From an uncultured Prevotellaceae bacterium (GTDB taxonomy: Bacteria; Bacteroidota; Bacteroidia; Bacteroidales; Bacteroidaceae), in assembly GCA_947174565.1 (NCBI GenBank), contig CAMWJL010000018.1, forward strand, positions 1 to 32,533: a stretch of 32,533 bases of DNA, read 5' to 3'. Shown here one piece after another: positions 1-32,533 of this stretch. Below the pieces are notes generated by a model. The model searched no databases, was not told where the DNA came from, and saw nothing but the letters and a program-made list of their open reading frames with translations. Numbering within the stretch: position 1 is the first letter of the stretch; each line of letters begins with the position of its first letter. The translations under genes and the position numbers were made by a program.

Positions 1-84
1 GTTATAAAAGAGTATTATCCTTTGTTTGCAAAATTTGAACGCACAATGCTTCCACTCTCCAGAATAAAACCGACTTTATTCTAA
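1..84 (+). CDS. C-terminal end of an unidentified protein (partial)
   Basis: Frame 1 is open from the window edge to a TAA at 82-84, giving 27 residues that end in KPTLF. The stretch contains YYPLFAKFERTMLPLSRIK, a basic/hydrophobic mix loosely like the tail of some SAM-dependent methyltransferases; that resemblance is only an impression. It is short enough to be chance. An 8-bp inverted repeat (61-68 with 75-82) overlaps its end. The next gene starts 80 bases later on the same strand. Confidence 0.3.
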   Translation, partial: VIKEYYPLFAKFERTMLPLSRIKPTLF

Positions 85-164
85 AGATATGCCTACGGAC
101 TAAACAGGAACAAGATTCTTTAAAATTCAATACATCAATAAAACAAAAACTCTCATAAATCATT

Positions 165-1193
165 ATGGATAAGACAGAAACTCAAATGATGAAAGGGGTA
201 GCCATACTCCTAATGATTTTTTTACATCTTTTCAATCAAAGCCACAATGTTGATTTATGTCGCAACTATGTATATATAGACGGCATTCCATTGGTACATA
301 TTTTAAGCCGTGCTGCCAATCCTGTTGCATTTTTCCTTATATTAGGAGGATTTGGATTGTACAAGGTATATGAAAAAGGTGACGAACACAGATGGAAGAG
401 ATTGATTAAACTAATGATTCATCATTGGGTAGTTTTAGCTATATTTGTCACGCTCGGACACTTTATAAACCCCATCGCATATCCAGGGTCATGGAAACAA
501 ATACTAAGTAATGTCACTGGATATGAAAACACTTACAATGGAGAAATGTGGTTCTTACTTCCCTATGTGATTCTATCTGCATGTTCTCCATGGATATTCA
601 AAATCTTATCAAAATTCCATGCCATAACTATCATTATCACAACACTATTCATTTACTTGTGTACAAGCTATTGCATCAGTCGCTATGGCATGTCATTTTT
701 TGTTTCATAATTATTGGGCCTACAATCCTTTGCTTATTTTTCATTTGCTATTTCACTTCTGCTTGGGTGCACTATCTGCACGTTACCATTTTTTTGAGAA
801 GATATCTTGCAAAACAAACAAATTACGTTATATCAATGCAATAGCCGTTGGGGGGGTATTTTGCTCGTCGTTATAAATTGTATCTTTAAGTACAATTTCT
901 TTTATGCATTTGGCATAATAACATGCCTGCATTTAGTCACCATACCCACTATCATAAAGACATGCCTATGTAAATTGGGCAACCAATCCATGCGTATGTG
1001 GATGATTCATTCATGGTTTTGCTATTATCTATTTCACGACCTTACTTACTCATTACGATATCCTCCCCTTATATTTACAGCACTTGTCATTGTCAGCTAC
1101 GTATGTGCAATTCTCGTCAACAAAATAACAACAGAGATACAGAAAACAGGAAACGGGGGAAAAAAGTACAGAAAAGTTTGGCTGGCAGGATAA
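165..1193 (+). pseudogene. Acyltransferase-3 (OafA/YrhL-like) membrane protein, broken by two frameshifts
   Basis: Three consecutive open segments read as one polytopic membrane protein: 165 to about 700 (frame of 165), about 685-870 (shifted by one), and about 850-1193 (original frame). The start MDKTETQMMKGVAILLMIFL, the internal MWFLLPYVILSACSPW and the C-terminal HSWFCYYLFHDLTYSLRYP are typical of acyltransferase-3 proteins, which move acyl groups onto surface polysaccharide or other substrates. The breaks fall at homopolymers, a 6-T run at about 695-700 and a 7-G run at 850-856, and they cancel in frame. Rejoined, the protein would be about 340 residues, a plausible full length. It could be a decayed gene, a phase-variable gene, or an assembly with homopolymer errors. 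It is AT-richer than its neighbours, which may mean transfer. Confidence 0.72.
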
Positions 1194-1208
1194 AATGTCG
1201 TACCTTTG
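1177..1208 (+). promoter_or_regulatory. Bacteroidetes-type promoter for rplU-rpmA
   Basis: A TTTG -33 element at 1177-1180 is separated by exactly 20 bases from TACCTTTG at 1201-1208, which matches the Bacteroides consensus TTTG/TAnnTTTG. It lies about 100 bases before the L21 start and partly inside the 3' end of the broken acyltransferase gene. It is the best-formed promoter in the window. Confidence 0.85.
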
Positions 1209-1311
1209 TAGCCGATTTATGTCGGAGAGGCTTGAAAAAGTGGGCATGTACTATATATAATATATGTGTAACTCCGCCTCCCGATGGAACCCTAAACAAT
1301 TCAAAAACAAA

Positions 1312-1629
1312 ATGTACGTAATTGCAGAAATTCAGGGTCAGCAGTTCAAGGTTGAAGAGGGCAAGAAGCTCTACGTTCACCACATGCAGAATGTGGAGAC
1401 TGGTGCAACTGTTGAGATTGAGAAAGTGTTGTTGGTTGACAACAACGGTGAAGTGAAAGTGGGTACTCCTACAGTAGAGGGTGCCAAGGTGGTGCTCGAA
1501 GTGGTAGTTCCTCTTATCAAGGGTGACAAGGTGCTCGTGTTCCACAAGCGTCGTCGCAAAGGTTATCGCAAAATGAGAGGTCATCGCGAGCAGTTCACTC
1601 AGGTGCTCATCAAGTCAGTGGTAGCATAA
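1312..1629 (+). CDS. rplU: 50S ribosomal protein L21
   Basis: This gene encodes 105 residues, the usual L21 length. The start [19 protein letters not shown] and the basic C-terminal [20 protein letters not shown] are diagnostic. The open frame extends upstream to 1264, but those 16 residues are not part of the family, so the ATG at 1312 is chosen. L21 binds 23S rRNA in the large subunit. It is followed 70 bases later by rpmA, the conserved rplU-rpmA pair, and both are served by the promoter at 1177-1208. Confidence 0.97.
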
Positions 1630-1699
1630 CAAGCTTGATGCTTGACGTTTTTTCAACAACAAAACAATTTTATCAACCCAATTAAGACAGTTTTTCAAC

Positions 1700-1969
1700 A
1701 TGGCACATAAAAAAGGTGTAGGTAGTTCAAAGAACGGCCGTGAGTCACACTCAAAACGACTCGGTTTGAAGCACTTCGGTGGTGAAACAGTGAAAGCTGG
1801 CAACATTATCGTTCGTCAGCGTGGCACAAAGCATCATCCTGGTAAGAATGTAGGTATTGGCAAAGACGACACTCTCTACGCATTGACAGATGGTATCGTT
1901 GTGTTCAAGCGTGGTCGCGAGAACCGCAGCACAGTATCTATTGAGCCAGTAGTAGTTGCTGAAGCTTAA
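1700..1969 (+). CDS. rpmA: 50S ribosomal protein L27
   Basis: This 89-residue protein begins [20 protein letters not shown] and continues with [22 protein letters not shown], the hallmark L27 sequence. The N-terminal tail reaches the peptidyl transferase centre. No cleavable N-terminal extension like that of Firmicutes L27 is present, because MAHKK follows the start directly. It is second in the rplU-rpmA operon, and an inverted repeat lies just beyond its stop (1994-2024). Confidence 0.97.
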
Positions 1970-1993
1970 CTACTTTTGAACAAGAAAAAAGTG

Positions 1994-2024
1994 ATGGGCA
2001 ACAGCCAATACGGCTGTTGCCCAT
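1994..2024. terminator. 13-bp perfect hairpin after rpmA
   Basis: The arms ATGGGCAACAGCC (1994-2006) and GGCTGTTGCCCAT (2012-2024) pair perfectly around a 5-base loop. On the plus strand no U-run follows. On the minus strand the hairpin is followed by CACTTTTTTC, although no minus-strand gene ends here. It probably separates the ribosomal operon from nth, but efficiency on the plus strand is uncertain. Confidence 0.6.
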
Positions 2025-2061
2025 TATGTGGTTTGCACAGAGGCTATTAAGACTACGAAAC

Positions 2062-2703
2062 ATGACCAAGAAGGAACGATACGCGAGGTTTATCTCTTAT
2101 TTTCAGGAGGCTATGCCAGAGGCGAACACGGAACTGCACTATGAGACTCCATTCCAACTGCTCTGTGCCGTAATGCTCTCTGCGCAATGCACAGACAAGC
2201 GGGTGAACATGGTGACTCCTGCTCTGTTTGAAGCCTTCCCTACTCCATTGGCTTTGTCGGAAGCCACAAAAGAGGAGGTACTCCACTATGTGAAATCCGT
2301 CAGCTATCCGAACAGCAAGGCGGAACACTTGGTGCAGATGGCAAAACGGCTGATGGAGGAGCACAATGGAGAAGTGCCTGGCGACTTCGACGCACTGGTG
2401 GCACTGCCAGGTGTGGGGCGAAAGACGGCAAACGTGATGCTGGCTGTAGCTTTCAACGAGGCACGAATGGCGGTAGATACGCATGTGTTCAGGGTGAGCC
2501 ATCGCATTGGGTTGGTGTCAGACAAAGCAACCACGCCCTATGCCGTGGAGAAGGAACTGGTGAAGTACATCCCTGAAGAGGACATTCCAAGGGCACACCA
2601 CTGGCTCATCCTGCATGGACGCTATGTGTGCAAGAGCCAACGTCCCTTATGCAAGGAGTGCGGCATCAGCACACTCTGCGCTTACAAGGACAAAAGAATG
2701 TAG
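2062..2703 (+). CDS. nth: Endonuclease III (DNA glycosylase / AP lyase)
   Basis: This 213-residue protein removes oxidised pyrimidines and nicks at the abasic site in base excision repair. The helix-hairpin-helix LPGVGRKTANV carries the catalytic lysine K121, and VDTHVFRV supplies D139. Four cysteines (190, 197, 200, 206) have the C-x6-C-x2-C-x5-C spacing of the [4Fe-4S] loop. The frame is open from 2017, but that stretch lies in the preceding hairpin, so the ATG at 2062 (MTKKERYARF) is taken as the start. The last 22 bases overlap the convergent membrane-protein gene. Confidence 0.95.
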   Translation: MTKKERYARFISYFQEAMPEANTELHYETPFQLLCAVMLSAQCTDKRVNMVTPALFEAFPTPLALSEATKEEVLHYVKSVSYPNSKAEHLVQMAKRLMEEHNGEVPGDFDALVALPGVGRKTANVMLAVAFNEARMAVDTHVFRVSHRIGLVSDKATTPYAVEKELVKYIPEEDIPRAHHWLILHGRYVCKSQRPLCKECGISTLCAYKDKRM

Positions 2704-3377
2704 AGTAATAGGGGGAAATTATAAAGGAATCCACGCAGAAGATAGAGGACTGCGCCATCGTCACCTAACAAGGTAAGGATACCAGTAAACTCCAAACAAC
2801 CAATAAATTGACTGGTCAAGAAGATGATAACAAAGTAATTGGCGAGTGTGGAGAAGATAGACACATGAGCCTGTACGAAGTCGTGTACATTCACGAAGCG
2901 TCCCACCGTAGCACCATATACATTGCCCACTAAGATGGCGAAACACATCAGCAAACCATACAAGCCTTTTGAAAAAGCGGAATGACTAAAAGTACCGAAT
3001 GCGCTAAGCAATACAGCATTCGGCAAGAACAACAACAAAGAAAAGAGACCAAGGACGAAAACGACCACTCCACCTGTCATGAGCAACGCCCGTTGTTGCT
3101 TGAGCGAGACGTGACCACGCAGAGTACGAATGATGCCCGACTCATGCAACACACTGATAGCCATGACACCCAAGAGTATCTTGGCAAGATGGACGGTGGC
3201 AAAATTAGGCACAATGTTGCTGCACATCCAACGGATACCGCGCGGTGTGAGCAAGCCCTGTACCCCTTCGATGTAGATGCTGAGCACCCACGAGGCAAGA
3301 AGAAGCAGGAGGAGCAGAATGACAATACTCCAATAGTAGCACCGCAGGATACGGCGGATGTGATTTTTATAAGACAT
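2682..3377 (-). CDS. Small polytopic membrane protein, possibly AbgT-like
   Basis: This gene encodes 231 residues, mostly hydrophobic, with about five or six membrane segments (roughly residues 17-36, 60-80, 98-125, 135-157, 172-197 and 208-230). The segment around residues 57-82 (NFATVHLAKILLGVMAISVL then HESG) resembles the AbgT transporter motif in which an asparagine/phenylalanine stretch precedes a VAExSG-like turn. AbgT transporters are about twice as long, so this would be a reduced relative; the link is inference. It is the last gene of the kinase/regulator operon, 20 bases after the response regulator, which suggests it is a target or an accessory of that system. Its 3' end overlaps nth by 22 bases on the opposite strand. 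Confidence 0.72.
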   Translation of the reverse strand: MSYKNHIRRILRCYYWSIVILLLLLLLASWVLSIYIEGVQGLLTPRGIRWMCSNIVPNFATVHLAKILLGVMAISVLHESGIIRTLRGHVSLKQQRALLMTGGVVVFVLGLFSLLLFLPNAVLLSAFGTFSHSAFSKGLYGLLMCFAILVGNVYGATVGRFVNVHDFVQAHVSIFSTLANYFVIIFLTSQFIGCLEFTGILTLLGDDGAVLYLLRGFLYNFPLLLYILLSL

Positions 3378-3397
3378 CTATTCAAATGAACAGGTCA

Positions 3398-4117
3398 TCA
3401 CTCGTCATCGGGTTCGAGTGTGTCAATATCAAGAATACGCAATTCGATGGCTTTGGTGACAAGACGAGTAGCATTGATGCTGCCGTGGTCTTCGCCAAAC
3501 AGACGATTGATGAGATCGTTCTGACGCTTCTCTATGGACTTCACACCAAACGGCATTCCTTTGAGAGCCGCTATCATGTCTTTAGTGTAACCCAAAGCCA
3601 AGTGACGAAGGAAACGCTCGTCGTACTCATCAATATCATAGTCGAGGAAGGCTTCCTGACGCAACGACTCATTGAGCACCGACTGGCGGAAGCGTTGCAG
3701 AATCTTTTCGAGAATGGGTTGGTTGAACACCATACGCTTGCCATTGAGTACACTCTGTACATCGCCCTTCGTAAGGAGTTCGCCACTTTTAAGGATGATG
3801 CCATCAGTACCAGCATCAAGCGCATCAACCCATAGTTTCTCATTCATCACTTCGCCTGTGAATATGAGAACATGCACATTTGGATACCGGCGACGTAATT
3901 GCTTGCACACATCAACACCCGCAGTGGTGGAACCTCCCAAGCCAAGGTCGAGCAACACGAGGTCTGGTTGGCTGTCACGCATCAGCTTCCACAATTCGGC
4001 TTCGTTCATGGCTGTGCCCACAATCTCTGCTTCTGGAATCTCTGAACGAAAGATTTCTTTCGTACCCTTCATTTCAAGGGCCACATCTTCCACGATGATG
4101 ACTTTGAATGGATTCAT
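3398..4117 (-). CDS. Two-component response regulator, receiver plus LuxR-type DNA-binding domain
   Basis: This 239-residue protein has a receiver domain at about residues 4-125: acidic pair E10/D11, phospho-acceptor D57 in LVLLDLGLGG, T87 and K110. The C-terminal part (about 160-230) has the amphipathic helices of a LuxR/NarL-like helix-turn-helix (LRHLALGYTKDMIAALKGMP, then VKSIEKRQNDLINRLF). It is 35 bases downstream of the sensor kinase gene and co-directional with it, so it is the obvious phosphorylation partner and probably a DNA-binding output. Its target genes cannot be read from the sequence; the membrane protein that follows is one candidate. Confidence 0.9.
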   Translation of the reverse strand: MNPFKVIIVEDVALEMKGTKEIFRSEIPEAEIVGTAMNEAELWKLMRDSQPDLVLLDLGLGGSTTAGVDVCKQLRRRYPNVHVLIFTGEVMNEKLWVDALDAGTDGIILKSGELLTKGDVQSVLNGKRMVFNQPILEKILQRFRQSVLNESLRQEAFLDYDIDEYDERFLRHLALGYTKDMIAALKGMPFGVKSIEKRQNDLINRLFGEDHGSINATRLVTKAIELRILDIDTLEPDDE

Positions 4118-4152
4118 ATCGTTCTTTTCTTATGAATGATTATTCTATTGAC

Positions 4153-7100
4153 TTATGCCACAGGCAGGGTGAAGACAAAACGCGCCCCTGCACCATCAGG
4201 ACAATTCTCCACATAGATGCGGCAACCACGCTTGGAGGAGTAAGCATCATGCTCGCGAATGATTTGGCGACAAACAAGATACTGCGTGCCTCGTAGCGTA
4301 TCGGTCTTGGCATCGTAAGTGACACCATCCACATAGAACAAAGTAACTAATTCGGTCTCTGTATAGCGGAAAGCGGTGTCAGTGAATGCAAATTTAGCAA
4401 ATCCGTCTGAAACATCAAAGTCGAGCAGCAAATCTCCGCCTGACTGATGTTCAAAATAGAGTGACACGATGTTGTCGATGAGAGTTTGGAGGAAGATTTT
4501 ATCACCTTGTATCCGCAATCCTTCAGCCACGCCTACATGGAGGGCAGTTTTGTTGGTTACACGTTTCTGTTGCCGACGGAAGGAGCGTTCCAACATCTGT
4601 CCGATATCGTGGGCAGAAAGGAGCGTTCGTTTGAACAGCACCTGTTCAACCTGCTTGCCAGCACATGCACTGAGAATAGAGAAAACCTCCTGATAATAGG
4701 TAAGTAGTTCGCTGATGTCTCTAATAGTTTTGACCTCGACAATATCTTCTTGCTGAAGAGCAGCGTCCACAATCTGCTTGATTCGATGGGGATAATACAT
4801 CGTTTCGTGCTTGAGAGTGGAAAGGCTGTTGTCCATAATTTGATTGCGTACATACACTTTCTGTTGCTCGTTCTCTATGCGCTGACGTTCATCCTTCTTG
4901 AGTTCGAGCACCTCACACATCTCTGCCATTTTATAGTGGGAGAAGTAGGCGTGGATGCTCATGAACTGCACAATCAGTTTCATTATTAGCCTCTCTTCGT
5001 CAGTGACTTGAGCGGTGCTGAAACGTACCCCCATCACACCCAACGGAGCCTCATCCTCCATGCCTGACATTTGCAGGGGATAAGCATGGAAATGCCCGTT
5101 GTCACTCACCACTTCGACACGTTGACGATAGGCAGACAGCATCATGCCTTCGTACATACCACGCTCGTTAGTGTTACCCGTGAAGTCAAAACGGAAGGAA
5201 GCTTCCTCCTCTTCCGCTGGCATCATCATACCCACCGTATCAGTTGCTTTGATGTCGAACAGGGTTTGATACAAGACACCAAGCAATGTGTGTTCTGTAG
5301 CCGTGAAGACCGATTTATTGAGATGGATGAATTGTCGCAGATTGAAGATGAAAAGCTGACCAGTTCGATAGTGGAGGAAGACATAGAAAAGAAGCACAAA
5401 CAGCATGAGCACACCCAAAAGGATGACCGCCGTCTTTTTGTTCTGGTTTGCCAAACGGATGTGATTGCAATACTCTTCCAGCGTGGGATTCGTGCTGGTG
5501 AGTTTATAAAGACGAGTGAGCACCTCGCTGTTATAGCGATAGAGGCTGTTGCGAGGAAGCGAAAGAGCCGCAATTGCCACCTCGTTACGCAAACGGATGA
5601 TGAGTTCATAGTCAAGGTCAACATGCTGTTTCCACCACTCCAATTCACCCATCGGACCTCCTTCAAGATGCATCTCGTTGTGGTCGTGAGGCATACGCTG
5701 ACGATAATCGTAGTTAAGTCGCTGAATGGCAGAGTCAGCATAGAGTACAACACGTTCATAATCGCCTCGCACATTGCACGCATAGACACTATCCACATAC
5801 GTCTCAGCAGAAGAAAGACGGGAGACTGCCTTCACGCTGAGACCCAATGTGAACAACAACAGCACTGTAAGCACTTTCAGCACGCCTTTGGGCAAACGAA
5901 AGAAAAAGCGACTTCCCTTCTCCTGTTCGCTCTCCACGCCGAAGTAGCATACACAGAACAACGGATTGGTCTTCTGATACCGACCAATGATACCCTTACA
6001 ATTCATCAAGCCAAATCCAAAGCCTTTGTTCTGCTTCACCTCTGCGGCATGAACACCATCAGCACCAATCTTATCTGAATCATACACTTTGGTGTTGAGC
6101 AACAGCTGCACATCCTCTGCCGACATACCATAGCCAGTATCCTGAACAGACACCTCTACATAGTCTTCCGTCTCTTGAGCATGAAGCGTTACCAGACCTC
6201 CCTTAGACGTGTATTTGCGAGCATTGTCAAGCAGCGTGTTCATCATGAAGAGCGTTAGTGCTTTGTCTGCCTTCACCACACTTGGCGTATCTTCCACCGT
6301 CAGTGTGATACCATTCTGGCTGAAACTCTTGGAGTTTCGGCGCAAGGTGTCAAACAAAGGCTGTAAAGCGAAGTTCTCGATATTAAGTGCCACCAATCCT
6401 TGGCAAATCTTCACCCAATGCCCAAGGACTTCATTGTATTCGTTGATTTTCTCAATGAGTTCATTCAGATAGGTCAGCCGTTCACGCTGTTGTACAGCAT
6501 CAACAGGTATGGCTGCTTCGGTTTCAAGACGCTGTACTTCATGCAGAGCGCGGTCAAGGAACGGAGTGATGCCATTCACAATAGACATAGAAGTGAGTTT
6601 CTCCACATACTGCCGTTTATTGTCCTCCAGGCGTTTCTCCAAGCCATAAGTCTCACTCTCCACCTGTTGCTGCTCCTGCATGAACTGGAGGTATTGCAAG
6701 CCCTTCGCACGCATCCAATCGTAAAAGACATGCAAGACACGAAACAACTCACCATCAAGCCCCTTCATACTCTCAACATCGCTATGCGTCCAATCCTCTT
6801 CGACCTGCGGAAAAAGCTGTTTTACCTGCTGGTCAGAGGCGCGATGCAGGGCTGCGGTCAAATCGTTCTCATCATCTATTTCTCCTGAGAGTGCCTCAGA
6901 CAGCTGTTGGCACACATCAATGACCTTACGCAACAAAGATACTTTGCGACGATAGGTCTCACGACTCCTTCGATTATAGCCCCAAAGCCCCCATGCCACA
7001 ATAATGACAGCCACCACGAACACACCCAGCAGGATGTTCAGCGCATGTTCCTCCTGCTTGAGGTGGGCTTCCTCCTGCTGCACACGCAAATCCTGACGTG

Positions 7101-8358
7101 TGGCATCCAAAATGTCGAAATAGATATTGTGGTTATAATCCGACTGCGCTTTCAGCCCCATCGTACCATACACTATACTGAGCTGTTCACGCACCATTGC
7201 TATCCATTCGGGCACAGCCACAATATCAGGATTTGCAATCCAGCGCATTTCTGTAGAAAGTTCCCCCTCATCTTCATCATAAAGACAAAGCGAATCCGCT
7301 TGCACCTGTTCCACACCACGATGCTGGCACATGGCACGATGGTGGGCATTGATAAGATACAATGCCTGTTCCATTTGTGCCAACGCCATACTGTCTTCAC
7401 CTTGTTGCAAGTAATAATCAGAAAGCGTGACCAATGCTGTGGTTTCTACATAGGCATTGCCATAGCGATGAGCCTTCTGACGAGCCTTATCTGCCAACCA
7501 CCACACCCAGTCTTTCTCAAACCCCGAATAATCATCCTCCCCCACCAGTTCGCAGACAAACACACGGCGTGATGGACGCATCTCCGCACCCGACAACATA
7601 ACCCTCGCCAAGCCATTCAAGGCAGAGGCTTCAAAGTACTCATACCCATGCGTTCGTCCCAACGAAAGGAGCCTAATCAGATTGCGCTGCACCTCTTCCT
7701 CGGCATCAGGCATCTCCTTCATGCCAAGCAATGCACGCAGAAAAAGGAAGGCTGCCATCTGGGTTGAATCAGCTTCATACAAGTGCTGGTGCTCATCAAG
7801 CCATTTGTACTCCTCCATCATCCCCTCATCGTTCCGCATCGTAAGGAAATAGTTGAGCGATATAAAGTGGTATTCTGCCTGTACGGCATCCCAAAGCCTT
7901 GCCTGATGTGCTGTCATGTCCTCCTGTGCATCCTCCACATTAGCAAATCGTTCCACGGCATCGTTTCGATAATCATAGAACTCCTTGCTCATGGAGAGCA
8001 TCAGGCATACAGCCATCATATCTACATCGGCCATGCCACATATCAAATCATTGTTGGATTCGGACAGCACCTTCTGATAACACACCTGTGCCGAATCATA
8101 ATCCATCTGCATACCATACACATCGCCCCGATTCAACCATGCCTCATGCACGCCATCTGTATAGCCACATACACCATAGGTGTTCAGCACCTCATCCACA
8201 TAGCCCATCGCTTCATCAACCGAACGGTAAGCAGCCTCGTGAGCCAGCGTGTTGAGCGAATCAACGGCTCGGCACTCACGTTCTGCCACACGCCCACAAG
8301 AGCCAAAACTCATGAGCATACCGCATCCTATTGCCATGTATGCGATGCACTTCCTCAT
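4153..8358 (-). CDS. Double-module sensor histidine kinase-like lipoprotein (DUF5112/DUF5113-type)
   Basis: This 1401-residue protein reads as two sensor kinases in one chain. Residues 1-21 form a lipoprotein signal (FGS then C21), and 22-440 are a helical, TPR-like extracytoplasmic region. TM1 spans about 441-460, and the cytoplasmic module 1 spans 461-825. Module 1 has an intact HATPase: N-box LLDNARKY (709-716), D740-TGYG, and G779-FGFGL. Its H-box position reads SMSIVNGITPF (590-600), with no histidine. TM2 (about 826-842) is followed by an extracytoplasmic part, TM3 (about 976-996), and module 2. Module 2 has a good H-box, KHETMYYP with H1184, but its HATPase lacks the glycine boxes (FTDTAFRY at 1325-1332). 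The DUF5112/DUF5113 label is from memory of Bacteroidales kinases. It heads the operon with the regulator and membrane protein. Confidence 0.85.
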   Translation of the reverse strand: MRKCIAYMAIGCGMLMSFGSCGRVAERECRAVDSLNTLAHEAAYRSVDEAMGYVDEVLNTYGVCGYTDGVHEAWLNRGDVYGMQMDYDSAQVCYQKVLSESNNDLICGMADVDMMAVCLMLSMSKEFYDYRNDAVERFANVEDAQEDMTAHQARLWDAVQAEYHFISLNYFLTMRNDEGMMEEYKWLDEHQHLYEADSTQMAAFLFLRALLGMKEMPDAEEEVQRNLIRLLSLGRTHGYEYFEASALNGLARVMLSGAEMRPSRRVFVCELVGEDDYSGFEKDWVWWLADKARQKAHRYGNAYVETTALVTLSDYYLQQGEDSMALAQMEQALYLINAHHRAMCQHRGVEQVQADSLCLYDEDEGELSTEMRWIANPDIVAVPEWIAMVREQLSIVYGTMGLKAQSDYNHNIYFDILDATRQDLRVQQEEAHLKQEEHALNILLGVFVVAVIIVAWGLWGYNRRSRETYRRKVSLLRKVIDVCQQLSEALSGEIDDENDLTAALHRASDQQVKQLFPQVEEDWTHSDVESMKGLDGELFRVLHVFYDWMRAKGLQYLQFMQEQQQVESETYGLEKRLEDNKRQYVEKLTSMSIVNGITPFLDRALHEVQRLETEAAIPVDAVQQRERLTYLNELIEKINEYNEVLGHWVKICQGLVALNIENFALQPLFDTLRRNSKSFSQNGITLTVEDTPSVVKADKALTLFMMNTLLDNARKYTSKGGLVTLHAQETEDYVEVSVQDTGYGMSAEDVQLLLNTKVYDSDKIGADGVHAAEVKQNKGFGFGLMNCKGIIGRYQKTNPLFCVCYFGVESEQEKGSRFFFRLPKGVLKVLTVLLLFTLGLSVKAVSRLSSAETYVDSVYACNVRGDYERVVLYADSAIQRLNYDYRQRMPHDHNEMHLEGGPMGELEWWKQHVDLDYELIIRLRNEVAIAALSLPRNSLYRYNSEVLTRLYKLTSTNPTLEEYCNHIRLANQNKKTAVILLGVLMLFVLLFYVFLHYRTGQLFIFNLRQFIHLNKSVFTATEHTLLGVLYQTLFDIKATDTVGMMMPAEEEEASFRFDFTGNTNERGMYEGMMLSAYRQRVEVVSDNGHFHAYPLQMSGMEDEAPLGVMGVRFSTAQVTDEERLIMKLIVQFMSIHAYFSHYKMAEMCEVLELKKDERQRIENEQQKVYVRNQIMDNSLSTLKHETMYYPHRIKQIVDAALQQEDIVEVKTIRDISELLTYYQEVFSILSACAGKQVEQVLFKRTLLSAHDIGQMLERSFRRQQKRVTNKTALHVGVAEGLRIQGDKIFLQTLIDNIVSLYFEHQSGGDLLLDFDVSDGFAKFAFTDTAFRYTETELVTLFYVDGVTYDAKTDTLRGTQYLVCRQIIREHDAYSSKRGCRIYVENCPDGAGARFVFTLPVA

Positions 8359-8381
8359 ATATAATATAATGATTATGCGGA

Positions 8382-8389
8382 CAAAGATA
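8382..8389 (-). promoter_or_regulatory. Probable -7 box of the sensor-kinase operon
   Basis: Read on the minus strand, this is TATCTTTG, a perfect TAnnTTTG, 23 bases before the kinase ATG. The nearest TTTG lies at 8406-8409 with a 16-base gap, shorter than the usual 20, so the -33 element is not settled. The rest of 8359-8564 is AT-rich and also holds the divergent promoter of the sulfhydrylase gene and a weak 8-bp inverted repeat (8428-8435 with 8448-8455). Confidence 0.5.
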
Positions 8390-8479
8390 GGGATTTTAAG
8401 TGAAACAAAGCAGTCAATAGTAAGATATTTCTATATATATACATTTTTATAGAAACATTTTCTTTTGTTAACAAATCTA

Positions 8480-8511
8480 CTTGGTCATACTTTCTATGCG
8501 TCGTAACTTTG
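8480..8511 (+). promoter_or_regulatory. Promoter of the O-acetylhomoserine sulfhydrylase gene
   Basis: TAACTTTG at 8504-8511 is preceded, 20 bases earlier, by CTTG at 8480-8483, a one-base variant of the TTTG -33 box. The inferred transcript start leaves a leader of only about 47 bases before the ATG at 8565, too short for a SAM riboswitch. Confidence 0.72.
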
Positions 8512-8564
8512 CAGCGTCAAAACAAAACAAAGCATATTATTCACACTTAAAAACAAATACAACT

Positions 8565-9851
8565 ATGGCAAAGAAACTTCACATCGAGACATTAGCACTT
8601 CACGTCGGTCAAGAGACTCCAGACCCAGCAACAGATGCACGCGCTGTGCCTATCTATCAAACCACTTCATACGTGTTCCGCAATTCACAGCATGCGGCCG
8701 ACCGTTTCGGTTTGCGCGATGCCGGCAACATCTATGGTCGCTTGACCAACTCCACTCAGGGCGTGTTTGAAGACCGCGTGACAGCCCTCGAAGGCGGTGT
8801 GGCAGGACTTGCCGTGGCATCAGGTGCGGCTGCTGTGACCTACGCACTCCAAAACATTGCACAGAATGGCGACCACATCGTGGCAGCCGACAACCTCTAT
8901 GGCGGTTCTTACAACCTCATCACCCACACACTCAGCACGCAGGGCGTGAGCTACACCATCGTGAACGTAAACGACCTACAAGCTCTTGAAGCCGCCATCC
9001 GCCCGAACACGAAAGCCGTGTATGTAGAGACTTTCGGCAATCCCAACAGCGACGTGACCAACTTGGATGCCATTGCAGAAATCGCACACAAACACAACAC
9101 TATCGTCATCGTTGACAATACTTTCGCTCCCATCATATTCCGTCCCATCGAACATGGTGCAGACATCGTGGTTCACTCTGCCACCAAGTTCATTGGCGGT
9201 CATGGTTCTTCGCTCGGTGGTGTGATTGTGGATGCTGGCACATTCGACTGGAAAGCCAATGCAGACAAGTACCCAACCATCGCTAAACCAGACCCATCCT
9301 ATCATGGTGCTGTGTTTGCCGACGTGGCAGGTGCAGCCGCTTTCGTCACCCGTATCCGTGCCGTCATCCTGCGCGACACTGGTGCAACCATCTCACCCTT
9401 CAACGCATGGATTCTCCTGCAAGGCGTGGAGTCGCTGCCACTGCGCATTGAGCGTCACATCTACAACGCACAGAAGGTGGTGGAATACCTGAACCAGCAC
9501 CCCAAAGTGAAGAGCGTGAGCCACCCACTGCTGCCCTCACACCCCGACCACAACCTCTACACGAAGTACTTTCCCAACGGTGGTGGCAGCATCTTCACCT
9601 TCGAAATCAATGGCACACAGGAAGATGCATGGAAGTTCATCGACTCGCTGCAAATCTTCTCCCTGCTCGCCAACGTGGCAGACGTGAAGTCGCTGGTCAT
9701 CCATCCCTACACCACCACACACTCGCAGCTCACCCCCGAGGAATTAGCAGCGCAGCACATCACTCCAACCACGGTGCGCCTCTCCATCGGTGTGGAACAC
9801 ATCGACGACATCATAGCTGACCTCGAACAGGCATTCAATCAAATCGCATGA
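8565..9851 (+). CDS. metY: O-acetylhomoserine aminocarboxypropyltransferase (sulfhydrylase)
   Basis: This 428-residue PLP enzyme of the Cys/Met-metabolism family makes homocysteine from O-acetylhomoserine and sulfide. The Schiff-base lysine is K208 in VHSATKFIGGHG. Other family marks are YQTTSYVF, YGRLTNSTQGVFEDRVTALEGG, ASGAAAVTYAL and VDNTFAPIIF. The length is typical of the long MetY subgroup rather than the shorter cystathionine gamma-synthases. The frame extends back to 8481, but that would put the start before the promoter -7 box, so MAKKLHIETL at 8565 is used. A rho-independent terminator follows, and cysteine synthase is next, so this is a sulfur-assimilation neighbourhood. Confidence 0.92.
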   Translation: MAKKLHIETLALHVGQETPDPATDARAVPIYQTTSYVFRNSQHAADRFGLRDAGNIYGRLTNSTQGVFEDRVTALEGGVAGLAVASGAAAVTYALQNIAQNGDHIVAADNLYGGSYNLITHTLSTQGVSYTIVNVNDLQALEAAIRPNTKAVYVETFGNPNSDVTNLDAIAEIAHKHNTIVIVDNTFAPIIFRPIEHGADIVVHSATKFIGGHGSSLGGVIVDAGTFDWKANADKYPTIAKPDPSYHGAVFADVAGAAAFVTRIRAVILRDTGATISPFNAWILLQGVESLPLRIERHIYNAQKVVEYLNQHPKVKSVSHPLLPSHPDHNLYTKYFPNGGGSIFTFEINGTQEDAWKFIDSLQIFSLLANVADVKSLVIHPYTTTHSQLTPEELAAQHITPTTVRLSIGVEHIDDIIADLEQAFNQIA

Positions 9852-9863
9852 TGAGGTGACAGA

Positions 9864-9918
9864 AAAAGGGTGGCGACTTACCACAAACAAGGTATTCAGC
9901 CACCCTTTTCTCTTTTTT
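9864..9918 (+). terminator. Rho-independent terminator after metY
   Basis: Arms AAAAGGGTGGC (9864-9874) and GCCACCCTTTT (9899-9909) pair perfectly over 11 bp. A 4-bp inner stem (TACC/GGTA) lies in the loop, and the hairpin is followed by CTCTTTTTTCCCC. It ends the metY transcript before the cysK promoter. Confidence 0.85.
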
Positions 9919-9944
9919 CCCCTGTCTATTAGACAAATAATCCA

Positions 9945-9952
9945 TATCTTTG
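9945..9952 (+). promoter_or_regulatory. -7 box of cysK
   Basis: TATCTTTG, a perfect TAnnTTTG, lies 57 bases before the cysK ATG. The bases 20 upstream are CCTG, a poor -33, so basal activity may be low or activator-dependent. Confidence 0.6.
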
Positions 9953-10008
9953 CAATCGAAATCGGCAACGAACATCCTATTAACCAGCAACAAAAACTTC
10001 ATACGACT

Positions 10009-10956
10009 ATGGCTAAAATCGCAACACAACTGACCGAACTGGTGGGCAACACTCCGTTGCTGCAACTCAACGCTTATTCCGCCAAGGAAGGACTACAAAC
10101 CAACATCATCGCCAAGCTGGAATACTTCAACCCCGCCGGCTCTGTGAAAGACCGCATCGCCCTTGCCATGATAGAGGATGCCGAGAAGCGTGGCATCATC
10201 AAGCCTGGTGCTACCATCATCGAGCCAACCTCTGGCAACACAGGCGTAGGACTCGCTTTCGTCAGTGCTGTGAAGGGCTACAAACTCATCCTTACAATGC
10301 CCGAAACGATGTCCATCGAACGTCGCAACCTCGTAAAGGCTTATGGTGCAACCGTGGTGCTCACTTCTGGCTCAGCGGGCATGAAGGGGGCTATTGCCAA
10401 GGCAGAGGAATTGCGTGACAGCACGCCCAACTCCATCATCCTGCAGCAGTTTGAGAACCCTGCCAACCCAGCCATCCACTATGCCACCACGGCAGAAGAG
10501 ATTTGGCGCGACACAGACGGAAAGATAGACATTTTCGTGGCTGGTGTCGGCACAGGCGGTACAGTGAGCGGTATCGGCAAGCGTCTCAAGGAACTGAATC
10601 CCAATGTGAAGATTGTTGCTGTCGAACCCGAATCTTCAGCAGTTCTGAGCGGTGAAGCCCCTGGTGCCCACAAGATTCAGGGCATCGGTGCAGGTTTCAT
10701 ACCCAAGACCTTCGACCGCAACTCAGTTGATGAAATCTTCAAAGTTCCCAACGACGCAGCCATCCTCACCAGCCGCAAAATGGCAGCCAGCGAAGGGCTT
10801 CTCGTGGGCATCTCATCTGGTGCCTCTGCATATGCCGCCACTCAATTAGCCAAAGACTCAGCCAACAAGGACAAGGTCATCGTGGCACTGCTGCCCGACA
10901 CTGGCGAGCGTTATCTCTCCACCATTCTCTATGATTTTGAGAACTATCCGCTCTAA
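10009..10956 (+). CDS. cysK: Cysteine synthase A (O-acetylserine sulfhydrylase)
   Basis: This 315-residue, fold-type II PLP enzyme makes L-cysteine from O-acetylserine and sulfide. The PLP lysine is K47 in NPAGSVKDRIA. The substrate loop PTSGNTGVGLAF, the phosphate-binding GVGTGGTVSGIGKRLKE, and PGAHKIQGIGAGFIP are all present. The start at 10009 (MAKIATQLTELVGNTPLL) matches the family; the upstream-open frame from 9856 runs through the preceding terminator and is not coding. The gene ends in an intergenic region with 23-bp repeats whose last hairpin looks like its terminator (11039-11076). Confidence 0.95.
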   Translation: MAKIATQLTELVGNTPLLQLNAYSAKEGLQTNIIAKLEYFNPAGSVKDRIALAMIEDAEKRGIIKPGATIIEPTSGNTGVGLAFVSAVKGYKLILTMPETMSIERRNLVKAYGATVVLTSGSAGMKGAIAKAEELRDSTPNSIILQQFENPANPAIHYATTAEEIWRDTDGKIDIFVAGVGTGGTVSGIGKRLKELNPNVKIVAVEPESSAVLSGEAPGAHKIQGIGAGFIPKTFDRNSVDEIFKVPNDAAILTSRKMAASEGLLVGISSGASAYAATQLAKDSANKDKVIVALLPDTGERYLSTILYDFENYPL

Positions 10957-10965
10957 CTCTTATAC

Positions 10966-11072
10966 GCACACCTTGCGAGTTCATTGGCCCGCACCCTACG
11001 CAGTAACAATCATGCACCCTGCGCGTAATATCATGCCCACCCTGCGCATGTTATTTCGCGCAGGGTGCGTGT
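10966..11072 (+). repeat. 23-bp-period repeat array A (three good copies, one decayed, one inverted)
   Basis: The core CACCCT(A/G)CGC starts at 10993, 11016 and 11039, exactly 23 bases apart. A diverged copy (CACCTTGCGAG) starts at 10969. An inverted copy, GCGCAGGGTG (11059-11068), follows. Conservation is strongest in the core and fades in the remainder of each unit. The rest of the gap to folC (11077-11225) is AT-rich and holds only a -7 box. Confidence 0.8.
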
Positions 11073-11076
11073 TTTG
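11039..11076 (+). terminator. Hairpin terminator formed by repeat 3 and the inverted copy
   Basis: CACCCTGCGC (11039-11048) pairs perfectly with GCGCAGGGTG (11059-11068) around a 10-base loop and is followed by a TGTTTT stretch (11071-11076). Copy 2 can also pair, over 12 bp with a larger loop (11015-11026 with 11058-11069), so alternative structures are possible. It probably ends the cysK transcript. Confidence 0.72.
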
Positions 11077-11177
11077 ATGCCATCACCCGTCCCCACATCA
11101 AGCAGCCTTTATACATTATTTATAATAAAAAGCGTGGAAAAACAACGCCCGATAGGCGAAATGTGACAAATAATCAT

Positions 11178-11185
11178 TACCTTTG
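11178..11185 (+). promoter_or_regulatory. -7 box of folC
   Basis: TACCTTTG is a perfect TAnnTTTG, 40 bases before the folC ATG. No TTTG is found at the expected -33 distance. Confidence 0.6.
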
Positions 11186-11225
11186 TAATTTTTCTACTGA
11201 TTCACAACATGAAACAAAACAAAGA

Positions 11226-12524
11226 ATGACCTATAAAGAGACAACAGATTATCTGTTCACATCCACTCCCCTGTTCCAACATGTGGGGGGTGACGCATAT
11301 AAAGAAGGGCTTCATAACACACTGCTGTTGGACAAGCACTTCGGACACCCTCATCGGCAATTCAAGACGGTGCATGTGGCTGGAACCAACGGCAAAGGGT
11401 CGTGTTCCCATACGCTGGCAGCCATCTTGCAAGCTTCGGGGCTTAAAGTGGGACTTTTCACCTCACCCCATTTGGTGGATTTTCGGGAACGCATCCGCGT
11501 GAACGGGCAAACGGTAAGCGAACAATATGTAGTGGATTTTGTGGAGGAACACCGTTCTTTCTTCGAGCCACTCCACCCCTCTTTCTTTGAACTGACCACA
11601 GCGATGGCCTTCAAGTATTTCGCTGACCAGCAAGTAGATGTGGCGGTGGTGGAAGTAGGATTGGGCGGACGACTTGACTGCACTAATATCATTACCCCAG
11701 AGGTCAGTGTCATCACGAACATCAGCTTCGACCATGTGGCTTTCTTGGGCGACACATTGGCAAAGATTGCCGCTGAAAAGGCTGGTATCATCAAGAAAGG
11801 AGTCCCCGTTGTGGTGGGCGAAACGGTGGATGAAACACGACCTGTCTTTGAGCAGAAGGCACACGAAATGCAGGCACCTATCTATTGGGCAGAAGAGGAA
11901 AAGGAAGTGGTGGCGCACCAATTCCTGCCCGACGGACACATTGCCTATGAGACACGACACGACGGGCATCTGACAGGCGAATTGGGCGGACTCTGCCAAC
12001 GCAAAAACGCTGACACCATCCTCTGTACCGTAAGCCGTCTGAGAGAACGTGGTTTCCGAATCAGCCAAGCGGATGTCCGCCGCGGCTTTGCCGAAGTGTG
12101 TGAGATGACAGGGCTGATGGGACGCTGGCAAACCCTCTGTGAGACACCCAAAGTCGTGTGCGACACGGGGCACAATACAGGAGGCTTCCAATGGATTGTA
12201 CAACAGCTCAACCAAGTGAAGCGTCCTCTGCGCATCGTGTTCGGCATGGTGAACGACAAGGACATCAGCAGCGTATTATCCATGCTGCCGAAACATGCCA
12301 CCTACTACTTTTGCCAAGCCAGCGTACAGCGCGCACTGCCCAGCACCGAGATTCAACGACAAGCTGCAAACTTCGGATTGCAAGGTGGATGCTACCCCAC
12401 TGTAGAAACCGCCTATCAGGCTGCACTCACCGATGCCGACAAGGACGATTTCATCTATGTGGGTGGAAGCAGTTTTGTGGTAGCCGACCTGCTTTCCATC
12501 CCCCGATTTCGACAAAAACGCTAA
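11226..12524 (+). CDS. folC: Folylpolyglutamate synthase / dihydrofolate synthase
   Basis: This 432-residue Mur-ligase-like enzyme adds glutamate to folates, and in many bacteria also makes dihydrofolate from dihydropteroate. The P-loop VAGTNGKGS carries G53-S59, VEVGLGGRLDCTN is the family metal/substrate loop, and FDHVAFLGDTLAKIAAEKAGIIK is a second FolC signature. The C-terminal ligase domain includes VCDTGHNTGG and VFGMVNDKD. The upstream-open part (11163-11225) covers the promoter -7 box, so MTYKETTDYLF at 11226 is the start. It appears to be a single-gene unit. Confidence 0.93.
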   Translation: MTYKETTDYLFTSTPLFQHVGGDAYKEGLHNTLLLDKHFGHPHRQFKTVHVAGTNGKGSCSHTLAAILQASGLKVGLFTSPHLVDFRERIRVNGQTVSEQYVVDFVEEHRSFFEPLHPSFFELTTAMAFKYFADQQVDVAVVEVGLGGRLDCTNIITPEVSVITNISFDHVAFLGDTLAKIAAEKAGIIKKGVPVVVGETVDETRPVFEQKAHEMQAPIYWAEEEKEVVAHQFLPDGHIAYETRHDGHLTGELGGLCQRKNADTILCTVSRLRERGFRISQADVRRGFAEVCEMTGLMGRWQTLCETPKVVCDTGHNTGGFQWIVQQLNQVKRPLRIVFGMVNDKDISSVLSMLPKHATYYFCQASVQRALPSTEIQRQAANFGLQGGCYPTVETAYQAALTDADKDDFIYVGGSSFVVADLLSIPRFRQKR

Positions 12525-12549
12525 AAAGTGAAAAATAATTGGCAGAATG

Positions 12550-12581
12550 TTCGTTCAGTTGATTTTTTTTCGTTTAATTTG
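12550..12581 (+). promoter_or_regulatory. Likely promoter of the galactose cluster
   Basis: TTAATTTG (12574-12581) is a one-base variant of TAnnTTTG, and 20 bases upstream lies TTCG (12550-12553), a one-base variant of TTTG. It would give an untranslated leader of about 110 bases before galM. No stable hairpin or operator is obvious in that leader. Confidence 0.5.
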
Positions 12582-12700
12582 CAAAGAGATTCCGCAAGTG
12601 AGCATTGCCAGCCGTTCGTTCACACGTCGCAGATTGCAGTGTATCGGCAGGCGGACAGACACCTAAAACCAACTATTTTTATTACCTAAAACATAACTCT

Positions 12701-13783
12701 ATGAGCAATATCCAGCCCAAACTGAGCGGTCTGAAAGCCGAGGATTTCCAAAAGGTGGTCAACGGCAAGCAGACAGACCTCTACACACTCGTCAACAAGG
12801 ACGGCTATGAGGTCTCCATTACCAACTATGGTGGTGCCATCGTTGCCATCATGGTGCCCGACAAGAACGGCAAAGTCGCCAATGTCATTCAGGGACACGA
12901 CAACATCGACGATGTAATCAACTCTCCAGAACCTTATCTCTCCACGCTGATTGGACGCTTCGGCAATCGTATCGCCAAAGGCAAATTCCAACTGAACGGG
13001 AAGGAATACCAGCTGGCTATCAACAACGGTCCCAATGCGCTGCACGGAGGTCCGACTGGGTTGCATGCACAGGTGTGGGATGCCTATCAGGCAGGCAAAC
13101 AGAACCTCACGCTGGATGTGGTGCTCCCCTATGGTCACGAAGGATTCTCAGGCGAAGTGAAGGTTTCTGTTGAGTTCACATGGACAGACGACAACGAACT
13201 GATTATCGAGTATTTGGCTACTACCAACAAGAAGACGGTCATCAACCTGACACATCACGCATTCTTCTCGTTGCAGGGCATCGCCAACCCAACTCCAGCC
13301 ATCGACGACCAAATCATGGAGATGAATGCAGATTTCTACATCCCCATCGACGACACCAGCATCCCAACAGGCGAAATCCGCAAGGTGGAAGGTACACCAT
13401 TCGACTTCCGTACCCCAAAAACTGTGGGCAAGGACATTGATGCTGACGACGAGCAAATCAAGAACGGTGCAGGTTACGACCATTGCTTTGTACTCAACAA
13501 GAAGGAAGTGGGCGAACTCTCTTTCGCTGTGCGTCTGACAGAGCCGAAATCAGGTCGCACACTCGAAACTTACACCACTGAACCAGGCGTGCAGGTGTAT
13601 TCCGACAACTGGGCCACAGGTTATCCCGGTCAGCTCGGTGCCACCTTCCCACGTCGTTCCAGCATCTGCTTCGAGTGCCAGCACTTCCCCGACTCACCAA
13701 ACCGTCCATATTTCCCATCCACGGTGCTCAACCCTGGTGAGAAATACACACAAAAGACTATCTACAAGTTCGGCACGAACTGA
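12701..13783 (+). CDS. galM: Aldose 1-epimerase (mutarotase), cytoplasmic
   Basis: This 360-residue enzyme interconverts alpha and beta anomers of galactose or glucose. The catalytic residues are H186 (NLTHHAFFSL) as acid and E294 (TTEPGVQVY) as base; H115 lies in LHGGPTG. There is no signal peptide, unlike the second mutarotase at 16836. The frame is open from 12605, but the family-like sequence starts around MSNIQPKLSG, so the ATG at 12701 is chosen. It is first in a galM / transporter / galactokinase cluster. A hairpin terminator lies between it and the transporter, so downstream genes may be expressed at a lower level. Confidence 0.93.
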   Translation: MSNIQPKLSGLKAEDFQKVVNGKQTDLYTLVNKDGYEVSITNYGGAIVAIMVPDKNGKVANVIQGHDNIDDVINSPEPYLSTLIGRFGNRIAKGKFQLNGKEYQLAINNGPNALHGGPTGLHAQVWDAYQAGKQNLTLDVVLPYGHEGFSGEVKVSVEFTWTDDNELIIEYLATTNKKTVINLTHHAFFSLQGIANPTPAIDDQIMEMNADFYIPIDDTSIPTGEIRKVEGTPFDFRTPKTVGKDIDADDEQIKNGAGYDHCFVLNKKEVGELSFAVRLTEPKSGRTLETYTTEPGVQVYSDNWATGYPGQLGATFPRRSSICFECQHFPDSPNRPYFPSTVLNPGEKYTQKTIYKFGTN

Positions 13784-13793
13784 CATTTACACT

Positions 13794-13836
13794 CCCCTCG
13801 CCCACGCGCACTCCACGTGGACGAGGGGTTTGTTTT
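13794..13836 (+). terminator. Hairpin with T-rich tail between galM and the transporter
   Basis: CCCCTCG (13794-13800) pairs with CGAGGGG (13822-13828). The stem continues inward as CCACG/CGTGG past one C-A mismatch, and TTTGTTTT follows (13829-13836). No clear TAnnTTTG box lies between it and the next start at 13875, which suggests partial read-through rather than a full stop. Confidence 0.75.
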
Positions 13837-13874
13837 AGGCAATTAACTAACACATTATTTAAATAAAAACCATT

Positions 13875-15098
13875 ATGTCACAAAACAAACCTAATTATCT
13901 ATTTCCATTGATTATTGTGTTCATTGTGTGCTTCCTCATCGGATTCGTCACCACGATGAACAATTCAATGATTGAGTTCTGTAAGGAAGCCTTCAAGCTC
14001 TCCGACACACAAGGTCAGTTAGTCAACACCTTCTTCTATGGTGCTTACTTCTTCTCGATTCCGTTCGCCATGATGATGAACAAAATCGGCTACAAGTCAA
14101 CCCTCGTTCTTGGCTTGACGGTAGTTGCATGCGGCTTCATCGCCAACTACCTCGGCGTGACGGCAGCTCTCGGCACAGCCAACGTGTACACTATTTTCCT
14201 GTGCTGCATGAGCCTCGTTGCACTCGGTGTCGTTATGTTGCAGTTGGTGGCAAACCCATACGTGATGGTGCTTGGTGCTCCTGAAAGCGGCGCATTCCGC
14301 ATGACGCTTTCTCAGGCATTGAACTCTGTGGCAACCACCGTTGCTCCCATGTTCATCACTTACGTCATTATCGCTGGCAAGCCAAAGCTTCCCGAGAACG
14401 TGCCTGGCCCATTCCTTGGCTTGGGTATCTTCACGCTGGTCATTGCAGCCATCCTGTGCTTCATCAAACTGCCTGACCCCGACAAGGATAAGGCAGCAGA
14501 CGCTGATGCTGTCGCTGACACGAAGCAGTACAAGAGCAGCGTGTTCAAGTACCCACATGTGTGGTTGGGTGCACTCGCCATCGCCATGTATATGGGTCTT
14601 GAGATTGGTATTCCATCCATGCTCCCCGCTTATTGGAAAGCTGACCCAACCCTGCCAGGCACAGCCACCGACTACCTCCCATTCTATTGGGGCGGCATGA
14701 TGGTGGGTCGTTTCGCAGGTTCTGCTATCCTCGCCAAGTTCAAGGCACGCACATTGCTCTCCGCATGCCTCATTTTGGGTGCAATCTGCGTAGGCATTTC
14801 CTTCGTTCTCCCTGGCATGTACGCCGTTTACGCCATGTTGGCAGCAGGTCTCTTCCACTCTGTGATGTGGCCACTCATCTTCAACCTCGGCTTGCAGGAG
14901 CTTGGCCCTCACACAAAGAGTGCCTCTGGTATCATCAACATGGGCGTGCTCGGTGGTGCAACCCTTCCCCTCCTCATGGGCACGGTGGTTGACAACCCAT
15001 CGCTCGGTGTAGGCGTAGCCATCATGATGATGTTCGTTTACTATATCTACGTCTTCTGGTTCTGCAACTTCGGTTCTAAAATCGGACTCTCAAAATAA
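13875..15098 (+). CDS. gluP: MFS sugar transporter, glucose/galactose (FucP/GluP-type)
   Basis: This 407-residue protein has about 12 membrane segments of the fucose-galactose-glucose:H+ symporter family, starting with LFPLIIVFIVCFLIGFVTTM. Family marks include QGQLVNTFFYGAYFFSIPFA in the first half and SVMWPLIFNLGLQELGPHTK in the second. A hydrophilic stretch (DKDKAADADAVADTKQYKSS, about residues 199-218) is the central cytoplasmic loop. It lies between mutarotase and galactokinase (41 bases before galK), so galactose is the likely cargo; glucose or fucose cannot be excluded. Confidence 0.88.
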   Translation: MSQNKPNYLFPLIIVFIVCFLIGFVTTMNNSMIEFCKEAFKLSDTQGQLVNTFFYGAYFFSIPFAMMMNKIGYKSTLVLGLTVVACGFIANYLGVTAALGTANVYTIFLCCMSLVALGVVMLQLVANPYVMVLGAPESGAFRMTLSQALNSVATTVAPMFITYVIIAGKPKLPENVPGPFLGLGIFTLVIAAILCFIKLPDPDKDKAADADAVADTKQYKSSVFKYPHVWLGALAIAMYMGLEIGIPSMLPAYWKADPTLPGTATDYLPFYWGGMMVGRFAGSAILAKFKARTLLSACLILGAICVGISFVLPGMYAVYAMLAAGLFHSVMWPLIFNLGLQELGPHTKSASGIINMGVLGGATLPLLMGTVVDNPSLGVGVAIMMMFVYYIYVFWFCNFGSKIGLSK

Positions 15099-15139
15099 GT
15101 TTTACTAAATATCTCTAACCATCAAAAACCTAACAAGTT

Positions 15140-16306
15140 ATGAAATTGAAAATTGATGATGTAAGAAGTCGTTTCATCAAGCATCTTGGCGGTGAGCCAG
15201 GTTCTGTTTACGCTTCACCAGGTCGTATCAACCTCATCGGTGAGCACACTGACTACAACGGTGGCTTCGTGTTCCCAGGTGCTGTGGAACAGGGCATGAT
15301 TGCAGAGGTTCGTCCCAATGGCACACGCACCGTTCGTGCCTACTCCATCGACTTAAAGGACTATGCAGAGTTCTCTATCGACGACGAGCAGGGACCAAAG
15401 GCGACACACTTCCGCTATATCTTTGGCGTGATTCGCGAGATGATGGCACTCGGCGTGCCAGTGCAGGGTTTCGACACAGCTTTTGCTGGCGACGTTCCTA
15501 ATGGTGCGGGCATGTCTTCATCCGCAGCCCTCGAAAGCTGCTATGCTTTCGCCATCAACGACCTCTTCGGCGATAACAAGATTGACAAGATGACCCTTGC
15601 GAAAGTAGGTCAGGCTACTGAGCACAAGTACATCGGTGTGAACTGCGGCATCATGGACCAGTTCGCCTCTGTTCACGGCAAAGCAGGCAACCTCATGCGC
15701 CTCGACTGCCGCTCGGGCGAGTTTGAATATTTCCCATGGAATCCAAAGGGTTACAAGCTCGTGCTCATCAATTCGTGCGTCAAGCATGAACTTGTGGGTT
15801 CGCCTTACAACGACCGTCGCAACTCATGCGAGAACTGCGTGAAAGCCATCAAGGAACTGCACCCCGAGAAAGAAATCACGACCCTCCGCGAGGCTACTTG
15901 GGAGGAGTTGAAGGAAATTGAAGGCAAGGTTTCCGCAGAGGACATCAAGCGTGCCACCTTCGTGCTCGGTGAGAAAGACCGCGTATTGGCAGTGTGCGAC
16001 GCTCTGGAGAAAGGTGACTACGAAACCGTCGGTAAGAAAATGTACGAGACACACTATGGCTTGTCGAAGGACTATGAAGTATCTTGCGAAGAACTCGACT
16101 TCCTCAACGACGTCGCCAAGGAGTGCTCAGTGACAGGTTCACGCATCATGGGTGGCGGCTTCGGCGGCTGCACCATCAACCTTGTAGCAGAGGAACTCTA
16201 CGACAACTTCGTCACGACTGCTGTCAACAAGTTCCAAGAGAAGTATGGCAAGAAGCCTATCGTCATCGACGTTGTTATCGGCGACGGCTCACGCAAACTC
16301 TGCTAA
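15140..16306 (+). CDS. galK: Galactokinase
   Basis: This 388-residue GHMP kinase phosphorylates alpha-D-galactose at C1, the first committed step of the Leloir pathway. The galactokinase signature GRINLIGEHTDYNGG (28-42) contains R29. The ATP-binding PNGAGMSSSAALE is at 120-132, and the catalytic aspartate D173 is in NCGIMDQFAS. The third GHMP motif GSRIMGGGFGGCT lies near the C-terminus. galT and galE are not in the window. A 21-bp hairpin terminator follows 44 bases after the stop. Confidence 0.96.
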   Translation: MKLKIDDVRSRFIKHLGGEPGSVYASPGRINLIGEHTDYNGGFVFPGAVEQGMIAEVRPNGTRTVRAYSIDLKDYAEFSIDDEQGPKATHFRYIFGVIREMMALGVPVQGFDTAFAGDVPNGAGMSSSAALESCYAFAINDLFGDNKIDKMTLAKVGQATEHKYIGVNCGIMDQFASVHGKAGNLMRLDCRSGEFEYFPWNPKGYKLVLINSCVKHELVGSPYNDRRNSCENCVKAIKELHPEKEITTLREATWEELKEIEGKVSAEDIKRATFVLGEKDRVLAVCDALEKGDYETVGKKMYETHYGLSKDYEVSCEELDFLNDVAKECSVTGSRIMGGGFGGCTINLVAEELYDNFVTTAVNKFQEKYGKKPIVIDVVIGDGSRKLC

Positions 16307-16349
16307 TCAGCGACATCAATCACCGCTTCCCTACCCGAAGCGGCAATTC

Positions 16350-16397
16350 AAAGCGAAGAAGCCACTCATCATCCCGATGAGTGGCTTCTTCGCTTTT
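16350..16397. terminator. 21-bp perfect hairpin terminator after galK
   Basis: Arms 16350-16370 and 16376-16396 are perfectly complementary over 21 bp around an ATCCC loop, with A-rich left and T-rich right ends, so it can act in both directions. A smaller 7-bp hairpin (CCGCTTC at 16323-16329, GAAGCGG at 16337-16343) precedes it. Confidence 0.9.
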
Positions 16398-16738
16398 CTG
16401 TCTGAGTCAACTGCACTTGTTGAAAAAACAAAAGAAACTCTACTCGCAAAACATTGCGTTTTCATTGTGGACGCGTTGCCCTGAATGACCCTCAAAAACG
16501 ATGTCCCCGACATCGACCAATCGGAGTCCCCGACATCGACTGACCGATGTCGGGGACTCCGATTTAGAGGCTGTGGAAGCACGCCATACACAGAAGAGAC
16601 TTTCAGCATGTGGCGACTTCGGATTCATGAAACAAATGCAATCGGGAACACATCATTGCTATATTGGGAGCGATAATCACGGTTGTTGCCCTCCTTTCTT
16701 TGTAAAAAAGGCTTCAAAAAGTGTAGCGCGCACACTTT
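16398..16738. other. Intergenic region between galactose and arabinose loci
   Basis: No convincing gene is present in these 341 bases. Open frames here are short, overlap the repeats on both strands and resemble nothing recognisable. The region holds repeat array B (16503-16564); nothing else is recognised until the palindrome and promoter just before the next gene. Confidence 0.7.
16503..16564. repeat. 23-bp-period repeat B with inverted copy (20-bp hairpin)
   Basis: GTCCCCGACATCGAC occurs at 16503-16517 and 16526-16540, exactly 23 bases apart. The second copy sits in a 20-bp perfect inverted repeat (16519-16538 with 16545-16564, loop ACTGAC). The first copy can compete for the same right arm through CCCCGACATCG. 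Confidence 0.85.
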
Positions 16739-16752
16739 ATGTTATAAAACAT
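16739..16752. promoter_or_regulatory. Candidate operator palindrome upstream of the arabinose locus
   Basis: ATGTTATAAAACAT is a 5-4-5 inverted repeat (ATGTT/AACAT) just upstream of the expected -33 position of the promoter whose -7 box is at 16787. An AraR-type regulator is encoded in the same locus, so this is a reasonable candidate site. No second copy was found, and the true AraR consensus was not checked. Confidence 0.35.
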
Positions 16753-16786
16753 GTTTTCGAGGGGGTAAAAAGCCGTAAAAAAGTCG

Positions 16787-16794
16787 TAACTTTG
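16787..16794 (+). promoter_or_regulatory. -7 box of the arabinose locus
   Basis: TAACTTTG lies 41 bases before the lipoprotein mutarotase ATG. The expected -33 position reads GGGT, a poor match, as would suit a regulated promoter. Confidence 0.65.
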
Positions 16795-16835
16795 GCGAAA
16801 TGTTTATAAACTAATTCTTATTCTAACCCAAAATT

Positions 16836-18062
16836 ATGAAAAATCTGAAAACGATTCTGATGGGAAGTGCTGCGGCTGTAGCATTCCTGTGTGCATGTAA
16901 TTCTGCACAGAATCCAGCCTCAGAGCTGACGAAGTCGGGCATCAATCCTGCCGACTATGACACCTGTATCGCAGTGGCATACGATGCTGCAACCAAAACC
17001 TTCATGGCTGACTCATCGGAAGCTAAGCCTGTGAAACTCTACACGCTCACCAACAAGAACGGCATGGAAGTGTGTATCACGAACTTCGGTGGACGCATCG
17101 TGAGCATCATGGTGCCCAACAAGGACGGCGAACTCGTTGACGTTGCCTGTGGTTTCGACAAGGTGGAGAACTATTTCCCATGGAACTACGAGACAGACTT
17201 CGGTTGCTCTGTGGGTCGCTATGCCAACCGCATCAACAACGGTCAATACACCTACGACGGCACGACCGTGACTTTGGACAAGAACAACAACGGCGTGGCA
17301 TGCCTGCACGGCGGCTACACGGGCTGGCAGTATCAAGTGTATGACGTGCTGGAAGCAACAGAGCAGTCGCTCACCATCCAGCGCACGTCTCCAGCTGGCG
17401 ACAACAAGTTCCCCGCCACCGTGGTGGCTACGGTGAAGTTTGAGCTGACTGACGACAATGCCATCGTCATCAACTACGACGGCAAGGCCGACGCTCCTAC
17501 TGTGCTCAACATGACCAACCACACTTACTTCAACCTCTCGGGCGACTTGAACAACACTATCGACGAGTCCATCCTGACGGTGAATGCCGACAACTACACC
17601 CCTGGCGACCACAACCTGATTCCAACTGGCGAGATTCGTCCTGTGGAAGGCACTGTGTTTGACTTCCGCGCCCCCAAGGCTATCGGTACCGACTTCGGCA
17701 AGAACGACCCCGAAATGGTGGCTGTTGGCGGCGGTTACGACCACAACTGGGTGCTCAACACCAAGGGCGACCAAAACACCATTTGCGCAACTATGGTTGA
17801 CCCACGCTCAGGCATCAAGATGGACATGTACACCAACGAGCCAGGTGTTCAGTGCTACACTGCCAACTTCCAAGACGGCACTCGTCCAGGCAAGGGCGGC
17901 ATCATGTATCAGAAGCACTGCGCCATCTGCCTCGAAAGCCAGAAGTTCCCTGATTCTCCCAACAAATACACCCTGCCAGGTTGGGAACTCAGCAATCCAT
18001 TCGTTACTCCCGAGAAGCCATACCACTCTTACTGCAAGTATGCCTTCTCCATCGCAGAATAA
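16836..18062 (+). CDS. Aldose 1-epimerase, predicted lipoprotein
   Basis: This 408-residue mutarotase is related to the galM product at 12701 but has a lipoprotein signal peptide: MKNLKTILMG, a hydrophobic core, and lipobox LCA then C21. It is therefore expected outside the cytoplasm, anchored to the inner or outer membrane. Catalytic motifs are kept: CLHGGYTGW, the histidine in NMTNHTYFNL, and the glutamate in TNEPGVQCYT. About 45 extra residues lie between the lipid anchor and the catalytic domain. It starts the arabinose locus, 49 bases before the symporter, so it may convert newly released arabinose anomers at the cell surface for uptake; that role is inferred from context. Confidence 0.9.
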   Translation: MKNLKTILMGSAAAVAFLCACNSAQNPASELTKSGINPADYDTCIAVAYDAATKTFMADSSEAKPVKLYTLTNKNGMEVCITNFGGRIVSIMVPNKDGELVDVACGFDKVENYFPWNYETDFGCSVGRYANRINNGQYTYDGTTVTLDKNNNGVACLHGGYTGWQYQVYDVLEATEQSLTIQRTSPAGDNKFPATVVATVKFELTDDNAIVINYDGKADAPTVLNMTNHTYFNLSGDLNNTIDESILTVNADNYTPGDHNLIPTGEIRPVEGTVFDFRAPKAIGTDFGKNDPEMVAVGGGYDHNWVLNTKGDQNTICATMVDPRSGIKMDMYTNEPGVQCYTANFQDGTRPGKGGIMYQKHCAICLESQKFPDSPNKYTLPGWELSNPFVTPEKPYHSYCKYAFSIAE

Positions 18063-18111
18063 ACAACAATCTCAATTACTTATCTAAATTTTAACAAAAC
18101 ATTTTCAAACA

Positions 18112-20079
18112 ATGGACACATCACAAATGAGTTTCACCGAAGCGATAAGTCAGAGTGGCTTTGAGACCATCGACTTTATCATTTTGGTTGTTTACATCAT
18201 CCTGCTCGTGAGCCTCGGCATGTTCCTCAGCCGCGACAAGGATGGTAAAGAAAAGAGTGCAAACGACTACTTCCTCGCTGGCAACACGCTGACATGGTGG
18301 GCAGTAGGTGCTTCACTCATTGCCGCAAACATTTCTGCCGAGCAGTTCATCGGCATGTCGGGCACAGGTTATGCCGACGGCATTGCCATTGCCGCCTACG
18401 AGGTGATGGCAGCTGTGACACTGGTCATTATCGGTAAGTTCCTGCTCCCAACCATGATTGAACGCAAGATTTTCACCATCCCCCAGTTCCTCCGCGAACG
18501 CTACAACGACGGTGTAGGTCTTGCTTTCTCTATCCTGTGGCTCTTCCTCTATGTTTTCGTCAACCTGACCTCTGTGGCATGGCTGGGTGCTCTTGCCATC
18601 GAGCAGATTCTCGGCTTGCAAGGACTGGTAATCACAGTTGGCGGAATGGAGATTTCCATGCGCATGATTATCATTATCAGCCTCTTCCTCATCGCAGGTA
18701 TCTACTCTATCTATGGCGGTTTGGCTTCTGTGGCATGGACCGACGTGATGCAAGTGACCTTCCTCGTTGGCGGTGGTTTGGTGACAGCCTACTTTGCCCT
18801 CTGCTCTGTGGCAGGCGATGATGGCACATTCATCGATGGCTTCAACAAAGTTTATACTTACCTGACCTCAGGCGATTATGCCCAAGACACACATTTCCAC
18901 TTGGTTATCCAGCGTTCCAGTGCCATGCTGCACCCACACGCTGACGGTTCTAACGCATTCGACAACGTGCCCGGCATCGCAGCTGTGGTGGGTGGCGTAT
19001 GGTTGACCAACCTCGGCTACTGGGGCTTCAACCAGTACATCATCCAGAAGGGCTTGGCTGCCAAGAGCATCGACGAGGCCAAGAAGGGTCTTGTGTTTGC
19101 AGGCTTCTTGAAGATTCTCATCCCATTCATCGTGGTGCTCCCAGGCATCTGCGCATTCTACATGGCAAAGAACGCTGACATGTTCACTCACTTGCAAGGT
19201 TCTATCAATGTGGCCGATGACGCATATCCTTGGCTCATCCGCAACTTCACCCCAACTGGTATTAAGGGTCTCTCATTCGCAGCCCTCGCAGCAGCCATCA
19301 TCTCGTCACTCGCTTCTATGTTCAACAGTACTTCTACCCTCTTCACGATGGACATCTACAAGAAGTACATCAACAAGACTGCGACAGACAAGACATTGGT
19401 GAATGTTGGTCGTATTGTGGCTGTAGCCGCTCTCATCATTGCAGCAATATCTGTGCAACCTCTCCTCGGCGGTCTCGACCAGGCCTTCCAGTACATTCAG
19501 GAGTATTCAGGCTTCATCTATCCTGGCATCATCACAGTGTTTGGTCTCGGTCTGCTCTGGAAGCGCGCCTCTTCAACAGCCGCCATCTGGACAGCCATCA
19601 TCACCATCCCACTCGGTGTCATCTTCAAGGTGGCCTTCCCTGACGTTGCCTTCCAGTTCCGTGCTGGCTACATCTTCATCATCGTCGTAAGCTTCTTCAT
19701 TTTGGTGAGCCTCCTCGACAAGAAATTTGTGAGCGTTAAGACACCAGCAGAGAAGGACGTGAAGACCATGCTTAAATGGGCTTGCATCCTCGGCAGCATC
19801 GGTCTCCTCTGCATCCTTGCAGGCATCATCGTAGTTGTCATGGGCGACTCAACCGCACTCACTACCTACCTCAACGACATCGGTTTCCAAGCATTCATCT
19901 TCTTCGGTGTGTTGGTAGGCTGCAATGCAGTATGGCTCTACAGCAACTCCAAGGACACAAAGGCCGACCCCAAGGCTCTGCCTATCGACCTCAGCCTGTT
20001 CCGCACCACTCGCGGCTACACCTATGGCACTATCGGCATCTGTGTCATCACGATGATTCTCTACATCCTGCTCTGGTAA
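18112..20079 (+). CDS. Sodium/sugar symporter (SSS family), likely for L-arabinose
   Basis: This 655-residue protein has about 14 membrane segments of the solute:sodium symporter (SGLT-like) family. Family features are NDYFLAGNTLTWWAVGASLI, ANISAEQFIGMSGTGY, the FTIPQFLRERY stretch, and the LAAAIISSLASMFNSTSTLFTMDIYKK segment with the serines that form the Na2 site in homologues. The position between a mutarotase and araR/araD/araA points to arabinose, and the order matches the Bacteroides-type arabinose cluster as remembered. It is 38 bases before araR and probably co-transcribed. Confidence 0.9.
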   Translation: MDTSQMSFTEAISQSGFETIDFIILVVYIILLVSLGMFLSRDKDGKEKSANDYFLAGNTLTWWAVGASLIAANISAEQFIGMSGTGYADGIAIAAYEVMAAVTLVIIGKFLLPTMIERKIFTIPQFLRERYNDGVGLAFSILWLFLYVFVNLTSVAWLGALAIEQILGLQGLVITVGGMEISMRMIIIISLFLIAGIYSIYGGLASVAWTDVMQVTFLVGGGLVTAYFALCSVAGDDGTFIDGFNKVYTYLTSGDYAQDTHFHLVIQRSSAMLHPHADGSNAFDNVPGIAAVVGGVWLTNLGYWGFNQYIIQKGLAAKSIDEAKKGLVFAGFLKILIPFIVVLPGICAFYMAKNADMFTHLQGSINVADDAYPWLIRNFTPTGIKGLSFAALAAAIISSLASMFNSTSTLFTMDIYKKYINKTATDKTLVNVGRIVAVAALIIAAISVQPLLGGLDQAFQYIQEYSGFIYPGIITVFGLGLLWKRASSTAAIWTAIITIPLGVIFKVAFPDVAFQFRAGYIFIIVVSFFILVSLLDKKFVSVKTPAEKDVKTMLKWACILGSIGLLCILAGIIVVVMGDSTALTTYLNDIGFQAFIFFGVLVGCNAVWLYSNSKDTKADPKALPIDLSLFRTTRGYTYGTIGICVITMILYILLW

Positions 20080-20104
20080 AAACTACACATTATATATAAT
20101 ATAG

Positions 20105-20260
20105 AAGCCTCCAATCAATGACAGCATACCAGTCATACCCGCAGTTCTACGTGTCCGTCGATTGTATCATCTTCGGATTTGCAGAAGGACACTTGAAGGT
20201 GCTGATACATCAGCGACCCTACGAGCCGGGCATGGGCGAGCAGTCATTGATTGGAGGCTT
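20105..20260 (+). promoter_or_regulatory. 18-nt perfect complementarity between the araR start region and its Nudix-box codons
   Basis: AAGCCTCCAATCAATGAC (20105-20122, start codon at 20118-20120) is the exact reverse complement of GTCATTGATTGGAGGCTT (20243-20260), which lies inside the araR coding sequence. In the mRNA this would close a 120-base loop and bury the start codon in an 18-bp helix. The pairing is seen directly in the sequence; a regulatory effect is inference. Confidence 0.7.
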
Positions 20261-20765
20261 TGTCCAAACAAACGAAAGCGTGGATTCTTCGGCCAAGCGC
20301 ATCCTGAAAGAGTTCACGGGTCTCGACAACGTATATATGCAACAACTTGCCGCTTATGGTGAAGTGGAACGCGACCCAGGCGAGCGAGTCATCAGTATTG
20401 TCTATTATGCGCTCATCAATGTGGACAACTACGACCAAACGTTTTCCGACCTACACAACGCCAAATGGGTGGATGTGGATCATCTACCCACTCTCTGTCT
20501 TGACCATCGCGACATGGTGCAGAAGGCTCGCCGAAAACTTGGCGAAACCATCAAGAACGAACCCATCGGCAGCAACCTCTTGCCCCGATACTTCACGCTG
20601 AGCCTGCTTCAAGCACTCTATGAAAGCATCCTCGGCACCTCAATAGACAAACGGAATTTCCGCCGCGCTATCTCAGAAAAAGACTATATCAAGCCCACAG
20701 GCATGATAGACAAAGCGTCTTCACGCCGTGGTGCCACACTATACCAATTTACAATGAATGATTGA
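20118..20765 (+). CDS. araR: AraR-type transcriptional regulator (degenerate Nudix plus winged helix)
   Basis: This 215-residue protein has an N-terminal Nudix-fold domain (about 8-140) and a C-terminal winged-helix DNA-binding region (about 145-210, including LLPRYFTLSLLQALYESILG and DKRNFRRAISEKDYIK). The Nudix box (G47, E53, R61, L63, E65, G68) lacks the glutamates expected at 62 (Ile) and 66 (Phe), so hydrolysis is unlikely and a ligand-sensing role is expected. In Bacteroides a Nudix-family AraR controls arabinose use and responds to L-arabinose; that is family knowledge. It sits between the symporter and araD. The start region is perfectly complementary to codons about 41-48 of this gene (see 20105-20260). 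Confidence 0.88.
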   Translation: MTAYQSYPQFYVSVDCIIFGFAEGHLKVLIHQRPYEPGMGEQSLIGGFVQTNESVDSSAKRILKEFTGLDNVYMQQLAAYGEVERDPGERVISIVYYALINVDNYDQTFSDLHNAKWVDVDHLPTLCLDHRDMVQKARRKLGETIKNEPIGSNLLPRYFTLSLLQALYESILGTSIDKRNFRRAISEKDYIKPTGMIDKASSRRGATLYQFTMND

Positions 20766-20822
20766 CCAAACAATCATCAGTGGAATACAAATCAAACATT
20801 TACATCATAAAAGAATAATACT

Positions 20823-21533
20823 ATGTTAGAAGAACTGAAAGAAAAAGTGTTCAAGGCAAACCTCGACTTGGTAAAGCAAGGACTCGTTATCTTCACATGG
20901 GGTAACGTCTCAGGCATCGACCGAGAGAAGGGTCTCGTAGTAATCAAGCCTTCTGGTGTCAGCTACGACGATATGAAGGCAAGCGACATGGTGGTGGTTG
21001 ACTTGGAGAGCGGCAAAGTGGTGGAAGGCGACCTCAATCCTTCGTCGGACACTCCAACTCACCTTGTGCTCTATAAGGCATTCCCCAACATTCAAGGCGT
21101 GGTTCACACCCACTCCACCTATGCCACCGCCTTTGCACAGGCTGGCAAGGACATCCCCAACATCGGCACGACCCATGCCGACTACTTCTACAAGGCTATC
21201 CCTTGCACACGCGACATGACAAAGGAAGAGGTGGAAGGTCAGTATGAGTTGGAGACGGGCAATGTGATTGTTGACGAAATCCTCAACATCCGCAAGATTA
21301 ACCCTGACCACACCCCAGCCGTGCTGGTGAAGAACCATGGTCCTTTTTCTTGGGGCACATCTCCTGATAATGCCGTTTATAACGCCAAGGTGATGGAACA
21401 GTGCGCCAAGATGGCTTTCGTCGCTTTCTCGGTTAATCCTAACTTGACCATGAATCCGCTCCTCATCGAGAAACACTACAACCGTAAGCATGGTCCTAAC
21501 GCTTACTATGGTCAGAAAGGTCAGAAGCACTAA
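20823..21533 (+). CDS. araD: L-ribulose-5-phosphate 4-epimerase
   Basis: This 236-residue class II aldolase-like, metal-dependent enzyme converts L-ribulose-5-phosphate to D-xylulose-5-phosphate. Metal ligands H95 and H97 (VHTHSTYA) and H172 (VKNHGPFSW) are present, as is D76 in SSDTPTH, matching the positions of the E. coli enzyme closely. The N-terminal [12 protein letters not shown] is the phosphate-binding loop. It lies 57 bases after araR and before araA. No TAnnTTTG box is seen in the gap, so co-transcription is likely. Confidence 0.95.
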
Positions 21534-21662
21534 ACGCTTCCAACGCCATTTCTGAACAAGAAGCAACGTGCCCCTCGGCTGCAACCCTGTGTTTCCCTCG
21601 GGTACGCTAATAACAACAGAAATAAAACTAAAGAATATTACTAACACTAACAAATTGAAATT

Positions 21663-23198
21663 ATGGCTTTTGAAAATTTGGAACTTTGGTGGGTGACTGG
21701 TGCGCAGTTGCTCTATGGTGGCGAAACAGTGAAGATTGTTGACGGTCACTCAAAAGAAATGGTTGAGGGTCTCAACAATAGTGGTATCATCCCTGTCAAG
21801 GTAGTTTATAAAGGCACTGCCAATTCTTCTAAGGAAGTAGAGGCTGTGATGAAGGCTGCCAACAACGACGAAAAGTGTGCTGGTGTCATCACTTGGATGC
21901 ACACTTTCTCTCCTGCCAAGATGTGGATTAAGGGCTTACAGGACCTCCAAAAGCCACTCCTCCACTTCCACACACAGTACAACGCAGAGATTCCATGGAG
22001 CGAGATTGACATGGACTTCATGAACCTCAACCAGTCGGCTCATGGTGACATCGAGTTCGGTCATATCTGTACTCGTATGCGTGTGCCTCGCAAGGTAGTA
22101 TGCGGCTACTGGAAGGACGAACAGGCTCAGAAGCAGATTGCAGTTTGGGCGCGTGTAGCAGCAGGTGTAGCCGATGCCAAGAACGTTCGCTGCCTCATGT
22201 TCGGCATGAACATGAACAACGTGTCTGTGACCGACGGAGACCGTGTAGAGTTCGAGCAGCGTATGGGCTACCATGTTGACTACTACCCTGTTTCTTCTCT
22301 CATGGAGTATTTCAAGCAAGTAACTGACGCAGAAGCAGATGCACTCGTTGAAGAATACAAGAAGGAATACACTATCAAGATTGACGAATCTGGCGAACAA
22401 GTATATTGGGAGAAGGTAAAGAATGCCGCTAAGGCTGAAATCGCCCTGCGCCGTGTCTTGAAGGACGAGGGCGCAACGGCCTTCACTACCAACTTCGATG
22501 ACCTTGGCGATGCTGACATCAATGACCCCAATTTCGTTGGTTTCGACCAAATCCCAGGTCTCGCTTCACAGCGTCTCATGGCCGAAGGTTACGGCTTCGG
22601 TGCTGAGGGTGACTGGAAAACCGCTTGCCTCTATCGTACATTGTGGGTTATCTCTCAAGGTCTGCCCACAGGTTGCTCATTCTTAGAGGATTACACCCTC
22701 AACTTCGCTGGCGACCGCTCGTCTTGCCTCCAGAGCCACATGCTCGAAGTTTGTCCGCTCATCGCTGTCGATAAGCCAACGCTTGAGGTACACTTCCTTG
22801 GCATCGGTATCCGCAAGCAGCAGACCGCTCGTCTCGTGTTCACATCGAAGGTAGGTCGCGGCATCAAGGCCACTGTTGTTGACCTCGGCAACCGCTTCCG
22901 CCTCATCTCTCAGGAAGTAGAGTGTATTGAGCCCAAGCCCATGCCAAACCTTCCTGTAGCATCCGCTCTTTGGGTTCCACAGCCAACCTTCGAGATTGGT
23001 GCAGGCGCATGGATTCTCGCTGGTGGCACACACCACAGTGCTTTCTCCTACGACATCACCGAGGAGTATTGGGAGGACTTCGCAGAGATGCTTGGCATTG
23101 AGTATGTGAAGATTAACAAGAACACTACTATCAGCGAGTTCAAGCACGACCTCCAGATGAACGAGGTATATTACATGCTGAACAAGGCACTGAAGTAA
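21663..23198 (+). CDS. araA: L-arabinose isomerase
   Basis: This 511-residue enzyme converts L-arabinose to L-ribulose. The metal-binding and catalytic residues are E315 (GAEGDWKTA), E342 (FLEDYTLNF), H359 (SHMLEVCP) and H457/H458 (GGTHHSAFS), each about nine positions later than in E. coli AraA. The N-terminal LELWWVTGAQLLYGGE is characteristic. The 129-base gap before it has no obvious promoter; it contains a weak repeat (CCCTCGG at 21572 and 21595). It is followed by a hairpin and the sugar kinase. Confidence 0.96.
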   Translation: MAFENLELWWVTGAQLLYGGETVKIVDGHSKEMVEGLNNSGIIPVKVVYKGTANSSKEVEAVMKAANNDEKCAGVITWMHTFSPAKMWIKGLQDLQKPLLHFHTQYNAEIPWSEIDMDFMNLNQSAHGDIEFGHICTRMRVPRKVVCGYWKDEQAQKQIAVWARVAAGVADAKNVRCLMFGMNMNNVSVTDGDRVEFEQRMGYHVDYYPVSSLMEYFKQVTDAEADALVEEYKKEYTIKIDESGEQVYWEKVKNAAKAEIALRRVLKDEGATAFTTNFDDLGDADINDPNFVGFDQIPGLASQRLMAEGYGFGAEGDWKTACLYRTLWVISQGLPTGCSFLEDYTLNFAGDRSSCLQSHMLEVCPLIAVDKPTLEVHFLGIGIRKQQTARLVFTSKVGRGIKATVVDLGNRFRLISQEVECIEPKPMPNLPVASALWVPQPTFEIGAGAWILAGGTHHSAFSYDITEEYWEDFAEMLGIEYVKINKNTTISEFKHDLQMNEVYYMLNKALK

Positions 23199-23202
23199 CA
23201 TC

Positions 23203-23248
23203 AGAAGTGAAGGATTGAAGGCTATTGCAACTTCAATTCTTCACTTCT
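23203..23248. repeat. 18-bp hairpin between araA and the kinase gene
   Basis: AGAAGTGAAGGATTGAAG (23203-23220) pairs with CTTCAATTCTTCACTTCT (23231-23248) with a single G-U pair and a 10-base loop. CAACTCTTAA follows shortly after. A related but imperfect structure occurs in the next gap (24872-24922). Confidence 0.8.
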
Positions 23249-23268
23249 TCAACTCTTAACTGCTAATT

Positions 23269-24861
23269 ATGACAGCAAAACAAACCATAGAATCAGGTAA
23301 AGCCATTCTCGGTATCGAGTTTGGCTCTACCCGTATCAAGGCAGTTCTCATCGACGAGGACTACAAGCCAATCGCTCAAGGCAGCCACACATGGGAAAAC
23401 CAGCTGGTGGATGGTCTTTGGACTTACAGCACTGAGGCTATCTGGTACGGTCTTCAAGACTGTTACGCCCAGTTGCGCAAGAATGTTCTGGAGCAATACG
23501 AGGTTGAGATTGAGACACTTGCCGCCATTGGTATCAGTGCCATGATGCACGGCTACATGCCTTTCAAAGGCAACGACATCCTCGTGCCTTTCCGCACTTG
23601 GCGCAACACCAACACGGGCAAGGCTGCAGCCGAACTTTCCAAGCTCTTTAACTACAACATTCCTCTACGCTGGAGTATCTCACACCTCTACGAGGCCATC
23701 CTCGACAACGAGGAGCATGTGAAGGACATCGAGTTTCTCACCACCCTCGCTGGCTATATCCACTGGCAGATTACGGGTCAGAAAGTGCTGGGTGTGGGTG
23801 ACGCATCGGGCATGATTCCTGTTGACCCCAAAACAAAGACTTACGACACCACGATGGTGGAGAAGTTCGACAAACTCATTAAGCCACGAGGCTTCGGCTG
23901 GAAGTTGCTTGACATCCTGCCTAAGTCATTGAATGCTGGCGAGAACGCAGGTTTCCTCACTCCCGAGGGAGCCAACCGTCTTGACGTGTCAGGGCACTTG
24001 AAACCAGGCATCCCCGTATGTCCTCCCGAAGGTGACGCAGGCACAGGCATGGTGGCCACAAACGCAGTGAAGCAGCGCACTGGCAACGTGTCAGCAGGCA
24101 CATCTTCGTTCTCCATGATTGTACTGGAGAAGGAGCTTTCCAAGCCCTACGAAATGATTGACATGGTGACCACTCCAGACGGCTCGCTCGTGGCAATGGT
24201 ACACTGCAACAACTGCACCTCCGATATCAACGCTTGGGTGAAGATATTCAAGGAGTTCCAAGAGCTGATGGGCATGTCCGTTGACATGAACCAACTGTAT
24301 GTCAACCTCTTCAACACCGCTTTGAAGGGCGATGCTGACTGTGGTGGCGTGCTGTCCTACAACTATGTGTCAGGCGAGCCTGTCACAGGTCTCTCTGATG
24401 GTCGTCCACTCTTTGTGCGTTCAGCCAACGACAAGTTCAATCTCGCCAACTTCATGCGTGCCCACCTCTATGGTGCTATCGGTGTGCTCAAGATTGGCAA
24501 CGACGTGCTCTTCAATGAGGAGAACGTGAAGGTGGATCGCATCATGGGTCATGGCGGCTACTTCACCACTCCGAAAGTGGGTCAACAAATGCTTGCAGCT
24601 GCCCTCAACTCCCCAATCTCTGTCATGGAGACAGCGGGCGAAGGTGGCGCATGGGGCATCGCACTCCTCGCTGCTTATATGGTCAATAACGACAAGAAAC
24701 TCTCCCTTGCCGACTATCTCGACCAAGTGGTCTTCGCAGGCAACGCAGGTGTAGAAATCAAGCCAACTCCCGAAGACGTGGCTGGCTTCAACGCCTACAT
24801 AGAGAACTACAAGAAGGGCTTAGTCATTGAGCAAGCAGCAGTAGATAACAAGAAAAATTGA
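23269..24861 (+). CDS. araB: FGGY-family sugar kinase, probably L-ribulokinase
   Basis: This 530-residue protein has the two-domain FGGY kinase fold. The N-terminal phosphate loop is LGIEFGSTRIKAVLID, a second nucleotide-binding segment is GNVSAGTSSFSMIVLEKE, and the C-terminal adenosine motif includes RIMGHGGYFTTPKVGQQMLA. By sequence feel it is nearer xylulokinase-like FGGY kinases than to E. coli AraB. Because it lies directly between araA and transketolase, phosphorylation of L-ribulose is the simplest role. The Bacteroides arabinose cluster, as remembered, also uses such a kinase. Whether it also phosphorylates xylulose cannot be told from sequence. Confidence 0.85.
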   Translation: MTAKQTIESGKAILGIEFGSTRIKAVLIDEDYKPIAQGSHTWENQLVDGLWTYSTEAIWYGLQDCYAQLRKNVLEQYEVEIETLAAIGISAMMHGYMPFKGNDILVPFRTWRNTNTGKAAAELSKLFNYNIPLRWSISHLYEAILDNEEHVKDIEFLTTLAGYIHWQITGQKVLGVGDASGMIPVDPKTKTYDTTMVEKFDKLIKPRGFGWKLLDILPKSLNAGENAGFLTPEGANRLDVSGHLKPGIPVCPPEGDAGTGMVATNAVKQRTGNVSAGTSSFSMIVLEKELSKPYEMIDMVTTPDGSLVAMVHCNNCTSDINAWVKIFKEFQELMGMSVDMNQLYVNLFNTALKGDADCGGVLSYNYVSGEPVTGLSDGRPLFVRSANDKFNLANFMRAHLYGAIGVLKIGNDVLFNEENVKVDRIMGHGGYFTTPKVGQQMLAAALNSPISVMETAGEGGAWGIALLAAYMVNNDKKLSLADYLDQVVFAGNAGVEIKPTPEDVAGFNAYIENYKKGLVIEQAAVDNKKN

Positions 24862-24871
24862 ATTATTAAAG

Positions 24872-24922
24872 AATGAAAGAAAGGAAGCTCGAAAGAAGTA
24901 TGCTTCAATTTCTCCATTCTGC
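24872..24922. repeat. Imperfect hairpin between the kinase gene and tkt
   Basis: AGAATG and GGAAGC in the left arm pair with CATTCT and GCTTC in the right, with mismatches between, and CAACTCTTAA follows. The right half (CAATTTCTCCATTCTGCAAC) resembles the right half of the 23203-23248 hairpin and its flank, so the two gaps probably share an origin. Confidence 0.55.
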
Positions 24923-24941
24923 AACTCTTAAATTCTAAAAC

Positions 24942-26966
24942 ATGGCAAATTCTATCGAAGTTTTGAATCATGCAGCGGACAACATCCGCATCCTCGCTGC
25001 ATCGGCAGTAGAAAAGGCAAAGTCTGGTCACCCTGGTGGTGCAATGGGCGGTGCCGACTTCATCAATGTGTTGTACTCCGAGTACCTCAAATATGACCCA
25101 AAGAACCCAAGCTGGGAAGGTCGCGACCGCTTCTTCCTCGACCCTGGTCACATGGCTCCCATGCTCTACTCACAGCTCTGCCTCATCGGAAAGTTCTCGC
25201 TCGAAGAGTTGGCACAGCTCCGCCAGTGGGGTTCTCCCACGACGGGGCACCCCGAATTTGAGATTGCCCGCGGTATCGAAAACACCTCTGGTCCTCTCGG
25301 TCAGGGTCATGTGTTCGCCATCGGTGCGGCCATCGCCGCCAAGTTCTTGGCTGCCCACACTGGCAACCCCACATTCTCGAAAGAAACCATCTACGCCTAC
25401 ATCTCTGATGGTGGTGTACAGGAAGAGATTTCACATAGCGGCGCACGCATTGCTGGCACCCTCGGTCTTGACAACCTCATCATGTTCTACGACTCCAACG
25501 ACATTCAGCTTTCCACTGAAACAAAGGAAGTTATGGCAGAGGACACCGCTACCAAGTATCGCGCACTCGGTTGGGAAGTCTTTGAAATTGTCGGCAACGA
25601 CGCAGCACAGATTCGTGCCGCTCTCGACAAGGCTCAGAAGGTGGAAGGCAAGCCAACCCTCATCATCGGTAAGTGCATCATGGGTAAGGGTGCGTTGAAG
25701 GCCGACGGCACTTCTTACGAAGCCAACTGCAAGACCCACGGCGCTCCTCTCGGTGGCGACGCATTCGTCAACACCATCAAGAACCTCGGTGGCGACCCAG
25801 AGAACCCATTCCAGATTTTCAACGACGTGAAGGAACTCTACGCCAACCGCGCCAAGGAACTCGAAACCATCTGTGCAGAGCGTTATGCAGAGGAAAAGGC
25901 TTGGGCAGATGCTAACCCAGAGAAGGCTGCCGCACAGGCAGAGTGGTTCAGCGGCAAAGCTCCAAAGATTGACTGGAGCAAGTGCGTACAGAAAGAGAAT
26001 GACGCAACTCGTTCCGCTTCAGCAGCTTGTCTGTCAGTATTGGCAGAGCAAGTCCCCAACATGATTTGTGCTTCTGCCGACCTCTCCAACTCAGACAAGA
26101 CCGACGGCTTCCTCAAGAAGACCCACGCCTTCACAAAGGGTGACTTCTCAGGTGCCTTCTTCCAAGCAGGTGTGGCAGAGTTGACAATGGCTTGCTGCTG
26201 CATCGGCATGGCACTCCACGGAGGTGTCATCCCTGCTTGCGGCACGTTCTTCGTGTTCTCCGACTACATGAAGCCAGCCGTTCGTATGGCAGCCCTCATG
26301 GAGCTTCCTGTCAAGTTCATTTGGACACACGATGCTTTCCGCGTAGGTGAAGACGGTCCTACTCACGAACCCGTGGAGCAGGAAGCACAGATTCGCCTCA
26401 TGGAGAAACTGCACAACCACTCAGGCAAGCCAAGTGTGCTCGTACTCCGTCCTGCCGACGCTCTGGAGACCACCGAAGCTTGGGCACTTGCTATGGAGAA
26501 CATGGCCACACCAACAGCCCTCATCCTCTCTCGTCAGAACATTCAAAACCTGCCCGCTGGCAACGACTACAGCCAGGCAGCCAAGGGCGGCTACATCGTG
26601 GCTGGCTCTGATGAGAACCCCGACGTGATTCTCGTAGCTACAGGTTCTGAGGTTAGCACCCTTGTGGCTGGTGCAGAACTGCTCCGCAAGGACGGCAAGA
26701 AGGTACGCATCGTCAGCGTTCCATCTGAAGGTCTCTTCCGTCAGCAACCAAAAGAATACCAGCAGAGCGTGCTCCCACAGGGCGTGAAGAAGTTCGGTCT
26801 CACCGCAGGTCTGCCTGTCAACCTCCTCGGTCTCGTGCCCGAGGCAGAAGGCAGCATCTGGGGTCTCGAATCCTTCGGATTCTCAGCTCCTTACAAGGTG
26901 CTCGACGAGAAACTCGGCTACACTGCTGAGAACGTCTATGCACAAGTGAACAAGCTCTTCGCATAA
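24942..26966 (+). CDS. tkt: Transketolase
   Basis: This 674-residue, thiamine-diphosphate enzyme of the non-oxidative pentose phosphate pathway exchanges two-carbon units between xylulose-5-phosphate and ribose- or erythrose-phosphate. Family features are AKSGHPGGAMGGADF, the TPP motif YISDGGVQEEISHSGARIAG with NDIQLST, and DGPTHEPVEQEAQIR in the pyrimidine-binding domain. The TPP motif begins SDGG rather than the usual GDG, which is remembered as common in Bacteroidetes. Its place after the arabinose genes supports a role in draining xylulose-5-phosphate; it may be the housekeeping copy or a dedicated one. Confidence 0.95.
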   Translation: MANSIEVLNHAADNIRILAASAVEKAKSGHPGGAMGGADFINVLYSEYLKYDPKNPSWEGRDRFFLDPGHMAPMLYSQLCLIGKFSLEELAQLRQWGSPTTGHPEFEIARGIENTSGPLGQGHVFAIGAAIAAKFLAAHTGNPTFSKETIYAYISDGGVQEEISHSGARIAGTLGLDNLIMFYDSNDIQLSTETKEVMAEDTATKYRALGWEVFEIVGNDAAQIRAALDKAQKVEGKPTLIIGKCIMGKGALKADGTSYEANCKTHGAPLGGDAFVNTIKNLGGDPENPFQIFNDVKELYANRAKELETICAERYAEEKAWADANPEKAAAQAEWFSGKAPKIDWSKCVQKENDATRSASAACLSVLAEQVPNMICASADLSNSDKTDGFLKKTHAFTKGDFSGAFFQAGVAELTMACCCIGMALHGGVIPACGTFFVFSDYMKPAVRMAALMELPVKFIWTHDAFRVGEDGPTHEPVEQEAQIRLMEKLHNHSGKPSVLVLRPADALETTEAWALAMENMATPTALILSRQNIQNLPAGNDYSQAAKGGYIVAGSDENPDVILVATGSEVSTLVAGAELLRKDGKKVRIVSVPSEGLFRQQPKEYQQSVLPQGVKKFGLTAGLPVNLLGLVPEAEGSIWGLESFGFSAPYKVLDEKLGYTAENVYAQVNKLFA

Positions 26967-26979
26967 AACAATCCAATGT

Positions 26980-27053
26980 ATAATTCGTGGACATTCATAG
27001 GCATTTCTTGGTGAAAGCAAGAACACAAATGCCCATGAATATCCACGAATTAT
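26980..27053. repeat. 27-bp near-perfect palindrome between tkt and rpiB
   Basis: The left arm 26980-27006 (beginning ATAATTCGTGGACATTCATA) and the right arm 27027-27053 are complementary at 25 of 27 positions. The 20-base loop can itself form TTCTTG/CAAGAA. It fills most of the 107-base gap and looks like a mobile or REP-like intergenic palindrome rather than a terminator, since no T-run follows. Confidence 0.75.
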
Positions 27054-27073
27054 CATCAATATCAAATGTATTT

Positions 27074-27514
27074 ATGGAAGTGAAAACCGTGGGAATTGCT
27101 TCTGACCACGCAGCATTCCCGTTGAAGCAGTTCGTCAAGAAATACCTCGAAGAGAAAGGCATCGCCTACAAGGACTATGGCACCCACACCGAAGAGTCCT
27201 GTAACTATGCCACCTACGGTCACGCCTTGGCCGAAGGCATCGAAAAAGGCGAAGTTTATCCCGGCATCGCCATGTGTGGCTCGGGCGAAGGCATCTCCAT
27301 GACCCTCAACAAGCATCAAAACATCCGTGCAGGTCTTGTGTGGCAGCCCGAGATTGCCCACCTCATCCGTGAGCACAACAATGCCAACGTCATCGTCTTC
27401 CCCGGCCGATTCATCAGCGAGGACGTATGCCGCCAATGTCTCGACGAGTTCTTCAACACCGAGTTCGCAGGTGGTCGCCACCAGCAGCGCATTGAGGACA
27501 TCCCCTGCAAGTAA
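27074..27514 (+). CDS. rpiB: Ribose-5-phosphate isomerase B
   Basis: This 146-residue RpiB/LacAB-family protein interconverts ribose-5-phosphate and ribulose-5-phosphate. D11 and H12 (IASDHAAFPLK), the catalytic cysteine C68 (AMCGSGEGISM) and NKHQNIRAGLVW are in the expected places. The frame is open from 26987 through the palindrome, but MEVKTVGIASDHA at 27074 fits the family. It is the last gene of the arabinose/pentose locus and is followed by a strong terminator. Confidence 0.95.
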   Translation: MEVKTVGIASDHAAFPLKQFVKKYLEEKGIAYKDYGTHTEESCNYATYGHALAEGIEKGEVYPGIAMCGSGEGISMTLNKHQNIRAGLVWQPEIAHLIREHNNANVIVFPGRFISEDVCRQCLDEFFNTEFAGGRHQQRIEDIPCK

Positions 27515-27533
27515 AATACAATAACAACAGTAT

Positions 27534-27580
27534 AACAATCCGCCCTGCACCATCTTACATAGTGCAGGGCGGATTGTTTG
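27534..27580. terminator. 17-bp perfect hairpin terminator after rpiB
   Basis: Arms AACAATCCGCCCTGCAC (27534-27550) and GTGCAGGGCGGATTGTT (27562-27578) flank an 11-base loop, with T-rich sequence after. It closes the plus-strand pentose operon and can serve the convergent toxin gene ending at 27603. Confidence 0.88.
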
Positions 27581-27602
27581 TCAACATCACGGACAGAAAA
27601 CG

Positions 27603-27899
27603 CTACTTCTTTCTCTTGCCGAAAAGGTCCGAATGTGTGCCAGTGTTAAGCATGACGAGAACAAGTTCTTTGTCACGCTGTTCCCAGATAAGCAACCAAT
27701 CAGGTTGGATATGACATTCCCACTGACCTTTACGGTCGCCTGTCAAAATATGGGCACGATATTTATCCTCCAATGTTTCGCCACGAAGCAACTTTCCAAC
27801 AACCGCCCATAGTTCGTCCATCGGTAAACCACGACGCTTACACACTTTCAGGTTGTGCTTAAACTCACCTGTAATGTGCAGTTCATATTTCGCCGTCAT
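27603..27899 (-). CDS. YafQ-type mRNA interferase toxin (RelE/ParE superfamily)
   Basis: This 98-residue protein matches the YafQ active-site layout: H50 (AHILTG), H63, D67 and W68 (ECHIQPDWLLIW), H89 and F93 (THSDLFG). These are nearly the same numbers as in E. coli YafQ, a ribosome-dependent endoribonuclease. The start codon overlaps the antitoxin stop as ATGA (27896-27899), so the two are translationally coupled with the antitoxin first. The intact active-site residues suggest it is functional. Confidence 0.9.
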   Translation of the reverse strand: MTAKYELHITGEFKHNLKVCKRRGLPMDELWAVVGKLLRGETLEDKYRAHILTGDRKGQWECHIQPDWLLIWEQRDKELVLVMLNTGTHSDLFGKRKK

Positions 27900-28129
27900 T
27901 CCTCTATTTCCCTAATCAAATCATCCAAGCTGTCATACTTATAGACACGCCCTTCGTCAAGATCACGCAGGGAGCGCTCATAAGACGAGAGTTTGCGTTT
28001 GCGAGGGATTGTTATTTTCCCCACCCCCTTCAACATGCCGATAGCACGCTTGATATCCTTCAGCATTGACATGTCTTCAATGTCCACCAAAATTTGTCCC
28101 TCTGCGGGCACGGTTGCCACTAATGCCAT
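27896..28129 (-). CDS. Antitoxin partner of the YafQ-type toxin
   Basis: This 77-residue protein immediately precedes and overlaps the toxin gene. The C-terminal part is charged and looks extended (RSLRDLDEGRVYKYDSLDDL), as expected for a toxin-wrapping tail. The N-terminal half (ILVDIEDMSMLKDIKRAIGM) does not look like the ribbon-helix-helix of DinJ, the usual YafQ partner, so the DNA-binding fold is unknown. The role is inferred from the gene arrangement. Confidence 0.75.
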   Translation of the reverse strand: MALVATVPAEGQILVDIEDMSMLKDIKRAIGMLKGVGKITIPRKRKLSSYERSLRDLDEGRVYKYDSLDDLIREIEE

Positions 28130-28159
28130 AATTCAGACCTTTCTTTGAGTATTCAAGTG

Positions 28160-28167
28160 CAAAGGTA
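28160..28167 (-). promoter_or_regulatory. -7 box of the toxin/antitoxin operon
   Basis: On the minus strand this reads TACCTTTG, 30 bases before the antitoxin ATG. A TTTG is present upstream but only 11 bases away, so the -33 element is unclear. Confidence 0.6.
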
Positions 28168-28545
28168 CAAAAAAAAGACAAAGTAAGCATTAGGGGAGTT
28201 TTTTTCTTTTCTCAGATGTATAAAAAGGCAAAGACTGCACATATAATGGGAATCATGAACGCTTTCTGTGACAATCTTTCCTAACACGCCCCCATCCTCC
28301 ACTTAAACACTCACATTCCCAACACCCTTCCACCCTAAAGGATGTTTTTCCTGCATGGTGAAGGAAAACAGTCCTGCGCCCGAAAGGAAACTTTTCCTGC
28401 ACGAGGAAGGAAAGGTGTCCTGCACGGGGAAAGACAATCGCTCTACACACAGAAAAGAATCGACAATTAGCAAAAGATAAAATTATTCGACATTAGATAA
28501 TGTATATTTTCTGAGTGTTTTCGCCTTAATCTCGACAAGAATGCG
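28168..28545. other. Intergenic region with repeat array C
   Basis: No gene is recognised in these 378 bases. Short open frames crossing the repeats exist on both strands but change character with each unit, because 23 is not a multiple of three. The region is pyrimidine-rich on the plus strand before the array (about 28270-28345). Confidence 0.7.
28349..28440. repeat. 23-bp-period tandem repeat array C (four copies)
   Basis: TCCTGC starts at 28349, 28372, 28395 and 28418, exactly 23 bases apart, each followed about 10 bases later by a purine block (AAGGAAA or a variant). A decayed fifth copy is in register at 28326. Units 1 and 3 contain TTTCCT/AGGAAA arms and can form small hairpins. Copies are contiguous with no spacers. 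Confidence 0.88.
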
Positions 28546-28553
28546 TAACTTTG
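28546..28553 (+). promoter_or_regulatory. -7 box of the HsdR-like nuclease gene
   Basis: TAACTTTG lies only 5 bases into the longest open frame, whose first ATG is at 28541. The true start must therefore be downstream, and the ATG at 28580 fits. No good -33 box is seen. Confidence 0.6.
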
Positions 28554-28579
28554 TAATCGGAACTACAAAAACAGGACGT

Positions 28580-29620
28580 ATGCAAGACACGTGGAATCTA
28601 TTCGTACATTATCTGAGTGAAGACAAGAAGAACAATGTATCAGAGGCAGAATACCATTCAACGATAGAGAAACAGCTTGGGCTATTGGGCTGGATGATAT
28701 ACAGAAATGAAATACTCCATAAGCCGAACCTTCCTATCGGGAATCATAATTTTATTCAGCCAGACATTTTAATTCAGAAAGAGGACAAAAAGCAATTTGT
28801 CATCGAAGTAAAACGTCCACTGCATGTCCAAACGGCTCAAGACTGTGACCAGTTAGTATCATATATGCGCCAGTTGAAATTGGAGGCTGGCATTTATATC
28901 GGAGAGCATATTGAGATTTTCTACGACCAGCCACAAAGTGAGAAGGCGGTTTCGGTACTGAAAATTCCGTTGGAACTTGACAACAAACGTGGGGCACGTT
29001 TCGTTGAATTGTTTTCTAAGGAGCATTTCAACAAAGAAGCGATTGTTCAGTTTTGCGAAAATCGTGTCAAAGAAATGCAGCATCAAGAGAGTTTGAACAA
29101 GATAAAAGAAAACTTGGTGAACGAGGCACAACAGCAGATTACAGAAGGCATGAAAATGTACCTGATGGAAAAGTACGGAAATGCCTTTTCTGAAAGTGAC
29201 ATCATCAATATGCTGACAACGATTGAGTTCACGGCAACTCCAAAGGGAGGGAAACAACCCAATGCTGGCAATTCTAATAGTGCTCCTGTACCTCAAGAAG
29301 AAGATATAATGTGTTTCCTCCGTACTCGAAATACAGATGCCAAAGGGATATTTAATATCAGTACTCAAACTTTGACAGTCTTGAAAGGCAGTACCATCAA
29401 TCCACAACATCGTGACAGTATAAAAACCAAGGACAAACAGAAACGCGAAACTTTGATAGCAGAATATACAGAATACAAGGATGGAACGTTAGTTGTGGTA
29501 AAAGATGTTGATTTCACATCTCCCAGCGGTGCAGCCCTATTTTGTGTTGGCGGATCGGAAAACGGGTGGAAATGTTGGAAAGATGAAAAGAACAATGAAC
29601 TTGATACATACAGAAAGTAA
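28580..29620 (+). CDS. Solitary HsdR-N-like nuclease with DUF4357-like C-terminus
   Basis: This 346-residue protein has an N-terminal domain resembling the PD-(D/E)xK domain of type I restriction R subunits: E30 in a helix, P61-D62 (IQPDILI), then E76 and K78 (FVIEVKRP), followed by DQLVSYMRQLK. Residues about 155-215 are a charged, probably coiled, linker. The C-terminus (about 258-346) has TLTVLKGSTI, VDFTSPSGAALFCVGG and NGWKCWKDE, typical of DUF4357. No helicase domain and no hsdM or hsdS gene is nearby. Such proteins are often labelled restriction-enzyme subunits, but this one stands alone next to a toxin/antitoxin pair. Nuclease activity and a defence role are inference. The start at 28541 overlaps the promoter and is rejected. 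Confidence 0.82.
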   Translation: MQDTWNLFVHYLSEDKKNNVSEAEYHSTIEKQLGLLGWMIYRNEILHKPNLPIGNHNFIQPDILIQKEDKKQFVIEVKRPLHVQTAQDCDQLVSYMRQLKLEAGIYIGEHIEIFYDQPQSEKAVSVLKIPLELDNKRGARFVELFSKEHFNKEAIVQFCENRVKEMQHQESLNKIKENLVNEAQQQITEGMKMYLMEKYGNAFSESDIINMLTTIEFTATPKGGKQPNAGNSNSAPVPQEEDIMCFLRTRNTDAKGIFNISTQTLTVLKGSTINPQHRDSIKTKDKQKRETLIAEYTEYKDGTLVVVKDVDFTSPSGAALFCVGGSENGWKCWKDEKNNELDTYRK

Positions 29621-29653
29621 CATCTGCCTCTATATTCTCCAACTATAATACAA

Positions 29654-29711
29654 AAAACAGAACGTGGGTTCGGTGAATTACCCAAAATTCACCGAACCCA
29701 CGTTCTGTTTT
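29654..29711. terminator. 26-bp perfect hairpin, bidirectional terminator
   Basis: Arms 29654-29679 and 29686-29711 are perfectly complementary (AAAACAGAACGTGGGTTCGG at the outer end) around an ACCCAA loop, with A-run and T-run ends. It lies between the convergent nuclease and GlsB-like genes and can end both transcripts. Confidence 0.9.
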
Positions 29712-29770
29712 AAGAGTAAGGAAGCTTCTATGCCGTATAAACCTGTGTCAATGATGATGACAGGAGCGCA

Positions 29771-30034
29771 TCAGTCAAATATCTTCTTCCAAATCCACAG
29801 GACAAGGACAGCACCAGCCACACAAAAGATGAAGTTGGTGATATAACCTGTGCCGAAAAGGGAGATGTTGAGCAGGTAGCTGATGAGGGCACCTGCATAA
29901 CTGCCGATGATGCCTACAACGAGGTTCATGCAACATCCTTTGCCTTTACCACTCATGATACGGTTGGCGACGTAGCCAATGAGAATGCCTGTAAGGATAG
30001 GCCATGCTGTGAAATCTACAATGTGTTCTAACAT
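29771..30034 (-). CDS. GlsB/YeaQ/YmgE-family small membrane protein
   Basis: This 87-residue protein has three membrane segments and the glycine-rich pattern of the transglycosylase-associated (GlsB/YeaQ) family: ILTGILIGYVANRIM, a short basic cysteine loop (GKGKGCCMN), then LVVGIIGSYAGALIS and a last hydrophobic segment. Members are linked to stress responses, but their biochemical role is unclear. The frame extends to 30067, but those codons coincide with a perfect -7 box (TATGTTTG on the minus strand), so MLEHIVDF at 30034 is taken as the start. Confidence 0.88.
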   Translation of the reverse strand: MLEHIVDFTAWPILTGILIGYVANRIMSGKGKGCCMNLVVGIIGSYAGALISYLLNISLFGTGYITNFIFCVAGAVLVLWIWKKIFD

Positions 30035-30060
30035 ATTGCGTACATTTTGGTTTTCCGCCA

Positions 30061-30068
30061 CAAACATA
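30061..30068 (-). promoter_or_regulatory. -7 box of the GlsB-like gene
   Basis: On the minus strand this is TATGTTTG, 26 bases before the chosen ATG at 30034. The leader would be about 20 bases long. No clear -33 match is seen 19-21 bases further up. Confidence 0.6.
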
Positions 30069-30216
30069 CAACATTTTTTTCACATGCTTTCACAATGACC
30101 CAAGAAATTTGTATGAAACAGGATGAAAAGTCGGTTGACTCCCCATTCTCGACCATTTTGTGGCAGAAAAATGAAAAAAACTGCTGGGACAAGGTGCGTG
30201 GGTGAGTTTTTTTTTA

Positions 30217-30224
30217 TAATTTTG
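30217..30224 (+). promoter_or_regulatory. Candidate -7 box of the SurA/PpiD-like gene
   Basis: TAATTTTG fits TAnnTTTG and follows a T-rich run, about 98 bases before the start at 30322. No -33 match is clear. The rest of 30069-30321 shows no gene or repeat. Confidence 0.45.
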
Positions 30225-30321
30225 CATGATTTTGCGATTTCGTGGCTGGAGGCGAGGCTTCTGGGTGCGCAATACGCATACGAGCATCCATTGTATATTA
30301 ACAAATCAAAATAACAAAAAA

Positions 30322-32472
30322 ATGGCAGTTTTACAAAAAATCAGAAGCAAGGGCGTGCTCCTTGTTTCCATCATCGCCCTGGCGTTGTTCCTCTTTGTTG
30401 CAGGCGACTTGTTCAGGGGGCTGGAGAGCGTGTTCCAAAGCTCGAGCCAGCAGGTAGGCGAAGTGAACGGCAAGACCGTCTCCATTCAGGAGTATCAGAA
30501 AATGGTGGATGACCTGCAGACCTACTATGAAATTGTTCAGCAAAAAAGTTCTTTCAACGAGGATGAGCTGAACCGCATTAAGGACGAGGCTTGGCAGACA
30601 TTCGTGCAGTCGGAGCTAATCAAGAACCAGTGTGACGAGCTCGGTCTTGCCGTGACCGACGACGAGATTTCCGACATCGTGAAAAGCGGTATGAGCCAAC
30701 TGCTTCAAGTGCCCGTGTTCGTGAACCAACAGACGGGGCGTTACGACTATGCTACGGTGAACGCATTCCTGACGGAGTACAAGACACTGAAAGATGCTGG
30801 CAGTCAGATTCCTGAGGCTTACGACAAGATTTACAAGTACTATCTGTTCGCACAGCGTCAGATTCGCGACCAGTTGCTCACTCAGAAGTATCAGGTGTTG
30901 CTCTCTCAGAGCTTCCTCTCCAACCCGGAAGAGGCTAAAATGGCATTCGCTGGTCGCACGGAAGAGTCTGACCTGTTGCTGGCAGCCCTGCCCGCCACAT
31001 CCGTGAAGGACGATGCTGTAAGCGTAACAGACACTGACCTGAAGAACAAGTACAACGAGGACAAGGAGCAGTACAGACAGTATATCGAAACCCGTGACAT
31101 CAAAGTGATTGACATTCAGGTGACAGCCAGCAACGAGGACAAGCAGGCTGCTGAGGCTGAGATGGCTGACGCCGCTACCAAACTGGCAAACGCAACCAAC
31201 AGCACTGCGGCTGGCAACGTGGTGCGCCAATCCACTTCACTGCTCTCCTACTCTGACATTTTCAAGATGAAGGACGCATTCCCAAGCATGATTTCGTCTA
31301 ACCTTGACTCTGTCGCAGTAGGTACGGTGAAAGCTCCTGCATACGATGCAATGACCAACACCTACTACACCTACAAAGTGCTGGGCAAGAAGACAGAGGC
31401 TGACTCTGTACTCTTCCGTCAGATTGGCGTGATTGGCAAGGACGAAGCTGATGTAGCAAAGAAGGCTGACAGCATCATGACCGCCTTGAACAACGGCGCG
31501 AACTTTAAGGAACTGGCAAAAAAGTACAACCAGACAGGCGATTCCACATGGCTTGCTACGGCACAGTTCCAGACCTCACAGGTGGATGGAGACAACGCAC
31601 TCTTCATCAACACACTCTACGGCATGAACTCTGGCGAGACAAAGAAACTGACGATGGAGAACGGAGCAACCGTCATTCTCCAAGTGATGAAGACCGCTAA
31701 CCCTGTGACGAAGTACAATGTAGCCGCAGTGGTGAAGGAACTGAAGTTCTCAGACAACACTTACAGCAAGGAATACAACAAATTCTCAGCTTTCGTGGCC
31801 GAGAACAAGAGCTTGGAGCAGATGGAAGCCAACGCTGCCAAGAGCGGCTATACGGTTCGTCCCATCAACGACGTAGTCAGCAATGCTCATGGCATTGCCA
31901 ACATCCGCGCCACTCGCGATGTGCTGAAATGGTTGTTTGATGATGCAAAGACGGGCGATGTGTCGCAGCTTTATGAATGCGGCAACAACGACCACCTGTT
32001 GATTGTGGCTCTCACAAATATCAACAAGGAGGGCTACCGCTCTGAGGCAAAGTTGAAGGATATGCTTACAGAGGAAATCAAGCAAGAGAAGAAAGTGGAG
32101 AAACTCTACGAAAGTGCCAAGAACGTGAAGAACATGGCTGAGGCACAGAAACTGAAAGATGTGGTGGTGGATACCATCAAGCACGTTTCATTCAGTGCTC
32201 CTACCTACATCGCAGCCACTGGTGCGTCGGAGCCTATGGTAAGTGCATTGGCATCCAAGACCGCAAAGGGCGCGTTCGCTGGCCCTGTGAAGGGCAACAA
32301 TGGTGTCTATATGCTTCAGGTCATCAACAAAAACAAGACCGCTGAGAAGTTCGATGCCAAGACAGAAGAGGCTTCTGCTGCAATGAACGACTTCCGTGCT
32401 GTATCGAATGCCATCATCAACACGCTCTATCTGAAAGCCAACGTAGAGGACAAACGCTATAAGTTCTTCTAA
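30322..32472 (+). CDS. SurA/PpiD-type periplasmic folding factor (peptidylprolyl isomerase family)
   Basis: This 716-residue protein has an N-terminal membrane anchor (about 11-28, VLLVSIIALALFLFVAGDLF) and a long periplasmic part. Residues about 45-210 are a SurA-N-like chaperone region (GEVNGKTVSIQEYQKMVDDL). A parvulin-like domain lies at about 361-465 (FRQIGVIGKDEADVAKKADS, then NGANFKELAKKYNQTGDSTW), and a second PPIase-like stretch lies near the C-terminus (GAFAGPVKGNNGVYMLQVIN). It lacks the clear GG-x-LGW block of active parvulins, so it may work mainly as a chaperone. E. coli PpiD is shorter (623). The frame is open from 30226, but MAVLQKIRSKG at 30322 directly precedes the anchor and is chosen. 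Confidence 0.9.
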   Translation: MAVLQKIRSKGVLLVSIIALALFLFVAGDLFRGLESVFQSSSQQVGEVNGKTVSIQEYQKMVDDLQTYYEIVQQKSSFNEDELNRIKDEAWQTFVQSELIKNQCDELGLAVTDDEISDIVKSGMSQLLQVPVFVNQQTGRYDYATVNAFLTEYKTLKDAGSQIPEAYDKIYKYYLFAQRQIRDQLLTQKYQVLLSQSFLSNPEEAKMAFAGRTEESDLLLAALPATSVKDDAVSVTDTDLKNKYNEDKEQYRQYIETRDIKVIDIQVTASNEDKQAAEAEMADAATKLANATNSTAAGNVVRQSTSLLSYSDIFKMKDAFPSMISSNLDSVAVGTVKAPAYDAMTNTYYTYKVLGKKTEADSVLFRQIGVIGKDEADVAKKADSIMTALNNGANFKELAKKYNQTGDSTWLATAQFQTSQVDGDNALFINTLYGMNSGETKKLTMENGATVILQVMKTANPVTKYNVAAVVKELKFSDNTYSKEYNKFSAFVAENKSLEQMEANAAKSGYTVRPINDVVSNAHGIANIRATRDVLKWLFDDAKTGDVSQLYECGNNDHLLIVALTNINKEGYRSEAKLKDMLTEEIKQEKKVEKLYESAKNVKNMAEAQKLKDVVVDTIKHVSFSAPTYIAATGASEPMVSALASKTAKGAFAGPVKGNNGVYMLQVINKNKTAEKFDAKTEEASAAMNDFRAVSNAIINTLYLKANVEDKRYKFF

Positions 32473-32533
32473 ACCGCTACAAGTAAACGACACATTATTT
32501 TATATATAAAGGATGGTCAGCCACAGTACTGAC
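32473..32533. other. Window end after the folding-factor gene
   Basis: These 61 bases hold no gene. A short GTCAG/CTGAC inverted repeat at the very end could be part of a hairpin cut by the window edge. Confidence 0.4.

What the first reader, a model, noticed from the sequence alone, without database searches (positions are those of the whole stretch)
20105..20260. araR start codon is complementary to 18 nt of its own Nudix-box codons
AAGCCTCCAATCAATGAC at the start of araR (ATG inside) and GTCATTGATTGGAGGCTT about 120 bases into the gene are exact reverse complements. A perfect 18-bp match at this short range is very unlikely by chance. In mRNA it would sequester the initiation region of a regulator gene located inside its own operon, so it could make araR translation depend on ribosome movement, on a binding protein or on RNA processing. 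The downstream arm is also constrained by encoding the LIGGF start of the Nudix box.
Basis: partly seen in the sequence, partly recalled or inferred. Interest (0 to 1): 0.78.

Follow-up and report, generated by a model that had tools for sequence, protein, structure and literature searches.

The report
Self-locking start of arabinose repressor mRNA
In a group of gut Bacteroidaceae, the messenger RNA of the arabinose repressor gene araR is predicted to fold back so that a stretch of its own coding sequence covers its start codon, and evolution has kept this pairing by matched changes on both sides, which points to a built-in limit on how much repressor is made.

Summary
It is not chance. An in-register duplex occurs in 29 of 117 araR loci compared: 25 of 32 in the window's genus, 3 of 3 in a second, 1 of 5 in a third. 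In-register scores do not overlap: 23-46 with duplex, at most 19 without. Signs of selection on RNA pairing: three same-branch compensatory changes; L079, with both arms rewritten yet paired; suppressed synonymous change. Predicted start accessibility falls from 0.56 to 0.10 once the downstream arm is transcribed; 88 loci without the duplex stay at 0.53 to 0.51. In Prevotella, far weaker hairpins near the start cut protein strongly (PMC3155529). Best reading: an intragenic start lock limiting repressor synthesis from the induced operon, probably letting ribosomes start mainly on nascent mRNA. The structure is well supported; the mechanism is inferred, and I found no experiment. It resembles E. 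coli gnd and MS2 maturation-gene control; my searches listed no such case for araR.

The parts
16718..16738 (.). candidate AraR operator upstream of araM (AAAGTGTAGCGCGCACACTTT)
   Evidence: pattern AGTGT-N-ACAC; compared by eye with the BtAraR sites printed in PMC4666351 (passages)
16836..18062 (+). araM-like sugar mutarotase, first gene of the araMPRDAB-type operon
   Evidence: galactose-1-epimerase subfamily match above cut-off; gene order as described in PMC4666351
18112..20079 (+). araP-like sodium/solute symporter, ends 38 nt before araR
   Evidence: SSS superfamily match above cut-off; gap
20085..20102 (+). AT-rich leader element ACACATTATATATAATAT, also found elsewhere in the genome; function unknown
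20104..20125 (+). upstream arm of the duplex, from -14 to +8 of araR, includes the start codon
20118..20765 (+). araR: Nudix-like domain plus NrtR/AraR winged helix repressor
20126..20239 (+). loop of 114 nt (from araR codon 3 to codon 41)
20240..20261 (+). downstream arm of the duplex, from the last base of codon 41 to codon 48 (QSLIGGF codons)
20823..21533 (+). araD, next gene of the operon
   Evidence: AraD subfamily match above cut-off

Best explanation
The two arms form a conserved long-range RNA duplex inside the araR cistron that closes the translation start. araR sits inside the operon it probably represses, so induction by arabinose would also raise the repressor. The duplex most likely keeps AraR output per operon mRNA low. 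On the growing transcript the upstream arm is made about 120 nt before its partner, so ribosomes can start during a short window. Once the downstream arm emerges free of ribosomes the start is locked, unless ribosomes follow closely enough to keep the arm covered. Shown here by computation: the pairing, its conservation, compensatory change, synonymous constraint and predicted accessibility. Inferred: the drop in translation, the nascent-transcript window and the benefit to the operon.
For: Duplex in 29 of 117 loci, all within one supported clade of 37 tree rows (99/88). RNAalifold finds the stem unprompted in 28 sequences. 93.3% of 504 cells pair, against 19-48% when partners are slid by 1-3 columns. 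Same-branch compensatory changes A-U to U-A (L017) and C-G to U-A (L013, L024). L079: CCTCC to CCCC with GGAGGC to GGGGAT, duplex kept although a Nudix-box glycine became aspartate; native -31.0 kcal/mol against -23.0 and -19.8 with swapped arms. Arm-swap permutation P = 0.0002 for 29 loci and for 15 chosen representatives. Codons 45-48 have low synonymous diversity, P = 0.0016. Information rises at -13. Start accessibility 0.55-0.57 up to +115 and 0.10 at +160 in 29 loci, 0.53 to 0.51 in 88 others; araR is 2nd least accessible of 259 ORFs. Duplex energy mean -32.9 kcal/mol against -11.7 in 88 others. P. bryantii reporter: a -5.2 kcal/mol hairpin gave 0.12 and a -11.1 hairpin 0.007 of control protein (PMC3155529, table in section 11).
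Against: No expression or probing data. Single-sided changes from a paired state kept pairing 10 times and broke it 8 times on the upstream side, 7 and 7 on the downstream side. The start-codon A faces C in 13 of 28 loci. L017 and L019 have weak duplexes, L019 hardly sequestered. Seven of 32 genus loci and 81 of 85 loci of other genera lack it. Some tests are modest: 35 of 500 shuffles reach the number of pairs with double change; P = 0.028 for same-branch changes, one of the four not paired. Native arms beat the mean of swaps in only 16 of 29 (own upstream arm) and 21 of 29 (own downstream arm) loci, and relatedness inflates the permutation. A start locked this tightly could be near-silent, so some opening must exist.
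Confidence: 0.66

Rival explanations
1. The duplex is a double-stranded processing site (for example for RNase III) that cuts the operon mRNA inside araR, destroying the repressor message and separating araMP from araDAB.
For: About 20 nearly continuous base pairs, a length that RNase III enzymes accept (recalled). It would also explain conservation.
Against: No cleavage data either way. Mismatches inside the helix differ between species. The arm stays with araR even where the upstream transporter sequence is of another kind by eye (L074), which fits control of araR better than separation of the genes before it.
Confidence: 0.12
2. The duplex is a regulated switch opened by a protein, a small RNA, a metabolite or AraR itself, so araR translation responds to a signal.
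For: A very stable closed state (mean -32.9 kcal/mol) seems to need an opener. The AT-rich leader just upstream is conserved in the genus.
Against: No Rfam match in the window at the curated thresholds. I did not search for partners in trans or for an alternative fold, so this is open more than disfavoured.
Confidence: 0.13
3. The two arms are kept alike by a mutation process (template switching at imperfect palindromes), not by selection.
For: L079 changed several bases in both arms.
Against: At -14..-1 exceptions are 30 G-U cells, 3 A-C cells and 10 others in 28 loci; base composition alone favours G-U there (by my count 10 of 13 upstream bases from -13 to -1 allow G-U by a transition), so this is support, not proof. 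Pairing persists across genera while the upstream flank diverges, and synonymous change is suppressed at codons 45, 46 and 48.
Confidence: 0.04
4. The inverted repeat acts as DNA, for instance as a repressor site or cruciform.
For: AraR binds semipalindromic DNA sites (PMC4666351).
Against: The arms do not match AGTGT-N-ACAC, which lies at 16718-16738 instead. G-U exceptions exceed A-C in the upstream half. The arms are 114 nt apart.
Confidence: 0.03
5. Complementarity follows by accident from protein and codon constraints.
For: The SLIGGF residues are conserved for protein reasons. In the 88 loci without the duplex the same register still scores a little above its neighbours (mean 9.2, most others 5-6.5, register +4 8.9; 11 of 88 reach 15, against 0.8% of cells at other registers), as expected if ATGA of the start pairs with the Ser-Leu codons. 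The duplex may have grown from such a seed.
Against: Codon shuffles give mean z = 4.2 in 29 loci and 0.29 in 88; in-register scores are 23 or more with duplex and at most 19 without; 13 bases of the upstream arm are not coding.
Confidence: 0.02

Closest known systems
Escherichia coli gnd intragenic anti-SD sequence (Carter-Muenchau and Wolf 1989; not held; seen only as a passage and a reference title in PMC6733600)
   Same: A stretch deep in the gene's own coding sequence is complementary to its initiation region and can inhibit translation.
   Different: gnd masks a Shine-Dalgarno sequence with a short element around codon 66; here no SD is seen, the pairing is about 18-22 bp with codons 41-48, covers -14 to +8, and shows cross-species covariation. 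Growth-rate control (title of the 1989 paper) was not tested here.
MS2 phage maturation gene (van Meerten 2001 as described in a passage of PMC6733600)
   Same: Start open on the growing strand, closed in the final fold (here predicted).
   Different: In MS2 the closing fold is a 5' UTR cloverleaf; here it is a duplex of the start with its own codons in a bacterial operon. No kinetic data here.
Type I toxin mRNAs aapA3 and hok (passages of PMC6733600; partly recalled)
   Same: A long-distance interaction gives a translationally inert full-length mRNA.
   Different: Those act with 3' processing and antisense RNA; araR is an internal gene of a catabolic operon.
Bacteroides AraR, BT0354 (PMC4666351; section 11 and passages read)
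   Same: Same repressor family, operon order and operator type.
   Different: The parts I read treat DNA binding and ligand and mention no RNA structure or translational control of araR; 81 of 85 loci outside the window's genus lack the duplex.

Membership tests
NrtR-family AraR repressor (protein) | Nudix-like domain followed by NrtR/AraR winged helix | tested here: met
   Pfam NUDIX, NrtR_WHD and AraR_C above cut-offs; the NCBIfam NtrR equivalog is below its cut-off
NrtR-family AraR repressor (protein) | gene inside an araMPRDAB operon with an AGTGT-N-ACAC operator upstream | tested here: met
   the kinase (araB place) has only matches below NCBIfam cut-offs
Intragenic complementary element of the gnd kind | element in the gene's own coding sequence complementary to its initiation region | tested here: met
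Intragenic complementary element of the gnd kind | masks a Shine-Dalgarno sequence | tested here: not met
   upstream arm is CCTCC-type, no GGAGG before the ATG; Bacteroidetes genomes generally lack SD (abstract of PMC3155529)
Intragenic complementary element of the gnd kind | lowers translation in vivo | not testable with these tools
   needs reporter fusions
Nascent-window translation control of the MS2 maturation kind | start accessible until a later-made segment is transcribed | tested here: met
   equilibrium folding of truncated transcripts only: 27 of 29 loci below 0.25 at +160; exceptions L017 0.27 (low at all lengths) and L019 0.63
Nascent-window translation control of the MS2 maturation kind | folding delay long enough for ribosome entry | not testable with these tools
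   needs kinetics
Known riboswitch or other Rfam family | match at the curated threshold | tested here: not met
   0 matches in the whole window
AraR DNA operator | arms match AGTGT-N-ACAC | tested here: not met
   matches in the window at 16720 (found on both strands) and one on the minus strand at 17861 inside araM; none in the arms

The most novel reading that the evidence does not exclude
araR carries a self-timing lock: each operon transcript yields only the few repressor molecules started before its own Nudix codons appear, so repressor output follows transcription events and not mRNA lifetime, and selection on this RNA lock is strong enough to keep pairing through a change of a Nudix-box glycine (L079). 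It would be a conserved, covarying start lock in a phylum without Shine-Dalgarno starts.
Probability: 0.38. Interest if true: 0.76.

Novelty: new variant of a known kind. Interest (0 to 1): 0.63.

Why it matters
It would show how a repressor encoded inside the operon it controls can be kept from damping its own operon, using only RNA. It gives a clean model for translational control in Bacteroidota, where starts generally lack Shine-Dalgarno sequences and structure had strong effects in reporters (PMC3155529). It also shows a coding sequence constrained by an RNA partner, testable with synonymous changes alone.

Tried and rejected
DNA operator reading: the arms lack the AraR motif, which lies upstream of araM. 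Codon coincidence: disfavoured by codon shuffles, although a weak in-register excess in the 88 other loci is real and probably codon-driven. A second weak pairing, CCACCTATTA (codons 2-5) with the LMGG codons, recurs in Bacteroides-like loci; as a group the 88 loci are near chance over +30..+300 (mean z 0.29) and slightly above for the Nudix stretch alone (0.64); one of them, L096, has a strong start pairing elsewhere in the gene (score 26, z 4.5), not followed.

Leader element ACACATTATATATAATAT as an araR-specific signal: it has 19 places with up to 2 mismatches in the genome against 2 for the reversed control; of eight shown, araR's own included, three others (L183, L186, L187) have an ATG within about 15 nt by eye, not checked as genes. 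Direct translational coupling to araP: the gap is 37-111 nt in 28 duplex loci and 58 nt to an unidentified upstream ORF in L094, in the window beyond a terminating ribosome (footprint recalled). A link between duplex and gap length inside the clade is loose: rows without duplex have -7 (L030), 104 (L082), 119 (L029), 153 (L026), 279 (L028) and 546 nt (L025) to a transporter-like ORF, 603 nt to an ORF that is no transporter by eye (L027), and L159 was not resolved. Known RNA families: none.

Corrections along the way. One search tested codons 44-47 (P = 0.08) and 45-47 (P = 0.05) under labels one residue off and then stopped with an error; one search tested 45-48 (P = 0.0016), 43-48 (P = 0.02) and 45/46/48 (0 of 50000 draws, a set chosen after seeing the data). 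The pair list used a wrong index and is not used. In one search a motif filter dropped L079; it was recognised by eye and scored, so rest on 28 loci (25 of them, without L079, for synonymous change) and labelled 28. Rows not used: L031-L048 (same contigs as loci among L001-L023), L049-L072 except L066-L070, which read, and L160 and L161 (repeats of L094 and L088).

Full report
What is there. The window holds an arabinose operon: araM-like mutarotase (16836-18062), araP-like symporter (18112-20079), araR (20118-20765), araD (20823-21533), araA (21663-23198) and a sugar kinase (23269-24861) in the place of araB. araR has NUDIX, NrtR_WHD and AraR_C domains. A candidate AraR operator, AAAGTGTAGCGCGCACACTTT, lies at 16718-16738 upstream of araM and resembles the BtAraR sites printed in PMC4666351 (passages). 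So the repressor gene sits inside the operon it probably represses, as in Bacteroides (PMC4666351 section 11).

The observation. 20105-20122 and 20243-20260 are exact 18-nt reverse complements, extending to 20 of 21, with 114 nt between. Folding gives z = -3.97 with 0 of 200 shuffles as low. Among 290 ORFs sampled from the same genome araR scores 38 against a mean of 15.6 (SD 3.5); the only ones above 26 besides araR (41 and 32) lie in copies of a dispersed palindromic repeat.

Comparison. I compared 117 araR loci: 30 taken from a 45-genome genus search (41 of 45 genomes had a match at E <= 0.001, more distant family members included), one more locus of that search fetched later (L159), and the remaining 86 of the 101 matches of a 301-genome family search at E <= 1e-70 (100 of 301 genomes; fetched), the other 15 being already in the first 30. 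An in-register duplex between -14..+8 and codons 41-48 is present in 29: L001-L024, L079, L073, L074, L075 and L094. In-register scores are 23 or more in these and at most 19 in the other 88, so the split is clean, though L017 (23) and L019 (27) are weak. That is 25 of 32 loci in the window's genus, 3 of 3 in genus g29 and 1 of 5 in genus g17. An exact-pattern search for CCTCCAATCAATGAC, either strand, hit 22 of 399 sampled family genomes; not all hits are the upstream arm of araR. The 29 fall within one supported clade of 37 tree rows (99/88, where L079 was not yet labelled); eight rows of that clade lack the duplex (L025-L030, L082, L159). One origin with losses is the simple reading, but with 28 labelled rows the tree needs four changes, at least three by supported branches.

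Signs of selection on pairing. RNAalifold recovers the stem without being told. Of 504 cells, 93.3% pair, against 19-48% for partners slid by 1-3 columns. Shuffles reach the observed covariation score in 2 of 500 cases, cells with double change in 5 of 500, pairs with double change and further pair types in 35 of 500. On a gene tree built from sequence outside the arms, three branches change both sides and keep the pair: A-U to U-A in L017, and C-G to U-A in L013 and in L024. A branch-shuffling test counts four same-branch changes, one of them ending unpaired, against 1.45 expected (P = 0.028). Against this, single-sided changes from a paired state broke the pair 8 of 18 times on the upstream side and 7 of 14 times on the downstream side, four of the latter being the Leu codon opposite the fixed A of the start codon.

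The strongest single case is L079. Its AraR evolves fast (62% identity), its IGGF has become IGDF, and both arms have changed: CCTCC to CCCC upstream, GGAGGC to GGGGAT downstream, with further changes around codon 2 and codons 42-43. It still folds into a continuous 17-bp helix, and its native arms pair better (-31.0 kcal/mol) than with arms of other species (-23.0 and -19.8). Across the 29 loci native pairing averages -30.2 against -28.5 kcal/mol for swapped arms (P = 0.0002, also for 15 chosen representatives). But relatedness inflates such a test, native beats the mean swap in only 16 of 29 loci (own upstream arm) and 21 of 29 (own downstream arm), and L017 pairs worse with its own arms than with others'.

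Coding constraint. In 25 loci, codons 45 (I), 46 (G) and 48 (F) have less synonymous variation than any other codon tested for the same residue (0 of 13, 0 of 10 and 0 of 7 as low). Codons 45-48 together give P = 0.0016 and 43-48 P = 0.02; the earlier sets 44-47 and 45-47 gave 0.08 and 0.05. Codon 47 is GGC in 16, GGT in 8 and GGA in 1, so mostly compatible with pairing. Upstream, information content is 1.2-2.0 bits at -13..-1 and 0.5-1.2 bits at -29..-14 in an ungapped column count over 28 loci. At -14..-1 cells that are not Watson-Crick are 30 G-U, 3 A-C and 10 other; over -14..+4 they are 35, 18 and 18, because 13 loci have A-C at the start codon. G-U is what an RNA helix in the mRNA tolerates; base composition also favours it, so it is supporting evidence only.

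How it likely works. Mean predicted unpaired probability of -13..+4 in the 29 loci is 0.55, 0.57 and 0.56 for transcripts ending at +60, +100 and +115, then 0.10 and 0.11 at +160 and +300. The 88 other loci stay between 0.53 and 0.51. Exceptions are L019 (0.63, 0.51) and L017 (0.27, 0.29). In the window's genome araR is second least accessible of 259 ORFs of at least 150 codons when folded to +300 (the lowest, L163 7948-8898, was not looked into), yet 0.69 when the transcript ends at +100. Duplex energies run from -18.1 to -42.0, mean -32.9 kcal/mol, against a mean of -11.7 in the 88 others. In Prevotella bryantii, hairpins of -5.2 and -11.1 kcal/mol just upstream of the start lowered protein to 0.12 and 0.007 of the unstructured control by the table in section 11, while -2.1 had no effect (PMC3155529); the abstract says five times lower for -5.2. 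I therefore think the duplex locks the araR start on finished mRNA and allows initiation mainly while the transcript grows, holding repressor output low in an operon that is induced 5-10-fold on arabinose in B. cellulosilyticus (PMC4666351 section 11). The accessibility results are equilibrium predictions; timing is inferred.

What it is not. No Rfam family matches the window. The arms are not AraR operators. In L074 the arm stays with araR although the upstream transporter sequence is of another kind by eye, so it goes with araR and not with the end of araP. The 88 other loci show a weak excess of the same register (mean 9.2 against mostly 5-6.5; register +4 is as high, 8.9), which coding constraint can explain and from which the duplex may have grown.

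Known relatives. E. coli gnd has an anti-SD element within its coding sequence (passage in PMC6733600; the original paper is not held). MS2 maturation-gene control and toxin mRNAs give the logic of a start that is open or closed depending on folding stage (passages in PMC6733600). ORF-wide structure correlates with translation in E. coli operons (PMC5318159, passages), and start-region structure tunes translation in Flavobacterium (PMC6847099, passages). My nine searches, read as listings with only five papers opened, listed no paper that I recognised as describing this for araR; the library lacks most subscription journals, so this is not proof of absence.

Verdict. A real, selected long-range RNA structure (my estimate about 0.93) with an inferred translational lock (0.66 for the explanation as stated). 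It is a new variant of a known kind.

Noticed in passing
window 16500-16570: A palindromic dispersed repeat: GTCCCCGACATCG occurs 184 times on both strands of the genome against 0 for the pattern read backwards, often as two direct copies and one inverted, and near the first bases of several contigs; it looks like a REP-like element. A variant lies at the start of ORF L175 9800-10117.
   Followed up: partly
window 20085-20102; L183-L189: Leader motif ACACATTATNTATAATAT recurs at 19 places (up to 2 mismatches) in the genome against 2 for the reversed control; an ATG follows within about 15 nt in L183, L186 and L187 by eye. Function unknown.
   Followed up: partly
L079 (G036): A fast-evolving araR in the same operon place with an altered Nudix-box glycine; it keeps the RNA duplex although the protein diverges.
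   Followed up: partly
L073 and L088 (both G106): One genome of genus g17 holds two araR copies; L073 clusters with the window's genus and has the duplex, L088 does not. Possible transfer or binning error.
   Followed up: partly
araR loci of other genera, e.g. L091, L112, L118, L127 (register 0) and L087, L103, L147 (another register): Weak start-to-Nudix pairings recur in loci without the duplex, probably from codon constraint.
   Followed up: partly
L096: An araR without this duplex whose start pairs strongly with another part of the gene (score 26, codon-shuffle z 4.5).
   Followed up: no
window 16355-16400: A hairpin followed by T-rich sequence after galactokinase, likely an intrinsic terminator (read by eye).
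   Followed up: no
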